Positions 1 through 64,000 of a stretch of DNA of 64,000 nt are shown piece by piece (the stretch's first letter is position 1; each line of letters opens with the position of its first letter). The notes beneath the pieces are model-generated. The model had not been told where the DNA came from. It saw only the letters and a program-made list of their open reading frames with translations, and ran no database searches. A program made the translations under genes and the position numbers. The stretch is taken from NCBI RefSeq assembly GCF_017355875.1, contig NZ_JAFEWC010000001.1, positions 62,001 to 126,000 on the forward strand, given 5' to 3'. Source of the DNA: Aridibaculum aurantiacum (GTDB lineage: Bacteria > Bacteroidota > Bacteroidia > Chitinophagales > Chitinophagaceae).

Positions 1-188
1 GCACGGGAAGTAGCAAAATCTGGCACCGCCTGTCCTTGCACAAGCTATCATTATCGTAAATAGTTTGCCTTCCATCAGACATTTATTTTCATTTATCTTA
101 ATTAAGCTGAGTTGGCCATTCTTTAGGCGCCCGCCCATTTGTTTTGTTGTTTCCCAAAGAATCTTGTTAACACAAAAACGACAACAAC
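1..188. other. Window start, no gene identified
   Basis: Frame 1 is open from base 1 to a TAG at 61-63 (20 codons) and could be the tail of an upstream plus-strand gene, but nothing in it is recognisable. The remainder is leader of the first barrel gene. Confidence 0.3.
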
Positions 189-2588
189 ATGAAGAACGGA
201 ATGCAACATAAGATAGGCTTGCTACTGGCAATGTGTTTGGCGCTATTTACAATTGGCAATGCACAAGAAGTGAGTGTAAAAGGCAGGCTCGTGGATAGTG
301 CTTCGACAAAGCAAATTGCTGACGCTACCATCAATTTCCAGGAGGTAGAGAAGAAGATCTCGAAGACAATTCTTTCAGATAAAAGCGGCGCATTCCAAAC
401 CAATTTAGTACCAGGCAGATACAGGGTGATGATAACCCATAGCAGTTTCAGGAGAAGGCTGATGCCACTGAAGGTGGAAGCGGAACCGATAGACATAGGC
501 AACGTACAACTTGTACCCGGGATGAAAATGCTGGGCGATGTAACGGTCACTGCTGCCAGGCCAATGGTAGAGCAGCAGGGTGACAAGCTGATCTATAATG
601 TAGAGGATGATCCCGTGGCAAGATCGGAATCGGCCAGTGACATACTGCGGAGGACACCTTATGTAAACGTGGATGGAGATGGCGCTATCCAGGTAAATGG
701 GCAATCAAATTTTAGAGTGTTACTGGATGGGAGAGAGACTGCTTTGTTTTCTCAGAATGTAAAGGAAGCACTGAAAGCTTTTCCGGGCGCTACCATTGCG
801 CGCATAGAAATTATTACGTCGCCTTCGGCTAAATACGATGCGGAAGGTGTGGGCGGCATCATCAATATCATCACCAAGAAGAAAGTTGCCGGTTATAACG
901 GAACGATCAACTCAGGTATTAACAGCCTCGGCAATACGAATGCTGGATTGAACATTAACCTGAAGGTTGGCAAGGTGGGTATAAGTGGAACATATAGCGT
1001 TATGAACAACGATGGACTTCGCAGCCGCCAGATGGGTATTACAACGCCTGTAAACCCTATTGCTTTTGCAAGCAGGCAAGTGGGTGGAGGTCGCGTAACC
1101 GACCTGTTCTTTCACCAGGGAAATTTGGAACTTAGTTATGACATCGATAGCACCAATACGTTAGTCTTTTATGGCAATATGGGCAAGCATAGAAACCGGG
1201 CTGAAAATGATTACACGATCAATACGTTGTTTGCAAACGGGAATTCGGATATAAGCCCTTATCTCCTCGACACCAGGTTCGAAATGCCGACATACGGCTT
1301 TGGTTCTGACTATATCCGCAAGTTTAAAGGAAAGCCGCAAAAGGAGTTCAACATCCGTTTCAATGCGCTTTACAACACCAACCGTTCTTTTTCCAACAGC
1401 CAGCAGGATATTGGACCTACGGATCGGTTTCTCCTTAACAACAGCGAGGCATTCAATAGCGAGTACACGGTGCAGGCAGATCTTATTGAGCCAATCAATA
1501 AGTCTACCCGGCTAGAAACAGGCGTTAAAACTATTTTGAGAAAAGCATACTCTGATTTTGAAAGCCTGATCAAATTCAATAAAGCAGAACCTTACCGCAC
1601 TAACCCCGCTAACACCGACAGGTTTGGGTACGACCAGAATGTGTATGGGGGATATGTGTCTGTAAATAAGGTTACCAAAGTAGTTACAGCCCGCCTCGGT
1701 TTACGCATTGAGCACACAAGCGTGTTTGGTGATTTTACCAGCACGTCTACCACAGTTAGGCAAGAGTATACCAACCTCATTCCCAACGTGATGCTATCGC
1801 GGCAGTTCAGCAAAACCATGAACTCCAATTTCACCTACAACATGCGGCTTGGAAGACCTTTTATACAGAGCCTGAACCCGTTTGTAAACAACAACGACTC
1901 GCTTAATATCAGCTTTGGTAATCCTAATCTCGGGCCTCAATACGTACACAGCTTCGCGCTGCAAAACCGGTTCTTCAAAGGCCCTAAGTTTATTTCTATC
2001 CAAACAGGTTTCAATTTTGCAAACAACCTGATCATTCAAAACCCAACGTATGATCCGAGCACAGGTGTTACTTCGGTTACCGGTGCAAACGCCGGACAGA
2101 TCAGGGAATTCAGCCTTGGATTTGTTTCCAATCTTCCTGTTGGTAAGTGGAACTTCGCAGTCAATGCAACGGGCCGTTTGGCGCGTATCCGCAACAGCTT
2201 GCAAACTTCTTTCTTTACTACTACCGCTGGTAATATGAACGCGAACATAACTTACAAAGCATCGCCAGTTTTTACCATTGCATCTAATAGCGGCTATGGA
2301 GTTCCGCTGCGTATGCCAAACAGTACCTTTCCCGACAACTACTTTTATGGCTTCAGTTTTATCTACAAAGTGCTGAAGGGGAAACTGACAATGACAGCTA
2401 ACATCAACAATTTTCTGGAGGAAGAGCGGAAGCTCTTTTTTGTAACTGAAACTGCAAATTTCACCACTACCAACACGAACCATATACTTTTCAGAAACTT
2501 CGGGCTGGCGCTCAACTACAGTTTCGGTAAGCTGAAGGAAAATGTGTCGAAGAAGAAAGGCGTAAATAATGACGACGCTGTGCAGTAA
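189..2588 (+). CDS. Outer-membrane beta-barrel, TonB-dependent-receptor-like protein
   Basis: The 799-residue protein begins with a signal peptide ending near residue 25 (GNAQ/EVSV). A carboxypeptidase-regulatory-like beta-sandwich follows at about 28-110 (VKGRLVDSASTKQIADATI). A plug-like domain spans about 115-235, with RIEIITSPSAKYDAEG and GGIINIITKKK typical of plugs. The rest is a predicted beta-barrel of the OMP_b-brl_3 type. Family members sit in the outer membrane; many are annotated as TonB-dependent receptors, but no TonB box is evident and the substrate is unknown. There is no SusD partner beside it, which separates it from the SusC gene at 4339. The ATG at 189 is right for the signal peptide. 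Function beyond outer-membrane receptor or transporter is not supported. Confidence 0.85.
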   Translation: MKNGMQHKIGLLLAMCLALFTIGNAQEVSVKGRLVDSASTKQIADATINFQEVEKKISKTILSDKSGAFQTNLVPGRYRVMITHSSFRRRLMPLKVEAEPIDIGNVQLVPGMKMLGDVTVTAARPMVEQQGDKLIYNVEDDPVARSESASDILRRTPYVNVDGDGAIQVNGQSNFRVLLDGRETALFSQNVKEALKAFPGATIARIEIITSPSAKYDAEGVGGIINIITKKKVAGYNGTINSGINSLGNTNAGLNINLKVGKVGISGTYSVMNNDGLRSRQMGITTPVNPIAFASRQVGGGRVTDLFFHQGNLELSYDIDSTNTLVFYGNMGKHRNRAENDYTINTLFANGNSDISPYLLDTRFEMPTYGFGSDYIRKFKGKPQKEFNIRFNALYNTNRSFSNSQQDIGPTDRFLLNNSEAFNSEYTVQADLIEPINKSTRLETGVKTILRKAYSDFESLIKFNKAEPYRTNPANTDRFGYDQNVYGGYVSVNKVTKVVTARLGLRIEHTSVFGDFTSTSTTVRQEYTNLIPNVMLSRQFSKTMNSNFTYNMRLGRPFIQSLNPFVNNNDSLNISFGNPNLGPQYVHSFALQNRFFKGPKFISIQTGFNFANNLIIQNPTYDPSTGVTSVTGANAGQIREFSLGFVSNLPVGKWNFAVNATGRLARIRNSLQTSFFTTTAGNMNANITYKASPVFTIASNSGYGVPLRMPNSTFPDNYFYGFSFIYKVLKGKLTMTANINNFLEEERKLFFVTETANFTTTNTNHILFRNFGLALNYSFGKLKENVSKKKGVNNDDAVQ

Positions 2589-2614
2589 GCTCTGGCTTAC
2601 TAGTGCTACTACTC

Positions 2615-2827
2615 TTAGACGTTGATGTAGCAACAGGTTAATTTGGAATGGCTATTAGTTTGATCAGCTTGTTCAAGTTGGGGATTTAAACCGTATGTAA
2701 AAAACTGCTCGGCTGTTTCAAATGTTTTACCGTTCAACATCATGTAATCAAGTTTTATCATAGGCAGTTTTTTCCGTGCAGTATTTTGGCCTTGCCTATT
2801 GTCCTGAGTAAGGGCCGTTTGAATACT
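2615..2827 (-). pseudogene. Possible coding remnant, minus strand
   Basis: The 322-base gap between the barrel gene and the AraC gene holds a minus-strand frame open for 71 codons including its stop. It has an internal ATG at 2761 that would give 48 residues. The translation (MIKLDYMMLNGKTFETAEQF then TYGLNPQLEQ) looks protein-like rather than random, which suggests the tail of a decayed gene. I do not recognise the family. It could be chance. Confidence 0.2.
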
Positions 2828-2922
2828 TTAAAATCGTGGGGCTAAAAAAGCAGGAAAGACAGAAGTAGTAACAACACTGTTAATGTACCGCGATAAAACA
2901 TTTCAAAAAGTTGTTCGATGCT

Positions 2923-3792
2923 ATGGAAGTATTAAAAGAGAGGCAGCATATAGAGCTTATAGATAAAGGACATTTTGAACATCGATATTCTCATATGTAT
3001 GCTGAGAAAGAGATATCAATGTATATCGAATACTGCTGGGAGAGCAGGTTTGAAAATTTATTAGAAGAAAATCCTGGAGGTTTTTCTGATGTCATTCTAC
3101 CCAATATTGGCTACACCTACATGATAAACTTGGGCACACCTTATAGCATTAAATTAGCTAACCAAATATTTTGTGTCAAAACTGGTTGCTTCCTTCCGAG
3201 ACAAGTTCCGATTAGTGCTCATCATTCAGTGGGAAATAAAATATTCGGTATAAAGTTTAAAGTGTGTCCAATTGTTTTTGAAAAAGATGTAGACTTCTCA
3301 GACTATAAGCAATACATATATCCGCTTGCTTATCTAATAGATAAAAAGATCATAGAAAAAATTAAATCAGCGCAAGATTTCCAGGAAAGAGCAAATATTG
3401 TTTTTACGCATTACAATGGGCTAATTAAAATGCATTCAGGCTCCCTACAATATGTTACCACTGTTACGGAAATATTGAAAAGGTATATAGAGGAAAACAA
3501 TTTCAACCTGGCAATAGGGCAGATAGCGGAACAATATAACATTAGCCCCCGAACGCTGGGAAGATATTTTGAAACGACCACTGGCTTCAGCAGCAAACAG
3601 GCATTGCAACTTCTACGTATAAGAATGGCAGTATCGGAGTATGTAAAAAATCCGCAGGAGTTTGATTATGCTAAATTTAATTATTGGGACTACAGTCATT
3701 TTTGCAAGCATTTAAAACAATTTACAGCCGATCATTTTCATCATTTTCAACAAATGCAAGACGAAAAAGATGCCGCGTGTAAATGCCATTAA
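2923..3792 (+). CDS. AraC-family transcriptional regulator
   Basis: The protein is about 289 residues, with an N-terminal sensor region resembling the DUF6597-type domain of Bacteroidota AraC proteins (about residues 20-130). The C-terminal two-helix-turn-helix DNA-binding region includes IGQIAEQYNISPRTLGRYF and a second helix unit ending in FCKHLKQFTADHF. It probably binds DNA upstream of nearby genes in response to an unknown ligand. The frame is open from a TTG at 2911, but the ATG at 2923 is the more likely start. It lies 550 bases upstream of susC on the same strand, so control of the SusCD pair is plausible but inferred only from position. The gene looks more AT-rich than its neighbours. 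Confidence 0.85.
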   Translation: MEVLKERQHIELIDKGHFEHRYSHMYAEKEISMYIEYCWESRFENLLEENPGGFSDVILPNIGYTYMINLGTPYSIKLANQIFCVKTGCFLPRQVPISAHHSVGNKIFGIKFKVCPIVFEKDVDFSDYKQYIYPLAYLIDKKIIEKIKSAQDFQERANIVFTHYNGLIKMHSGSLQYVTTVTEILKRYIEENNFNLAIGQIAEQYNISPRTLGRYFETTTGFSSKQALQLLRIRMAVSEYVKNPQEFDYAKFNYWDYSHFCKHLKQFTADHFHHFQQMQDEKDAACKCH

Positions 3793-4338
3793 ATTATTAA
3801 TCAAAGCTGTTTAATTGGAATAATCATTAGCTACTCCAGGAACATTATCTATTCAAATTCTAAGTAACATCAGCATCCTTAATTTCAACGCGTTTAGTAT
3901 AAAATATTATTGGTCTGAAATAACTGGTACAGGATTTACCGATGAATTTGCATAAAAGCATATTGCTTATAAAGCTTTTAAATGACTTCCCATTACAACA
4001 ACCGACTTTGATTAAAGACTGTCTCACTAAGATTGAAATGGGCTCTTTTATAGAAGGAGACAATTATGAATTCCTGGTTTCACTAGAAATAAAACCAGGA
4101 AAAACACCCGGTAAAAAAGCGTCTTATACATATTCATCTTGTAGCCATTCATCCTTTGTATCACCTGTTTATCAACTTCTGAATTTTTATTGCAGCCCTT
4201 TACAAATTGCTGTTGCCTAACAAGAACTCCCGGGTACGTACACATGAGGAAACGCCGGCTTCATAAGCCGGAGGCTCGCCATCCTTGGCAGTCAATTCAT
4301 TCCATCTTTTCACTTTCTCAAAAACAAAATGCGTAATT
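3793..4338 (+). promoter_or_regulatory. susC upstream region with leader hairpin
   Basis: This 546-base gap has no convincing gene. A 92-codon open frame at 3942-4220 has no recognisable domain or signal peptide and is treated as chance. A perfect 7-bp stem-loop lies at 4255-4271 (CCGGCTT, loop CAT, AAGCCGG), about 68 bases before the susC ATG. It could be a leader structure in the susC mRNA. No known riboswitch signature was recognised. Confidence 0.35.
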
Positions 4339-7300
4339 ATGAGAAGACTATTACTTTTTATCTTCTGCATCGCACTTGCAGGTATTGCACTTGCTCAAAC
4401 CAGGACAGTTACCGGAATAGTAACTGACGAAAAAGGTGTTCCATTAGCTAATGCTTCGGTTCTGGTACGCGGTACTACCACTGGGGTAAACACTGATGTG
4501 AACGGACGATTTTCTATTGCAGTTCCATCCAATGCGCGGGTACTTGTTATATCCTCAGTTGGATATGGTTCGCAGGAATTAACACTTTCTGCCACTACCA
4601 ACGAGTACAATGCTGCGCTTCAATCTACCGCAGAAAGATTGGATGAAGTAGTGGTGGTTGGTTATGGTCAACAGGCAGCCCGAAGGGTTACTACATCTAT
4701 TGCTACCATTAAAGGTGATGAGATACGTAACCTGCCTGTAGCTGAATTATCACAAGCCATACAAGGACGTGTTGCAGGTGTCCAGATCTCTGCAGGTTCA
4801 GGCAGGCCGGGTGCACCAATAGCAGTGAATGTAAGAGGTAGATCCTCTATACAGGCAGGTAACAACCCTCTTTATGTTATTGATGGATTGATCCTGGCGA
4901 GCAACAACAACTTTACGCCATCGTTGGGTACCGTTGCATCACAAGCACAGGCTGGTGCCGGTATTTCACCATTGGCAAACATCAACCCTGATGATATTGA
5001 ATCCATAGAGGTTTTAAAAGATGCTGCAGCAGCGGCTATCTATGGATCACGCGGTTCGAATGGAGTAGTATTAATAACAACTAAAAGAGGTAGCAGAAGC
5101 AACAGGTCGCAGGTAAGCCTTACCAGCTTCTATGGTTTCCAATCGCTTACTACCAGGCGTGATGTATTGAATGCAAGTGAGTACCGCCAGCTTTACAATG
5201 AGGCGCGTGTAAATACAGGTCTTACTCCTTTATTCACGCAATCAGAAATTGACAACCCGCCAGCTAATGTGAACTGGCTGGATGAAATCCTGAATAAGAA
5301 CTCTGCAATTGTAAATACACAGGTTGCTGTTTCTTCAGGTGGAGATAGAAAAACACAGATTTACGCTTCATTAGGTTATTTAAAACAAGATGGTCCATTG
5401 ATCAAGGGCGACTTTAGCAGGTACAGTGGACGCTTCAATTTGGATCATTCTGTTACTGATAGATTGAAGATTGGTAACAGCAGTGGTATAGCCAGGACAA
5501 GACGTAGTGAGACACCTGTAGATAACAGTATCTTCTCGCCTTTCCCACGATCGTTGATTGCGCGTCCAGATCAGCCTATATATAATCCAGATGGAAAGTT
5601 TGCGGTGAATGATTTCAATAATCCTGTACAGATGTTTCTTACAGACAATTTTGTAAATCTTCTTACCCTGCAGAATTTAACCTACGGCGAGTATAACATC
5701 ATACCTGGCTTACGTTTCAGGTCTTCTTTGGGTGTTGATTATACAGTGTTAGATCAAAGGATCTACAATCCAACAACTTCTTTAGTTGGACAAGGTTCTC
5801 AAGGTACTGCTACGCAAGGTGCGGTAACAACACAAAACTATATCCTTACCCAGAACCTTAATTATAACAAGATGCTGCTTGACAACAGGCTATCGCTTGA
5901 TGCGACCGCAGTGTACGAGTACCAGTATAATAAGCGTGAAGACCTGAGAGTAGATGCGCAGAACTTTGCGTCTGATGTTACGCCTTATATAGTTTCAGCA
6001 GCGCAAATAACTACCGGTTCTTCTACAGCTACAGACAATGCTTTGGCATCTGTACTTGGTCGTGTGAACCTGGGTTGGAGAAACAAATACTTGTTTGGCG
6101 CTTCTATCAGGAGAGACGGCTCTTCTAAGTTTCCTAGAGAAGGTCGCTATGGTGTGTTCCCTGCATTATCAGCAGCATGGAATATTACTGAAGAAACTTT
6201 CATGGATAATGTGAGGCCTGTTTCCTTCTTAAAGCTAAGAGCCAGTTATGGTGAAACAGGTAACCAGGAAGGTATAGCAAACTTTGCTTCACGCAGGTTA
6301 TTTGGAACCGGGTTCAATTACAATGATCAACCGGGTTTTGCATTGGCTGCTTATGGTAATCCTAATTTAAGATGGGAGACAACTACTCAATACGATATAG
6401 GTTTGGATGTTGGTTTATTCAACGACAGGTTGAGAATAACTGCGGATTATTACAGGAAGAACACCAAAGACCTGTTGATCAACCGCCCAGTACCACGCAC
6501 ATCAGGCTTTGCGGCTATCACTGAAAACATTGGATCGCTTGAAGCATCTGGATGGGACTTCTTGGTAACCGGGCAGATACTGAACCAAGGTCTGAAGTGG
6601 AGCTCTACTTTAAACTTCAATACATACAACAACAAGGTTACTGCACTGTATAACAACCAGCCTATACCGGGAACATTTGCAACGCAGATTGCAGTTGGTC
6701 AACCATTAGGTGCATTCTTCCTTATAAAAGCTTTGGGTGTAGACCCTGCAACGGGCGACATGTTATACGAGAATGTAAATGCACCTGCTACCATAGGTGG
6801 AGAAGACAGGCAGTTCCTCGGCAGTCCTATACCTGACTTCTACGGTGGATTGACAAACAACTTTTCATATAAAGGTTTTGATCTTTCTGCCTTTGTTCAG
6901 TTCTCTGTTGGTAATATGATCTACAACAATGCGGCAGAGGGCACAGGTGGTTATGGAAGTTTAGGAGCTAATGTTTCGGCAACAGGAGCACCTACCAATG
7001 TCTTCAGGGAGATCTATCAAAACAGGTGGGTAAGCGGTAAAACAGACGCTAAATATCCAAGAGCTGTTGGTGGTCCACAAGGTGCATTTAATACACAACG
7101 CTCTTCACGGTTTTTAGAAGATGGAAGCTATGCACGATTGAAGAACATTACGCTGGGTTACAACCTGCCTTCAACTGTTTTAAGAAGAATGGGCATGTCA
7201 AATCTGAGGCTGTATGTATCTGGTCAGAACCTGCTTACCTGGACCAAGTACAGCGGCTTCGATCCTGAAGTATCAACCGACTTTACCGTCAACAATGCTG

Positions 7301-7365
7301 GTGTAGACCAGGGCGCTATTCCACAAATGAAGACAGTGACAGTAGGACTTAATGTAAACTTTTAA
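4339..7365 (+). CDS. SusC/RagA-family TonB-linked outer-membrane protein
   Basis: The protein is 1008 residues from the ATG at 4339, which begins the signal peptide MRRLLLFIFCIALAGIALAQ. The frame is open upstream to a TTG at 4285, but that would put 18 extra residues before the signal. A carboxypeptidase-regulatory domain comes first (TVTGIVTDEKGVPLANASVL). The SusC signature before the plug follows (RLDEVVVVGYGQQAARR), then the plug (GRVAGVQISAGSGRPG and IESIEVLKDAAAAAIYGSRG), then a long barrel. SusC proteins pass oligosaccharides, peptides or other large nutrients through the outer membrane using TonB energy. The SusD partner starts 10 bases after its stop. No glycoside hydrolase or peptidase gene is adjacent, so the substrate cannot be named. 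Confidence 0.95.
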   Translation: MRRLLLFIFCIALAGIALAQTRTVTGIVTDEKGVPLANASVLVRGTTTGVNTDVNGRFSIAVPSNARVLVISSVGYGSQELTLSATTNEYNAALQSTAERLDEVVVVGYGQQAARRVTTSIATIKGDEIRNLPVAELSQAIQGRVAGVQISAGSGRPGAPIAVNVRGRSSIQAGNNPLYVIDGLILASNNNFTPSLGTVASQAQAGAGISPLANINPDDIESIEVLKDAAAAAIYGSRGSNGVVLITTKRGSRSNRSQVSLTSFYGFQSLTTRRDVLNASEYRQLYNEARVNTGLTPLFTQSEIDNPPANVNWLDEILNKNSAIVNTQVAVSSGGDRKTQIYASLGYLKQDGPLIKGDFSRYSGRFNLDHSVTDRLKIGNSSGIARTRRSETPVDNSIFSPFPRSLIARPDQPIYNPDGKFAVNDFNNPVQMFLTDNFVNLLTLQNLTYGEYNIIPGLRFRSSLGVDYTVLDQRIYNPTTSLVGQGSQGTATQGAVTTQNYILTQNLNYNKMLLDNRLSLDATAVYEYQYNKREDLRVDAQNFASDVTPYIVSAAQITTGSSTATDNALASVLGRVNLGWRNKYLFGASIRRDGSSKFPREGRYGVFPALSAAWNITEETFMDNVRPVSFLKLRASYGETGNQEGIANFASRRLFGTGFNYNDQPGFALAAYGNPNLRWETTTQYDIGLDVGLFNDRLRITADYYRKNTKDLLINRPVPRTSGFAAITENIGSLEASGWDFLVTGQILNQGLKWSSTLNFNTYNNKVTALYNNQPIPGTFATQIAVGQPLGAFFLIKALGVDPATGDMLYENVNAPATIGGEDRQFLGSPIPDFYGGLTNNFSYKGFDLSAFVQFSVGNMIYNNAAEGTGGYGSLGANVSATGAPTNVFREIYQNRWVSGKTDAKYPRAVGGPQGAFNTQRSSRFLEDGSYARLKNITLGYNLPSTVLRRMGMSNLRLYVSGQNLLTWTKYSGFDPEVSTDFTVNNAGVDQGAIPQMKTVTVGLNVNF

Positions 7366-7375
7366 AACCACGACA

Positions 7376-8734
7376 ATGAGAAGTGTATTTATAATATTAA
7401 TGGCTTTAGGCATTGTTGCCATGCCATCCTGTAAAAAGAAACTGGATCTTAATCCAACAGCTTCGCTTGCCCCTGAAACAGTAACGGCAAACGATATTGG
7501 CAAACTCTTGAATGGTATTTATGATGCCTTGCAAAACGGTGGTACTACCTTCTACTATCTAAGCGATGTTACAGAAGATTTGTCTGCTGATAACCTGCGC
7601 TACAGGGCAACATTCTTTCAACATGGAGAAGTAGATAACAATGCTATTCTTTCCAACAATGTATTGACTGAACGCTATTTCATCGGGCCTTACAATATGA
7701 TACAAAGAAGCAACGATGTAATTGAGATTGCAGAAGCTTCAAGTTTACCAGAGGCCACTAAGAAGAATGCTTTGGGTGTGGCTTATTTTGCAAGGGCTTT
7801 TGGCTACTATAGGTTGGTAACGCTGTTTGGCGGTGTACCTATACTTCTTACAAGGTCAATAGAGCAAGTGCCAAGAAACACTGAAGCAGAAACATATAAC
7901 CAGATAATTGTTGATTTATTGAAGGCGATAGATAATGCTCCCTCAGTTACCAGCAATGCCTACATATCCTCAGAAGCGGCCAAAGCACTTCTTGCAAGGG
8001 TATACCTGATAAGGAAGGATTACCAGAATGCGAAGAAGTACGCAGAGGAAGTGATCAACAGCGGGAAGTTCGCACTTACTACCAACTACGAGGCAATGTT
8101 GAATAGTCCCATAGGAAATCCGGAAGTCATATTCGCCCGGCAGTTCACTCCGACTGAAGGCGAGAACTCATTGTACTTTTTCCTGCAACACCCTACTATG
8201 CCAGGTAGCGGAAGGGCAGAACTTCCAGTAGATAATTCTTTTATAGCTGCGTTTGAACCGAATGATATTCGTCGCGCTTCCATTGTGCAAGAAATTGTAG
8301 CACCTGCTTCAAATCCTGGTTGGTATGTAAAAAAGTATAGGGATCCGGCAGGTGCTGCAGCACACCCAATTTACGTGGTGCGGCTTGCAGAAATGTATCT
8401 CATTTCAGCCGAGGCGGAATATTTCATTTCTAATATGAATACCACCAATGCACAAATGCTAAACAGGCTGAATGAAGTAAGAACCAAGCGTGGATTAACC
8501 GCAGTTACCTCTGCTGACCTGTATACCATCATCAGGGAGCGCCGTATAGAACTAGCTTTTGAAAACTTGCGGTGGACGGATCTGAAACGTACGCCTGATC
8601 CGACAACTACATCTAAATCTATGGCGCAGGTATACGTGGAATCTAAAGGAAGGACAGTGAATGATCTCCTTTATCCTATACCACAAAACCAGATTGACGT
8701 TAATCCCAAACTTGTTCAAAATCCTGGCTATTAG
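7376..8734 (+). CDS. SusD/RagB-family nutrient-binding lipoprotein
   Basis: This 452-residue lipoprotein has a short signal ending in a lipobox (AMPSC, Cys at about 19), so it is anchored in the outer membrane facing out. The body has the alpha-helical TPR-like fold of SusD proteins: the N-terminal part includes ALGVAYFARAFGYYRLV, and the C-terminal part includes YVVRLAEMYLISAEAE and LYTIIRERRIELAFENLRW. SusD acts as a lid on the SusC channel and captures the nutrient. It is translated directly after susC, and a terminator follows at 8760. At 452 residues it is at the short end of the family. Confidence 0.95.
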   Translation: MRSVFIILMALGIVAMPSCKKKLDLNPTASLAPETVTANDIGKLLNGIYDALQNGGTTFYYLSDVTEDLSADNLRYRATFFQHGEVDNNAILSNNVLTERYFIGPYNMIQRSNDVIEIAEASSLPEATKKNALGVAYFARAFGYYRLVTLFGGVPILLTRSIEQVPRNTEAETYNQIIVDLLKAIDNAPSVTSNAYISSEAAKALLARVYLIRKDYQNAKKYAEEVINSGKFALTTNYEAMLNSPIGNPEVIFARQFTPTEGENSLYFFLQHPTMPGSGRAELPVDNSFIAAFEPNDIRRASIVQEIVAPASNPGWYVKKYRDPAGAAAHPIYVVRLAEMYLISAEAEYFISNMNTTNAQMLNRLNEVRTKRGLTAVTSADLYTIIRERRIELAFENLRWTDLKRTPDPTTTSKSMAQVYVESKGRTVNDLLYPIPQNQIDVNPKLVQNPGY

Positions 8735-8759
8735 CAGCTGGTAGTAATAGCAACAATAA

Positions 8760-8797
8760 AAGGCTGTCTCAATCAATGAGGCAGCCTTGTTTTTTTA
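8760..8797. terminator. Rho-independent terminator after susD
   Basis: A stem of about 10-12 bp (AGGCTGTCTCA paired with TGAGGCAGCCT, one G-T wobble) has a 5-base loop and a run of seven T. It lies between the convergent susD and nadB genes. The T run is on the plus strand, so it mainly stops susD transcription. Confidence 0.8.
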
Positions 8798-8822
8798 CGA
8801 CGGTAATAATTTATCTGGTATT

Positions 8823-10424
8823 CTACAAGATAACGTTCTCCATTATCTCTGACTTCTCAGGGTAGTCTGTATTGAAATGCAAGCCGCGGCTTTCTTTTCT
8901 AAACTGTGCTCCTTTTACAATCAGGTAACCAACAGAGATCAGGTTGCGCAGTTCGCACAGTTGCGGCGAAACATAGGTAGTCTGGTATAGTTGTTCTGTC
9001 TCTTCGTAAAGCAGGTCCAGTCGCTTCATAGCACGCGCCAAACGCACAATGGTTCGCACAATACCTACATAGTCACTCATGATCTGCTGCAGCTCTTTCA
9101 GGCTCTGTGTTATCAGGATCATTTCATCTGGTTCACGTGTTCCTTTTGCATCCCAATCAGGTACAGTATTTCGCCTTTTGTTGTTCTTTGCCAGCGGTTC
9201 ACGCTGTATACTATCCAGGTATGCACGATGTCCGAAAACCATAGCCTCTAACAAGCTATTGCTGGCAAGGCGGTTGGCACCATGCAAGCCTGTACTGGCA
9301 CATTCGCCGCAGGCATACAGATTTTTGATAGATGTGCGTGCCCATTCATCGGTCCTTATTCCACCACAGCTATAATGCGCCGCAGGCGCTACAGGAATCA
9401 TGTCATCGGCTATGTCTATGCCAATGCTCATACACTTCTCGTAGATGTTTGGAAAATGGTGAATGAACTTATACTTATCCATGTGGCGGCAGTCCAGGTA
9501 TACATGCTCCGTACCACCTTTTTTCATTTCATTATCTATGGCACGTGCTACTATATCACGTGGTGCAAGGTCTTTTCGTGAATCATATTTCTCCATGAAA
9601 GCCTCGCCAGCTTTATTGCGCAAAATGCCGCCATCGCCGCGTACGGCTTCTGTTATCAAAAAAGAAGGAGAGACGCCGGGTTCAAAAAGCGCAGTAGGGT
9701 GAAACTGGATGAACTCCATGTTTTCAATCCTGCCTTTTGCACGGTATACCATAGCCACGCCGTCGCCTGTAGCAATAGTTGGATTAGTAGTGGTGCGATA
9801 GGCTTGTCCATTTCCTCCGGTTGCCAGAATGGTAACGGTGGATAAGACCTTTTCTATCTGGTTCGTCTCCAGGTTTAGCAGGTATACACCATAACATTCT
9901 ATGTCGGTAGTAGCTTTGGTAACAAGGTAACCGAGGTGGTGCTGTGTAATGATATCGACCACGAAGCAGTGCGTTATAAGATCAACGTTGGGAAGGCTCT
10001 CGATCTTCTTTAGCAGCGCACGTTCCATTTCCTTACCTGTTACATCTTTGTGGTGCAGGATGCGGTTCATGCTATGCCCGCCCTCTTTGCCAAGAGAATA
10101 ATCACCATCGGGATCTTTATCGAATTGCGCTCCCCATTCAATGATCTCACGGATGCGCTGCGGCCCTTCCTTCACTACAATCTCTACAATGGCTTCATTG
10201 CAAAGGCCATCGCCAGCCACCAATGTATCTTCTATATGTTTTTGAAAACTATCCGCCTCATCCCATACGCCGGCTATACCGCCTTGTGCATATTTGGTAT
10301 TGGTTTCATCAGAATAAGCTTTGGTGATGATGGTTACCTTTTTTTCAGGACGTGCTTCGGCAACTTTAACGGCATATGTAAGGCCGGCTATTCCGCTGCC
10401 TATAACAAGGAAATCAGTTATCAT
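8823..10424 (-). CDS. nadB: L-aspartate oxidase
   Basis: The 533-residue flavoenzyme oxidises L-aspartate to iminoaspartate, the first step of de novo NAD synthesis. The N-terminal FAD-binding motif is VIGSGIAGLTYAVKVAE. The fumarate-reductase-family core contains KYAQGGIAGVWDEADS, GGNGQAYRTTTNP, EFIQFHPTAL and the conserved HGANRLASNSLLEAMVFGHR. The C-terminal helical domain is present, and length is normal for NadB. The ATG overlaps the stop of the upstream PIN-domain gene in an ATGA arrangement, so the two are probably co-transcribed and translationally coupled. nadA and nadC are not in the window. Confidence 0.95.
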   Translation of the reverse strand: MITDFLVIGSGIAGLTYAVKVAEARPEKKVTIITKAYSDETNTKYAQGGIAGVWDEADSFQKHIEDTLVAGDGLCNEAIVEIVVKEGPQRIREIIEWGAQFDKDPDGDYSLGKEGGHSMNRILHHKDVTGKEMERALLKKIESLPNVDLITHCFVVDIITQHHLGYLVTKATTDIECYGVYLLNLETNQIEKVLSTVTILATGGNGQAYRTTTNPTIATGDGVAMVYRAKGRIENMEFIQFHPTALFEPGVSPSFLITEAVRGDGGILRNKAGEAFMEKYDSRKDLAPRDIVARAIDNEMKKGGTEHVYLDCRHMDKYKFIHHFPNIYEKCMSIGIDIADDMIPVAPAAHYSCGGIRTDEWARTSIKNLYACGECASTGLHGANRLASNSLLEAMVFGHRAYLDSIQREPLAKNNKRRNTVPDWDAKGTREPDEMILITQSLKELQQIMSDYVGIVRTIVRLARAMKRLDLLYEETEQLYQTTYVSPQLCELRNLISVGYLIVKGAQFRKESRGLHFNTDYPEKSEIMENVIL

Positions 10425-10789
10425 GGTTGGAAATAGATAATTGGTAGTGGAGCTTTTTTAAAAGCACTATCTGCTGTAACAAGCGGCATTTGTAAAACTG
10501 ATGCAGTTGCAGCAATGATTGCGTCTGGTATCTTCAATTTGAAATCTCTTTTGTACGAAATAGTAAGTTCCTTGATTGCAGGGCTGAATTGGAAGATTTT
10601 AAATGTTTGTAAAAGCTCATGTACCTGATCAAGTTTATTTGCAGGAAGTGTAGGAATTGATAAAAGCTCAAGTTCTGTAATGAATGAAATATAGATAAAA
10701 CTTTCTTCTAAAAAAGCACGTGCTTCTTCATTACCTTCTATGTAATAAGATATGATGTTGGTATCAAGAAAGTAACTATTCCCACTCAT
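10421..10789 (-). CDS. PIN-domain toxin (VapC-like ribonuclease)
   Basis: This 122-residue PIN-domain protein has all four acidic residues expected of a VapC-type RNase: Asp9 (FLDTNIISYY), Glu39 (SFITELELLS), Asp89 (KIPDAIIAATA) and Asp107 (LVTADSAF). Such toxins cleave RNA, often tRNA or rRNA, when the antitoxin is lost. A small gene, read here as the antitoxin, overlaps its 5' end by 14 bases, and its stop overlaps the nadB start. With all catalytic residues present it should be active. The cleavage target is not predictable from sequence. Confidence 0.85.
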   Translation of the reverse strand: MSGNSYFLDTNIISYYIEGNEEARAFLEESFIYISFITELELLSIPTLPANKLDQVHELLQTFKIFQFSPAIKELTISYKRDFKLKIPDAIIAATASVLQMPLVTADSAFKKAPLPIIYFQP

Positions 10790-10943
10790 CGCGAAGCTTT
10801 CGTTGTGCTTTAACTGGATCTACTTTAGATTTTAAGATCCCAAAAAATTTAGAACGATCCGGAGGGGTTGGCATCTTATCCATATTGTAATAAATGAACT
10901 TTCCTACCTTCTTCTCCTTCTTCTCCTTTTCACCTGCTTTCAT
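10776..10943 (-). CDS. Small putative antitoxin of the PIN toxin
   Basis: A 55-residue frame starts at the ATG at 10943 and its TAG lies inside the first codons of the PIN-toxin gene, a 14-base overlap. The N-terminus is very basic and charged (MKAGEKEKKEKKVGKF). The C-terminal half (ILKSKVDPVKAQRKLRDEWE) looks like the helical toxin-binding tail of VapB-like antitoxins. No clear ribbon-helix-helix or AbrB motif is seen, so the DNA-binding class is unknown. Position, size, charge and overlap support the antitoxin role; this is inference rather than family recognition. Confidence 0.65.
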   Translation of the reverse strand: MKAGEKEKKEKKVGKFIYYNMDKMPTPPDRSKFFGILKSKVDPVKAQRKLRDEWE

Positions 10944-11063
10944 AAAACATGCTTTATCTAAAGTTAAAACAAATTACCCGCCATGTACACTCGCTAAGTG
11001 TTAATGCAGCATTGTGAAGAATGAACGTCTTTACTGGCCAGGCAAACAGCAATTACTTAATGT

Positions 11064-11106
11064 AAAGGATTGCTTCACAAGCTGCGCAAGTTCGCAATGA
11101 CGAAGC
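11064..11106. repeat. Degenerate copy of a dispersed 'TTCGCAATGACGAAGC' repeat
   Basis: The gap between the antitoxin and ispG contains GGATTGCTTCACAAGCTGCG followed by CAAGTTCGCAATGACGAAGC. The two ends are partly complementary (GCTTC and GAAGC). It resembles the widespread bacterial intergenic repeat built on GATTGCTTCG and CGCAATGACG. Identification is from memory of that pattern. Confidence 0.4.
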
Positions 11107-11135
11107 TAACCAACCAATCACCAATCTCTAATCAC

Positions 11136-13175
11136 CTAAACAACCGGCTCTACCCATGCGTCGTTTTCCTTCAGTAGCAGAATAAGCTCTGAAACAGCTA
11201 TATCACTTGGCACATTCCGCTTCACTACTTCTTTTCCTTTGTACAATGTGATCTTGCCCGGTCCGCTACCTACATAGCCAAAATCCGCATCGGCCATTTC
11301 ACCGGGTCCATTCACTATACAACCCATGATGGCGATCTTTACGCCCTTCAGGTGATTGGTAACTGCACGAATTTTAGCGGTCGTCTCCTGTAGGTCAAAT
11401 AAGGTGCGGCCGCAGCTGGGGCAGCTGATATATTCGGTTTTAGAAATTCTTGTACGTGTAGCTTGCAATATGGTAAATGCTGTACTGTTGATGAACTGCT
11501 CCGTCGTCTGGTTGTTCAGGTAGTTCCTTCCCGATGCATTGGTAGCAGAAGCACTCTCGTATGCTTTGGAAGTCATGCCGAGGCAGATGCCATCGCCAAA
11601 ACCATCCAGCAGTAGCGCACCACATTCTGTAGCATAATGCACCAGGTGTTCATCGGCGCTGCTCCAATTGCTGTCGCAGATGATGACCACAGGATTATTG
11701 ATCTTGCGCTCCTGCAGCTCCATGAACATCCGGCGAACAGCAGGCATAGCATGCTTATTCTCGCTGCTCAGGCAGATAACAACTGTTGGATCGTTGGCAA
11801 CATCATCCAAGTGCGTGAAATCGTTAAGCGGGGTGTCGTCGCTAAAGCAGTCAAACATCACGAAGTTCATGATGCCACTACGCTCTTTGGCTTTTACAAA
11901 TCCTGCATCCTGGTAAATAGGAAAGTACTTGGTGACACCATCTGGTGTAATGGAAGCATCTGCTACTACCTGTTGCCATGTGGCAGGATAAACGATCACC
12001 TTAAGTGTGCCCGGTAAAGCAAAGGGCAGCACCTGGTTCCCAGTAAAAATATAATCAGCCGCCGAGTCATTGATGGTCCATTTGTCAGAAGCTGCATCAT
12101 ATTTATAACCCACACCTTCTAAATGTGCGGGAGTGATATTCTCTATTTTACTAAGATCCGCCACTACCACCGGTACATGCTTATCACCAATATTATCTAT
12201 GGCAAAAGAAGTGCGGCGGCGGTATTCAAAAGGAGAATACGATAAGGCTGCCTCTGTTTCTATTGGCGCAATACCTTTTACATGCTGGCTGCGGTCGTTG
12301 TAACGTTTCACCAGGTCGCGGCACACAGGTATCTCAAATTCAGGATCTTCTGTAAGGCTAACACGAACGGTGTCGCCGATGCCATCTTCCAGCAAAGTAC
12401 CTATACCTGCCGCACTCTTCACACGACCATCTTCGCCATCGCCGGCTTCTGTTACCCCAAGGTGCAGTGGGTAGCATTCGTTAAACTCTTGCATCATCTG
12501 CGCTATCAGCAGCCTGTATGCCTGCACCATCACCTGCGGGTTGCTGCTCTTCATGCTCAGCAGGATGTTGTGGTAATTTTCTGCACGCGCAATACGGAGG
12601 AACTCCATAGCACTTTCAACCATGCCCATCGGCGTATCGCCATAGCGGCTCATGATGCGATCGCTAAGACTGCCGTGGTTGGTACCTATTCGCATTGCAG
12701 TACCGTATTCTTTACAAATAGATATCAACGGCGTGAACCTTTCGCGGATGCGGTCTATCTCTTCTAAATATTCGGCATCCGTATATTCCAGCAGTTCAAA
12801 CTTCTTTTTGTCTACGTAATTGCCTGGGTTCACCCGCACCTTTTCTACTATGCGTGCTGCTATTTCTGCGGCATTTGGTGTAAAATGTATATCGGCAACC
12901 AGCGGTGTGGTATAGCCCCTGCGATGCAATTCATTCTTAATGTTCAGCAGGTTTTCAGCCTCTTTTTTGCTGGGCGCCGTAATACGCACCAGCTCAGCAC
13001 CTGCCTCTATACAGCGGATGGTTTGCTCCACGGTAGCCATGGTATCCATGGTGTCGGTGGTGGTCATGGTCTGCAGGCGGATCGGGTGAAAGTTTCCCAG
13101 CTTCAGGTTGCCTATAGCGACCTCTCGGGTAGCCAGACGTTTATATTCAGTAAGCGATTCACAATATAATTGCAT
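11136..13175 (-). CDS. ispG: 4-hydroxy-3-methylbut-2-enyl diphosphate synthase (flavodoxin/ferredoxin)
   Basis: This enzyme of the MEP isoprenoid pathway converts MEcPP to HMBPP. The N-terminal TIM barrel (residues about 15-290) includes VADIHFTPNAAEIAARIVEKVRVNPGNY written here in part: VADIHF and EKVRVNPGNY. The C-terminal domain carries the [4Fe-4S] cysteines in EYISCPSCGRTLFDLQ and IMGCIVNGPGEMADAD. At 679 residues it is the long form with a large extra domain between barrel and cluster domain (about 290-560), as is usual in Bacteroidota and plants, versus about 370 in E. coli. The start at 13175 fits the family. It is a single gene, with no MEP genes adjacent. Confidence 0.95.
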   Translation of the reverse strand: MQLYCESLTEYKRLATREVAIGNLKLGNFHPIRLQTMTTTDTMDTMATVEQTIRCIEAGAELVRITAPSKKEAENLLNIKNELHRRGYTTPLVADIHFTPNAAEIAARIVEKVRVNPGNYVDKKKFELLEYTDAEYLEEIDRIRERFTPLISICKEYGTAMRIGTNHGSLSDRIMSRYGDTPMGMVESAMEFLRIARAENYHNILLSMKSSNPQVMVQAYRLLIAQMMQEFNECYPLHLGVTEAGDGEDGRVKSAAGIGTLLEDGIGDTVRVSLTEDPEFEIPVCRDLVKRYNDRSQHVKGIAPIETEAALSYSPFEYRRRTSFAIDNIGDKHVPVVVADLSKIENITPAHLEGVGYKYDAASDKWTINDSAADYIFTGNQVLPFALPGTLKVIVYPATWQQVVADASITPDGVTKYFPIYQDAGFVKAKERSGIMNFVMFDCFSDDTPLNDFTHLDDVANDPTVVICLSSENKHAMPAVRRMFMELQERKINNPVVIICDSNWSSADEHLVHYATECGALLLDGFGDGICLGMTSKAYESASATNASGRNYLNNQTTEQFINSTAFTILQATRTRISKTEYISCPSCGRTLFDLQETTAKIRAVTNHLKGVKIAIMGCIVNGPGEMADADFGYVGSGPGKITLYKGKEVVKRNVPSDIAVSELILLLKENDAWVEPVV

Positions 13176-13316
13176 AGGTCAAAATAGCGCCCTTAGTACA
13201 GGCGGTGCAAAGGTGCAGATTTTTGCGCAAGCAGGGTGAGGGAGAATGTTAAGGTGGGGAGGTTGATAAGTTGTATGGTTGAGAAGTTGATAAGTGAGGC
13301 TGCCGTATTTGAGTTT

Positions 13317-14663
13317 TCAAAAGTGAAGGGAGAAAGTTGTTCCCTTTCCTTCTACTGATTGAATTTGGATACTGCCTTTGTGCAGCATCATTATCTGCTT
13401 GCACAAGCTCAGCCCAATGCCACTACCCGTTTTCTTAGTGCTAAAGAACGGGATAAAGATCTTTTCCATCACTTCTTCTGACATGCCTGCACCATTATCT
13501 GAAACCCTGATAATCACTTTTCCTCCTGGTGCAATAAATCCAGAGAGCGTGATGCGCGGCTGCTCGCTCTCTTTTACCGCATCCAGGCTGTTCACCACCA
13601 GGTTGATCAGTACTTGTTCTACCAGGTTGGTATCAGCTTCCAGTTGCAGCCCGGGGTCCTTTAGTACAATTTCCATCTCTACCTGCTTCTGATCGAGCGT
13701 TGGCTGCATCAGTTGGTACAGGTTCTCAAAAAGATCACGCACGTATATTTTTTGCACGTTAAGCGTGGTGATCTTATTAAGATTGCGATAAGTTTCAGCA
13801 AACTTCAGCAAGCCTTCGCTGCGGCGTTTGATGGTTTCAATGCCTAGTTCAAGATCGTCTACACTGCCACTTTCATTGTTTAGTTTATTGAGTGACAAGT
13901 GCAGCCGGTTTTTAAGTGTATCAGCCAGTGACGAGATTGGCGCAATAGAATTCATGATCTCGTGTGTCATTACGCTCAGCAGCTTTTGCCACGCACGTGA
14001 TTCTGTTTCATCAAGCGCTTCATCAATATTTTGGAAAGCAATCAGCTTAAACTTTTCACCTTCTGTTTGAAATGCTGTTGATGACAGCAGCACCTTAAAA
14101 GAAGATCTTTCAAGATGGGCGGTTGCAATTTTTGCATCACCCGGCCGCAGTGCCAGTATTTGCTGGTACAATGTCTCATCACGCTTTGCCAGTGAATGAA
14201 TGGTTTTGAGGTACGGCAGCTGCAGCATACGCTTCAGCGTTTCGTTCATCCATACTACCGCTCCATCCTCTTCTTTATACGAAAGAATGCCCGTGTCAAC
14301 CAGCTCCAGTATCTTCTGCAGGTATTGGTATTGGGTTTCCTTTTCTTTACTAATGATCTTGAACGTGGTGTTGATCTCGTTGAAACCTTTGCGTAAAGGT
14401 TTCAGTTCAGTAGGAGCATGCTTTACATCGAAGTTGCGGCTGAAGTCGCGGTAATGGATAGACTCTACAAATTGGCTTAGCTCCTCGTAACTTTTGTGAT
14501 GAAAGCGATAAAACTCTATTACGAGGTAAACGATCAAAGGCAGCAGCATGATGAAGTATATCCAGTACAACTGCACTACGAAGAATGCCGCAGCTGTTAG
14601 TGTAACCAGCAGCAGCACTACACGGAAACCAATCCGCCATTCGAAGTTTTTAAAGAGAGGCAT
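13317..14663 (-). CDS. Membrane sensor histidine kinase
   Basis: The 448-residue kinase has two N-terminal membrane helices (about 12-50) with almost no loop between them, so little or no periplasmic sensor. A PAS-like region lies at about 110-215. The phospho-acceptor is His234 in SVMTHEIMNSIAPI. The ATPase domain has the N box (EQVLINLVVNSLDAV), G1 (VSDNGAGM) and G2 (GSGIGLSLCKQIM). It lies 140 bases upstream-to-downstream of the sigma-54-type response regulator on the same strand, so the two form a two-component pair. The divergent export locus at 16460 is the natural target. The signal is unknown. Confidence 0.9.
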   Translation of the reverse strand: MPLFKNFEWRIGFRVVLLLVTLTAAAFFVVQLYWIYFIMLLPLIVYLVIEFYRFHHKSYEELSQFVESIHYRDFSRNFDVKHAPTELKPLRKGFNEINTTFKIISKEKETQYQYLQKILELVDTGILSYKEEDGAVVWMNETLKRMLQLPYLKTIHSLAKRDETLYQQILALRPGDAKIATAHLERSSFKVLLSSTAFQTEGEKFKLIAFQNIDEALDETESRAWQKLLSVMTHEIMNSIAPISSLADTLKNRLHLSLNKLNNESGSVDDLELGIETIKRRSEGLLKFAETYRNLNKITTLNVQKIYVRDLFENLYQLMQPTLDQKQVEMEIVLKDPGLQLEADTNLVEQVLINLVVNSLDAVKESEQPRITLSGFIAPGGKVIIRVSDNGAGMSEEVMEKIFIPFFSTKKTGSGIGLSLCKQIMMLHKGSIQIQSVEGKGTTFSLHF

Positions 14664-14804
14664 GGGGAGGTTTTCAGCTATCAGTTTTCAACTATCAGCT
14701 TTGAGCTGAAGCTTTAAATGAACAACTAATAGCTGATTAGGATTTTAATGTTGTTATCAAATTTTTTGGCTGAAGGCTTAAGGTTGACTTCTGACAGCTG
14801 CACC

Positions 14805-16169
14805 CTAAATATCATACTTACTCAACCTCCTGTACAATGCAGTTCTTGTAAGGCCAAGTTCTTTAGCTGCTTTTGAAATATTGCCATTGTTCTTTTCTAT
14901 CACCTTCAGTATCGTGTTCTTTTCTACTGAACTTAAATTTAGCTCCACCGGCTCTTCCTCTATTCTTTTTTTAGTTTCTAATGGTGAGAAAAGAAGATCG
15001 GTAGCTGTAAGCACATCTCCTTCCGCCATAATGACGGCACGCTCTATTGAATATTGCAATTCACGCACATTTCCGGGAAAATGATAATTCAAAAGTTTAT
15101 CTACGGCAGAGGCATCCAGCTTTAGTACAGGTTTCAAATATTTATTGCTGTACAATTGGCAGAAATGATTTGCCAGCAAAATGATATCATCACCACGCTT
15201 CCGCAGTGGCGGCATCATTATCTCAACTGTATTTATTCGGTAGACAAGGTCCTTCCTGAAACGGTTTTCATTCGCCAGTTCGTGCAGGGGCACATTAGTA
15301 GCGCATACCAGCCTTATGTCAATATGCCTTGGCTCATGATCCCCAAGTCTTAGCACTTGCCGGTTTTGTAGTACGCTTAGCAGCTTCGCCTGTTGATGTA
15401 AAGAAATATTGCCTATCTCATCCAGGAATAAAGTTCCACCCTGCGCTGCTTCAAACCTGCCCGCACGGTCTTCACGTGCATCAGTGAAAGCGCCTTTGCG
15501 GTAGCCAAACAACTCGCTCTCAAACAGGCTTTCGGTAAGTGAACCCACATCTACTTTTACATAAGGCTTTTGCGCCCGCAGGCTTTGCTGGTGAATGGCT
15601 TTAGCCACCAGGTCTTTACCGGTTCCATTTTCTCCTAGAATAAGAATGTTGGCATCAGTAGGTGCTATTTTTTCAATCTTGTAAAAAATATCCTGCATCA
15701 CATCGGACTCGCCCAGCACTTCATTTTGCCAATGTGTGCCGCTAACGGTAGATATTTTCGGCTTGCCTTTTTCTCCCCTTGCTTTTTTATCCAGGGCATC
15801 TTTTAAAATGCTGATCAGTTTTTCGTTGTGCCATGGTTTCACAACAAAATCAGCCGCGCCTTCTTTTAATGAGCGTACGGCAAGATCTATATCACCATAC
15901 GCAGTGATCATAATTACCGCTGCTTCACTCTTAAATTCTTTTATTTTCTTCAGCCAAAAGATCCCTTCGTTGCCGGTGTTGATGGAGCTGTTGAAGTTCA
16001 TATCGAGCAACACAAGATCAAAGCTTTTGCGCGAAAGGATGTCGCGGAGGTTTTCCGGGTTTCGTTCCGTCAGTACTTCCTTCGCCTCTGTTTTTAATAA
16101 CAAACGTACAGCGGTTAAAACATCCGGGTCATCATCTACAATCAATACTGAAGAATTCTTTAGGAGCAT
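14805..16169 (-). CDS. Sigma-54-dependent response regulator (NtrC family)
   Basis: The 454-residue protein has three parts. The receiver domain (1-125) has its phospho-acceptor at Asp56 (LVLLDMNF) and Lys111. The AAA+ domain has Walker A GENGTGKD at 179-186, the sigma-54 contact loop GAFTDA at 226-231 and Walker B TLFLDEIG near 247. The C-terminal Fis-type helix-turn-helix is NISKAAKELGLTRTALYRRL. Phosphorylated by the adjacent kinase, it should activate RpoN-dependent promoters. It is divergent from the export operon at 16460. No sigma-54 promoter with exact spacing was found by eye in the intergenic region. Confidence 0.93.
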   Translation of the reverse strand: MLLKNSSVLIVDDDPDVLTAVRLLLKTEAKEVLTERNPENLRDILSRKSFDLVLLDMNFNSSINTGNEGIFWLKKIKEFKSEAAVIMITAYGDIDLAVRSLKEGAADFVVKPWHNEKLISILKDALDKKARGEKGKPKISTVSGTHWQNEVLGESDVMQDIFYKIEKIAPTDANILILGENGTGKDLVAKAIHQQSLRAQKPYVKVDVGSLTESLFESELFGYRKGAFTDAREDRAGRFEAAQGGTLFLDEIGNISLHQQAKLLSVLQNRQVLRLGDHEPRHIDIRLVCATNVPLHELANENRFRKDLVYRINTVEIMMPPLRKRGDDIILLANHFCQLYSNKYLKPVLKLDASAVDKLLNYHFPGNVRELQYSIERAVIMAEGDVLTATDLLFSPLETKKRIEEEPVELNLSSVEKNTILKVIEKNNGNISKAAKELGLTRTALYRRLSKYDI

Positions 16170-16406
16170 GCAGTCAGGGTTTAGCAGGCAATGTGCAACT
16201 ACAATAATACCATAAATGCAAGGCAGTGGCTATTAATATTTTATAAAAGGCAAAGTGTTAGAAAGTGTATCAAAAGCGGACACTGAGTGTATCACTAACG
16301 AACATCTTCGTAGATACTAAGAACTTCATTATCTTGTGAATCAATGGCTTGTGAATTGGCATGTTTATGCGAGTGTACAGGTTGTTTAGATTTCTCCTGT
16401 GCGAAC

Positions 16407-16434
16407 AACACCCGGAAATAAAAAGCCGGGTGTT
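16407..16434 (+). promoter_or_regulatory. Stem-loop in the leader of the export locus
   Basis: A perfect 9-bp inverted repeat (AACACCCGG and CCGGGTGTT) with a 10-base A-rich loop lies 25 bases before the GTG start of the adaptor gene. There is no T run after it, so it is not a standard terminator. It could be an attenuator, an mRNA stability element or an operator. The remainder of the 290-base gap (16170-16459) shows no gene. Confidence 0.45.
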
Positions 16435-16459
16435 TGTAAAACCCTTTTAAAAGAGAACA

Positions 16460-17719
16460 GTGGATAGAATAATTAAAAAGAATAGGTGGTCACGTAAAAG
16501 GTTACTAACCATTGGAACCATCACGATGATCGTTCTGCTAATAGCCGGCAGCTTCTACTTTACTTCCGGTAAAAGCAGGTTGAATGTTGATACTGAACGC
16601 ATTACTATTTCTGAGGTAAAAAAGGCTGCTTTCCAGGAGTTCATTCCCGTGAATGGCATCGTGATGCCGCTTACCACCATTTACCTTGATGCTGCGGAAG
16701 GAGGAAGAGTAGATGAGGTGTTTGTAGAAGATGGTGCTTTTCTTAAGAAAGGCCAGGCAATCATGAAGCTGGCGAATACGGACCTGGAACTTAGTTTAAG
16801 CAACCAGGAGACTGCAGTGTTTGAAGTGCTGACGCAAATGCAAAATACCCGCAACAATGCAGAGCAGAATACCATTCGCCAATTGAACCAAATGGCTGAA
16901 GTTGACAACGCTCTTGTGGAAGCTGAAAGAATTTATAAACTGAATAAGTACCTGTATGATGAGAAGGCACTGGCCCGGCAGGATTTACTGAGTGCTGAAA
17001 ATAATTACAAGTACCAGGTGCGCCGCAAGAAGCTAACAGAAGAAACATTGAAGAACGACTCTGCAAGTGGTCGCCAGCAGGTAGGACAAATGAGAGAGAG
17101 CTACAGCCGTATGCAAAACGCGCTGCACCTGATGCGCCGCAAGGTGAATGACCTTGTTGTTCGTGCACCGGTTGATGGACAGATCACTTCGCTGGATGCA
17201 GAGATTGGGCAATCAAAGAACCGTGGCGAAAGACTTGGACAGATAGATGTGATGAGCGGTTTTAAAGTTCGTGCTGATATAGACGAACATTACATCTCGA
17301 GGATCTACACAGGCCTGATGGGTGAGTTCTCGTTGGCAGGAAAAAATTATAAGCTTAAAATCAGAAAGGTATATACGCAGGTAAACAACGGCCGCTTCCA
17401 GGTAGATATGGAGTTTGTTGATGGTATACCTGATGGCATTCGTCGCGGGCAAACACTGCAGATACGCCTTGCACTAAGCGATGAGACACAAGCCGTGTTA
17501 TTAGCAAAAGGTGGCTTCTACCAACAGACTGGCGGCAACTGGGTTTTTAAGGTAAATGAAAGTGGCAGCATGGCTTATAAAGTAGACGTACAGCTAGGCA
17601 GACAGAACCCAGAGTACTACGAAGTGCTGCAAGGCCTTCAGCCGGGAGATAAGATTGTTACATCGAGCTACGAGAACTATGGGAATATGCAGGAGCTGGT
17701 GTTGAGGAGGGAGAAGTAG
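16460..17719 (+). CDS. HlyD-family periplasmic adaptor (membrane fusion) protein
   Basis: The 419-residue protein starts with GTG. It has one N-terminal membrane helix (about 15-33) after a basic stretch. The barrel and lipoyl half-motifs are VDEVFVEDGAFLKKGQAIM and VRAPVDGQITSLDAEIGQ, with a coiled-coil hairpin between (about 105-215) and a beta-barrel after. Such adaptors join an inner-membrane ABC exporter to a TolC channel. Here the ATPase, four permeases and TolC-like protein lie downstream on the same strand, so it is the adaptor of that system. A minus-strand S23 gene separates it from the ATPase gene. Substrate unknown. Confidence 0.9.
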   Translation: MDRIIKKNRWSRKRLLTIGTITMIVLLIAGSFYFTSGKSRLNVDTERITISEVKKAAFQEFIPVNGIVMPLTTIYLDAAEGGRVDEVFVEDGAFLKKGQAIMKLANTDLELSLSNQETAVFEVLTQMQNTRNNAEQNTIRQLNQMAEVDNALVEAERIYKLNKYLYDEKALARQDLLSAENNYKYQVRRKKLTEETLKNDSASGRQQVGQMRESYSRMQNALHLMRRKVNDLVVRAPVDGQITSLDAEIGQSKNRGERLGQIDVMSGFKVRADIDEHYISRIYTGLMGEFSLAGKNYKLKIRKVYTQVNNGRFQVDMEFVDGIPDGIRRGQTLQIRLALSDETQAVLLAKGGFYQQTGGNWVFKVNESGSMAYKVDVQLGRQNPEYYEVLQGLQPGDKIVTSSYENYGNMQELVLRREK

Positions 17720-17734
17720 GTGTTAGCGATCAGC

Positions 17735-17748
17735 TGTCAGCTATCAGC
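17735..17748 (+). repeat. Left arm of inverted repeat around S23 cassette 1
   Basis: TGTCAGCTATCAGC lies just after the adaptor gene, in a stretch of tandem CAGCTATCAG-like words (17731-17754). Its exact reverse complement is at 18427-18440, on the far side of the S23 gene and the small lipoprotein gene. Confidence 0.7.
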
Positions 17749-17805
17749 TTTCAGAAGGAAGGTTAAGAAATGAGCTTGTACGCGGTGTAAAATCAACTTG
17801 TTATT

Positions 17806-18156
17806 TCAGTCGAGTTTGTCAGCGTAGCTATAGATCATTTTCCTAAGCTGAATGATTTCTTCATCAAGTTCTTTGTAGGTGATTTCATCAATGTAGCCTA
17901 GGTCATGACTTAGCAAGACCTGGTAGTGAAGTTCGGAACATGAGCCAGTGGAAATGATTAGAAATCTTTTGAAGTCTCCATTGCTATGCCTGCCGCAGCC
18001 TTCAGCAATGTTAGTAGAAATGGATGCTGATGAGCGGCGCATCTGGGAGGTAAGACCATAAGTTTCTTCTTTGGGAAAGTTTTGGGTGAGGCGGTAGATT
18101 TTGAGGGTTAATAGATGACTTCTTTTCCAAAATTCAAGCTGTTGAAAATTTCTCAT
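17806..18156 (-). CDS. S23/four-helix-bundle protein
   Basis: The 116-residue protein has the signature of the four-helix-bundle family named after proteins found in 23S rRNA intervening sequences: FWKRSHLLTLKIYRLTQNFP, SQMRRSSASISTNIAEGCGR and FLIISTGSCSELHYQVLLS. The family is related in fold to Avd of diversity-generating retroelements, but no reverse transcriptase is present. The molecular role of free-standing members is not established. It lies antisense inside a plus-strand export locus, between adaptor and ATPase genes, and is enclosed by inverted repeats at 17735 and 18427. That suggests a later insertion. A paralogue lies at 48616. Confidence 0.9.
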   Translation of the reverse strand: MRNFQQLEFWKRSHLLTLKIYRLTQNFPKEETYGLTSQMRRSSASISTNIAEGCGRHSNGDFKRFLIISTGSCSELHYQVLLSHDLGYIDEITYKELDEEIIQLRKMIYSYADKLD

Positions 18157-18221
18157 TATAAATCTTTTAGAAATACAAAATAGATTTCTGTGATTACTAT
18201 ATCAACAATAAATGCAGCATT

Positions 18222-18401
18222 ATGAAAAAGCTATTACAAGTATCATTAACAATGGTATTAATTAATGCTATTGTTCCTGTTGTGATGGCATGTACCGTAC
18301 AAGGAACAAATTATCAGAATAAGCAGTCAATACAACTACCAGAAATAAAAACGCACGATTTAGATATTCATCCCTTTTATTTATTCAACGACATTAAATG
18401 A
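18222..18401 (+). CDS. Tiny putative lipoprotein
   Basis: A 59-residue frame encodes a classic lipoprotein signal: basic start MKKLLQ, hydrophobic core, then VVMAC with Cys24. The mature part would be only about 36 residues (TVQGTNYQNKQSIQLPEIKT onward). It starts 65 bases after the divergent S23 gene and ends just before the right inverted-repeat arm, so it belongs to the same inserted segment. I recognise no family. It may be a real small secreted peptide, or the surviving 5' end of a longer gene. Confidence 0.45.
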   Translation: MKKLLQVSLTMVLINAIVPVVMACTVQGTNYQNKQSIQLPEIKTHDLDIHPFYLFNDIK

Positions 18402-18426
18402 TCTCCTTAGTAGCTGAAGGCTGATA

Positions 18427-18440
18427 GCTGATAGCTGACA
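18427..18440 (-). repeat. Right arm of inverted repeat around S23 cassette 1
   Basis: GCTGATAGCTGACA is the exact reverse complement of 17735-17748. It sits in the tandem stretch CTGAAGGCTGATAGCTGATA (from 18414), 18 bases before the ATPase gene start. Similar words (CAGCTATCAG, TAGCTGATTAGG) occur at 14677-14740, between the kinase and regulator genes. Confidence 0.7.
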
Positions 18441-18458
18441 ACCAAAATTTTAAACTCA

Positions 18459-19136
18459 ATGATATCTATCTCTCAACTCGAAAAAGTCTACCGTACTGAA
18501 GATGTAGAAACCATCGCTCTTAATAAGCTAAACTTCGAAGTGAACGAAGGTGAATTTGTAGCTGTAATGGGACCTTCTGGATGTGGTAAGTCTACACTGC
18601 TTAACATCGTTGGTTTACTTGATGACCCAGATAGCGGAAGCTTTAAGTTCAACGGCCAGGAAGTGGCACATTTCAACGAAAGGAAGCGCGCTGATTTGCG
18701 CAAACGCAACATTGGTTTTGTATTTCAAAGTTTCAATTTGATTGATGAGCTAACAGTATTTGAAAACGTAGAACTTCCTCTGATCTACCTGGGTGTAAAG
18801 GCGCCAGACAGGAAGAAGCGTGTAGAAGACGTACTTGACAAAATGCAGATCATGCATCGTCGAAATCATTATCCACAACAGCTTTCAGGCGGACAACAAC
18901 AGCGTGTAGCTGTAGCAAGAGCAGTGGTAAATAATCCTAAACTTATTCTCGCGGATGAACCAACCGGTAATCTTGATTCATCAAACGGTAATGAAGTAAT
19001 GCAACTGCTAACCGATCTGAACGAACAAGGAACAACCATAGTTATGGTAACACACTCAGAGCATGATGCACGTTATAGCCATCGCATCATTCGTATGCTG
19101 GATGGACAAACGGTGCTCGAAAATATCATGGTGTAG
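18459..19136 (+). CDS. ABC transporter ATPase, MacB/LolD type (first of two)
   Basis: This is a 225-residue nucleotide-binding subunit. It has Walker [10 protein letters not shown], a Q loop at [13 protein letters not shown], signature LSGGQQQR, Walker [10 protein letters not shown] and an H-loop in [11 protein letters not shown]. The [16 protein letters not shown] pattern is typical of ATPases that pair with MacB/FtsX-type permeases (mechanotransmission exporters). It precedes four such permease genes on the same strand and should power them. A second ATPase at 29977 is a paralogue. Confidence 0.95.
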
Positions 19137-19352
19137 GAAATTGATTCAAAGCTGACGAACAAGGGATTTGCAAGTAAATTCTTGCCACCTAACCTTCCTT
19201 ATAATCACACACAGAAAATCATTTTTACCACAAGCAAATGTGGAGTAGCTACTAGTGAATGTATCCGTTTTACTATATGCACTACATGTTAGCATATGAG
19301 CTTGCGTGCCGCCTGGCAACACAAAGAACATACCCCTGACAATACGAAGATT

Positions 19353-21803
19353 ATGTTTAGAAACTACCTGAAGCTTGCATACCGAAACCTGGTGAAGAAC
19401 AAGACGCTTTCTTTCATCAACATCTTTGGTTTGGCTATTGGTCTTACCTCTTGCATGTTGATTTCGGTTTACATCATGCATGAGCTGAGTTACGACCAGT
19501 ACCATGTAAACAAAGACAGGATCTTTCAATTGAACACAGACTTCATGCAGGAAGGTGAAAGCAAAATTGCTGGTAATACATCAGGTGGTGTGGGTAAACT
19601 GATGCAGCAGGAGTTTTCCGAAATAGATAAAACTGCGCGACTGATGCGCCTGTACAGGGATGATAAAACACTATTACAAGTAACAGAAGCTGGTAGTGCC
19701 ATCAAATCATTTTATGAAACAAAAGGATATTTAGCAGACTCAGGTTTCTTTCAAATCCTTACCTATGATTTCAAAGAAGGTAATCCGCAAACAGCTTTGA
19801 TGGAGCCATCTTCCATTGTTTTATCCGAAGAAATAGCTTCTAAAATCTGGGGCAACCAACCTGCTTTAAATAAAGTAATCCGCGTTAGCAGCAGCACAAA
19901 CGGGGATCATGATTACAGGGTGACAGGCGTATATAAACAGCCAGTTAACCCTACTCATATTGATGCACGATTTGTTCTCACATTCAGGGGTGGCAACATG
20001 GACAACATGGCGAACAACAACCCAAGCCTTGTAAACAACAACATGTTTTATACCTACATGTTGCTAAAGCCTGGAACTGATGCAGGGAAGTTAGCTGCTA
20101 AATTTCCAGCTTTCATCAATACGCACATGGGCGAAGAGTTGAAAGGAATGGGAAGGCAACGCAACTATTTACTTACGCCTATTGCTGATGTGTATTTACA
20201 TGCAGGCATTGAAGAAAATGTAACGCCCGGTGGAAGTAAGAGAAGCCTCTTTATACTTGGAACTATAGCACTGCTTACACTTCTCATCGCATCCATCAAC
20301 TTCATGAATCTTGCTACATCTCAATCTTCTAAACGTGCTGCAGAAGTAGGAGTACGAAAGGTGCTGGGCGCAGAGAAAAGATCACTAGTAAATCAATACC
20401 TCGGTGAGGCTGTGCTGATGTCGCTGGTAGCAATGGTCATTGCTTTTCTCCTGGCGCAATTGCTCAAGCCTTTGTTTGAAAACATTTCCGGAAAATCACT
20501 GATGATAAATTTCCAACAGCATGCGCTTTTGTTCGTTGGCTTTTTTGCTCTTGCAGTCATAACAGGATTACTGGCTGGTCTTTATCCTGCATTTTACTTA
20601 TCCTCTTTTAAGCCGATAAAGGTGTTGAAAGGGAAGTTTACCAATTCGCTTGCTGCAGTTAGTTTACGCAAAGGCATGGTGGTTTTTCAATTTGTTATTT
20701 CTATTGCGCTAATTGTTGCATCGGTTGTTATTGCTTCGCAAATGAAGTACATGCGTTCTAAAGATCTAGGCTTTCAGAAAGACCAACAGATCATTATTCC
20801 ACTAAGAACAGCTACTGCTAAAGCAGCCCGTCAATCTTTTAAATCTGAGTTAGCAGGTAGTACTCATATTAGCTCCATCGGCTCTTCTATGTATTATCCT
20901 GGAATCGACAATGTACAAGATTGGCTAATGTACAGGCAAGGTAAAACAGCAGAAGATTCGAAGACAGTGTTCATCAATTTGGTAGATGATAGCTTTTTAA
21001 AAACGCTGGGAGTACAGCCTGTTGCTGGTCGTTTGTTCTCACCTGAATTTACTGCTGATACGCTCACACGTTTTGTAGTAAATGAAGAAGCCATTAAAGA
21101 GTTTGGTTTTGCTTCACCCGAAGATGCAATAGGTAAGTGGCTTGCTTCCGATTGGGATGGACAGCAAATGCAATTCACCATTGTGGGTGTTGTTAAGAAC
21201 TTTCACTTCAAGGACCTGCATGAAGCAGTTCAACCATTTGCTTTTCGTATGTATCCTACTGCTGGTTTCAATTACATGATAGCGCATGCAAAAAGTGCTC
21301 ACATAGATCAGTCACTTGCATCACTTGAAAGCACATGGAAAAAGCTAAATCCAAATGAGCCTTTTGAATATAGTTTTCTTGATCTTGACTTCCAGAAGAA
21401 CTATGAGAAGGATGCAAGACAAGCGACCCTGATCAACTACTTCACAGTGATCGCTATACTCATTTCGTGTCTTGGGTTGTTTGCACTTGCTGCATTTAGC
21501 GCAGAGCAACGAACAAAAGAAATAGGTATAAGAAAAGTACTGGGTGCAAGCGTAAGCAGTGTTGTTGGTTTATTGTCAGTTGATTTCTTGAAGCTGGTTT
21601 TTATAGCGGTAGTTATAGCATCACCACTCGCCTGGTGGGCAATGGAAAAATGGCTTCAGAATTTTGCCTTCCGCACCACTATCACCTGGCATGTATTTGC
21701 GCTGACTACTGTACTTGCTGTAGCCATTGCTTTTATTACCATCAGCTTCCAATCAGTGAAAGCAGCACTTGCTAATCCAACCAAAAACTTAAGAACCGAA
21801 TAA
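19353..21803 (+). CDS. MacB/FtsX-type ABC permease, paralogue 1
   Basis: The protein is 816 residues from ATG 19353 (MFRNYLKLAYRNLVKNKTLS). The frame is open to 19296, but the family start is the amphipathic MxxNYLKxAxRN segment. The layout is: membrane helix near 25-45, MacB-type periplasmic domain, an FtsX block with about three helices (INFMNLATSQSSKRAAEVGVRKVLGA), a second periplasmic domain, then a C-terminal FtsX block (FALAAFSAEQRTKEIGIRKVLGA) and the tail ANPTKNLRTE. These double-FtsX proteins do not pump through the membrane like classical exporters; they transmit ATPase motion to the periplasm. First of four tandem paralogues. Confidence 0.92.
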   Translation: MFRNYLKLAYRNLVKNKTLSFINIFGLAIGLTSCMLISVYIMHELSYDQYHVNKDRIFQLNTDFMQEGESKIAGNTSGGVGKLMQQEFSEIDKTARLMRLYRDDKTLLQVTEAGSAIKSFYETKGYLADSGFFQILTYDFKEGNPQTALMEPSSIVLSEEIASKIWGNQPALNKVIRVSSSTNGDHDYRVTGVYKQPVNPTHIDARFVLTFRGGNMDNMANNNPSLVNNNMFYTYMLLKPGTDAGKLAAKFPAFINTHMGEELKGMGRQRNYLLTPIADVYLHAGIEENVTPGGSKRSLFILGTIALLTLLIASINFMNLATSQSSKRAAEVGVRKVLGAEKRSLVNQYLGEAVLMSLVAMVIAFLLAQLLKPLFENISGKSLMINFQQHALLFVGFFALAVITGLLAGLYPAFYLSSFKPIKVLKGKFTNSLAAVSLRKGMVVFQFVISIALIVASVVIASQMKYMRSKDLGFQKDQQIIIPLRTATAKAARQSFKSELAGSTHISSIGSSMYYPGIDNVQDWLMYRQGKTAEDSKTVFINLVDDSFLKTLGVQPVAGRLFSPEFTADTLTRFVVNEEAIKEFGFASPEDAIGKWLASDWDGQQMQFTIVGVVKNFHFKDLHEAVQPFAFRMYPTAGFNYMIAHAKSAHIDQSLASLESTWKKLNPNEPFEYSFLDLDFQKNYEKDARQATLINYFTVIAILISCLGLFALAAFSAEQRTKEIGIRKVLGASVSSVVGLLSVDFLKLVFIAVVIASPLAWWAMEKWLQNFAFRTTITWHVFALTTVLAVAIAFITISFQSVKAALANPTKNLRTE

Positions 21804-21901
21804 AGTGAATGCAGCTACGCAAGAGTTAAATGAAAAACATAAGTAGGTAAAATTATAGGCAATGCTGCTGTAGTCGACAACGATCAAAAACGAAATTTTA
21901 T

Positions 21902-24322
21902 ATGCTCCAGAATTATTTCAAGACAGCGATCCGCAACCTGATGCGGTACAAGGGCTTTTCAGCCATCAATATCCTCAGCCTCACCATCGGCCTCATTGGC
22001 TGTTTCGTTATAGGGCTATTTGTTTGGGATGAAAAACAGTTTGATAAATCTATTCCCGGTGGGGAGAATGTGTACCGCGTGTACACCGAAAGACAAGAGA
22101 GTGGCAACACATCGTACATGGCAGTTGGTGCTCCTGTTTACGCGACGTTCCTGCAACGCACTTTTCCTGAGGTAGAGGCTACTGCTCGAATCATGATGAT
22201 AAATGATAAGTACCTTTTAGAAGTTGGAGATAACAAAGCTTATGAAGAAAAGGGCATCTTCGTTGACTCATCATTCTTCTCCGTTTTCCCTCTGAAGTTC
22301 GCGGCTGGTGATGCAGCAACTGCATTGTTAGCACCTTCAACCATTGTACTCAATCAACAACTGGCGAAGCAATACTTCGGCAACAACAATCCAATTGGTA
22401 AGACAATAAAAATCGACAATGAAGACTTTACGGTAAAAGGTGTTTTAGCTGAAATGCCATCACACTTCCACCTCGACTTCCGATACGTCATGTCTTTGCC
22501 TTCAATTACGCTTCCTGCAGAAAGGATGGAAAAGTGGACATGGAGCCAGTTCTACAGTTACGTAAAACTGAAGCCGGGCACAGATGTGAATAAACTACAG
22601 GAGAAGTTCCAGGCGCATGTAGTAGAAAAGGTGCGGCCAACATTGGAGAGCGACAATACAACGTTCCTGCCTTACTTCCAACACCTGCACGATATACACC
22701 TCAACTCAGCTGACTTTGTGTATGACAATGCTGTTCGGGGAAATGCCTCGTATGTAAAAGGTCTAAGCATCATTGCCATCTTTGTCTTGATTATTGCATG
22801 CTTCAATTTTATCAACCTCGCTACGGCACGATCATTTAGAAGAGCGAAGGAAATTGGTGTAAGGAAAGTTATTGGTGCAGATAGGAAACAACTGATCGTT
22901 CAGTTTATAGGCGAAACAATTTTGCTGTCTGTTATCTCTGTTATACTTGCTGCTACAGTTACTTATTTTGTTGTTCCGCTGCTGAATGATTTTACCGGCA
23001 AGAATATCGAGTTCAACCTTTTCACAAACCCGCTTCTATTGCTTACGATACTTGCATCAGCAGTTGTGATTGGTGTGCTGGCAGGTATCTATCCTGCGAT
23101 GGTGTTGTCTGGCTTCCAACCGATCAAGGTGCTTAAAAGCATGAAGCCAACGTCGCCCTCCGGCGGTACGAATTGGATAAGGCAGGGACTTGTGGTGGTG
23201 CAATTTGCTTTGTCTGCGTTGCTCATTGTTTCAGCTATCATTGTTTACAAGCAGATGAGCTACCTCAACACCAAGGATATCGGCTTCAACAACGAACAAG
23301 TTATTTACTTCCAGATGAGAGGTGAAGTAGCTGATAAATTAGAAGCCTTCAAGAGCGAGTTGAAGAGCAACCCGAATGTACTTTCTGTTACCGCTGGTTA
23401 TGGTTTACCAGGTGATCAATTCGCAGGTGATGGCGTGAAGATCCCTGGTAAGGACGGTGAGAAAAGCATTTCGAGCAAGCTCTTCATCGGCGATCATGAT
23501 TACATCAAAACGCTTGGCTTCAAAATCATTGCAGGGAGAGATTTTTCTAAAGAAATGACGACCGATGTAGATGAGGCATTTATTATAAATGAAACAGCAG
23601 TAAAGGACTTTGGTTTTGATACACCTGAAAAAGCATTGGGGCAACCGATCTACTGGCCCAAGTGGGGAGCCAATCCTGGCGACCCTGTAAAGAAGGGAAA
23701 GGTGATCGGCGTAGTACAGGATTTTCATTACAAGAGCCTGCATGAGAAAGTAACAGCGTCTGTCATCCAGATCTATCCTCCTGTTGCACTTAAAGTAGCT
23801 GCTAAGCTCAGCACCAGCAATATCAAGAGTACCATTGATCACATCAACAATACGTGGAATAGATTTTCACCCGGCTTTCCTTTGGACTATAAGTTTATGG
23901 ACGAGACCTATGGCAAGATGTATGAGAGCGAGCAGAAGCTCAGCAGCCTGCTGTGGATATTTACTTTGATGGCCATCATAGTAGGCTCTATGGGTTTGTT
24001 CGCACTCGCTGCATTTAGTGCGGAGCAGCGCACCAAAGAAATAGGAATAAGAAAGGTACTGGGAGCAAGTGTGCTCAACATCATGGGCTTGCTTTCAAAG
24101 CAATTTGTAGTGCTCGTACTTGTCTCGTCCATCATTGCATTTCCTATAGCATGGTATGCAATGAACAAGTGGCTTGAGAACTTTCCGTACCGTATAAGCA
24201 TCAGCTGGTGGGTATTTGCTGTTGCAGGCATTGCTGCAGTTGTGGTAGCATTAATAACAGTGAGTTTTCAAACGATAAAAGCTGCTGTAAGTAACCCGGT
24301 GAAGAGCTTAAGAACGGAATGA
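21902..24322 (+). CDS. MacB/FtsX-type ABC permease, paralogue 2
   Basis: The 806-residue paralogue of the preceding permease has the same order: amphipathic start MLQNYFKTAIRNLMRYKGFS, membrane helix, MacB-like periplasmic domain, FtsX block with FINLATARSFRRAKEIGVRK, second periplasmic domain, C-terminal FtsX block with FALAAFSAEQRTKEIGIRK, tail SNPVKSLRTE. It starts 98 bases after paralogue 1. The FtsX cores are far more alike between paralogues than the periplasmic domains, which suggests different partners or cargo. Confidence 0.92.
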   Translation: MLQNYFKTAIRNLMRYKGFSAINILSLTIGLIGCFVIGLFVWDEKQFDKSIPGGENVYRVYTERQESGNTSYMAVGAPVYATFLQRTFPEVEATARIMMINDKYLLEVGDNKAYEEKGIFVDSSFFSVFPLKFAAGDAATALLAPSTIVLNQQLAKQYFGNNNPIGKTIKIDNEDFTVKGVLAEMPSHFHLDFRYVMSLPSITLPAERMEKWTWSQFYSYVKLKPGTDVNKLQEKFQAHVVEKVRPTLESDNTTFLPYFQHLHDIHLNSADFVYDNAVRGNASYVKGLSIIAIFVLIIACFNFINLATARSFRRAKEIGVRKVIGADRKQLIVQFIGETILLSVISVILAATVTYFVVPLLNDFTGKNIEFNLFTNPLLLLTILASAVVIGVLAGIYPAMVLSGFQPIKVLKSMKPTSPSGGTNWIRQGLVVVQFALSALLIVSAIIVYKQMSYLNTKDIGFNNEQVIYFQMRGEVADKLEAFKSELKSNPNVLSVTAGYGLPGDQFAGDGVKIPGKDGEKSISSKLFIGDHDYIKTLGFKIIAGRDFSKEMTTDVDEAFIINETAVKDFGFDTPEKALGQPIYWPKWGANPGDPVKKGKVIGVVQDFHYKSLHEKVTASVIQIYPPVALKVAAKLSTSNIKSTIDHINNTWNRFSPGFPLDYKFMDETYGKMYESEQKLSSLLWIFTLMAIIVGSMGLFALAAFSAEQRTKEIGIRKVLGASVLNIMGLLSKQFVVLVLVSSIIAFPIAWYAMNKWLENFPYRISISWWVFAVAGIAAVVVALITVSFQTIKAAVSNPVKSLRTE

Positions 24323-24349
24323 GGTGTGGGTATGGGGTATGGGGTGTGA

Positions 24350-24365
24350 GGTATGGGGTATGAGG
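24350..24365 (+). repeat. GGTATGGGGTATGAGG word repeat
   Basis: The gap after paralogue 2 (24323-24375) is made of GGTATGGGGT and GAGGTGTG words. The exact reverse complement of GGTATGGGGTATGAGG occurs at 29939-29954 before the second ATPase gene, so the pair encloses paralogues 3 and 4 and the NTF2-like gene. Confidence 0.5.
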
Positions 24366-24438
24366 TGTGAGGTTTAGAAAAGCAATGAGGGGAGTTTACG
24401 AGAAAGAATATCAAGATGGATACTAAAAAACGAAGAAC

Positions 24439-26823
24439 ATGCTTAAAAACTATTTGACCATTGCGATACGTATCCTGCGCAAGAACAAGCTGTATGCCTT
24501 CGTAAATATTGCAGGCCTTAGCATTGGCATTGCCTGCTGCTTGCTGATTGGTATGTACATCTGGCACGAAGTGAGCTACGACAGGTTTCATGCGAATGCA
24601 GATCGCATAGCACGGGTAACGTGGGAGTACAATTTTGGTGACGCTGATACTAAAACGGCTACAACAGGTACAAAAGTAGGCCCTCAGCTTCAGCGCACTT
24701 TTCCTGAAGTAGAAGGCTATGTAAGAACGCTGAAGTATGGTCGAGTGGTTGGTTATGCAGACAAGTTGTTTGAAGAAAAAAGTTTCGTGTATGCAGACTC
24801 AGCATTCTTCTCTATGTTCTCTTTTCCTCTGCTGAAGGGCAATACAAGAACAGCATTGAATGCACCAGATAAAGTGGTGCTGACCGAAACAACTGCACGC
24901 AAATATTTTGGCAACGAAGATCCTGTTGGTAAAGTTCTGAAGGTGGGTATGAAGCAACTTGAAGTGACTGGTGTTGCTGCTGATGCGCCCGCTAACTCGC
25001 AGTTGCAATTTGATTTCATTGCTTCATTTACTACACTGTCTGCAGCTAAAACAGAAAATTATAATGAAGCGAATTACATCACTTACTTGTTATTGAACTC
25101 AGCCGACAACCTTGCGGCTCTTCAGAACAAGATTGATGCATTCGCGAAGAGGGTAGCAAAAGAAGAATTTAAAGTAGAAGGTGACCAGTTCATGACGTTT
25201 AAGCTGGAGCCGCTTACGGTTGTTCACCTGCACTCTAAGCTCGATGGCTTCGAACCAAACAACAATATCATCTACATCTATATACTAGCTGTAGTGGCAT
25301 TGCTCATCATGCTGATTGCCTGCGTTAACTATACAAACCTGAGCACAGCTCAGTCAGCAAGTCGTACTGCAGAAATAGGTATCCGCAAAGTATTAGGCGC
25401 ACGAAAGCAGCAACTGTTCAACCAGTTTATTGCGGAGTCAATTGTGCTTACTGCTATCGCACTTGTTATCGCCTTTGCTGCTGCCTACCTGCTACTACCC
25501 TTCTTCAACGATGTAGCAGGCAAACAACTGCAGGCTGCTGATATTTTAAATCCCGTAGTAGTTGGAGGGCTTGTTGTGTTAAGCATGTTGGTTGCCTTTG
25601 CAGCAGGTGCATATCCTGCCTTGGTGTTATCAAGCAGCAAAGTCATCAAGATCTTGAAGAGTGGCTTCTCTTTTACTTCAGGTGGTGCAGGATTAAGAAA
25701 GTCATTGATCATCCTACAGTTCGTTATCTCCATTTTCCTCATCACGTCAACCATTGTTATACTAAAGCAGCTGGATTATATCCAGACAAAAGATCTCGGC
25801 TATGATAAAGAGCAGGTGATCGTTTTGCCGGTAGACGAAGAGGTGAAAAAGATGATGCAGAACCTAAAGCCAGCACTTACTGCACATCCTAATGTAGTAT
25901 CAGTAGCAGCTGCATATGAAGCGCCTACGCATATCGGCTGGGGCGATGCGCTTCGGAAGCAAGGCGAGGATAAATCGATCACCATTAATGCCATTCCTGT
26001 TGACGAAGACTTTGTAAAAACGATGGGCATGCAGGTAATTGCCGGCTCCGACTTCACGCAGGCTGATGTACTTTCTTTTGATACCACTGGCGGACCCAAC
26101 AGCAAGTACAGTTACATCCTAAACGAAGCTGCAGCTAAAGCCTTAGGCTGGACCCCAGAAGAGGCAGTAGGTAAGATAGTAGCTAAAAATCGTGAAGGCA
26201 AAGTGCGTGGAGTGATTAAAGACTTTCACTTCAGGTCGTTTCACGAGACAATCAATCCACTACTCATCTTTCTTGATCACAGGATGGCGCAGGTAATGCT
26301 GGTAAAAGTTTCAAGTGAAAATTTAAAAGCAACAATTGACCACCTGCAAACAACATGGAAGTCGCGCATCAGCCACCGTCCTTTCGAGTATCATTTCCTT
26401 GATGAAGAGTTCCAGGAAATGTACAAGGCTGAGCAGCAAACAGGCATTGTCTTCACCACGTTCTCTACATTGGCCATCCTGCTAGCATGTCTTGGTTTGT
26501 TTGCACTAAGTGCATTCGAGCTGGTAAAACGAACCAAGGAAATAGGTATTCGCAAAGTACTTGGTGCTTCTATCTCCGATCTTGTTCGCTTGCTCACGAA
26601 AGATTTCCTGAAGCTGGTAGCTATTGCTTTCGTCATTGCTGTTCCGGTATCGTGGTACTTGTCAAATGAGTGGCTGCACGAGTTTACTTACCGCATCAAC
26701 CTCGAGTGGTGGATGTTTATAGCAGCAGGTGTATGTGCTATTGCTATTACGTTGATCACTGTTAGTTACCAGGCTATCAAGTCTTCTTTTACTAATCCAG
26801 TTAAAAGTCTACGTTCAGAATAG
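24439..26823 (+). CDS. MacB/FtsX-type ABC permease, paralogue 3
   Basis: The 794-residue protein has the double-FtsX layout: start MLKNYLTIAIRILRKNKLYA, membrane helix, periplasmic domain, FtsX block with VNYTNLSTAQSASRTAEIGI, second periplasmic domain, C-terminal block FALSAFELVKRTKEIGIRK and tail TNPVKSLRSE. The C-terminal block differs from paralogues 1 and 2 (ELVKRTKEIG instead of SAEQRTKEIG). It begins 116 bases downstream of paralogue 2 after a low-complexity gap. Presumed to work with one of the two MacB-type ATPases. Confidence 0.92.
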   Translation: MLKNYLTIAIRILRKNKLYAFVNIAGLSIGIACCLLIGMYIWHEVSYDRFHANADRIARVTWEYNFGDADTKTATTGTKVGPQLQRTFPEVEGYVRTLKYGRVVGYADKLFEEKSFVYADSAFFSMFSFPLLKGNTRTALNAPDKVVLTETTARKYFGNEDPVGKVLKVGMKQLEVTGVAADAPANSQLQFDFIASFTTLSAAKTENYNEANYITYLLLNSADNLAALQNKIDAFAKRVAKEEFKVEGDQFMTFKLEPLTVVHLHSKLDGFEPNNNIIYIYILAVVALLIMLIACVNYTNLSTAQSASRTAEIGIRKVLGARKQQLFNQFIAESIVLTAIALVIAFAAAYLLLPFFNDVAGKQLQAADILNPVVVGGLVVLSMLVAFAAGAYPALVLSSSKVIKILKSGFSFTSGGAGLRKSLIILQFVISIFLITSTIVILKQLDYIQTKDLGYDKEQVIVLPVDEEVKKMMQNLKPALTAHPNVVSVAAAYEAPTHIGWGDALRKQGEDKSITINAIPVDEDFVKTMGMQVIAGSDFTQADVLSFDTTGGPNSKYSYILNEAAAKALGWTPEEAVGKIVAKNREGKVRGVIKDFHFRSFHETINPLLIFLDHRMAQVMLVKVSSENLKATIDHLQTTWKSRISHRPFEYHFLDEEFQEMYKAEQQTGIVFTTFSTLAILLACLGLFALSAFELVKRTKEIGIRKVLGASISDLVRLLTKDFLKLVAIAFVIAVPVSWYLSNEWLHEFTYRINLEWWMFIAAGVCAIAITLITVSYQAIKSSFTNPVKSLRSE

Positions 26824-26851
26824 GCCAGGCAAAAACATTTAAATAACCAAC

Positions 26852-29236
26852 ATGATTAAGAACTATCTGAAGATCGCATTGCGGAACTTGTGGAGGAACA
26901 AAGCATTTTCTTTCATCAACATTGCCGGACTGGCAGTGGGAATGGCTGCATGCTTTCTCATCTTCATGTACGTCACCTTTGAGAAGAGCTATGATACTTT
27001 TCACTCTAAGTCGTCAAGGATATACCGCGTTCTTACTGACGTGATCACGCCAAGTGAAACAATACATGCAGGCATAACAGCATGGCCATTTGCACCAAAT
27101 ATTAAAACAGATTTCCCTGAAGTAGAAGCGTTCGTCCGCGTTAATGCCACCAGCATGTTGATCAAGAAAGACAATCGCAAGTTCCAGGAAGATCGTGTGC
27201 TGTATGCGGACTCTTCTTTCTTCAGGGTATTCGATTTTAAACTAGTAAAAGGCAACGCAGAGACTGCACTGAAAGAGCAACTATCGCTGGTGTTATCTGA
27301 AACCACTGCAAAGAAATATTTTGGAAATGCAGATCCCATCGGGCAAACGGTGGTGGTAACCGGCAGCGAGTTCAATGCTATTGTTACCGGTGTGATGGAA
27401 GATCTTCCTGAGAACTCGCACCTGAAGGCGGATGTGCTGGTGTCGATGGCTACGCTGACAGAAAAATTTTCACCGGGGCTGGATGAGCAATGGAGCAACT
27501 TCGACGCTGTTTCCTACTTGCTACTCAAACCCGGCACAGACCCAGGACAACTGGAGAAGAAGTTTCCTGCTTTCCTTGAGCAACGCGCAGGCAAGCTGAT
27601 GAAAGAAAACCAGATGTTCTACACGCTGTTCCTCGAGCCACTGAAAGATGTTTACATGAACGCAGAACGTGACGATGCCTTCGAGAACGGCAACAGGAAC
27701 AATGTGCTCATCTTCTCCATCATTGCAGTATTCATCCTTTTCATCGCCTGCATCAACTTCGTAAACCTTACTACTGCCCGCTCTGCAGAACGTGCAAAAG
27801 AAGTAGGCATAAGAAAGGTAGTTGGTGCTGAGAAGAACCAGCTGGTAAACCAGTTCCTTGGTGAGTCGCTGGTGATGTCGCTGCTGGCATTTGTTATAGC
27901 AATCGGTATTGCTGCACTTCTCCTTCCTCTGTTCAACGAGCTTGCGGGGAAGACAGTGAGCACCGGTATCTTCTCGAATATAAACCACGTGCTGTTGTTG
28001 CTGGCTGCCTCAATAGCTATTGGTTTGTTGGCTGGTGTTTATCCTGCATTGGTGCTGTCTGCATTCAAGCCGATTATCGTTCTTAAAGGAAAATTCACTA
28101 CCGGCACAAGAGGCATCATGTTAAGAAAAGGACTGGTGGTTGCTCAGTTCTCCATCTCCATCGCTCTAATCATTGGAACCATAGTAGTGTATCATCAAAT
28201 GAAGTACATGCGCAACCAGGATCTTGGCTTTAGCAAAGACCAGGTGATCGTGCTGGATACGCATGGTAATGCCAACAAGTTTGCCTTAAAAGAGGAGCTA
28301 CAAAAGTTACCGCAGGTTACATCTGCAGCGCTATCTTCCAGTATACCGGGTGGTAGTAATTCAAAAGCATATTCTGAAATAGAAAATGCTAAAGGCGAAA
28401 TGCAGATAGCGAATGTCGACCTGTACTTTGTCGACTTCGAATACATCGAGCAGTTCAAAATGAAGACTATCGCAGGACGCACCTTCTCCCGTGACTTCGG
28501 TACTGATACCACACAAGCTATGGTGATCAACGAAGCTGCAGTAAAATTCTTTGGTTATACATCCGCCAAGGATGCTGTTGGTAAACGCTTCAGCCAGTGG
28601 GGCAGGGAAGGTACCATCATTGGTGTAGTTAAGAACTTTCATTACCGCTCTTTGCAGGAGAACATTGCGCCGCTATCTATGCGCATTGAGCCAAGCCGCA
28701 GCGATTTGCTTTCAATAAAAGTGTCATCGGCACAGCTGCCTGCTACAATTGCTGCTTTAGAAAACACATGGAAGACGATCATGCCGCACAGGCCATTCAG
28801 CTATTATTTCCTAGATGAATTTTTTGACCGCCAGTATAGAGGTGAAGAAAGATTTGGTACCCTGTTCCTGTACTTCGCAGTGCTGGCCATCTTCATCTCT
28901 TGCCTCGGCTTATTAGGACTTGCCGCTTACAGCACCATTCAGAGAACAAAAGAAATAGGAATAAGAAAAGTGATGGGCGCAAGCATCCCAAACATTGTGC
29001 ACCTGCTGTCGAAAGAGTTCCTGCTGTTGGTTGCAATTGCATTTTTAGTAGCGGCACCCATCGCATGGTACTTCATGTACCAGTGGTTAGAAGGCTTTGC
29101 TTACCGCACTACCATCAGCTGGTGGATCTTCTTATCAGCAGGCGTTATTGCATTCCTTATTGCATCAGTCACCACCAGCTTCCATGCCATTAAAGCAAGT
29201 GTCTCGAATCCAATTAAGAGTTTAAGAACAGAGTAA
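26852..29236 (+). CDS. MacB/FtsX-type ABC permease, paralogue 4
   Basis: The 794-residue protein starts MIKNYLKIALRNLWRNKAFS and ends SNPIKSLRTE. It has the membrane helix, two periplasmic domains and two FtsX blocks (FVNLTTARSAERAKEVGIRK and LAAYSTIQRTKEIGIRK) in the usual order. It begins only 28 bases after paralogue 3, the tightest spacing in the array, so these two are certainly co-transcribed. The first FtsX core is closest to that of paralogue 2 by eye. Confidence 0.92.
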   Translation: MIKNYLKIALRNLWRNKAFSFINIAGLAVGMAACFLIFMYVTFEKSYDTFHSKSSRIYRVLTDVITPSETIHAGITAWPFAPNIKTDFPEVEAFVRVNATSMLIKKDNRKFQEDRVLYADSSFFRVFDFKLVKGNAETALKEQLSLVLSETTAKKYFGNADPIGQTVVVTGSEFNAIVTGVMEDLPENSHLKADVLVSMATLTEKFSPGLDEQWSNFDAVSYLLLKPGTDPGQLEKKFPAFLEQRAGKLMKENQMFYTLFLEPLKDVYMNAERDDAFENGNRNNVLIFSIIAVFILFIACINFVNLTTARSAERAKEVGIRKVVGAEKNQLVNQFLGESLVMSLLAFVIAIGIAALLLPLFNELAGKTVSTGIFSNINHVLLLLAASIAIGLLAGVYPALVLSAFKPIIVLKGKFTTGTRGIMLRKGLVVAQFSISIALIIGTIVVYHQMKYMRNQDLGFSKDQVIVLDTHGNANKFALKEELQKLPQVTSAALSSSIPGGSNSKAYSEIENAKGEMQIANVDLYFVDFEYIEQFKMKTIAGRTFSRDFGTDTTQAMVINEAAVKFFGYTSAKDAVGKRFSQWGREGTIIGVVKNFHYRSLQENIAPLSMRIEPSRSDLLSIKVSSAQLPATIAALENTWKTIMPHRPFSYYFLDEFFDRQYRGEERFGTLFLYFAVLAIFISCLGLLGLAAYSTIQRTKEIGIRKVMGASIPNIVHLLSKEFLLLVAIAFLVAAPIAWYFMYQWLEGFAYRTTISWWIFLSAGVIAFLIASVTTSFHAIKASVSNPIKSLRTE

Positions 29237-29328
29237 GGTATGAGGTGCGAGGTGAGAGGATGTTGAATTTTGAAAGGTAGTGGCTAAGAATAAGAGACCT
29301 ATCAATTAAAAAGCTAAAAAATATAACC

Positions 29329-29760
29329 ATGAAATTCATTCTTTGTAGCCTCTTCCTTCTGTCGATGTGCTGCATTACAAAAGCACAGTCTACTACTGAC
29401 AAGCAAGCTATAGAACGTGCAGTGCTCAATTATGTAGAAGGTGTTTACACTGCAGATACAAGTATGATAGAAGCCAGCGTGGCTAAACATTTAGCGAAGC
29501 GCGGTTACTACACCCGCAACGATACCGTGCGTGATGCGACCATGAGCTACGATCAACTTGTGCGACTAACAAAGCGATGGAGCAGCAACCAGAAAGACAT
29601 CGACAAGATGCCAAAGCAGGTAGTAGTGTTTGATGTGCTTGACAAGATCGCATCAGTCAAACTCGTTGCACACTGGGGCATCGACTACTTCCACCTGTAC
29701 AAAGACAATGGCAAGTGGACGATCATAAATGTGCTTTGGCAAGAGCACCCGAAGAAGTGA
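29329..29760 (+). CDS. Secreted NTF2-like protein (Lumazine_bd_2 type)
   Basis: The 143-residue protein has a signal peptide ending CCITKAQ/STTD. The mature part has the cone-shaped NTF2-like fold pattern of the putative lumazine-binding family: TDKQAIERAVLNYVEGVYTA at the start, then VFDVLDKIASVKLVAHWGID and FHLYKDNGKWTIINVLW at the end. Such proteins act in the periplasm or outside the cell and bind small ligands; the ligand here is unknown. Its place between permease 4 and the second ATPase suggests an accessory role in the export system, but this is by position only. Confidence 0.8.
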   Translation: MKFILCSLFLLSMCCITKAQSTTDKQAIERAVLNYVEGVYTADTSMIEASVAKHLAKRGYYTRNDTVRDATMSYDQLVRLTKRWSSNQKDIDKMPKQVVVFDVLDKIASVKLVAHWGIDYFHLYKDNGKWTIINVLWQEHPKK

Positions 29761-29938
29761 TTGGTGGCTAGTGGGTGGTGAATGGTGAGTAGTGAATGGT
29801 GAATTGTCAATTGTGAATGGTGAGTTGTGAGTAGCCTATGACTTCTAGATTGACAACTAATATTCCAACCTCATGCAATTCCCAAAGCATATATAATCAA
29901 GAACTGAAAATTTAAACCTTGAACGCTCAATCCTCAAT

Positions 29939-29954
29939 CCTCATACCCCATACC
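29939..29954 (-). repeat. CCTCATACCCCATACC word repeat
   Basis: This is the exact reverse complement of 24350-24365. The 216-base gap around it (29761-29976) is low complexity throughout: first GTGAATGGTGAGTAG-type words, then CCTCAATCCTCA-type words. No gene is seen in the gap. Confidence 0.5.
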
Positions 29955-29976
29955 CGAAACCTCAAACTTCAAACAA

Positions 29977-30654
29977 ATGATCCAACTCCAACACATATCC
30001 AAATGGTTCAACCAGGGCGGCAGACCCAACTTCATTTTAAAAGACATCAACCTCAGCATAGGCGAAGGAGAATTCGTGTCTATTATGGGACCGTCAGGTT
30101 CAGGTAAGTCTACGTTGCTGCACATCATCGGCATGATCGATCAGCCCAATGAAGGCAGCTACAACTTCATGGGGCAGGATGTATTCAAGCTAAAGGAGAA
30201 ACAGCGTACGCAACTGCACAAGTCGCACATAGGCTTCGTGTTCCAGGCTTACCACCTCATTGATGAACTTACTGTTTACGAAAACATAGAGACGCCGCTG
30301 CTCTACCAGGACGTGAAGGGAACGGAGCGTAAAGCGATGGTTGCCGACATGCTCGACAAGTTCAACATCGTTGGCAAGAAGGACCTGTTTCCTTCGCAGC
30401 TATCGGGCGGGCAGCAACAGCTGGTTGGTATAGCACGTGCACTCATTGCTAAGCCCAAACTGCTGCTTGCAGATGAGCCCACAGGCAACCTCAATTCAAA
30501 ACAAGGCGAAGAGATCATGGAGCTGTTCACACAGATTAATAAAGAAGGTGTGACCATCATTCAAGTAACGCATTCTGAGAAGAACGCAGAATATGGATCA
30601 CGCATCATCAACCTGCTGGATGGACGAATAGAAAAAACCGCGGTACCAGTTTAA
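29977..30654 (+). CDS. ABC transporter ATPase, MacB/LolD type (second of two)
   Basis: The 225-residue paralogue of the ATPase at 18459 has Walker A GPSGSGKST, Q loop FVFQAYHLIDELTVYENIE, signature LSGGQQQL, Walker B LLLADEPTG and H-loop QVTHSEKNAEYG. The signature ends in Leu-Val instead of the usual Arg-Val, a mild deviation. It starts 216 bases after the NTF2-like gene and 9 bases before the TolC-like gene, so it may power the last permeases or substitute for the first ATPase. Confidence 0.94.
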   Translation: MIQLQHISKWFNQGGRPNFILKDINLSIGEGEFVSIMGPSGSGKSTLLHIIGMIDQPNEGSYNFMGQDVFKLKEKQRTQLHKSHIGFVFQAYHLIDELTVYENIETPLLYQDVKGTERKAMVADMLDKFNIVGKKDLFPSQLSGGQQQLVGIARALIAKPKLLLADEPTGNLNSKQGEEIMELFTQINKEGVTIIQVTHSEKNAEYGSRIINLLDGRIEKTAVPV

Positions 30655-30663
30655 TAGTAGAAC

Positions 30664-32097
30664 ATGAAGAAAAAGATCATGAAGTTGTGGACGTTGTTAA
30701 CGGCACTCTGCTTGCTGCAACTCGTGCAGGCACAAACACCAGGAAAGCTCACGCTAAAACAATGCGTAGAAACAGCACTTGCCAATAACCAGCAGGTACA
30801 GCAGGCAACACTTACAGCCGACGCTGCACAAGTGAACCTGAGACAAGCAAAGCAAAACGCCTTTCCTGACCTGTTTGCGAACCTCGGGCATGGCATCAAC
30901 CAAGGCCGTAGTATCGATCCGTTCACCAATGCATTCGTCAACCGGTCGCTGCTGTTTGGCAACTACAGCGTGAGCTCGCAGGTGCTGCTGTACAATGGCT
31001 CGCAAAACAGGAACCTTATCAGGCAGAACAACCTGCTGTACGAGGCGAACAAACTGGAAGCGCAGCAAACAAAGGACAACATCATGCTCAACGTCATACT
31101 CGCTTACCTGCAGGTGCTCAACAACGAGGACCTGCTGCAGCAATCACGCAACCAACTGGAGGTAACACGTAAGCAGGTAGAAAGACTGGAGACATTAGAT
31201 AAAGCAGGCGCCGTGCCACCTCACCAGCTGTATGACCTGAAGGGGCAGCTGGCAAACGATGAACTGGCGATCATCAATAACCAGAACGCGCTGAACGAAG
31301 CAAACCTCACACTCGCCCAATTGATGAATGTTCCTTACGACATCAACCTGCAGGTAGAACGGTTAAGTGCAGATGCATCGCAAACTTCTACTTTATCACC
31401 AGCAGCTGATATCTACCAGCAGGCACTGCAACAACTGCCACTGGTAAAAGCTGCCAACATGCGCAAGCAAAGCGCTGAGAAAGCCAGGGCGGTAGCGCGT
31501 GGAGGATTCTATCCTACCGTTTCCCTCTTCGGAAGTATAAACACAAACTACTCAAACGCTGCACAGCGCGATGTGTTTCTGAATACTGTAGAAGTACCAT
31601 CAAACAATTTTGTGGTGGTGAATGGAAACAAGGTGCCGGTGATCACGCAGCGCAACAACTTCGAAACGCAGAAGATCACATATGTGAACCAGCTAAGCAA
31701 CAACTTCAATACAGCGTTCTTCTTGAATATTCGCGTCCCGATACTTAATGGCTTCCGTGCACGTAACCGAATAGCTTTAGCCAACATCGACATACGAACA
31801 GCCGAAGTAAACCAGCAGGCTGCCATAAATCAACTTAACCAGCAGGTGGCACAGGGGCACTACCAGTTAAGCGCGTCCAGCAATCGCCTCCGCACAGTTG
31901 AAAGGCAGGTAGCTGATTTTTCCGAATCATTTAGAACGGCAGAGGTTCGTTTCAATGCAGGAGTGATAACACAAGTGGAATACCTGGTAGCAAAGAACAA
32001 CGTGGACCAGGCGCGCATTAATCTTATTCTTGCGAAGTACGATTACCTGTTCAGGACAAAGATCCTTGACTACTACCAAGGCAAGCTGGTGCTGTAA
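30664..32097 (+). CDS. TolC-family outer-membrane efflux protein
   Basis: The 477-residue protein has a signal peptide (LLQLVQA/QTPGKLTLKQC) and the two repeated OEP halves of TolC proteins: LTLKQCVETALANNQQVQQA with DAAQVNLRQAKQNAFPDL, and ALQQLPLVKAANMRKQSAEK with ARGGFYPTVSLFG. Long helical stretches form the periplasmic tunnel. It forms the outer-membrane exit of the export system and is the last gene of the locus, 9 bases after ATPase 2. Its end faces the convergent DUF1989 gene. Confidence 0.93.
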   Translation: MKKKIMKLWTLLTALCLLQLVQAQTPGKLTLKQCVETALANNQQVQQATLTADAAQVNLRQAKQNAFPDLFANLGHGINQGRSIDPFTNAFVNRSLLFGNYSVSSQVLLYNGSQNRNLIRQNNLLYEANKLEAQQTKDNIMLNVILAYLQVLNNEDLLQQSRNQLEVTRKQVERLETLDKAGAVPPHQLYDLKGQLANDELAIINNQNALNEANLTLAQLMNVPYDINLQVERLSADASQTSTLSPAADIYQQALQQLPLVKAANMRKQSAEKARAVARGGFYPTVSLFGSINTNYSNAAQRDVFLNTVEVPSNNFVVVNGNKVPVITQRNNFETQKITYVNQLSNNFNTAFFLNIRVPILNGFRARNRIALANIDIRTAEVNQQAAINQLNQQVAQGHYQLSASSNRLRTVERQVADFSESFRTAEVRFNAGVITQVEYLVAKNNVDQARINLILAKYDYLFRTKILDYYQGKLVL

Positions 32098-32144
32098 GTT
32101 GAAAGGTTGAATAGTTGTTAGAGCTGCATCTGCGGTTAGTCTTA

Positions 32145-32741
32145 TCAACCAACATCCAATACTTCGTATCCAATTGGCTTGTAGGAAAAGTTGTTTGATA
32201 AGCCGGCTGAGCATGATGTCATTCCTACAATAAGATCCATCTTCGTTTCCAGGATCACGTAGTCACCTGGTTTGCTAAGTGGTGGAAGAACCGACACCTT
32301 ACCTGTTGTTCCATCTACCGGCACATTCATGAAAACATTGAAGCAGGTAGGAATATGATCAGGTTCAATTCCATATTCTTTTAGTGCATCGCGTAGGTTG
32401 CCAAAGCATCCTTTATGTGGTTCTGTATGGCCGTAGGTAATGCGAAACATTTCGGCACTGCAGGGGGTAAGTAAGAAGTCGTGCCTGCCCACGGTGTCTT
32501 CAACCATTTCAAACATTACATTGCTGCGGTTGGAGTAAAACAAGTTCCCTTTGGTGAGGTAGATGGTCTCGGCATAGTCGATGGTGCGACCACTGGATAA
32601 ATATTCTGCTTTATCATGCAGGTTGTAACAGATAAAGTCCGAAACCTGTTCGCCTTCTATATCTACAATCTTTATCCGCTGCCCTTTGCGAACTGTGAAT
32701 GCTGCGCCACTACGCGGCGGTATTACCTGTAGATTGATCAT
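32145..32741 (-). CDS. DUF1989 (urea-carboxylase-associated) family protein
   Basis: The 198-residue cytoplasmic protein matches the DUF1989 family in pattern: VIPPRSGAAFTVRKGQRIKI, EGEQVSDFICYN, FYSNRSNVMFEMVED, and the Cys-containing C-terminal MTSCSAGLSNNF. The family is linked by gene context to urea amidolyase and guanidine or arginine-related metabolism in other bacteria; the reaction is not established to my knowledge. Its start overlaps the end of the YqcI/YcgG gene by 32 bases, so they form a two-gene operon. Many members use this Cys and His residues as a possible metal site; that is inference. Confidence 0.85.
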   Translation of the reverse strand: MINLQVIPPRSGAAFTVRKGQRIKIVDIEGEQVSDFICYNLHDKAEYLSSGRTIDYAETIYLTKGNLFYSNRSNVMFEMVEDTVGRHDFLLTPCSAEMFRITYGHTEPHKGCFGNLRDALKEYGIEPDHIPTCFNVFMNVPVDGTTGKVSVLPPLSKPGDYVILETKMDLIVGMTSCSAGLSNNFSYKPIGYEVLDVG

Positions 32742-33426
32742 GTTTTATTTTTAGCGGACATTGCCATTGTGAATCATATTTCCTGCCACTGTACTGGTAA
32801 ACCTCAGATGATTCGCCATAATCATCCAGCATGGGATTAACAGATCCTGATATGGCCACATCTTTTTTACGCACTGCTTTTTGCAGGTATTGATATTTAT
32901 CCGTTGCACGTAATTGTTCAAACTGTTTGTGCGGGTTAAATACCAAAGTCGGGTATTTGAATTGCCGGGCAACCCTGTTGCTACCAGGGTGCAAGCCTAT
33001 AATAAAGAACGCTTCCTCTTTTAAGCTAAAACTGAAATCTGGTGATTGTGGATCCATAGCAACTCTTTTGTCATAGCCATATTTATTGGCATCAAGGTCT
33101 GATAAAGATTGCAATCTTTCCCAAAGCAATTGGTCAAATGTTTCTTCAGATAATATAGTGGGCTGTTGAAAGATGATTGCTGCACTGTGATATAGTTCAC
33201 CTGACTTACGGTAAGTATCAATGAACGAATAAATGAATTGCAGGATCTCGAAATCATCTTTTGGGCATGCCATGTGACCGGCTACCATACAGTGAATTTG
33301 CTGATGTGCCAGGGCTGCCTTCGCCGCTACACAAGGGAATGCTTTATTTTCCAGGTAATGCTTATAATCTGCAATAATGGATGGTTTGTCTTCAACCTCT
33401 GCAAATGCTTCTTTTGTCCTTTCCAT
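32710..33426 (-). CDS. YqcI/YcgG family protein (GntA-like N-hydroxylase family)
   Basis: The 238-residue protein matches the YqcI/YcgG family: FPCVAAKAALAHQQIHCMVAGHM near the start, then EEAFFIIGLHPGSNRVARQF and FNPHKQFEQLRAT. Family members include GntA, a haem-dependent enzyme that N-hydroxylates a guanidino group in guanitoxin synthesis. The conserved Cys and His residues at about 32-50 and the GLHPGSNR motif are present. No other guanitoxin genes are nearby, so the real substrate may be arginine or another guanidine. It is translated ahead of, and overlaps, the DUF1989 gene. Confidence 0.8.
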   Translation of the reverse strand: MERTKEAFAEVEDKPSIIADYKHYLENKAFPCVAAKAALAHQQIHCMVAGHMACPKDDFEILQFIYSFIDTYRKSGELYHSAAIIFQQPTILSEETFDQLLWERLQSLSDLDANKYGYDKRVAMDPQSPDFSFSLKEEAFFIIGLHPGSNRVARQFKYPTLVFNPHKQFEQLRATDKYQYLQKAVRKKDVAISGSVNPMLDDYGESSEVYQYSGRKYDSQWQCPLKIKHDQSTGNTAA

Positions 33427-33629
33427 GAGAATAAGGAGGAAAAGACTATGCCTTTGATCATTGGGATCAATGTTTAACGATCAAAATTATTTTGCTTCTC
33501 CTTGTATAACCAGTTTGGAAAATATTCACCAACTAGGGGCTGTAGAGGCCCTAATGAAAGCAAGTAATCAAAGGATGATCAATATCAGAGTAGCAATACA
33601 TCTAACATTCTGTGCTACCTGGCTTCAAG

Positions 33630-33800
33630 TTTTTTTTGAACCACTAAGGCACCAAGAGCACGAAGAAGCACAAAGTATTCATGAACAATCATAAGAACCA
33701 GCACCATCTGCGTTCTAAATCAAGAATGAATGGATACAAAAAGAAAGGAGCACCAAGTACTCATAAACTATCATAACTACCAGCGCCATCTGCGTTCCTG
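33630..33800 (+). repeat. Degenerate 'GCACCAAG / CATCTGCGTTC' intergenic repeat, two units
   Basis: The 404-base gap 33427-33830 has no convincing gene. It holds two diverged direct units. The first (about 33647-33718) contains GGCACCAAGAGCACGAAG, ATTCATGAACAATCATAAGA and ACCAGCACCATCTGCGTTC. The second (about 33750-33800) contains GAGCACCAAGTACTCATAAA and TACCAGCGCCATCTGCGTTC. The same AAATCTGCGTTC words recur at 34335-34372. They resemble a common Bacteroidota intergenic sequence. Confidence 0.5.
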
Positions 33801-33830
33801 ACCTTGCAACTAATCAACCTATCGACTGGT

Positions 33831-34184
33831 TCACCTCTCATCCTTCCAAACAACCTTTACAAATTCTGCTTCTGCAGCAAAGTTCGGGCACTTGCCGTCG
33901 CCTTTGCCGGTAAAGCCGCCAGAGGGGGCGCAGATGTAGTTGCAATCTTCATCGACTACTGTACTGAAGAAATCGCAGCAGGGGGCGGAGAGAAGGAATA
34001 CGCGTTTGCCGTGGTAGGTATATTCTTCAACAGTGGCTGGTGGGTTCCACTGTGGTTGCGCTTTAATGCTGTCGATCTTTTGTTGCAGGCACGGAGGTAT
34101 AGCGGCAATGGCAGGTTCTTTTACGGTTTTCGCTGTTGCGCAACTCGTGATGCAGGCGAGCAATATGTATATGAGGTTGTTCAT
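33831..34184 (-). CDS. Small cysteine-rich lipoprotein (DUF6970-like)
   Basis: The 117-residue protein has a lipoprotein-type signal (IYILLACITSCATAKT; Cys11 or Cys15 could be lipidated). The mature part has several cysteines: IPPCLQQKIDSIKAQP, LLSAPCCDFFSTVVDEDCNY, and ICAPSGGFTGKGDGKCP. The pattern matches small DUF6970 proteins of Bacteroidota as I recall them. The paired cysteines suggest disulfides in an exported protein. No operon partner; function unknown. Confidence 0.7.
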   Translation of the reverse strand: MNNLIYILLACITSCATAKTVKEPAIAAIPPCLQQKIDSIKAQPQWNPPATVEEYTYHGKRVFLLSAPCCDFFSTVVDEDCNYICAPSGGFTGKGDGKCPNFAAEAEFVKVVWKDER

Positions 34185-34189
34185 CTTTA

Positions 34190-34376
34190 TTAATTAGAAT
34201 GCTGATTATTGTTTTTGAACGCTGATTATTAAGATTTTTATGATGCACGCGAATCTTTGTTTCTTAATGAAATTTTACCAGGGTTCTTCCTAACAACTGA
34301 AAATTTTCATCAAAAAATCATCACCATCATAAAAATCTGCGTTCCTCACCTAGTAAAATCTGCGTTCTTAAAAACC
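34190..34376 (-). repeat. AACGCAGATT-type intergenic repeat
   Basis: Read on the minus strand, this gap contains GAACGCAGATTTTACTAGG and GAACGCAGATTTTTATGATG, then AGATTCGCGTGCATCATAAA and further diverged units. It is the same word family seen at 33700-33800, in several copies between the lipoprotein gene and uvrB. Confidence 0.45.
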
Positions 34377-34379
34377 GAC

Positions 34380-36416
34380 TCAGCCTTTCATTCCCTCCAG
34401 CTCTTTCTGCATCTTGAGCATTTCATCGCGGAGGCGTGCAGCTTCCATGAAGTCAAGGTCTTTGGCGGCTTTTTCCATTTGCTTGCGTACCTGTGTGATT
34501 CGCTTTTCCATTTGTGGGATAGTTGTGTATTCACTATCGGCTTCGGCGGCACGTGTTATCAATGTTCCGTCGTCGTCTATAGCATATTGGTTCACTGGCT
34601 CACCCTTTATGTCCAGTACCGAGGTCTGCTTCATGATCTGCTCTATCGACTTCTTAATGGTCATTGGTGTGATGCCATGTTGCAGGTTGTAAGCGATCTG
34701 TTTTTCGCGGCGCCGCGTGGTCTCATCAATTGTGCGCTGCATACTTTCAGTGATGGTATCGGCATAGAAGATCACCAGTCCATCCACGTTGCGGGCTGCA
34801 CGTCCTGCTGTCTGCGTCAGGCTCTTTTCATTACGCAGGAAACCTTCTTTATCTGCATCCAGTATCGCCACCAGCGACACCTCCGGAAGGTCCAAACCTT
34901 CACGCAGCAGGTTCACACCCACCAGTACATCTATCTCACCCAGTCGTAGCTGGCGCAATATCTCCACCCGCTCCAGTGTATCTACTTCGCTGTGTATGTA
35001 CTTGCTCTTTATGTTGATGCGTCCCAGGTATTTATCCATTTCCTCCGCCATCCGCTTGGTAAGCGTGGTTACCAACACGCGGTCACCTTTGGTAACGCGT
35101 TTGTCAATTTCATCCAGCAGGTCGTCAATCTGGTTCACGCTAGGGCGTATCTCTATCGGCGGATCCAACAGCCCGGTTGGACGAACCACCTGTTCTACCA
35201 CTACGCCACCTGTTTTCTCCAGCTCGTAATCACCGGGAGTGGCACTTACGAATACCACCTGGTTCACCATGCTCTCAAACTCGTGGAAGTTCAGTGGGCG
35301 GTTGTCAAGTGCACTTGGCAGGCGAAAACCATAATCAACGAGCACCAGTTTACGGCTGCGGTCACCACCGTACATACCAGCTATCTGCGGCACGGTCTGG
35401 TGGCTCTCGTCTATCACACAAAGAAAGTCGTCAGGGAAATAGTCAAGCAGGCAGAAAGGGCGGGTGCCGGGTTTGCGCCTGTCAAAGAAACGGGAGTAGT
35501 TCTCTACGCCGTTGCAATAGCCCAATTCCCTGATCATTTCAATGTCGTAATTCACCCTTTCGCTCAGTCGCTGAGCTTCTATAAACTTGCCGGTGTTTTT
35601 AAAATATTCCACCTGCGCCGCCATCTCATCCTGTATCTCGAAGAGCACCTGGTGCATCATGTCCTTGGGCGCCAGGTAAAGATTAGCAGGGAAAATAGCA
35701 GCATGATCTAGTTTGCTTAAACGTTTACCGGATGGCAGATCAAGTGTTTCTATCTCTTCTATCTCGTCTCCAAAGAAGGTGATGCGGTAGCCAAAATCCA
35801 CGTAAGGCAGGTTGATGTCAACAGTATCTCCTTTCACTCTAAAAGACCCGCGACCAAACTCTCCTTGGCTGCGGCTGTAGAGACTGTTTACCAGCGAGTG
35901 CAGGAAACCTTGCCTGGATATAGTTTGTCCCTGCTGGATTCGAACAATACCGTTGGCGAATTCTGTAGGGTTTCCCATACCATATATACAGCTCACTGAA
36001 GCAACGACAATAATATCGCGGCGGCCGCTTAGCAACTGCGAGGTTGCCTGCAGGCGTAGCTTGTCCAGCTCTTCGTTGATGCTCAGGTCTTTCTCAATAT
36101 AAGTATCACTTACCGGCATGTATGCTTCCGGCTGGTAGTAATCGTAGTAGCTAACAAAATATCCCACAGCATTTTCTGGGAAAAACTGCTTGAACTCACC
36201 ATACAGCTGCGCCACCAGTGTTTTGTTGTGGGTAAGCACCAGTGTTGGCCGCTGAACATTCTGGATAACATTGGCTATGGTAAAAGTCTTACCGCTACCA
36301 GTCACCCCAAGAAGCGTCTGGTACTGCTCGCCCTGCAGGATGCCTTCGGTAAGTTGTTGAATGGCCGAAGGCTGATCGCCTGCAGGCTGGTAAGGAGAGA
36401 CTAAAGAAAATGGCAT
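34380..36416 (-). CDS. uvrB: Excinuclease ABC subunit B
   Basis: The 678-residue nucleotide-excision-repair helicase loads at damage with UvrA and recruits UvrC. Walker A is GVTGSGKTFTIANV. The strand-gripping beta-hairpin region is VSYYDYYQPEAYMP. The helicase box ESHQTVPQIAGMY and the later VGVNLLREGLDLPEVSLVAI and QTAGRAARN motifs are in place. The C-terminal UVR domain (QMEKAAKDLDFMEAARLRDE) binds UvrC. Length is normal. The start ATG at 36416 lies just after a TAATTTG promoter-like element on the minus strand. The repeat array 36.5-38.3 kb lies directly upstream. Confidence 0.97.
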   Translation of the reverse strand: MPFSLVSPYQPAGDQPSAIQQLTEGILQGEQYQTLLGVTGSGKTFTIANVIQNVQRPTLVLTHNKTLVAQLYGEFKQFFPENAVGYFVSYYDYYQPEAYMPVSDTYIEKDLSINEELDKLRLQATSQLLSGRRDIIVVASVSCIYGMGNPTEFANGIVRIQQGQTISRQGFLHSLVNSLYSRSQGEFGRGSFRVKGDTVDINLPYVDFGYRITFFGDEIEEIETLDLPSGKRLSKLDHAAIFPANLYLAPKDMMHQVLFEIQDEMAAQVEYFKNTGKFIEAQRLSERVNYDIEMIRELGYCNGVENYSRFFDRRKPGTRPFCLLDYFPDDFLCVIDESHQTVPQIAGMYGGDRSRKLVLVDYGFRLPSALDNRPLNFHEFESMVNQVVFVSATPGDYELEKTGGVVVEQVVRPTGLLDPPIEIRPSVNQIDDLLDEIDKRVTKGDRVLVTTLTKRMAEEMDKYLGRINIKSKYIHSEVDTLERVEILRQLRLGEIDVLVGVNLLREGLDLPEVSLVAILDADKEGFLRNEKSLTQTAGRAARNVDGLVIFYADTITESMQRTIDETTRRREKQIAYNLQHGITPMTIKKSIEQIMKQTSVLDIKGEPVNQYAIDDDGTLITRAAEADSEYTTIPQMEKRITQVRKQMEKAAKDLDFMEAARLRDEMLKMQKELEGMKG

Positions 36417-36530
36417 ACTGCAAATTACGCAATGTGCAGGTGGTGGAGATGATGAAAATGTGAAAACGCTGGAGCAGCGGGCTCTGAATATTTTATTATG
36501 TCACTTTTTGCTTCGCCAAAAAGTAAACAA

Positions 36531-36550
36531 CCTGCCTGCCGGTAGGCAGG
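36531..36550. repeat. 20-bp palindrome inserted in the first repeat unit
   Basis: CCTGCCTGCCGGTAGGCAGG interrupts the first unit between its first and second hairpins, where the other units run straight on. CCTGCC and GGCAGG form the stem. Confidence 0.6.
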
Positions 36551-37596
36551 AAAGGCGACCGGGAATGATGTTCGGCCCATTCCAGGAGTCTTACTATTGA
36601 GCTTTTGTACAAAGTGGTGAAGGACAGCGGGGCTTTGATGCCTTAAAATAGTTATCAGGCCGTTTCAATTCTATGTTACTTTTTGCTTCGCCAAAAAGTG
36701 ACCAAAAAGGCGACCGGGAATGATGTACAGCCCATTCCCGGAGTCTTACTGTTGAGCTTTTGTACAAAGTGATGAAGAGCAGCGGGGCCTTGATGCCTTG
36801 ACTGGTTTGCAAGTGCATTAGTAGCAATTTCTCCACCAGTTATTGCAGAAGGACATCAGCCGGTTCGGTGGCGAGCGCAGCGAGACATTCAATCATTGCG
36901 CAGCTTTGATTGAAAGAAGCGGGTGGAGTCCTGGCGCAATAACGAGCGCCATGCGGCCCGAGCAAAAGAAACTCTGAATTAGTGTTGCAATATCAAACGA
37001 CTGCAGGTTAATGCTAGATCAGCTGTGATTATTTTTTACTTCTGAATTAACCGAAGCAATAGCAATTCCTTTCTTTATGTCACTTTTTGCTCCGCCAAAA
37101 AGTGACCAAAAAGGCGACCGGGAATGATGTACAGCCCATTCCCGGAGTCTTCCTATTGGGCTTTTGTACTACTGTAATGAAGAGCAGCGGAGCTTTGATG
37201 CCTTAACAGTTTTGCAAGCATATTAGTACTGATTTTACCACCAGTTATTGCAGAAGGACATCAGCCGGTTCGGTGGCGAGCGCAGCGAGACATTCAATCC
37301 TTGCGCAGCTTTGATTGCAACAACGGTTAGATTGATTTCTAATCATTCTCTTATATGTCACTTTTTTTGCGTGCCCAAAAAAAGTAACCAAAAAAAGGGC
37401 ACCGGGAATGATGTACAGCCCATTCCCGGAGATCCGCGATTAGGCTTTTGTACAAAGTGGTGAAGAGCAGAGGGGCGCTGATGCCTTGACTGGTTTGCAA
37501 ATTCTTCAACTCTCAAAATGAAGTTCCAAAAACTACTATGCATGAAAAACAAATGTTGAGGTCACAGTAGTACAATTGCTTAATCAAGGAACAGGG

Positions 37597-37658
37597 AAAG
37601 GAACGGGGTGTAATCGTTCCTTTCTTGAACTTTCTTTGTTTCAAGACAAAGAAAGTGA
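37597..37658 (+). repeat. Diverged hairpin pair within the repeat region
   Basis: Two perfect stem-loops lie side by side. AAAGGAACG / CGTTCCTTT has a 9-base loop (37597-37623). ACTTTCTTTG / CAAAGAAAGT has an 8-base loop (about 37630-37657). The second has the same form as the first hairpin of the repeat units with a different stem sequence. Confidence 0.6.
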
Positions 37659-38368
37659 CAGATGTAGGAAAATGGTTCATCCCTCAATCATCCATTCTTT
37701 TAGTTAATTACTTGTTATGTTACTTTTTGCTTCGCCAAAAAGTAACCAAAAAGGCGACCGGGAATGATGTACAGCCCATTCCCGGAGTCTTTCTATTGGA
37801 CTTTTGTACAAAGTGATAAAGAGCTTCGGGGCCTTGATGCCTTGACTGGTAGCAAGCTCATTAGTACTGATTTTACCACCAGTTATTGCAGAAGGACATC
37901 AGCCGGTTCGGTGGCGAGCGCAGTGAGACATTCAATCATTGCGCAGCTTTGATTGAAAGAAGCGGGTGGAGTCCTGGCGCAATAACGAGCGCCATGCGGC
38001 CTGAGCAAAAGAAATTCACAACTTACTGCTGCCAGTATTTAAAATTGCTTGCTTGTTTTATGCTGTGCTTTTGTTGATCCCCTGACCAATTGGATAGCAG
38101 TTCGGAGCCAATGCCTTAAGTGAACAGCAAGCCACTTCAATTCTATGTTCTTTTTTGCTTGTCCAAAAAAGAACCAAAAAAGACAGCCGCGCATGATTAC
38201 CGCCATGCGCGGCGGGTCCGCGATGTAGCAGTGGTACTACTGTGATTAAAAGCAGTGGGGCCTTGATAAGTTCCTTAGTCGGCTAAAACTCTCAATCGCT
38301 TGTTGGTATAATTGATGCGTACTTGGCCGGCAGCGCTGCTAATTTTTATTTTTGACTTTTATTTTGAC

Positions 38369-40021
38369 TTATCTAAACATCGGCGGATGCGTCTCTTCCC
38401 ACTCGGTAGCGTCCTGCAGTGCTTTGGCTACGGCAAGTAGCGTAGCATCCTGGTGAGTGCCAGCAAGAAGCGTGATGCTGGTCGGCATGTTTTGCCTATT
38501 AAATCCTGTAGGCAGACAGATAGCTGGATGACCGGTAAGATTGGTAATGGCTGATTGGTTACCGCTGCCAAAGCCGGGTGTAATGATGACATCGTAGTTA
38601 CTGAAGAACTTATGCATGGTTTGCATAAGCAGCGTACGGTGACGGTTTGCATTGATGTATTCAACCGCAGGAACAAACCTCGAGCCCCGGAAGAAGTTTG
38701 GCCAGTCATTACGAGTTTGGCGCGTCATCATATCATCCAGTGCTGATCGTGTAAATTCATCAAACGCAGCAGCACTTTCTGCACTAATGATAAGGCTCAT
38801 CATATTGAAGTGATACACGCCGCTGTCGGGAAAGTTAACCGGCTGTACGTTGGCTCCCATTTTTCTAAAAGCCTGCACCACCTTCCATTCGTTGGCCGCA
38901 GTATCTACTCTCCTGAAATAGTTGGCGGCATATCCAATCCGCAGTTTTTTTACATCAGCTTTGCCGGCATAATTAAAAGGCATGTCCACCGCGCTGGCAT
39001 CAAGACCATCTGTTCCTTTCATGTAGTAGAAAACAATGGCTGCGTCTTCTGCCGACCTGCAGATGGGGCCGATCTTATCCAAACTCCAACTTAATGCCAT
39101 TGCACCACTGCGGCTGATAGATCCGAAAGTTGGCCTGAAGCCGGTAGCGCCGCAAAGGGTAGAAGGGGTGATTATTGAACCCCATGTTTCCGTACCAATG
39201 GCAAAAGGTACAAGACCAGCAGCTGTAGCACTCGCCGATCCTGCCGATGATCCGCTGGAGCCTCTCTCCAGGTTCCAGGGATTGCGTGTGCGGCCACCGT
39301 ACCAATAATCACCCATAGCCAGTGCGCCAAGGGTGAATTTCGCCACCAGCACAGCACCTGCTTCTTTTAGCTGGGTGTAAGCATAAGCATCCTCTTCTAT
39401 CACCTGTTCCTTATATGGTTCAGCGCCCCAGGTGGTCTTGGTGCCCTTTACGGCAAAAAGATCTTTTAAACCATAAGGTATACCGTGCAGTGGTCCGCGG
39501 TACTTTCCTGCGGCTATTTCTTTATCGGCCTGTCTTGCCTGCTGCATGGCTAGGTCTTCGGTAAAAGAGATCACACATTCTAGTGTGTCGCTGTATTTCT
39601 TTAGCCGGTCGATGTAAAAGCGGGTCAGTTCTACAGAGCTGATCTTTTTGTTTTTTACCAGCGATGCCAGTTGCAAGATGTTGTAAAACGCCAGCTCGTT
39701 ACGGTTCTTTGGCAACGATACATTGGCAGGTATATTCCACTTCACCGGCAGTTGCTTTTTATTCAAATTCATTTCCGGCAGTATGGCAGAATGCGCGAAG
39801 GCAGGTGAAACATGATTTGGCAGCGATTGTTTGCGCATGTTTTCCATATCTGCGCGATGACCTTTAACGGAGGGATATAAAGAATCTATTTCCGCAGGTG
39901 TCAATTCTAATCCTATCAGTCGTGTGGCAGCATTTATGTCAGCACGAGAAATGGTATCCTGTGCAAAGGATGATAATATAAATGAGCAGCAAATGATCAG
40001 CTGTAGTATTTTCTTGTTCAT
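38369..40021 (-). CDS. Exported amidase (amidase signature family)
   Basis: The 550-residue hydrolase has a signal peptide (MNKKILQLIICCSFILSSFA/QDT). The Ser-cisSer-Lys core is present: the Lys in GIPYGLKDLFAVKGTKTTWG, and the serines in LERGSSGSSAGSASATAAGL and GTETWGSIITPST. The family cleaves C-N amide bonds in varied substrates, so the substrate here is open. The N-terminal 100 residues before the amidase domain are an extra helical region common in exported Bacteroidota members. It is a lone gene after the repeat array. Confidence 0.9.
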   Translation of the reverse strand: MNKKILQLIICCSFILSSFAQDTISRADINAATRLIGLELTPAEIDSLYPSVKGHRADMENMRKQSLPNHVSPAFAHSAILPEMNLNKKQLPVKWNIPANVSLPKNRNELAFYNILQLASLVKNKKISSVELTRFYIDRLKKYSDTLECVISFTEDLAMQQARQADKEIAAGKYRGPLHGIPYGLKDLFAVKGTKTTWGAEPYKEQVIEEDAYAYTQLKEAGAVLVAKFTLGALAMGDYWYGGRTRNPWNLERGSSGSSAGSASATAAGLVPFAIGTETWGSIITPSTLCGATGFRPTFGSISRSGAMALSWSLDKIGPICRSAEDAAIVFYYMKGTDGLDASAVDMPFNYAGKADVKKLRIGYAANYFRRVDTAANEWKVVQAFRKMGANVQPVNFPDSGVYHFNMMSLIISAESAAAFDEFTRSALDDMMTRQTRNDWPNFFRGSRFVPAVEYINANRHRTLLMQTMHKFFSNYDVIITPGFGSGNQSAITNLTGHPAICLPTGFNRQNMPTSITLLAGTHQDATLLAVAKALQDATEWEETHPPMFR

Positions 40022-40074
40022 GCGTGTAAGTTATTTCAATAGTAAAAGCGGCTAGTGCAGTTTCTTTAAAAATG

Positions 40075-40107
40075 TTTGGCTAAACTTATAAAAAGGGAGT
40101 GACTTTG
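40075..40107 (+). promoter_or_regulatory. Bacteroidota-type promoter candidate
   Basis: TTTG at 40075-40078, a 21-base spacer and TGACTTTG at 40100-40107 resemble the Bacteroidota consensus (TTTG at -33, TAnnTTTG at -7), with one mismatch. Transcription would begin near 40114, which argues against the upstream ATG at 40109 as start of the membrane-protein gene. Confidence 0.4.
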
Positions 40108-40315
40108 CATGAACTGGTGGTGTGGTGAATTGAGTATGGGGAGGACAGGGTGTGTTAAGTGGACCTGGTTAAAGCATTCATTGTCACATTGTGCGCTACT
40201 GTTTCTATGGCACTATGTGTTGGAAATAAAACCTTTTACTCATTCTTCTCCTGCACCTAAATATAGACCTACAGCGCCGTTGCCTTATTTTTACCGCTCA
40301 CCTGTTTACAAGCGC

Positions 40316-42001
40316 ATGATACTACTGCTAGGTTCTGCTTTACTGTTTTGGCTGGTCGTTTCAGTTATTGGAAATGTTGTTTGCAAAAACATTTTGCAGT
40401 ACACGCCGGGCTTGTTCATGCAGTTTGTTGCCGGCTTTGTTGCTGTTACTACCGTTTGTAATCTGTTGTCATTTGTTATTCCGGTTGATCAATATGTAGC
40501 CCTTGGGCTGGTGGGGGTGTCGGTTCTTTTTTATAAAAGTGCATTTTCTGTTTTTGATCAATGGCGGCAGGCAACCCATAGCATGAACCGGTTGTACCTG
40601 CTTCTCTCGGTAGCTTTTGCGGCTGTATTGTTTAGCAACCTGCTTCTTCCGCCGCAGCACGTAGATAGTCAGGGCTATCATTTCCATACAGCGTTGTGGA
40701 TAGAGAAATATAAGATCATCCCGGGGCTGGTCAACCTGCACGGCAGGTATGGATTCAATTCTTCTTTTTTTACCCCTACGGCTGCTTTCTCTTTTACCGC
40801 TTGGGCAGGACAATCTTTGTATGTAGTGAATTTTGTTTTTATAGCGATGTTTTATGGCTGGCTGATCAGCAAGGGCAATCGTGCATTCGGTAGCTGGCAC
40901 CAGCTTGTTTACTTGGTTGCTGCATTGTACCTCTTCAGGGCATTGCTGGTGGGAACGAATTCACCCACGCCCGATGCCATTGCTTCTATCATTGTTGTGT
41001 GGGTTTTTATCGTGGTGGCTGAATATGCAGTAGGCCTGGTGCAGCTTTCTAAACAAGAAGCGGTGTTGCTGATCATTGCCGCTGCATTTTCGCTTACAGT
41101 CAAGCTGAATACTGCACCGCTTATTTTGCCTGCAGTTTATCTTTTCGTAAAACAAGGTTTGTATAAGAATGCGAAGCAAATCTCTGGTTTGGCCATTGCT
41201 GTAGCTGCTGTAGTGGTGCCCTGGTTGATGCGCAACTTTATTATCTCAGGTTACTTTGCCTACCCGGTTGCTTTCACCGGGTTTCTGCAGCCCGATTGGC
41301 AGGTGCCGGAAGAAATGCTGCGTTTTGATAAGCTGCTTATCAATAATGGCCCGAAGCTTATTTCCGAGGATTGGGAAGCGGTGGACAAACTTCCTTTCTG
41401 GGAATGGATGCCGCAGTGGGTGATGGCACATTATACACCTGGGTCATTGGTAAGTCTTGCAGGAGTATTTGTTTCAGTGGCAGTTGGTATTGCAGGAATA
41501 ATAATCATGGCGAGGCAGCGGAAGCAAGCATCTTTACTGGTTGCCCTCATGGTTTTTAGCGGGCTAATGTTCTGGTTGTTCAATTCGCCTGATTACCGGT
41601 TTGGCTTTCCTTACATGATCAGTGTGATAGCAGTGAGCCTGCTGCCTTTCCTGTATAATAAGCAGATCTCAAAGTCTCATAAAAAGCTAATGGCTGTTGT
41701 GGTTGTGAGCATCTGTTTGTTCTACACAGGCAAAACGGTTTATATGCTGTCGGCTTATGATTTTTCTTCTTACGTGGTGAAGCCGCTAAAGCAGGAAGAC
41801 TACTTCAGGCGCAATGATATTTCAACATTTAAGACTTTGATATTGGGCGATGGTGTTGTGCTGTACCTGGATGATGTGGACCATAATTGTATCAATGCGC
41901 CACTGCCGTGCTACCCGCGCCACTTTCCGGGCCTTTCCCCTACACAAGTAAGATTGCGAGGCAAAACCATAGAGGAAGGTTTTAGAACGGAGAAGAAGTG
42001 A
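40316..42001 (+). CDS. Multi-spanning inner-membrane protein, possibly GT-C-like
   Basis: The protein is 561 residues from ATG 40316 (MILLLGSALLFWLVVSVIGN). The frame is open to 40109, but those 69 residues look untranslated. About 11-13 membrane helices can be counted. A large loop after the fourth carries PPQHVDSQGYHFHTALWIEK, and later come FRALLVGTNSPTPDAIASII and NSPDYRFGFPYM. The acidic loop and topology recall GT-C glycosyltransferases and the LIC_10190-type membrane-protein family, but I cannot confirm either. The last 80 residues are soluble. Lone gene; function unknown. Confidence 0.75.
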   Translation: MILLLGSALLFWLVVSVIGNVVCKNILQYTPGLFMQFVAGFVAVTTVCNLLSFVIPVDQYVALGLVGVSVLFYKSAFSVFDQWRQATHSMNRLYLLLSVAFAAVLFSNLLLPPQHVDSQGYHFHTALWIEKYKIIPGLVNLHGRYGFNSSFFTPTAAFSFTAWAGQSLYVVNFVFIAMFYGWLISKGNRAFGSWHQLVYLVAALYLFRALLVGTNSPTPDAIASIIVVWVFIVVAEYAVGLVQLSKQEAVLLIIAAAFSLTVKLNTAPLILPAVYLFVKQGLYKNAKQISGLAIAVAAVVVPWLMRNFIISGYFAYPVAFTGFLQPDWQVPEEMLRFDKLLINNGPKLISEDWEAVDKLPFWEWMPQWVMAHYTPGSLVSLAGVFVSVAVGIAGIIIMARQRKQASLLVALMVFSGLMFWLFNSPDYRFGFPYMISVIAVSLLPFLYNKQISKSHKKLMAVVVVSICLFYTGKTVYMLSAYDFSSYVVKPLKQEDYFRRNDISTFKTLILGDGVVLYLDDVDHNCINAPLPCYPRHFPGLSPTQVRLRGKTIEEGFRTEKK

Positions 42002-42207
42002 ACAGTTTATGGTTCTTGTTCCTGGTTCTTTGTTTGTGGTTTGTGGTTTGTTGTTTGTGTGGTTTCTTGTTCCTGGTTTCTTGTTTTAAGCTTCTAGATT
42101 AAGCATCAAGAATTTAACATGCAGCATCCAGTATCCAACCTCCGCATCCATCCAGCATCTATCATCAAGCATCTGCTAAGGCCTAAAAACTATCGTCTAA
42201 AGCCTCC

Positions 42208-45141
42208 CTATTCCCTCGCCACTTGTACCATCATTGGCACTATGGCGCGGTATATCACTTCATGGATCTTGCCTCTTACATCCATTTGCTGAAGTTTGTT
42301 TGGCTCGCTGTTGGGCATCACCCTATTGGAGAGGAAAACGTAAACAAGATTTTCTATTGGATCGGCCCATACGCTGGTGCCTGTAAAGCCGGTATGACCA
42401 AAAGTAGCATGTGATGCACTAGCCGTAGGATAAGGTTTGCTTCGTGAAGCATTGTTCTTTTCCGGTTTGTCAAAACCCAAACCTCTTCGGCTTATGTCGC
42501 TATTGTAGCTGGTAAATAATTCAACTGTTTCAGGTTCAAAGAAGCGGATGCCGTTGATCTCGCCGCCATTCAATAGCATCTGGTACAAAACCGCCAGTTC
42601 ATACGCATTGCCAAATAATCCGGCATGGCCAGCTACTCCGCCAAGCATGGCTGCCCCGGGATCGTGAACATAGCCATGTACCAATTGCTTCCTGAAGTGC
42701 GGTTCATTTTCTGTAGGAGCTATTTGAGTAGTATCTATTTTATCAAGTGGATTAAAAGTAAGTGTAGACAATCCCAATGGCCGGTAGAACATATCCGTTA
42801 CATATTGATCAAGTGGCACACCAGCAACGGCTTCTACTATTTTACCCAGTAAAATAAAATCAAGGTCACTATAAACGTAGTTGTTTTCCCTGCCGCCCCT
42901 GCTGGTGATGATCCGTTGATATATTGTATCCACCCAATCAGAACGCATATAAAGATTGTCAGCAACTTTCACAGTATAACCTTCAATAGGATCAGGCTGG
43001 TAGATGGTAGGCAGTGGAGTACCTGAAGCATCCAGTGTTTCGCGGAAAAAAGGTATCCACGATGCAAGGCCACCCTGGTGCAGCAGCATATTGCGCAGGC
43101 TTATTCCTTCTTTACCAGAACCAGCCATCCAGGTAAGATGTTCACCTACTGTTTCGTGCAATTGCAGTAAACCTTGTTCGTACAGCTTCATCACAGCTAG
43201 CGTAGTAGCTGCCGTTTTAGTGATGGAAGCAAGATCATACACCATGTTAACGGTAACAGGTCTTGTGCTGTCGTAGGTGGTATAGCCATAAGCTTTTTGA
43301 AAAGCAACACTTCCATTTTTTGCCACCAGTACTACACAGCCAGGTGTAGCTTTTTTAACAATAGCGTCATTGGCTATTGAATCAATATAAGAAAGCGACG
43401 CACTTTGTAGCCCAACTGCTTCAGGGGCGGTTACTGGAAAAAAAAAATGACTGGTCATTCCAGTTCCGTATTGAAGTTGGTCACTCACTGTGACGGGAAG
43501 TGTGCCCTTTGGTATCACCTTCCCGGTGAGCACATCAAATGCGGCTTGCTGTGTTATCTCGTCATCTTCGTAACAAGCCAGAAGGTTGTCAGCGCCAGGT
43601 GCAATTTCCTTCATAGCGTAAGGATTTCCAAACACCAGTGTGACAGTAGGCATTTGCGCCTGCACGGTTTTCACCAGGTTTACACAAGGTGCACTAAGAC
43701 CATAATTATTAGCAGGACGCCTGCTATAGTTGTGCATACCAATGATCACAACATCGTATTTCTCTTTAAGTAAAGTAGTCAGCATGTTGATGCTACCCGC
43801 ATCGCGCTTATAGGTAAAATTGAAAACATCCGCCTTCAGCTCAGCCTTTAGCTGGCGTCCAAGATGATTGGTTTGATCAACACCTACAGCCAGGTAAGCC
43901 ACTTTTTTATTCTTAAGCGGGAAAAGAGAGTTGGTGCTGTCTTGCTTAAGTGAAGTGATAGCGGCTGAAGCAATCTTCCTGTTAAGTGCCAGGGTCCCTT
44001 TATTGAGATCTGCCACTATATTAGTAGTATCTACATGCTTATGTTGGTTGAGGCCGAGATTATATTTTGCCAGCAGTACCTTTTTTACACGCGCATCCAG
44101 GTCCGTCCAAGTAAGTTTTCCTTTCTTGATGGCTTTCAATGTCTTCTCAATGCTTCCTGGTACATCGCCGGGCAGACAAAGCATATCATTTCCTGCCAGG
44201 AGCGAACGCACAGATGCCTCTCCTTCAGGAAAGAACTTGGTAATGCCTTTCATATCCAGTGCATCGGTAAAAACAATTCCTTTATAGCCTAACTCATTTC
44301 GTAAAATACCGGTGATGTTCTTGTAGCTAAGTGATGTAGCCTGGTTGGCTGTTTTGTCAATAGATGGAATGTACAAATGGGCCACCATCACGCTGCCTAC
44401 ACCAGCATTTAGTATCTGGCGAAAAGGATAAAGCTCAAGTGAATCCAGTTGTTCGCGTGTCTTATTTATTACCGGCAGATCGTAGTGCGAATCCACCTCT
44501 ACATCACCATGACCAGGGAAATGTTTGGCGCAAGCCATTACGCCCACATCCTGCATTCCCTTCATATATTGAATGCCATAATTGGCTACTTTGTATTTGT
44601 CTTCGCCGAAGCTGCGGTCATTGATTACCGGGTTCTTTGGGTTGTTGTTTACATCTACTACAGGTGCAAAATTTACATGAATACCCAGCCGCTTGCACTG
44701 TTCGCCTACCACACGACCATATTGATACACCAGCTGCGGATCGTTTACTGCACCCAGCATTAGCTGCCTTGGCAGATTGATGACACTGTCCAGGCGCATG
44801 CCTACGCCCCATTCGCCATCAATGGTTATCATAAGAGGCGTTTTAGCAATAGACTGGTAGAAGTTGGTAAGATTAGCTTGCCGGATGGGTCCGCCCTGGA
44901 AGAAGCAAAGACCACCAATATTATACTTGTTGATGAGATCAGTAACTTCTGCTATGTGTTTAGGACCAAGGTTGCTATGCGCCCTGATGATCATCAGCTG
45001 CGCGATCTTTTGCTCTTTGGTAAGTGATCGAAAAACACTGTCAACCCATTCGTTGGCAGCTAAAGAACTTTTGTATTGTGCGGAGGAAACAAAGGCTAAT
45101 AAAGTAAACACAAACCCGGTCAAAACTTTCTTCATAGTCAT
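42208..45141 (-). CDS. GH3 beta-N-acetylhexosaminidase fused to a serine beta-lactamase-like domain
   Basis: The protein is about 977 residues with a signal peptide (MTMKKVLTGFVFTLLAFVSSAQ); the frame extends 14 codons further upstream without sense. The N-terminal half is a NagZ-like GH3 enzyme with KHFPGHGDVEVDSHYDLPVI and the nucleophile region GIVFTDALDMKGITKFF. A GH3 C-terminal domain follows (about 390-570). The C-terminal 370 residues are a class C beta-lactamase/PBP-like domain with the Ser-x-x-Lys motif in YDLASITKTAATTLA, a Tyr-Ser-Asp triad element (YVYSDLDF) and FGHTGFTGTS. It probably acts on peptidoglycan or its fragments in the periplasm. Such fusions occur in Bacteroidota. Confidence 0.92.
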   Translation of the reverse strand: MTMKKVLTGFVFTLLAFVSSAQYKSSLAANEWVDSVFRSLTKEQKIAQLMIIRAHSNLGPKHIAEVTDLINKYNIGGLCFFQGGPIRQANLTNFYQSIAKTPLMITIDGEWGVGMRLDSVINLPRQLMLGAVNDPQLVYQYGRVVGEQCKRLGIHVNFAPVVDVNNNPKNPVINDRSFGEDKYKVANYGIQYMKGMQDVGVMACAKHFPGHGDVEVDSHYDLPVINKTREQLDSLELYPFRQILNAGVGSVMVAHLYIPSIDKTANQATSLSYKNITGILRNELGYKGIVFTDALDMKGITKFFPEGEASVRSLLAGNDMLCLPGDVPGSIEKTLKAIKKGKLTWTDLDARVKKVLLAKYNLGLNQHKHVDTTNIVADLNKGTLALNRKIASAAITSLKQDSTNSLFPLKNKKVAYLAVGVDQTNHLGRQLKAELKADVFNFTYKRDAGSINMLTTLLKEKYDVVIIGMHNYSRRPANNYGLSAPCVNLVKTVQAQMPTVTLVFGNPYAMKEIAPGADNLLACYEDDEITQQAAFDVLTGKVIPKGTLPVTVSDQLQYGTGMTSHFFFPVTAPEAVGLQSASLSYIDSIANDAIVKKATPGCVVLVAKNGSVAFQKAYGYTTYDSTRPVTVNMVYDLASITKTAATTLAVMKLYEQGLLQLHETVGEHLTWMAGSGKEGISLRNMLLHQGGLASWIPFFRETLDASGTPLPTIYQPDPIEGYTVKVADNLYMRSDWVDTIYQRIITSRGGRENNYVYSDLDFILLGKIVEAVAGVPLDQYVTDMFYRPLGLSTLTFNPLDKIDTTQIAPTENEPHFRKQLVHGYVHDPGAAMLGGVAGHAGLFGNAYELAVLYQMLLNGGEINGIRFFEPETVELFTSYNSDISRRGLGFDKPEKNNASRSKPYPTASASHATFGHTGFTGTSVWADPIENLVYVFLSNRVMPNSEPNKLQQMDVRGKIHEVIYRAIVPMMVQVARE

Positions 45142-45222
45142 AGATAATGCGGTACAAGGTAAAGTAAATCCATTTTGTACCATTGGTGTGCCAGCAGAAA
45201 AGAGTGCTAATGTTTTGCGGTG

Positions 45223-45810
45223 CTAAAGCTCTTTGATCCAGATGCGGATATCGTGCGGGGCTACTTCATCGCCACCAAAAAAAGGGTATAGCTTGTAACC
45301 CTGGGCAGTAGGTGTGGTGCTGGCACGAGGCCAGGAGGAAGAATTACCATTCAGCGTGAAGATATATTGACCACTTGCCACCCTGATAGAGCAGTGGTGT
45401 TCTTTGCCTATTTCGATTCGGCCAATATCGTTATCGCTTCTAACGCCATTGTTATATATATAAGAAAAAAGATGTAGCTCATTGTCTTTCCAGCGCCAGC
45501 CAAACCGCGCACTGAAGTTGGAGTGATGCCCGTTGTTGTCGGCAAAACCATACAGCTTGTTCACATCCCATTGGTTGGATGTATCTGCTGTTTGATAGAT
45601 GGCACTGCTATCAAACCTTACAATGAACTTCATTTCTGTGTATTCTACTTGGGTAAAAGGATTGGTGGTGGCGTACTGCTGACCTGCAGGTATTAGATAT
45701 TCTACAAATTCCGGCAATGCCTTTATTTCTTCCAAGGGTTCAATACTTTTCTGGCAGGCAAACAAGCCTGTACATAAAATAAAAATGCAGATGGTTTTGT
45801 ACGGAATCAT
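45223..45810 (-). CDS. Lipoprotein of unknown function, paralogue A
   Basis: The protein is 195 residues from ATG 45810 (MIPYKTICIFILCTGLFACQ, lipidated Cys20). The body is a beta-rich domain with FVEYLIPAGQQYATTNPFTQ, FGWRWKDNELHLFSYIYNNG and the end YPFFGGDEVAPHDIRIWIKE. It is a diverged copy of the gene just upstream (45865), which has the same length and the same closing motif. I recognise no family; the fold may be a jelly roll. Both are secreted, outer-membrane or periplasmic. Confidence 0.75.
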   Translation of the reverse strand: MIPYKTICIFILCTGLFACQKSIEPLEEIKALPEFVEYLIPAGQQYATTNPFTQVEYTEMKFIVRFDSSAIYQTADTSNQWDVNKLYGFADNNGHHSNFSARFGWRWKDNELHLFSYIYNNGVRSDNDIGRIEIGKEHHCSIRVASGQYIFTLNGNSSSWPRASTTPTAQGYKLYPFFGGDEVAPHDIRIWIKEL

Positions 45811-45864
45811 TAAAGGCTGGAAGTTGAGCTCCAGCCTTTTAAAAATATTCATTTTAGAAATGCA

Positions 45865-46458
45865 TTACGCTATTTCTTTTATCCAGATGGAGATGGTGTG
45901 CGGTGCTGTTTCATCGCCGCCAAAATAAGGGTACAACTTGTAGCCCGAACCTTTTGGCGTTGTACTGTTTCGAGGCATTGTCTGCACTTTATCGCCCATG
46001 GTAAAAATGTATTCTTTGCTCGTAACCCTGATACTGCAATTCACCTCTGCACCAATGGCTACCGTTCCCATTTCGTGTATGCTCAGTGCTCCATTATTAT
46101 ATACATAAGCAAACAAACGAAGCGCATTGTTGCTCCAGCGCCAGCCAAAGCGTGCACTAAACTGGTGGTGCGAGCCATTGTTGTCACTAAAGCCAAAAAG
46201 CTTATTTACATCTTTTTGATTAAGAGAAGATACGGTGGTGTAAATGGCGGAGCTATCAAATTTCACCACGAACTTTTGCTCATCGTAGTGCACCTGGGCA
46301 TAACCATTTTTATCAGAATTATGCTGCCCCGAAGCAATGGTATACTTTACAAATTCATTAAGATTGCTTGTAGCTTTTGCGCCAATAGATTCTATTTGTT
46401 TTGCGCACGAAGAAAAAAGAACAACTGCCACAGTACATAGGGCCACTATTTTTTTCAT
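45865..46458 (-). CDS. Lipoprotein of unknown function, paralogue B
   Basis: The protein is 197 residues from ATG 46458 (MKKIVALCTVAVVLFSSCAK, lipidated Cys18). The frame is open to 46536, but the lipoprotein signal fixes the start. It shares with paralogue A the segments YTIASGQHNSDKNGYAQVHY, FSARFGWRWSNNALRLFAY and LYPYFGGDETAPHTISIW. The shared WRW, GG and the final WIKE suggest a conserved domain. The two genes are 54 bases apart and probably co-transcribed. Function unknown. Confidence 0.75.
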   Translation of the reverse strand: MKKIVALCTVAVVLFSSCAKQIESIGAKATSNLNEFVKYTIASGQHNSDKNGYAQVHYDEQKFVVKFDSSAIYTTVSSLNQKDVNKLFGFSDNNGSHHQFSARFGWRWSNNALRLFAYVYNNGALSIHEMGTVAIGAEVNCSIRVTSKEYIFTMGDKVQTMPRNSTTPKGSGYKLYPYFGGDETAPHTISIWIKEIA

Positions 46459-46589
46459 AGTAATATTTGGATTTGGGGTTAAACTTGTTGACTTTCGCAC
46501 CCTGCTTGTCAAAGTAAGTGCCAGTGCAGGTTTCACCAGATTAAATGCCGGTTAAGAAGCATTAAATTCTATAGTCAAAACGAAGAAAA

Positions 46590-48458
46590 GTGCCGGATAT
46601 TATTCAATTACTACCAGATAATTTAGCCAACCAGATAGCGGCGGGAGAAGTGATCCAGCGGCCGGCAAGTGCCGTAAAGGAGCTGTTGGAAAATGCTGTA
46701 GATGCAGGTGCTACCGAAATAAAACTATTGGTGAATGATGCCGGTAAAGCACTGCTGCAGGTAATAGATAATGGTAAGGGCATGAGTGAAACAGATGCCC
46801 GTATGTCTTTTGAAAGGCATGCCACTTCCAAAATTTCCAACATAGAAGATCTTTTTAAGATCCGCACCATGGGCTTCAGGGGCGAGGCACTGGCATCTAT
46901 TGCTGCAGTTTCGCAGGTAGAACTGAAGACACGCAAAGCCGATGTAGAAATAGGTACTTGTATAGAAGTGGAGAATAGTGTGGTAAAGCGGCAGGAGCCT
47001 TGCGCAACACCAGTAGGCACCAATATTTGCATGAAGAATCTCTTCTTCAATGTGCCGGCACGCCGAAACTTCCTAAAGAGTAATGCAGCCGAGATGCGCC
47101 ATATAGTGGATGAATTCATTCGTGTGGCGATGGCTTTTCCAAATATTTTCTTTTCGCTTACCAGCAACGGGCAGCAGGTGTTTCACCTGGAGGCAGGCAG
47201 CCTGAAGCAGCGTATCATCCAGGTGCTTGGCACATCATACAGTACCAAACTGGTGCACGTATCGGAGGAAACGGATTATATGAACATCACGGGCTTTGTG
47301 GGTAAACCAGAGACCACCAAGAAAACCCGCGGCGACCAGTACTTCTTTGTAAACAACCGTTTTATAAAGAGTGCATACCTGAACCACGCTGTCATGAGCG
47401 CCTACGACGAGATGATAGCCAAGGACAGCTTCCCGATGTATGTGCTGTTCATAGATCTTGATCCATCGGTGGTGGATATTAACGTTCACCCGACAAAGCA
47501 GGAGATAAAGTTTGAGGACGAGAAGATCGTGTATGCTTTTGTGCAGGCAGCAGTAAAGCATGCATTGGCCCAGTTCAGCATTGCTCCTTCACTCGATTTC
47601 ACGCTGAATGCAGATATCCAGCAGCTGGACGCAGTGTCGAAGCCGACTTCGGGCGACGCTATGGATGCTATCACTTCGTCCAATCTTTTTAAAACATTTA
47701 CTCAGAAGAACCAGGCGCACAAGATAGAGGGCAGCAACAAAAGCGAGCTGTCGCACTGGAAGGATTTTTACGAACCTGCCACTCAACCGCTGCCAACAGA
47801 TCTTCATACTACTTCGCAGCAGCCTGCTTCAGAAGGTTTGGATTATTCAGGTTACTCGCTGTTGAAGCCAGAGCCAAAGTTCAAGCTATTGCCTGATGTA
47901 GTGCTTTCGCAGCTGCATAATACATATATAGTAACACCTACAGCCGTTGGTTTTTTGCTGGTACACCAGCAGCAGGCGCACGAGAGGGTGCTGTACGAAA
48001 AGTATAGCCAGGCCGTGCATGGCAAGCAAATGCCTACGCAGCAGAGCTTGTTTCCTTCTACCATACAACTGGGCGCTGGCGATACGGAACTGATGCACGA
48101 GCTGCTGCCCGACCTGAAGGTGCTGGGTTATGCCATTGAACCATTTGGTAACAACACCTTTGTTGTTCAAGGAACGCCGGCTGATATATTAGATGGTAAT
48201 GAGAAAATGGCCATTGAACTGCTTCTGGAGCAGTACAAGCATTTCAGCAGCGATGTAAAGTTTAGCCGCCGCGAAAGACTGGTACGCTGCATTGCCCGCC
48301 AGCAAGCCATCAAAACAGGCAGAAGCCTATCACAGCGGGAAATGCTAACGCTGGTAGAAGAACTCTTTGCCTGCAACACACCAAATATTACCCCCGGCGG
48401 CAACCCTACCTATATGGAATTCAAACAGGACTATCTGGAGAGGATGTTTGGGAAGTAG
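46590..48458 (+). CDS. mutL: DNA mismatch repair protein MutL
   Basis: The 622-residue protein starts with GTG (MPDIIQLLPDNLANQIAAGE). The N-terminal GHKL ATPase has ELLENAVDAGATEI, QVIDNGKGM and MGFRGEALASIAAVS. The transducer domain follows (YFFVNNRFIKSAYLNHAVM and DINVHPTKQEIKF). The C-terminal dimer domain begins near 430. Where many MutH-less bacteria have the endonuclease motif DQHAxxExxxxE, this protein has HQQQAHERVLYE (residues 459-470). The usual CPHGRP motif is replaced by CNTPNITPGGNPTYM. It matches mispaired-DNA signalling by MutS; nuclease activity is uncertain. Confidence 0.95.
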   Translation: MPDIIQLLPDNLANQIAAGEVIQRPASAVKELLENAVDAGATEIKLLVNDAGKALLQVIDNGKGMSETDARMSFERHATSKISNIEDLFKIRTMGFRGEALASIAAVSQVELKTRKADVEIGTCIEVENSVVKRQEPCATPVGTNICMKNLFFNVPARRNFLKSNAAEMRHIVDEFIRVAMAFPNIFFSLTSNGQQVFHLEAGSLKQRIIQVLGTSYSTKLVHVSEETDYMNITGFVGKPETTKKTRGDQYFFVNNRFIKSAYLNHAVMSAYDEMIAKDSFPMYVLFIDLDPSVVDINVHPTKQEIKFEDEKIVYAFVQAAVKHALAQFSIAPSLDFTLNADIQQLDAVSKPTSGDAMDAITSSNLFKTFTQKNQAHKIEGSNKSELSHWKDFYEPATQPLPTDLHTTSQQPASEGLDYSGYSLLKPEPKFKLLPDVVLSQLHNTYIVTPTAVGFLLVHQQQAHERVLYEKYSQAVHGKQMPTQQSLFPSTIQLGAGDTELMHELLPDLKVLGYAIEPFGNNTFVVQGTPADILDGNEKMAIELLLEQYKHFSSDVKFSRRERLVRCIARQQAIKTGRSLSQREMLTLVEELFACNTPNITPGGNPTYMEFKQDYLERMFGK

Positions 48459-48473
48459 GGGTGAATGTTTAAG

Positions 48474-48497
48474 GTTTAAGGTTTGATGTTTAAGGTT
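48474..48497 (+). repeat. Left arm of inverted repeat around S23 cassette 2
   Basis: This 24-base arm is built from GTTTAAGG words (48467-48497). Its exact reverse complement is at 49016-49039, on the other side of the S23 gene. Confidence 0.75.
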
Positions 48498-48615
48498 CTA
48501 TCGCCATAGCTGTTGGTGAAGTTTAGATCACCGAGTAGATTAAGATTTATTATTCCTCCCTCGCTTGCTATCTAACCCAAAAATGTTTTTCTTGAGGAGA
48601 CATAACGTTCTGAAT

Positions 48616-49023
48616 ATGTCTACTATTCAATCCTTTGAAGAGATAGAGTCTTGGAAGCTTTCCAGGAAATTATGTATGCGAATAGGCGCATTGATAGATG
48701 CAGGAAAATTCAAAAACAATTATGCGCTGGTAAACCAGATGGAGAAATCATCAGGCTCAATAATGGATAACATCGCTGAAGGTTTTGAAAGAGGGACAAG
48801 AAGAGAATTTATAACATTTCTCGGCTATGCTAAAGGTTCGTGTGGTGAACTGAGATCCCAGCTTTACCGGTCACTCGACAGGAACTATATAAATCAAGAA
48901 GACTTCAATGAGTTATTGGACCTTTGTATACAGGTGTCAGCTCTACTTCAAAAGTTCATCCGTTACCTGCAGAACACACCTATAGATGGAGTAAGAAAGA
49001 AATCAACGAACCTTAAACCTTAA
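48616..49023 (+). CDS. S23/four-helix-bundle protein, second copy
   Basis: The protein is 135 residues from ATG 48616 (MSTIQSFEEIESWKLSRKLC); the frame is open to 48565 without sense. Family signatures are VNQMEKSSGSIMDNIAEGFE and FLGYAKGSCGELRSQLYRSL. It is a distant paralogue of the gene at 17806. Its last codons (Asn-Leu-Lys-Pro-stop) lie inside the right arm of the inverted repeat, so the repeat supplies the end of the protein. Role unknown. It sits alone between mutL and the ureohydrolase-fold gene. Confidence 0.9.
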   Translation: MSTIQSFEEIESWKLSRKLCMRIGALIDAGKFKNNYALVNQMEKSSGSIMDNIAEGFERGTRREFITFLGYAKGSCGELRSQLYRSLDRNYINQEDFNELLDLCIQVSALLQKFIRYLQNTPIDGVRKKSTNLKP

Positions 49024-49039
49024 ACATCAAACCTTAAAC
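49016..49039 (-). repeat. Right arm of inverted repeat around S23 cassette 2
   Basis: This is a perfect 24-base reverse complement of 48474-48497, made of CCTTAAAC words, and it overlaps the S23 stop codon. The distance between arms is 518 bases. Confidence 0.75.
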
Positions 49040-49051
49040 TCAATTTCTCTC

Positions 49052-50212
49052 TCAAAGCCTCTCCGCTGCTCTCATCCACCTTTCAGGTATATCGTTGCTT
49101 GAGGCTACAAGATAATCTTCGTGGCTGCAGGCGATCATCTTTCCATCTGGTACTTCCATCCACCAGCGGCCGGTTTTTTTGCTTTGTAAAAAGGTAGTTT
49201 CAATCTCCGCAAATGCCATCCTGAATTCATAGAAGTCATCGCGTTCTTCCAGTGGCGCTTCTAGTTTGCCTTTATAAATTCCGTCCATCAGGTACCAAAG
49301 CATATGCGAAAGCTGTTTAGCAGTAAGATCGTGTACGTCGTAGTTTGGCAGGTAGCCGTACAGGCCAATCGTGTTTACATTGGTGCTCATGCCGGCGTAC
49401 TGCATCAGCATGCATGCTTCTTCGCCCGAAAAACCATTGGGAGTGATGCGGTTTGCCGGCGCATGACAATTTTGAATAGCTGAGATATCGAAAGAAAAAA
49501 GATGCGAATTGCGGATCACCGGCTCCATCTCTTCCATTTTCTGCTTTACCCGACCAACACGATAACAATCAAACCGTAGCTTGTCTATGGTTTCCAGCAT
49601 GCTCGGGTGAACAAAATAGCTCTGGAAGCCAATATGGTTGTAATGCCTGATGAAGTTCGGTTCGCCCACCAGCATTTCCATTAAGAAGTTATCTGCTACC
49701 AGATGGCTGTCCATGTTCAGGTCCAGCTTAGCATCTACACAAGTAGCTTCTATTATCTGTTCATTCGCCACATATGCGCCGTATTGCGCCAGCGTAAGAT
49801 CGTGGCTGCCACCTAATATCACCACCCTCTTGTTGTGAAGGATCAGCTCGTTGACTACGGTACGCAGTGCAGCATAAGTATCATTGATGGAAGCACCGCC
49901 AATTATATTTCCGATATCTGCTACTGATACTTCGCTGTGCCAGTGGTACAGACTGTAAAACTGTTTACGAATGGCATTAGGTCCTGCATTAATATCAGCA
50001 GGTAACGCTGCTCCACGATGATCGCCGCAGCCTACCAGTACAATGTCAGCAAATTCAATGTCTGGTATCTCCCCTTCATTTACCGCCACATGTTTCCCCA
50101 ACTGCGTATCTCTATACCCCTCATCGTCAGATAATTCGTGCAGGTTTATCGGGGAAAGAAAATCTTCAAGAGTGTGCAAATGCGCCATCAGTAAGCCTTT
50201 TGAAACAAACAT
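49052..50212 (-). CDS. Ureohydrolase-fold protein (formimidoylglutamase/arginase-like) with degenerate metal site
   Basis: The protein is 386 residues from the first ATG; an ATG eight codons on is equally possible. The arginase/agmatinase fold is recognisable: VVILGGSHDLTLAQYGAYVA, then EATCVDAKLDLNMDSHL, then LFSFDISAIQNCHAPANRIT. The binuclear manganese site of the family needs GGDH, DAHxD and SFDxD. Here the first His is kept (His137), but DAHxD is DAKLD (Lys162) and SFDxD is SFDIS (Ser244). Bacteroidota members are often labelled formimidoylglutamase, yet the missing ligands argue against normal ureohydrolase chemistry. Lone gene. Confidence 0.85.
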   Translation of the reverse strand: MFVSKGLLMAHLHTLEDFLSPINLHELSDDEGYRDTQLGKHVAVNEGEIPDIEFADIVLVGCGDHRGAALPADINAGPNAIRKQFYSLYHWHSEVSVADIGNIIGGASINDTYAALRTVVNELILHNKRVVILGGSHDLTLAQYGAYVANEQIIEATCVDAKLDLNMDSHLVADNFLMEMLVGEPNFIRHYNHIGFQSYFVHPSMLETIDKLRFDCYRVGRVKQKMEEMEPVIRNSHLFSFDISAIQNCHAPANRITPNGFSGEEACMLMQYAGMSTNVNTIGLYGYLPNYDVHDLTAKQLSHMLWYLMDGIYKGKLEAPLEERDDFYEFRMAFAEIETTFLQSKKTGRWWMEVPDGKMIACSHEDYLVASSNDIPERWMRAAERL

Positions 50213-50337
50213 ACACTATTTAACAAACTGCCTGCAGCTGTGGGAATAATGTATGCAATGGACATTGTTAATCCACACCAGTGAAGTTTTTAACACCCGG
50301 TTGCAGGGGCTTCAACAGGTGTTGTTAACCGATACAC

Positions 50338-50345
50338 TACTTTTG
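50338..50345 (+). promoter_or_regulatory. TAnnTTTG promoter -7 box before batD
   Basis: TACTTTTG matches the Bacteroidota -7 consensus exactly and ends 10 bases before the batD ATG. The mRNA would have almost no leader. No well-placed TTTG at -33 is seen. Confidence 0.35.
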
Positions 50346-50355
50346 TACAGATAAT

Positions 50356-52167
50356 ATGAAGGCATTCTACGCATATTTTTTATTCATTTTCCTAATTGTT
50401 GGGCAGGTATTGTCAGCACAATCATTTACAGCTCGTGTATCTGCAAAAGTGATTGGTAAAAACGACCGTTTGCAGGTACAGTATGTAGGCTCTGACGGTG
50501 ATCTTACGCAGTTCCGGATGCCCGACTTCCCGGGGTGGATGGTGATAGCCGGACCCAACATCACCAGCAGCAAAACCGTTGTGAATGGAGAGGTTACTCA
50601 AGAAATGATCTACGGGGTAACGCTGGTTCCTAGAACGCCAGGAAAACTTGCAGTGCCATCTGCGTTTGCCATACTCAATGGAAAACCCGTACGCACTACT
50701 CCTATGTATGTTGAGGTTAAGAATGTTCCGCATGTTACCGGCTCAGCCCGTTCACAGCAACCTTCAGGTTCTTTATACGACCCGCAGCCATCGCCACAGC
50801 AGCGGGCTGAATTTGGAAACGACCAGTTTCTACGTCCCGGCGAAAGTGCACGCGACAAGATCAACCAGAACATAATGGTGAAAGTGGATGTGAATAAACG
50901 GACTGCTGTGGTTGGAGAACCTATTCTTGTTACTTACAAACTAGCTACCCGCCTCAGGTCCCAATCTAAAGTGGTAAGCCAGCCTTCTTTTACAGGTGCC
51001 ACAGTAATAGAGATGACCACTGAAAATCCTCTGCCTACACGTGAGAACATTAATGGTAGAATGTACAATGTATACGTGGTGCGTAGGGTACAGCTTATTC
51101 CGCTACAGGAAGGGCCTTTGCGAATACCTGAAGCCGCTGTAGAAAATACGGTTCCTTTTTACAGCACGGGTGGTATCAGCTACCGCGACCTGTACTATAA
51201 CATGCCTACACTTCCCGCCGAAGAAGTTACGGTGACAACTAAAAGCAAACCGCTGGAGCTGCAAATTCAACCCATGCCGCCAATGTCGGCTGTAGGTCCG
51301 GCTGTGTTTAGTGGAGCTGTAGGTTCATATGATATTTCCATATCGCTTGCACGCACCACACTGGAAACAAATTCCACCAACGAACTGGTGGTGATAGTGC
51401 AGGGTGAAGGAAATATCCAGCAAATGCGCCCACCAACGATCAACTGGCCCAACGGCATAGAAGCTTTTGAACCAGCTGTAAAAACACAGGAGGACAAGGC
51501 TTATTTTCCTATCCGATCCCGCCGCACGTATGCATATCCCTTTGTTGTAAATAACCCGGGGCAGTATGTGTTGCCTGCTATTTCGTTCACCTATTTTGAT
51601 GCGTCTGCCAACCGCTATATTACCAAGCAAACCAATCCTGTAACATTACTGGTAAGTAAAGGTGCCGGGGGAAATAAAATTACCTCCACACATGCTACTG
51701 CCGATGAAGATTTTCAGAACCGGCTTATCATACTTTCAGGTGCTGCACTCCTTGCTATTATCATAGGTTTGATCTGGTTCAAAGACAGGAACAGGAAAAC
51801 AACTCAACCAGCTGTTGCGCCACCGGCGCCTGTTGATTTACCTGTTCCCGAGGCTGCACCAGCATCCGCGTCAGCTATCTTGATGCGAATAAGGGAATTG
51901 TGCCCTGAACAGGATACAGCGCTGTTTTATAAGCAGCTTTATGGTTGCATCAATGAGTTTTTTGAGAAAGCACTCAAGATCAATCCTAATGAGGTGCAGG
52001 CACACTTGTACAACTACAACGGAAACAGGGACGCAGTACAAAAACTGGCAGAGCTGAGAAATAACTGTACGCTAGGTATGTATACACCTGTTTATACCAT
52101 AGATGAAGCGATGCAGCACAGGCTGACAGCTATTGAAACCATCAGCAGGTTGGAGAGGGAGGTGTAG
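50356..52167 (+). CDS. batD: BatD-family protein
   Basis: The 603-residue protein has a signal peptide (FLIVGQVLSA/QSFTARVSAK). Several BatD-type beta-sandwich domains run through about residue 440, with FRMPDFPGWMVIAGPNITSS, VGEPILVTYKLATRL and GNIQQMRPPTINWP. A membrane helix follows near 455-475 (ILSGAALLAIIIGLIWF). A cytoplasmic tail of about 110 residues ends it. BatD belongs to the Bacteroides aerotolerance group and usually sits with batABCE and a MoxR ATPase; none is here. It is either a stand-alone paralogue or the cluster is elsewhere. Confidence 0.88.
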   Translation: MKAFYAYFLFIFLIVGQVLSAQSFTARVSAKVIGKNDRLQVQYVGSDGDLTQFRMPDFPGWMVIAGPNITSSKTVVNGEVTQEMIYGVTLVPRTPGKLAVPSAFAILNGKPVRTTPMYVEVKNVPHVTGSARSQQPSGSLYDPQPSPQQRAEFGNDQFLRPGESARDKINQNIMVKVDVNKRTAVVGEPILVTYKLATRLRSQSKVVSQPSFTGATVIEMTTENPLPTRENINGRMYNVYVVRRVQLIPLQEGPLRIPEAAVENTVPFYSTGGISYRDLYYNMPTLPAEEVTVTTKSKPLELQIQPMPPMSAVGPAVFSGAVGSYDISISLARTTLETNSTNELVVIVQGEGNIQQMRPPTINWPNGIEAFEPAVKTQEDKAYFPIRSRRTYAYPFVVNNPGQYVLPAISFTYFDASANRYITKQTNPVTLLVSKGAGGNKITSTHATADEDFQNRLIILSGAALLAIIIGLIWFKDRNRKTTQPAVAPPAPVDLPVPEAAPASASAILMRIRELCPEQDTALFYKQLYGCINEFFEKALKINPNEVQAHLYNYNGNRDAVQKLAELRNNCTLGMYTPVYTIDEAMQHRLTAIETISRLEREV

Positions 52168-52250
52168 GGAAGGCATTGTCAGTAGTGAGTGGTGAATAGT
52201 CAGTAGTGAATGGTTGATGAGAGAAGTTTGGCTGTTTATGATGTAATGTT

Positions 52251-52320
52251 CATTGGGCGAAGCCCAATCCTGGTTGTAAAGAAGCCTACTAGAGAAAGCT
52301 CATTGGGTGTAGCCCAATCC
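52251..52320 (+). repeat. Two CATTGGGC-AGCCCAATCC hairpins 50 bases apart
   Basis: CATTGGGCGAAGCCCAATCC at 52251-52270 and CATTGGGTGTAGCCCAATCC at 52301-52320 are near-identical 20-base units, each able to fold with a three-base loop. They lie in the 315-base gap 52168-52482 together with AGTAGTGAATGG words (52180-52213). The upstream open frame through this gap is not believed to be coding. Confidence 0.65.
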
Positions 52321-52482
52321 CTATCAATGCTTCAATACCTAATGTATAAAGCATTAGAAAATCTTTTCCATGTCCCTCTGCTGTTGGTTTTCAACCTCTT
52401 TCAAAACTGGTTTTTTCTCCACCTTTCCTGTGAAATACTTTCATCTCTCCATTTCCTCCAATTTTGCATCTTTGCGGCCCTC

Positions 52483-53670
52483 ATGTCTGGTTTCAACAAC
52501 ATAAAAGAACTCATCAACACGCTATCATGGAGCAAAGAGCTGCTGGTAGAGATGTTTGAAAAGCGCAAGTCGTTCATATACAAATACGACCATGCGCTGG
52601 AGTTGCTGGAAGAAGACAGAATAGAAACACTTATCAACAAAGGAATTGTACGGCAGAACGGCGCCTACCTGGAGATGGACGACCAGTTCCAGCAGTTTTT
52701 TGAACAGGTGCTGGAGGTAAACGAGGATATCAATACATCGTACATCAACGAGAATATCCAGCACATAAAGCAGCACATCAACTTTTACCTGCAGGAGAAC
52801 AACGAGAACCGCAAGTATGCCTACATGAAGATGGTGAAGTCTGCCCTGCGAAAGATCGGCCGGATCACGCTTCGCAATATCATTGACCTGAACCGGAACA
52901 TTGAGAATGCCTTCAAGACGGAGCCTAATTATGCTATTAAAATAGCCAAGTTGGAGTCGTTTGACGAAAAGCGCCGCCTGATCTATGGGTTGATAGAACA
53001 AACGGATTACCTGGTAACGGATGAGGAAAAAACATTTTTTACCACAGCCCTTGATGATGAGTTGAAACAGCTGGTTTCCCAGCTTCGTCGCCAGCTAACG
53101 GAAGGACGACACAACCTGATCGAGACGCAAAAGCAGGTTATTGAGTACCTGAACCAGGTAAAATACCACAGCCGCACGATTGAGAAGATCAAGCAGGTGA
53201 AATACCTGAAGGACCAGTTTGAAATGAAGCACAAGACCAACCTGCCTGCTATGCTGCTTCAGCTCAACCCTGTGCTGTTCGAGCCAAAACCTTCGTACCC
53301 GCTCAAGGTTTCACTTGAATTCTTCCAAACTGATGAGGGCCACCAGTCGGTAAACAAGGTGGCGGCAAAACTAAAGCTGGACAAACGTGCTGCCCTGCCT
53401 GTGGCGGATAAAATATCAGAAGACCAGCTGATCACCGAAACAGAGGATGAGATCTTTATCAACCTGGAAGAGATTAAGCAAGGATTTATTGCTTCCGGCC
53501 ATCACCTGTACAGCTTTATAATGAACTATCGCTACCCGCGCCAGGTAAGTTTCGATGAAAAGATCACCATCTTCTGCCAAATGGTGGGTATGTACGAAAA
53601 TGAATTTGAAGTAACAGATACTTATTATGCAGATGAAGAAGTAGAGTATGCGCTGGTCCTTCCTAAGTAG
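52483..53670 (+). CDS. mksF: MksF/JetA-like condensin subunit (kleisin-like)
   Basis: The protein is 395 residues from ATG 52483 (MSGFNNIKELINTLSWSKEL). The frame is open back to 52210, but that stretch holds hairpin repeats. The N-terminal winged-helix-like part includes KYDHALELLEEDRIETLINK and GIVRQNGAYLEMDDQFQQFF. A long helical middle spans about 90-240. The acidic C-terminal part includes TEDEIFINLEEIKQGFI. This size and layout match the MksF/JetA kleisin of MksBEF and Wadjet condensins. The partners MksE- and MksB-like lie 4.7 kb downstream on the same strand. The assignment rests on layout and context, not on a search. Confidence 0.65.
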   Translation: MSGFNNIKELINTLSWSKELLVEMFEKRKSFIYKYDHALELLEEDRIETLINKGIVRQNGAYLEMDDQFQQFFEQVLEVNEDINTSYINENIQHIKQHINFYLQENNENRKYAYMKMVKSALRKIGRITLRNIIDLNRNIENAFKTEPNYAIKIAKLESFDEKRRLIYGLIEQTDYLVTDEEKTFFTTALDDELKQLVSQLRRQLTEGRHNLIETQKQVIEYLNQVKYHSRTIEKIKQVKYLKDQFEMKHKTNLPAMLLQLNPVLFEPKPSYPLKVSLEFFQTDEGHQSVNKVAAKLKLDKRAALPVADKISEDQLITETEDEIFINLEEIKQGFIASGHHLYSFIMNYRYPRQVSFDEKITIFCQMVGMYENEFEVTDTYYADEEVEYALVLPK

Positions 53671-53905
53671 TTTGTTTTAATGGTTTCTTTACCTGAACCT
53701 TCTATTTCGCCTCTTTCATAAGCCTTTCCACCGGGCAAAATTAAATTCCGCTAAAAAAATCTTGGGTTGAATTGCATGTTTAGTGCAATGAATGTCAACT
53801 TGTTGATCAACGGCTGTCGAATCTTCTTCATCAATGCTTCTTCTTCTGGCACATTTTTCGAAAATAGGTCGGTGAATTATTTCAAAATCAAAAACACAAA
53901 CGGAT

Positions 53906-54706
53906 ATGAAAAAAGTGAAATTAGGCCTTGTGGCAATTGCTGCCATTCTGGTGAGCAATGCAGTAGTGGCCCAGGTAAGAGTAGGTGTTGCAAATAATAC
54001 TAATGTACAGGCTAAAGCAAGTGGAGCTGCTGTAAACCAGGCTGCTTCTAAAGCTGCTGCAGCTACAACCAATGCAGCTACAAGAGCAGCTGCTACCACG
54101 CAAGGTGCGGTAAAAAAAGCTACAGCTACTTCAGCAAATGCAGCAGTAAATGCTAATGCACAGGCATCAAAAGCGGTACAGGCCAACCAGGCAAATGCAG
54201 CAGCTAACAGCGCAGTGCAAGCACAGGTAGCAGCCGATGTGGACGCAAGACCTGTAGGTAGTGCAGTAAATGGTGCTGTTCAATCAACTACAGACAAAGC
54301 AGTAAATACTGCAAACGATGTAAGAGCTACAGCTTCTGATGCTGCTACTATCAATGCTAATGCTGCAGCAAGCCAGCAAGGGCAGGTTCAGTCATCATCT
54401 AACAACAGCGGAACACAAACAAGCGGTCAATCTTCTACCACTGTAGAAGTGGATGGTGAAACTCAAATCAAAAGGAAGATCAAAGACGAGAATGGTAAGA
54501 TCAAAGAAAAAGTTACCGTAGTACGTGAAGATGCACGCGAAACAGGTACCGAAGTTCGTGAGAGAGCAAGAACAACAGGTTCTGCAGAAGCAAGTGCTAA
54601 TGCAAACGCCAATGCACAGGCCAATGCAAATGAGAACTCTGCAGTAAAAGGTAGTGGTGAAGTAAGAAAAGAGACTAAAGTGAAGGTGAAGAAAAGGAAC
54701 CAATAA
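53906..54706 (+). CDS. Secreted alanine/asparagine-rich low-complexity protein
   Basis: The 266-residue protein has a signal peptide (MKKVKLGLVAIAAILVSNAVVA/QVRVG). Residues 35-175 are almost all Ala, Asn, Gln, Ser, Thr and Val (AASKAAAATTNAATRAAATT). A charged segment follows (TQIKRKIKDENGKIKEKVTV), then more Ala-Asn repeats (ASANANANAQANANEN) and a basic end (VKVKKRNQ). It is probably an extended or helical exported protein. I know no family. Its place between the condensin genes may be chance. Confidence 0.7.
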   Translation: MKKVKLGLVAIAAILVSNAVVAQVRVGVANNTNVQAKASGAAVNQAASKAAAATTNAATRAAATTQGAVKKATATSANAAVNANAQASKAVQANQANAAANSAVQAQVAADVDARPVGSAVNGAVQSTTDKAVNTANDVRATASDAATINANAAASQQGQVQSSSNNSGTQTSGQSSTTVEVDGETQIKRKIKDENGKIKEKVTVVREDARETGTEVRERARTTGSAEASANANANAQANANENSAVKGSGEVRKETKVKVKKRNQ

Positions 54707-54744
54707 TTCCTTTCTCTCTATACCCTTTGCTTCTTTTGAAATCC

Positions 54745-55599
54745 ATGAATATGAGAACCAATAGACGAATAATCCTAATGTCAATTGTGCTGCTGGCTTT
54801 ATGTAATAGCCTGCAGGCGCAAAATGATACAAGCATAAAAAGAAATAATACCTTGGTGGGTAGCATCAACTACCAGTCGCGGCTGCACTTTTTTGGTCGG
54901 GTAGATAGCCTTAGCAGCAGTGGCCTTTTTCCCAGCATTGGTTTTGAAACAAAGCTCGGGATCTACGGAAACAGTAGCTTCATATTTGTAGGAAATCAAC
55001 AGCAGCCACATTCGTATGCTGGTACCATAGCTGAAGTAGGTTATAAATTTCCTGAGACCAGAAATTTTTCAGGAAACGTGTTTTACAACCATTTCTTTTA
55101 CAACAAAGATGTAGAACTGGTACAGGCTGCGCTGCGTGGACAAACAGGGGTAAACCTGACGTACAACAATAAGATTGTAAATGTAACGGCAGGTGGAGAT
55201 CTTAAATTCAGCGACCGCACCGATATTGGGGCTACTTTGGGATTGGATCATTTATTCATTTACGTGATACCAAAAACAAAAATGGCCATTGCTGTAAACC
55301 CTTCTGCGTACCTGTACAGTGGTACCCAGAATTTTACGCAAACTTACCGGAAGCGGCAAACGGTGGCAGGGCTTCCCATTGGCGGACAAACACTGGTTTC
55401 GGAAAATGTACAGCAGTTCAATGTACTCGCATATGAACTTTCGCTACCTGTAGTTTTTGTAGCAGGAAAGTTCAATGCCACACTTACCGGCTCCTATGTT
55501 TCACCACAAAACCTGGTAACGGTGCCAAACCGTCCAAGCGAAAGCGAGCTAGGGAAGAAAATGTTTTATGTGAGTGCTTCCGTTGGCTTTAGACTATAA
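54745..55599 (+). CDS. Outer-membrane beta-barrel protein, unknown
   Basis: The protein is 284 residues from ATG 54745 (a second ATG is at 54751). It has a signal peptide (MSIVLLALCNSLQA/QNDTS). The remainder alternates hydrophobic and polar residues with many Gly, Tyr and Phe, and ends in the aromatic pattern FYVSASVGFRL, typical of outer-membrane barrels. I recognise no specific family. It is 38 bases after the Ala-rich gene and may share its transcript. A terminator follows at 55631. Confidence 0.7.
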   Translation: MNMRTNRRIILMSIVLLALCNSLQAQNDTSIKRNNTLVGSINYQSRLHFFGRVDSLSSSGLFPSIGFETKLGIYGNSSFIFVGNQQQPHSYAGTIAEVGYKFPETRNFSGNVFYNHFFYNKDVELVQAALRGQTGVNLTYNNKIVNVTAGGDLKFSDRTDIGATLGLDHLFIYVIPKTKMAIAVNPSAYLYSGTQNFTQTYRKRQTVAGLPIGGQTLVSENVQQFNVLAYELSLPVVFVAGKFNATLTGSYVSPQNLVTVPNRPSESELGKKMFYVSASVGFRL

Positions 55600-55630
55600 T
55601 TTTCTTTATAATATTTCTCATGATGACGAC

Positions 55631-55672
55631 AAGCAGTCTTACTCCTGGTAGTAAGGCTGCTTTATCTTTTTT
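55631..55672 (+). terminator. Rho-independent terminator
   Basis: A 12-bp stem (AAGCAGTCTTAC with GTAAGGCTGCTT, one G-T wobble) has an 8-base loop, followed by TTATCTTTTTT. It closes the Ala-rich/barrel pair ahead of the helicase gene. Confidence 0.8.
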
Positions 55673-55825
55673 ACCCAAAGCGCAAGCTCCAACTTTAGAT
55701 GGATGCAGATAGCTGGCTGTGACTACAAAGCGAAGATTGTCATGTAATGCCAAACGCTCCTTAAATGTGGGTAAAACCACAGCCTCATCTTCCCGAATCA
55801 GCCTCTGCCGCCGTACCTTCGCCCG

Positions 55826-58219
55826 ATGGCAAGATACCTGGATGATTTGAACGAAAACCAGCGGCAGGCTGTACTGCACAAAGACGGACCTGTGATGATT
55901 GTAGCTGGTGCGGGAAGTGGAAAAACAAAGGTTTTGACCACCCGCATTGCGCACCTGATGAGTGCCCACAAGGTGGATGCCTTTAATATTCTTGCGCTGA
56001 CTTTTACCAATAAAGCAGCGGCAGAAATGAAGGAAAGGGTGCAAAAGATACTGGGCAATAACGAGGCGAGGAACTTATATATAGGAACATTTCACAGCGT
56101 GTTTGCCCGCATCCTTCGCGGCGAAGCACACCGCATTGGCTACCCTAATCACTTCACCATCTACGATACAGATGATAGCAGGAGCGTGATAAAGACGGTA
56201 GTGAACGAACTGAACCTGGACGATAAGCACTACAAACCAAGTGTGGTGCACAACCGCATTTCTGCTGCAAAGAATGCACTGGTTGGTGCGGCAGATTACC
56301 AGAACGATTATTACCTGCAGCAGGAAGATCAGCGGGCTAACCGGCCAATGATCGGGCAGATATACATGAACTATGCAGCGCGTTGTTTTAAAAACGGCGC
56401 GATGGATTTTGATGACCTGCTGTTCAAGTTCTATGAACTTTTGCGCGATTTCCCTGAAGTGCTGCATAAGTACCAGCACAAGTTCAAGTACATCATGATA
56501 GATGAGTACCAGGATACGAACCCGGCGCAGTACCAGGTAATCAAGCTGCTGGCAGCAGTTCATGAAAATATTGCTGTAGTAGGTGATGACGCACAAAGTA
56601 TCTATAGCTTCCGTGGCGCCACTATCGAAAACATCTTACAGTTTCAGAAAGATTATGATGATGTGGCGGTGATCAAGCTGGAGCAGAACTATCGCTGTAC
56701 ACAAAACATTTTGAAGGTAGCCAACCAGGTGATCAAGAACAACGTGGGGCAGATACCAAAAGATTTGTGGACACAAAACGCCGTTGGCGAAAAGATCAAG
56801 CTGGTACGTACCATGACCGACAACGATGAAGGCAAGTACGTAGCAGATTCTATACAGGAGCAAAAGCTGCGCAACCACTTTTACAATAAAGATTTTGCTA
56901 TCCTTTACCGCACCAACGCCCAGAGCCGTGCTTATGAAGAAAGCCTGCGTCGCATGGGCATCCCGTACCGCATCTATGGTGGCGTAAGCTTCTACCAGCG
57001 GAAGGAGATCAAGGATATGCTGGCTTACCTGCGGGTCATCAGCAATCAAAAAGACGAGGAAGCTCTGAAGCGTATTATCAATTATCCTGTTCGTGGAATT
57101 GGTAAGACAACCGTAGAAAAAGCGGTGATTGCTGCTAATGAAAACAACATTAGCATGTTCGAAGTGCTGGAGCGTGCTGGCCAGTTTGGTTTCAAATCCG
57201 GAACACTTGAAGCATTGACCAACTTCGTTACCATGATTAAGTATTTCCAAAGCCTGCTGAAGGATAAAAATGCTTACGAGGTAGCGGTACAGGTAGGTAA
57301 GCATACCAACCTGGTAAAGGAACTGTTCAACGATAAAACGACTGAAGGACTTGCTCGTTACGAGAACATTCAGGAGTTGCTCAACTCAATCAAAGAGTGG
57401 GTGGATACTTCTATTGACCTGGCGCAGATAGACGAAGAGGGCGTGGTGGTGAATGAGACTGTATCTGCAAACGCTGGTAGCCTTGGACGTTACCTGCAGC
57501 AGATCACATTGCTTACCGATGCTGACGATGATAAAGAAGACAGCGATGTGGTAAAGCTGATGACTATACACGCGGCTAAGGGCCTTGAGTTCAGCAACGT
57601 TTTTGTTGGCGGTTTAGAGGAGACGCTTTTCCCTAATTCCATGGCCATCAATACACGTGAAGAGCTGGAGGAAGAGCGTCGTTTGTTTTACGTAGCCATC
57701 ACTCGTGCAAAGAAGCACCTGTGGCTTACCTATAGCAATTCGCGTTATCGCTTTGGTCAACTGGTGCAGAACGATCCAAGCCGTTTTATAGAAGAAATGC
57801 CTGAAGAGCATCTTGACCGCAGTTTTGCTGGCGGTGGTGCCCGCAATCAAGGCTTCAACAGCGGCTTTGGTGCAGCATCGGCTTTTGATAAAATGCGTGG
57901 TGGTTATGGCAGCAGCCCGGCTGCACGAGCAGAAAAACAATATGGTCCGCCGCCTTCTAAGAAACAAGAACGTCCTCAATATTTACCTGCGCAGCCAACA
58001 GTTGCCAAGGTGGTAGAGCATAAGCCAAGCGCTGATTTTGTACCAAGCGATACTACCAATCTGCAGGCAGGTCAAAAGGTAGAGCACCAAAAATTTGGTT
58101 TTGGCGAAGTGGTAAAAATGGAAGGTGCAGCGCACAATCCTATAGCCACGGTGAAATTTGACCTGAATGGCGAAAAAAAGATCATGCTGAACTATGCAAA
58201 GCTGCGGATACTGGAGTAG
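55826..58219 (+). CDS. UvrD/PcrA-family superfamily 1 DNA helicase
   Basis: The 797-residue helicase has Walker A in IVAGAGSGKTKVLTTR (near residue 30), motif II in YIMIDEYQDTNPAQYQV, motif III GDDAQSIYSFRGA, motif IV in LEQNYRCTQNI, motif V in LMTIHAAKGLEFSNVFVGG and motif VI in VAITRAKKHLWLTYS. The C-terminal tail ends with a Tudor-like domain (GQKVEHQKFGFGEVVKMEG) as in PcrA. It unwinds DNA in repair and removes RecA or stalled complexes. The leader has TACCTTCGC eight bases before the ATG, a -7-like box. It lies between the two parts of the condensin system. Confidence 0.95.
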   Translation: MARYLDDLNENQRQAVLHKDGPVMIVAGAGSGKTKVLTTRIAHLMSAHKVDAFNILALTFTNKAAAEMKERVQKILGNNEARNLYIGTFHSVFARILRGEAHRIGYPNHFTIYDTDDSRSVIKTVVNELNLDDKHYKPSVVHNRISAAKNALVGAADYQNDYYLQQEDQRANRPMIGQIYMNYAARCFKNGAMDFDDLLFKFYELLRDFPEVLHKYQHKFKYIMIDEYQDTNPAQYQVIKLLAAVHENIAVVGDDAQSIYSFRGATIENILQFQKDYDDVAVIKLEQNYRCTQNILKVANQVIKNNVGQIPKDLWTQNAVGEKIKLVRTMTDNDEGKYVADSIQEQKLRNHFYNKDFAILYRTNAQSRAYEESLRRMGIPYRIYGGVSFYQRKEIKDMLAYLRVISNQKDEEALKRIINYPVRGIGKTTVEKAVIAANENNISMFEVLERAGQFGFKSGTLEALTNFVTMIKYFQSLLKDKNAYEVAVQVGKHTNLVKELFNDKTTEGLARYENIQELLNSIKEWVDTSIDLAQIDEEGVVVNETVSANAGSLGRYLQQITLLTDADDDKEDSDVVKLMTIHAAKGLEFSNVFVGGLEETLFPNSMAINTREELEEERRLFYVAITRAKKHLWLTYSNSRYRFGQLVQNDPSRFIEEMPEEHLDRSFAGGGARNQGFNSGFGAASAFDKMRGGYGSSPAARAEKQYGPPPSKKQERPQYLPAQPTVAKVVEHKPSADFVPSDTTNLQAGQKVEHQKFGFGEVVKMEGAAHNPIATVKFDLNGEKKIMLNYAKLRILE

Positions 58220-58385
58220 GCTGGCCGCAGCTAGTTCGTTATTACATGTTTGTTGACCAGCAGTGGATCATTATTCAGCATCGTTGTGTCACTCACTTGT
58301 ACGGCAGACCGCTCTTCAACTCATTCCAATGTAGTAGATGTACAGCTAGTACACCTACCTACACAAACCCTGAAGATTACCTACA

Positions 58386-58949
58386 ATGAAAATTCCTGCA
58401 CAAACAGCAGACATATTTGAACTTTTAAGCAAGGGACAGTTCATCTGTTCCAATAGCGTAGAGGATACGCAGCGGAAGCTTTTCAATATAATTGAAGAGA
58501 ATTTCGAGGAGTTAGCCAACTACTTTTTAGCCATTGGTTTTGTACTGGAGCGGGGAGATGAATTCTTTTACTTCAGCCGCAAGGAAGCACGTGCCGACCT
58601 GGAGCGTAAGATAGAGCAGGCCTACCGCTGGATAGATGTGCTGGACTTCTTCAAAGCCTACAATAGCGGCTTTGGTCCCGGTTACCGTTTTACCCCAAGT
58701 GATATATTGGTACAGGTAAAAATTGATGCGAACCTGAAAGATAAACTGGAGCAACTAAAGAAGCCGCTCGGCGATGGCAACCACCGCGAAAGAGTGCAAC
58801 GCCTGATAGATGAACTGGAGAAATTTGGTTTTGCAGAACTCGAGAACGAGATCACCCAGCAATACAAGGTCCTCAGCGCTTTCAAATACATAGAACAACT
58901 AATCGTTAGCATCCACATTACAGAAGAAGTACAACATGAGGTTTCTTAA
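58386..58949 (+). CDS. mksE: MksE/JetB-like condensin subunit
   Basis: The 187-residue protein has winged-helix features typical of MksE/JetB (kleisin-interacting KITE) subunits: IFELLSKGQFICSNSVEDTQ, FLAIGFVLERGDEFFYFSRK and RWIDVLDFFKAYNSGFGPGY. The gene overlaps the SMC-like gene by 14 bases, so the two are translationally coupled. In MksBEF and Wadjet systems a dimer of this subunit binds the kleisin and DNA. The assignment rests on size, motif pattern and the adjacent SMC gene. Confidence 0.75.
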   Translation: MKIPAQTADIFELLSKGQFICSNSVEDTQRKLFNIIEENFEELANYFLAIGFVLERGDEFFYFSRKEARADLERKIEQAYRWIDVLDFFKAYNSGFGPGYRFTPSDILVQVKIDANLKDKLEQLKKPLGDGNHRERVQRLIDELEKFGFAELENEITQQYKVLSAFKYIEQLIVSIHITEEVQHEVS

Positions 58950-61900
58950 TAAACTGATCTTTATAAATAGCGCCACCATTGCCTATGCCGAAGTAATGGT
59001 AAATGGTAATGTTCACCTGATAGGTACACAAGGAGTTGGTAAGAGTACCTTGCTTCGCGCCATCTTGTTTTTTTATAATGCAGACACACTTAAGCTCGGC
59101 ATCAGCAAAGAGAAAAAGAGCTTTGCTGAATATTATTTCCCATACTCTAATTCGTTTCTTATTTACGAAGTAATGCGTGAGAATGGCCCTTACTGCATCA
59201 TTGCATTTAAGAGCCAGGGCAAAGTTTGCTTTCGCTTTATGGATGGCGGCTACGACAAAAAATACTTCCTTACACAGGATGGGCAAGCATACCAGAAGTG
59301 GGAGGATAACCGGAAGGTATTGGATGAGAACGGTATCTTTTCTACAAGAAAGATTGACCGCTACGAAGAGTACCGCGACATCTTGTATGGCAATACTGAA
59401 ACAGGAAAAAAAGAGTTCACCAAATATGCTTTGCTGCAGAGCAAGCAGTACCAGAATATTCCACGCACCATACAGAATGTATTTCTAAACAGCAAGCTGG
59501 AAGCAGAGTTCATCAAGCAGACGATCATTATGTCGCTCAACGAAGAAGACATCAGCATAGACCTGCAGAACTACAACCACCACCTGAAGAACTTTGAAGA
59601 GCAGCTGGCAGATATTTACCAATACAAACAACCTGCAGTACAAAAGCTGGCGGAGAACGTGGTAAAATATCATCTTGCTATTCGTCACCTGGAGAAGGAC
59701 AAGAACACGCTGAGTATGCAGCTAACATGGGCCATTGCCAATGTTCAAAAGCTGATCCCAAAGCTGCAGGAGAAAAAAGAGCGTGCGCATTCTGATAAAG
59801 AAGCCATTCAGCAAAAGATAGAAAATGCTGAGACACGCTATAGAAACAAAGCAGAAAAAATTAAGGGTGAAATAAGCGTTTTAGAAAGCGACCTGAAAAA
59901 GGCGAAAGAAAAATCAGAGCATTATACTAAGCTGAAAATAGATGAACTGCTGGAGCGTGTTGGTAAGAAAAAGGAACACGAGACCATCCAAAAAAGCCTA
60001 TCAAAAGAACTGGAATTACTGACTGCGAAATTTGGTGAAGTATCGCAGAAGTATGATGCACTGCTTGCTTCGCTTGATAATGATGTACGCACATTTGTGC
60101 AAACAAAAGAGAACGAAATTTTACGTGCTAAGGCCAAGACAATGGAAGATGAGAAAGCCGCACGTAAAGCAATGCAAGGTTTGATAGAAGATATAAGGCA
60201 GAGCAATCAACAGGCAGTACAGCAGGCCAATGAAGCTGTGAACCAGCAGCAACAACATTTACAAAACGAACGTGTGAAGCGGGAAGCTATCAGGCACCAG
60301 CGCTTCTTTGAAGCAGAGCTGGTAGAAGCAACGCAGCAGCTTTCGGATCTGAAGCTGGCTATTCAACAAGCAGAACAATTAACCGCACATAACAAGAGCC
60401 GTCTTGAGACATTGCAAAAGCAATGGGAACTGGATGAAGCTACCACTAAGCAAAACAACATACGCCTGAGCGAAAAGCTGCAGGAGCAGGTAGAGCGTAT
60501 GCAACAGGAGCTTACTGCAATAGATGCAAAGCTTGCTAACAGTGAAGGCGCATTGTATGGATGGCTCAACAAGAACAAGCAAGGCTGGGAAAACACCATA
60601 GGTAAAGTGGTAGATGAAGACATCTTGTTCAATAATGATTTGCAGCCGCAACTGAATGGCGAAGCGCATTCATTGTATGGTATCCAACTTGATCTTGCTG
60701 ATGTAAAAGTGCAGGTGAAGACGCTGGCTGAATATGAAAAGGATAAACAGCGTTTGCAGGAAAAGCTACAGCAAACACAACATCAACTGGATGCGCTAAC
60801 TACACAACAGGCCGACCAGGTAGAGAAACTGCGTAAAAAGTACCAGCCACAAATCCGTGAATGTAAAGAAGCTATAACTGAACAACAATATCGCCTTGAG
60901 CAGGACACGCAGCAGCTGCAATATGCACAACTAAATAAGAAAGACCTGGAACTAAAGGCTGCCGAAGAAAAGAAACAAGCATTGGCTGATATAGACAGTT
61001 TAACAGCTGCAGCGCACGAGGCATTGCTACAAGCGCAGCAGCAGTTGGAAGAAGTGAAAGAAGAAGTTCACAAGCAGGTAAAAGCAAAGGAGCGAGAGCT
61101 GGATAGAAAAATAAGTGCACTGGAAAAAGAAGAGAAAGAACTGTTTGTTTCTATAGGTGAGGCAGTGAACTCTTACAAGCAACAATTCAGCGTACAAAAG
61201 AAAGAACTGCTGGAGCGCAGACAGCAAGAACTGGAAGGAAAAGGTGGCGATACAAAGCGTATCAACGAGGTAGAAAAACAACTACAGGTAATAAAGCATG
61301 AGCTGGATTATATAGAGAAGAACAGGGATGTAGTAGCTGAATACAAAAAAGATAAACGTGAGCTGATCGATAAGATTGATGACCTGAAAAGTCGCAAAGC
61401 TTTATTGGAACAACAGTACGAAACGGAAGAGCAAAAACATAAGACGAACAAGGCGCAACTTCAGGCTGATATAGCTGCAACAGATGTCCTGATACATGAC
61501 CTTGCACTACAGGTGCAGCAGGCTGAGGAAGACAGTAAAGCATTTACTAACTTCAGTGTTACGGATGCTTACAACAGCATTGATGCAGCTTACAAAGAAG
61601 AGAAGGAAAGCTTCCGCACAGACAAGCGATGCAAGAGTTTGATAGATGAGATCAACCGCTGTTACTACAATTCAATTAAGCGACTAGATGAATTAAGAGA
61701 TACAGCCAATAAGTTCCTTGGCTACTTCTCCATGAACAACATCTTCAACTTTAAGACTGGCCTTAGCTACCAGGAAGAATACCTGCAGTTTGCTGACCAG
61801 TTGAATGACTTCATCAACAACAGTAAGATTGAAGAGTTTGAAAAGCGTGTGAACGAACGCTTTGCTACCATCATACATTCTGTAGGTAAAGAAACAGGAA

Positions 61901-62586
61901 CCCTGATGAGCAAAGGCGGCGAGATACAAAAAGTGATCAACGAAGTGAACCGCGATTTCGACAACAAGAACTTCGTTGGAGCTATTCAAAAGATAGAACT
62001 ACGATTAGATGAAAGTGCGAACAAAGTTGTGCAGCTATTACTGCAGATAAAGAAGTACAATGATGAGCATGCTTATGATATTGGTGGTCTCAATCTCTTC
62101 TCATCTGTAGACCAGGATTCAAAAAATAAAAAAGCAGTTGACCTGCTAAAACAGCTAGGCAAAGCAGTTGGTGAATACAAAAAAGATTACATAGCCCTGA
62201 GCGATACGTTTGAACTGAAGTTTAGAATAGAAGAAAACCAGAACGATACCGGCTGGGTAGAAAAGCTTAGCAATGTTGGTAGTGAAGGAACGGATGTATT
62301 GGTGAAAGCTATGATCAACATCATGCTGCTAAATGTATTCAAAGAAGGTGCTTCAAAACGTTTCAAAGACTTCAGGCTGCATTGTATGATGGATGAGATA
62401 GGAAAGCTTCACCCGAACAACGTAAAAGGTATTCTTCAATTTGCTAATGACAGGAACATTAATCTTATCAACGGCTCTCCAACCGAAACCAATGCGCTAG
62501 ACTACAAGCATATTTATAAGCTGGAGAAAGATGGTAAGCGCAACACTCGTATCAAGCGCATTATAACCAACTACGCTATGGCATGA
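58936..62586 (+). CDS. mksB: MksB/JetC-like SMC ATPase
   Basis: The 1216-residue SMC-like ATPase has Walker A GTQGVGKST at residues 30-38. Long coiled coils occupy about 230-530 and 600-950. A hinge-like globular part lies at about 537-590 (WLNKNKQGWENTIGKVVDED and ALNGEAHSLYGIQLDLADV-type text), as in MksB/JetC rather than canonical SMC. The C-terminal head has SNVGSEGTDVLVKAMINI near 1111 in place of LSGG and Walker B in HCMMDEIGKLHPNN near 1148. With MksE and MksF it should form a DNA loop-extruding complex. No JetD/MksG nuclease gene follows. Length is normal. Confidence 0.85.
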   Translation: MRFLNKLIFINSATIAYAEVMVNGNVHLIGTQGVGKSTLLRAILFFYNADTLKLGISKEKKSFAEYYFPYSNSFLIYEVMRENGPYCIIAFKSQGKVCFRFMDGGYDKKYFLTQDGQAYQKWEDNRKVLDENGIFSTRKIDRYEEYRDILYGNTETGKKEFTKYALLQSKQYQNIPRTIQNVFLNSKLEAEFIKQTIIMSLNEEDISIDLQNYNHHLKNFEEQLADIYQYKQPAVQKLAENVVKYHLAIRHLEKDKNTLSMQLTWAIANVQKLIPKLQEKKERAHSDKEAIQQKIENAETRYRNKAEKIKGEISVLESDLKKAKEKSEHYTKLKIDELLERVGKKKEHETIQKSLSKELELLTAKFGEVSQKYDALLASLDNDVRTFVQTKENEILRAKAKTMEDEKAARKAMQGLIEDIRQSNQQAVQQANEAVNQQQQHLQNERVKREAIRHQRFFEAELVEATQQLSDLKLAIQQAEQLTAHNKSRLETLQKQWELDEATTKQNNIRLSEKLQEQVERMQQELTAIDAKLANSEGALYGWLNKNKQGWENTIGKVVDEDILFNNDLQPQLNGEAHSLYGIQLDLADVKVQVKTLAEYEKDKQRLQEKLQQTQHQLDALTTQQADQVEKLRKKYQPQIRECKEAITEQQYRLEQDTQQLQYAQLNKKDLELKAAEEKKQALADIDSLTAAAHEALLQAQQQLEEVKEEVHKQVKAKERELDRKISALEKEEKELFVSIGEAVNSYKQQFSVQKKELLERRQQELEGKGGDTKRINEVEKQLQVIKHELDYIEKNRDVVAEYKKDKRELIDKIDDLKSRKALLEQQYETEEQKHKTNKAQLQADIAATDVLIHDLALQVQQAEEDSKAFTNFSVTDAYNSIDAAYKEEKESFRTDKRCKSLIDEINRCYYNSIKRLDELRDTANKFLGYFSMNNIFNFKTGLSYQEEYLQFADQLNDFINNSKIEEFEKRVNERFATIIHSVGKETGTLMSKGGEIQKVINEVNRDFDNKNFVGAIQKIELRLDESANKVVQLLLQIKKYNDEHAYDIGGLNLFSSVDQDSKNKKAVDLLKQLGKAVGEYKKDYIALSDTFELKFRIEENQNDTGWVEKLSNVGSEGTDVLVKAMINIMLLNVFKEGASKRFKDFRLHCMMDEIGKLHPNNVKGILQFANDRNINLINGSPTETNALDYKHIYKLEKDGKRNTRIKRIITNYAMA

Positions 62587-62732
62587 GCCTACCAATTAAC
62601 CTTGTAAAAAAGATCAACGCGATGCTGCAGGGACAACAACTTGCAGCATCGCTGTTAATAGCACTTCTACATCAATATCAAAAGGTTTTAGAGCAGGAAA
62701 TATTTATTGATTATGGTATTGCTACCAGGTAA
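62583..62732 (+). CDS. Possible small ORF overlapping the SMC gene stop
   Basis: A 49-residue frame begins in an ATGA overlap with the mksB stop (MSLPINLVKKINAMLQGQQL onward) and ends at 62732. Overlap suggests translational coupling, and residues 4-40 could form an amphipathic helix. I see no match to the JetD nuclease. A perfect hairpin lies inside the frame. It may be a remnant of a further subunit or a chance frame. Confidence 0.3.
   Translation: MSLPINLVKKINAMLQGQQLAASLLIALLHQYQKVLEQEIFIDYGIATR
62619..62652 (+). promoter_or_regulatory. Perfect 11-bp stem-loop after the SMC gene
   Basis: GCGATGCTGCA and TGCAGCATCGC pair perfectly around a 12-base loop, 33 bases after the mksB stop. There is no T run, so it is a possible mRNA 3'-end stabiliser or regulatory stem rather than a classical terminator. 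Confidence 0.55.
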
Positions 62733-62873
62733 TAATTTCTTAACATAGAAGCTTGGGCGTAAGGCCTGTAATCCTTTGAAAGCCTTTACCAGCAGCACTT
62801 TCAGCAGTTGGTAATGTATTTAGGCATCGTGAAAAACAGGAAACATTGGAAAATAGCCGGTTTGAAGGCTAAG

Positions 62874-63106
62874 TATATTTGTAAAAGAAGATCAGAATAC
62901 AGAGAAAAGGTTGCTAACTAAATAAGGAACATAGGGAAAGCAATCGTTAGAATTCAGATGGCAATAATCGTTAGAGGCATTCTTTATTCGTAAAGAGGTT
63001 GTAAATATAGAGGCTCGATCTCACAAAACAAACTTTTTTTAACTTTTTCATATGGCAAGCAATCGTTAGAGGCTGCTCCGTTTCTACGGAGGAGCCATTT
63101 TTTTTA
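62874..63106 (+). ncRNA. Candidate small RNA or leader with three AATCGTTAGA repeats
   Basis: The 706-base gap before the CLC gene holds no good gene beyond the small frame at 62583. An exact TAnnTTTG box (TATATTTG, 62874-62881) could start a transcript. AATCGTTAGA occurs three times (62942, 62966, 63061), and the last copy runs directly into a terminator at 63071. The transcript would be about 220 bases. This is inference from signals only. Confidence 0.25.
63071..63106 (+). terminator. Rho-independent terminator
   Basis: GGCTGCTCCG and CGGAGGAGCC form a 10-bp stem with one internal mismatch and a 6-base loop, followed by ATTTTTTTTT. It lies in the intergenic region 190 bases before the CLC gene. 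Confidence 0.75.
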
Positions 63107-63292
63107 TAATGCCATTCGTTCTCCTTTTGTAAGACGCCACCTGCATTAACCGGCGCTTATAATTCTTCTATTTTAAGACGTACTTTCTTAAGTAACTATA
63201 GCAAGTAAGGCCGTAGCCAACTTGTTTTCCTAATTTCACTTTTCATTCTCACCCTTCGGCCCTTCTTTCTGCACTTGTACAAACAGCATTGC

Positions 63293-64000
63293 ATGAGGTA
63301 TATTTCTAACAGTTGGCTTTGGATAATAAGACAGGTAAATAAAATAGGGAACGAACGTATCCGTATTGGCTTGTTGCAAGCTTTGCCATTTTGGATAGCC
63401 TCTTTACTGGCTGGCGGAGTAGCTGTTGGCTATGCAGCGTTATTTTCCTTTGCTGAAGATCTTTCAATAAGTATCATAGAACATCGCAAATGGATGATCT
63501 TACTGCTTGCGCCGGTTTGTTTTCTTCTTGCAGCTTTACTGGTAAATGTTTTTGCACCTTATAGCAGGGGAAGTGGTATTCCACAAGTAATGGCTTCCAT
63601 AGAGCTTGCAAATCCACCGCAGAATAATAAGATCAGTAAGCTGCTTGGCTTCAAGATCATTGTTGTAAAAATTATATCGAGCGTATTGTTGGTGTTTGGT
63701 GGCGGCGCTATAGGTAGAGAAGGACCAACCATACAAATAGCCGGATCCGTCTTTTACCTGGTGAACCGGTGGATACCTGCCAACTGGCCAAAGATCACCA
63801 AGCGCAATATGATAATGACAGGTGCTGCGGCCGGCCTGGCTGCGGCATTTAACACACCATTAGGAGGAATTGTTTTCGCCGTAGAAGAGCTTACAAAAAC
63901 GCATATCAGCTACTTTAGAACAGCACTATTTTCTGCAGTTATAATTGCGGGTCTTACTGCCCAGGCTATTCTCGGGCCTTACTTATATCTAGGCTTTCCA
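63293..64000 (+). CDS. CLC-family chloride channel or transporter, 3' end outside window
   Basis: The first 236 codons are in the window, starting at ATG 63293 (MRYISNSWLWIIRQVNKIGN). CLC motifs are clear: RGSGIPQVMASIE (the GSGIP anion-site motif), GGGAIGREGPTIQIAG (the GREGP motif with the gating glutamate), and AAAGLAAAFNTPLGGIVFAV followed by EEL. Several membrane helices alternate with these. The protein moves chloride or a similar anion across the inner membrane. The gating glutamate allows either channel or proton-antiport mode. Confidence 0.92.
   Translation, partial: MRYISNSWLWIIRQVNKIGNERIRIGLLQALPFWIASLLAGGVAVGYAALFSFAEDLSISIIEHRKWMILLLAPVCFLLAALLVNVFAPYSRGSGIPQVMASIELANPPQNNKISKLLGFKIIVVKIISSVLLVFGGGAIGREGPTIQIAGSVFYLVNRWIPANWPKITKRNMIMTGAAAGLAAAFNTPLGGIVFAVEELTKTHISYFRTALFSAVIIAGLTAQAILGPYLYLGFP

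Follow-up and report, generated by a model that had tools for sequence, protein, structure and literature searches.

What occupies the gap upstream of uvrB in Aridibaculum aurantiacum, where structured repeats stand one behind the other, and is their fold maintained as RNA or as DNA? The window, that is, the whole 64,000-nucleotide stretch of DNA analyzed here, contains this array at 36.5-38.3 kb, between uvrB on one side and an amidase-like gene on the other (both names derive from the original prediction and from reading of the translations). The array probably consists of accumulated copies of a non-autonomous, MITE-like or REP-like mobile DNA of the Chitinophagaceae, with a conserved core that folds as DNA.

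Units of the array beside uvrB

Sequence inspection, repeat finding and alignment all bear out six predicted plus-strand units (Table 1). The shared orientation noted for at least six units holds for these; a seventh, u7, lies on the minus strand, and the diverged hairpin noted at ~37630 is the first hairpin (H1) of u7. The individual stems were also recovered as described: the stem of the second hairpin (H2), CCGGGAATG/CATTCCCGG, in five units, with the mismatched CATTCCAGG in u1; the altered H2 stem of u6, CCGCGCATG (38187)/CATGCGCGG (38204); and the H1 variants ACTTTTTG, ACTTTTTTTG (37360) and GTTCTTTTTTG (38147). The loop lock, the mirrored spacer and the seventh unit go beyond that description.

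Table 1 Features of the array and its flanks (positions in the window; model matches are from cmsearch)
Feature	Position	Strand	H1 start (approx.)	Description	Model match
uvrB	34380-36416	-		Gene on one side of the gap	
u1	36496-36655	+	36500	H1; 20-bp palindrome interrupting the A-rich spacer; loop complement; H2 carrying a single mismatch; tail	36500-36617, 43.8 bits, E 6.2e-7
20-bp palindrome	36531-36550	.		CCTGCCTGCCGGTAGGCAGG, inside the A-rich spacer of u1	
u2	36670-36815	+	36675	Lock TCGCC/GGCGA; H2 CCGGGAATG/CATTCCCGG; tail	93.1 bits, model seed
E2 (family D2) after u2	36809-36974	.		Repeat finding	
u3	37074-37219	+	37079	Lock CGCC/GGCG	102.9 bits, model seed
E2 after u3	~37214-37330	.		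Repeat finding	
u4	37354-37502	+	37357	7-T/7-A H1; lock GTGCCC/GGGCAC	75.0 bits, not seed
u7	37550-37660	-		H1 ACTTTCTTTGT/ACAAAGAAAGT; loop complement TCTTGAA/TTCAAGA; H2 GAAAGGAACG/CGTTCCTTTC; spacer lost	37563-37656 (-), 55.2 bits, E 1.1e-9, not seed
u5	37714-37857	+	37719	Lock TCGCC/GGCGA	96.3 bits, model seed
E2 after u5	~37852-38017	.		Repeat finding	
u6	38142-38273	+	38147	H1 GTTCTTTTTTG; lock TGTC/GACA; H2 GCCGCGCATG/CATGCGCGGC	91.7 bits, model seed
Amidase-like gene	38369-40021	-		Gene on the other side of the gap	

Units comprise, in order, H1, an A-rich spacer, a stretch able to pair with the loop of H1, H2 and a tail; the tail is conserved, and the conserved core measures ~100 nt. 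In a typical unit the 5' part reads GTYAC-T(5-7)-G, a loop mostly of 6, C-A(5-7)-GTRAC, the A-rich spacer and the loop-complementary segment; the stem sequence of H2 is free, its loop is near ATATACAGCC (exactly so in 21 of 121 units), and the tail contains about GATTAAGCTTTTGTACTACTGT. Complementarity between the H1 loop and the segment just before H2 takes forms such as TCGCC/GGCGA, GTGCCC/GGGCAC and TTGTC/GACAG, the last with one G-T. Over 91 loop/segment combinations, the mean longest Watson-Crick complement was 4.18, versus 2.82 (s.d. 0.09) when the segments were permuted, with a maximum of 3.13 in 2000 permutations; fewer than four pairs were available in 26 of the 91. This pairing, the lock, would make the 5' half of a unit an H-type pseudoknot. 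Because u7 has lost its spacer, its lock and H1 cannot coexist, and a related copy elsewhere (L019:7366-7475) retains the spacer.

Units u4 and u7 together form a tail-to-tail composite of ~310 bp, which recurs on another contig of the same genome, C2, with 79% identity over 326 bp. The largest open reading frame within the array is 80 aa, so the repeats are short and have no transposase gene of their own, as is the case for MITEs. When folded as DNA and compared with 200 shuffles, six stretches (five units, one of them on both strands) gave z values of -2.8 to -6.2, with only 0-3 of the 200 shuffles as good.

Two further repeats accompany the units. E2 has been duplicated along with u2, u3 and u5, and also adjoins units on contig C2 (L018 ~8720-8853 and 9078-9215); folded as a possible structured RNA, it scored z -1.9 and -3.1 on the plus strand (two copies) and -0.1 on the minus strand (one copy). 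The 20-bp palindrome in u1 has near-identical counterparts on C2, either within units or at their tails. Its consensus, CCTGCCTGCCGGCAGGCAGG, was met inside units, at their tails or close to them (in addition to u1, at L020 6462, 7096 and 13272, and L040 120) and once at an unrelated locus (L230 105). Such varied positions would suit a further mobile palindrome of very small size.

Distribution and mobile contexts

Covariance model R1 was built from 16 seed units from several genomes, five of them from A. aurantiacum. A search of this genome and its relatives with such a model, set beforehand as the check, turned up copies beyond these units. The A. aurantiacum genome (4.86 Mb) contains 13 matches at E<=1e-5, five of which were among the seeds; they form two clusters, one of seven in the window and one of six at 64-113 kb on contig C2. 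Six weaker matches (E 0.003-0.22) lie on C2 or elsewhere. Within the family, matches at the same threshold were obtained in at least 55 of 195 genomes, a lower bound because 20 candidates were scored per genome. A scan of the phylum with 10 candidates scored each gave matches in at least five of 395 genomes, three within the family and two weak ones outside it. A scan of named genomes for one exact pattern returned four loci, two from one uncultured Chitinophagaceae MAG, one from a Bacteroidota MAG and one from Lacibacter luteus (Chitinophagaceae), and it is from the named records holding the core that the family would be Chitinophagaceae. No match was obtained in viral, plasmid and phage collections, one of these searches being by a single exact pattern only.

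Arrays also occur in other genomes: L029 has four plus-strand units ~250 bp apart and one minus-strand unit, and G069 a tandem array with a spacing of ~197 bp. In G141, the orientation relative to the replication strand, taken for 14 of 17 copies against a weak GC skew, was mixed, with no clear bias. Within the flank covered (only ~310 bp at L141), no core was found 5' of uvrB in eight of nine other genomes of the same genus, the ninth having been left out for want of a good uvrB match; one of them, G198 (L142), has a core 3' of uvrB. The amidase neighbor was not found beside uvrB in any of the eight either; the site is therefore not syntenic and affords no empty-site test, and what the comparison shows is that the array does not always accompany uvrB.

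Local neutral duplication of a chance palindrome would account for the tandem arrangement and for E2 being duplicated with three of the units. It is ruled out for practical purposes by the 13 copies in two clusters of the genome and the matches across the family, and the 62 distinct H2 5' arms described below, each with a matching 3' arm, make it more improbable still, to the point of being negligible.

Signs of mobility come from genome G149, in which the core lies inside a MITE of 218-236 bp (~220 bp) with the TIR TAGAATAATAAA and 8-bp AT-rich target-site duplications. Thirteen copies were fetched and ten of one subtype aligned; one without a TIR was left out, and nine were tested. With boundaries allowed to shift by 3, the best 8-bp match between the two flanks of a copy averaged 7.2 of 8, versus 5.7 between the flanks of different copies, and none of 20,000 permutations did as well. 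Both TIRs are within two mismatches in five of the nine copies; in each of the remaining four, one TIR or both show 3-6. The element is thus mobile in at least this one genome. The A. aurantiacum units would have spread in the same way, the TIRs and target-site duplications described here being those of G149.

A second context is provided by genome G101, where four of six fetched copies are exactly 315 bp long and carry a different TIR (TGRCTATCCGGATA); the flank match is 7.0 versus 5.6 for these four, and 6.0 versus 5.2 for all six. The core of this element retains H1 and the lock and has a different H2. The evidence for duplications is weaker here than in G149, and G101 suggests, without more, another MITE that encloses a related core between ends of its own. 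Related cores therefore sit in elements with differing ends. A class of this kind, with H1 and the loop lock kept and another H2 that has GCTCCGC in its loop, was also seen at L028, L034, L035, L036, L047, L155 and L191-L196; it is this class that forms the interior of the 315-bp MITE of G101.

Cores within MITEs of differing TIRs are also what would be seen if several unrelated MITEs, mobilized by ordinary DDE transposases, merely carried the core along, perhaps as a terminator or insulator. The fold would then matter to the host or for limiting read-through rather than for movement. Terminators, though, tolerate wobble and need no loop lock, and cores also occur in tandem arrays, here and at L029, where no such TIRs are seen. 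We regard this explanation as rather improbable.

Covariation, wobble and the mirrored spacer

Covariation was assessed in 150 aligned matches (136 distinct; 2827 cells). The alignment was fitted to the model structure, so that all the counts lean towards it. Of these cells, 97.1% pair. Changes on both sides of a pair occurred in 795 cells, versus a mean of 210.5 on shuffling and 83-148 with the structure slid along the alignment, and changes on one side in 25 cells, 14 of them at a single pair; all these covariation counts are inflated by relatedness. Selection on the folded form, as originally proposed from the compensatory changes between units, is strongly supported by these numbers.

The types of pair that are tolerated bear on the nature of the folded molecule. 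The 2827 cells comprise 2716 Watson-Crick, 29 wobble and 82 non-standard combinations. The H2 stems of 121 units contain 1169 Watson-Crick pairs, nine G-T (all from one G069 stem), two A-C and four others, with 62 distinct 5' arms, each of which has a matching 3' arm. The SRP RNA of the same family served as an RNA control (30 of 58 genomes found): its 960 cells contain 103 wobble and three non-standard combinations, with 54 one-side and 80 both-side changes. Wobble is thus ~10 times rarer in the repeat than in SRP RNA, and is rarer than mismatch in the former and commoner than mismatch in the latter; the comparison is approximate, because the SRP set is less divergent, the alignment method and the counting tool differ, and another folding tool was used. 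Given this scarcity of wobble, the fold is probably maintained as DNA, not as RNA. Both the wobble and the covariation signs are strand-symmetric, such that either strand could be the folded one, and the other strand would allow a pyrimidine-motif triplex.

A structured ncRNA or cis-regulatory RNA, tandemly repeated and selected as RNA, was one of the original candidates. Two helices and a pseudoknot that covary strongly, together with a conserved H2 loop and tail, would suit such an RNA, and an A-rich strand beside a pseudoknot stem occurs in RNAs too. The pair types are nevertheless the opposite of those in the SRP RNA of the same family, covariation in the repeat leaving less room for wobble than for non-standard combinations, and Rfam gave no match above the gathering score in 34.0-40.5 kb, the sole match at E<=1 scoring 21 bits versus a gathering score of 90. 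This candidate is accordingly disfavored, and we consider it quite unlikely.

The A-rich spacer tends to resemble the purine arm of H1. The lengths of the A-runs in arm and spacer correlate (Spearman rho 0.68 over 107 units and 0.72 over 36 distinct combinations, with relatedness retained in both). When the arm has an inner G, the spacer has a G in nine of 20 cases; in the 11 without a spacer G, the G of the arm comes after 5-7 A, which on our reading places it beyond the third strand. Among arms without an inner G, only one of 87 has a spacer G (L157), and this is part of the lock. In all five asymmetric G-containing arms the mirror order beats the direct order, with 0, 0, 1, 1 and 0 errors versus 2, 2, 3, 3 and 2 (L159, L129, L087, L173 and L135, respectively; the first two share one genus), and four symmetric cases are uninformative on this point.

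For a purine third strand to fold back on a purine arm, its order must mirror that of the arm, and the same arrangement characterizes class II intrastrand triplex elements according to the portion of Holder et al. (2015, PMC4666352) consulted; the units have the corresponding pyrimidine-purine-purine order with mirror purine tracts. As far as the five asymmetric cases go, the tendency of the spacer to mirror the arm would be the signature of a purine-motif intrastrand triplex. We put forward tentatively, as a possibility suggested by the sequences, that the core is an evolved single-stranded DNA fold in which a hairpin and its back-folded purine third strand make an intrastrand triplex, locked by loop pairing 3' of the third strand and followed by a second hairpin.

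The structure that we envisage for the mobile DNA is as follows. The core of ~100 nt would fold, most likely as single-stranded DNA, with H1 as a T-tract/A-tract hairpin whose loop is paired to the segment that follows the A-rich spacer; the spacer itself would probably return alongside the purine arm of H1 and supply a third strand. H2, a near-perfect hairpin in which the loop is conserved and the stem sequence free, and then the conserved tail would complete the structure. The fold would serve the propagation of the element itself, being recognized either by an enzyme acting in trans or by the replication fork.

Candidate mobilizers and comparison with known systems

The original prediction also included a REP-like element moved by an unlinked transposase. 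It is the candidate closest to what was found, considering the dispersed copies, the G149 MITE with its target-site duplications and the G101 MITE, but no transposase could be tied to the element in the searches below, and the link to a candidate RAYT is weak. A TIR-pattern search for an autonomous copy of the G149 MITE gave 23 places, versus 18 with a reversed control pattern, and no open reading frame was recognized by eye as a transposase at L134 and L135, where tail-to-tail units flank a gene.

The A. aurantiacum genome has five Y1_Tnp matches, of which two (L016 and L017) resemble RAYT genes. The motif of L016, YIHNNP, is the one given for subclass 2.6, and that of L017, YIHYNP, is given for other subclasses. 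The available portion of Quentin et al. (2018, PMC6006769) ascribes 'atypical secondary structures' to the flanks of subclass 2.6 of the Bacteroidetes. By eye, both RAYT-like genes (L016 1120-2140 and L017 1110-1925) have on either side two-hairpin repeats of a sequence unlike the core, with differing stems joined by a CTTAAGGAT-like link, and these may possibly be such structures. One hairpin flanking L016 occurs in this genome only as its two copies at L016, and an H1-type hairpin lies between the flanking repeats there. At G149 C106 (L284 1900-2840, minus strand), a degenerate Y1 gene is directly followed by the 3' half of a unit, to which a hairpin like those of the RAYT repeats is fused, and by a full unit ~110 bp further on.

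These loci, with the H1-type hairpin at L016 and the half and full units of G149, are what could be expected if the repeat were a REP-like element moved by a Bacteroidetes-type Y1 HUH enzyme (TnpA-REP subclass 2.6) via hairpins in lagging-strand single-stranded DNA. Tail-to-tail pairs resemble BIMEs, which fits as well. On the other hand, the flanks of 30 of 55 Y1_Tnp places contain no core (R1, E<=0.01), eight of the 30 being RAYT-like (weak profile matches) and the rest IS200-like in appearance; Y1_Tnp (PF01797) is undetected in six of 24 copy-bearing genomes, including the single-contig G141, with a profile that is weak for this group; and target-site duplications such as those in G149 are not expected of Y1 chemistry. 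Movement by such an enzyme is therefore, in our estimate, fairly unlikely. For the non-autonomous mobile DNA that we prefer, the description of a widespread element of the Chitinophagaceae opens the search for its mobilizing enzyme.

Intrastrand DNA triplexes can be made in vitro, and there is little to show that they are put to use by cells or mobile elements, according to the consulted part of Holder et al. (PMC4666352) and general knowledge of the field. A repeat family in which Watson-Crick stems, loop lock and mirrored purine strand are kept in natural variants would offer a direct test of triplex use. Were the triplex fold correct, these variants would constitute covariation evidence for a purine-motif DNA triplex at work in living cells, and the triplex-locked fold would be what is recognized in a mobile element of a new type.

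No earlier description of the element was found in the openly accessible literature, and its features are shared in part with several known systems. With bacterial MITEs it has in common the lack of its own transposase, a structured interior, and TIRs with target-site duplications in G149 (~220 bp) or TIRs in G101 (315 bp); it differs in having a conserved folded core that is common to elements with differing terminal repeats. Pneumococcal BOX elements are structured, modular MITEs. H-type pseudoknot RNAs with an A-rich loop 3, such as the preQ1-I riboswitch and ToxI, likewise have a hairpin loop that pairs downstream and an A-rich strand along stem 1, whereas the repeat combines scarce wobble, a mirror purine pattern and a mobile DNA context.

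REP, BIME and REPIN elements with their RAYT (TnpA-REP), especially those of subclass 2.6 as covered in the accessible part of PMC6006769, are also intergenic palindromic repeats that form tail-to-tail pairs and arrays. By contrast, the present core is ~100 nt long with two hairpins and a loop lock, was not found beside the 30 Y1 loci searched, and occurs in genomes of which six in 24 are without a detectable Y1_Tnp. The PIT, BoxC and TM-ECO elements, class II purine-motif repeats dispersed in bacterial genomes, share the one-strand order of pyrimidine tract, loop, purine tract, short loop and mirror purine tract (Holder et al. 2015, PMC4666352, in the portion seen). In the same portion of that paper, no such lock is described, and no transposase remnants were found near TM-ECO. 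Compared with PIT, the tracts of the present units are short and A/T-rich, the pairing partner of their loop lies 3' of the third strand, the unit continues with another hairpin and a tail, and in G149 the whole structure lies within a MITE flanked by target-site duplications.
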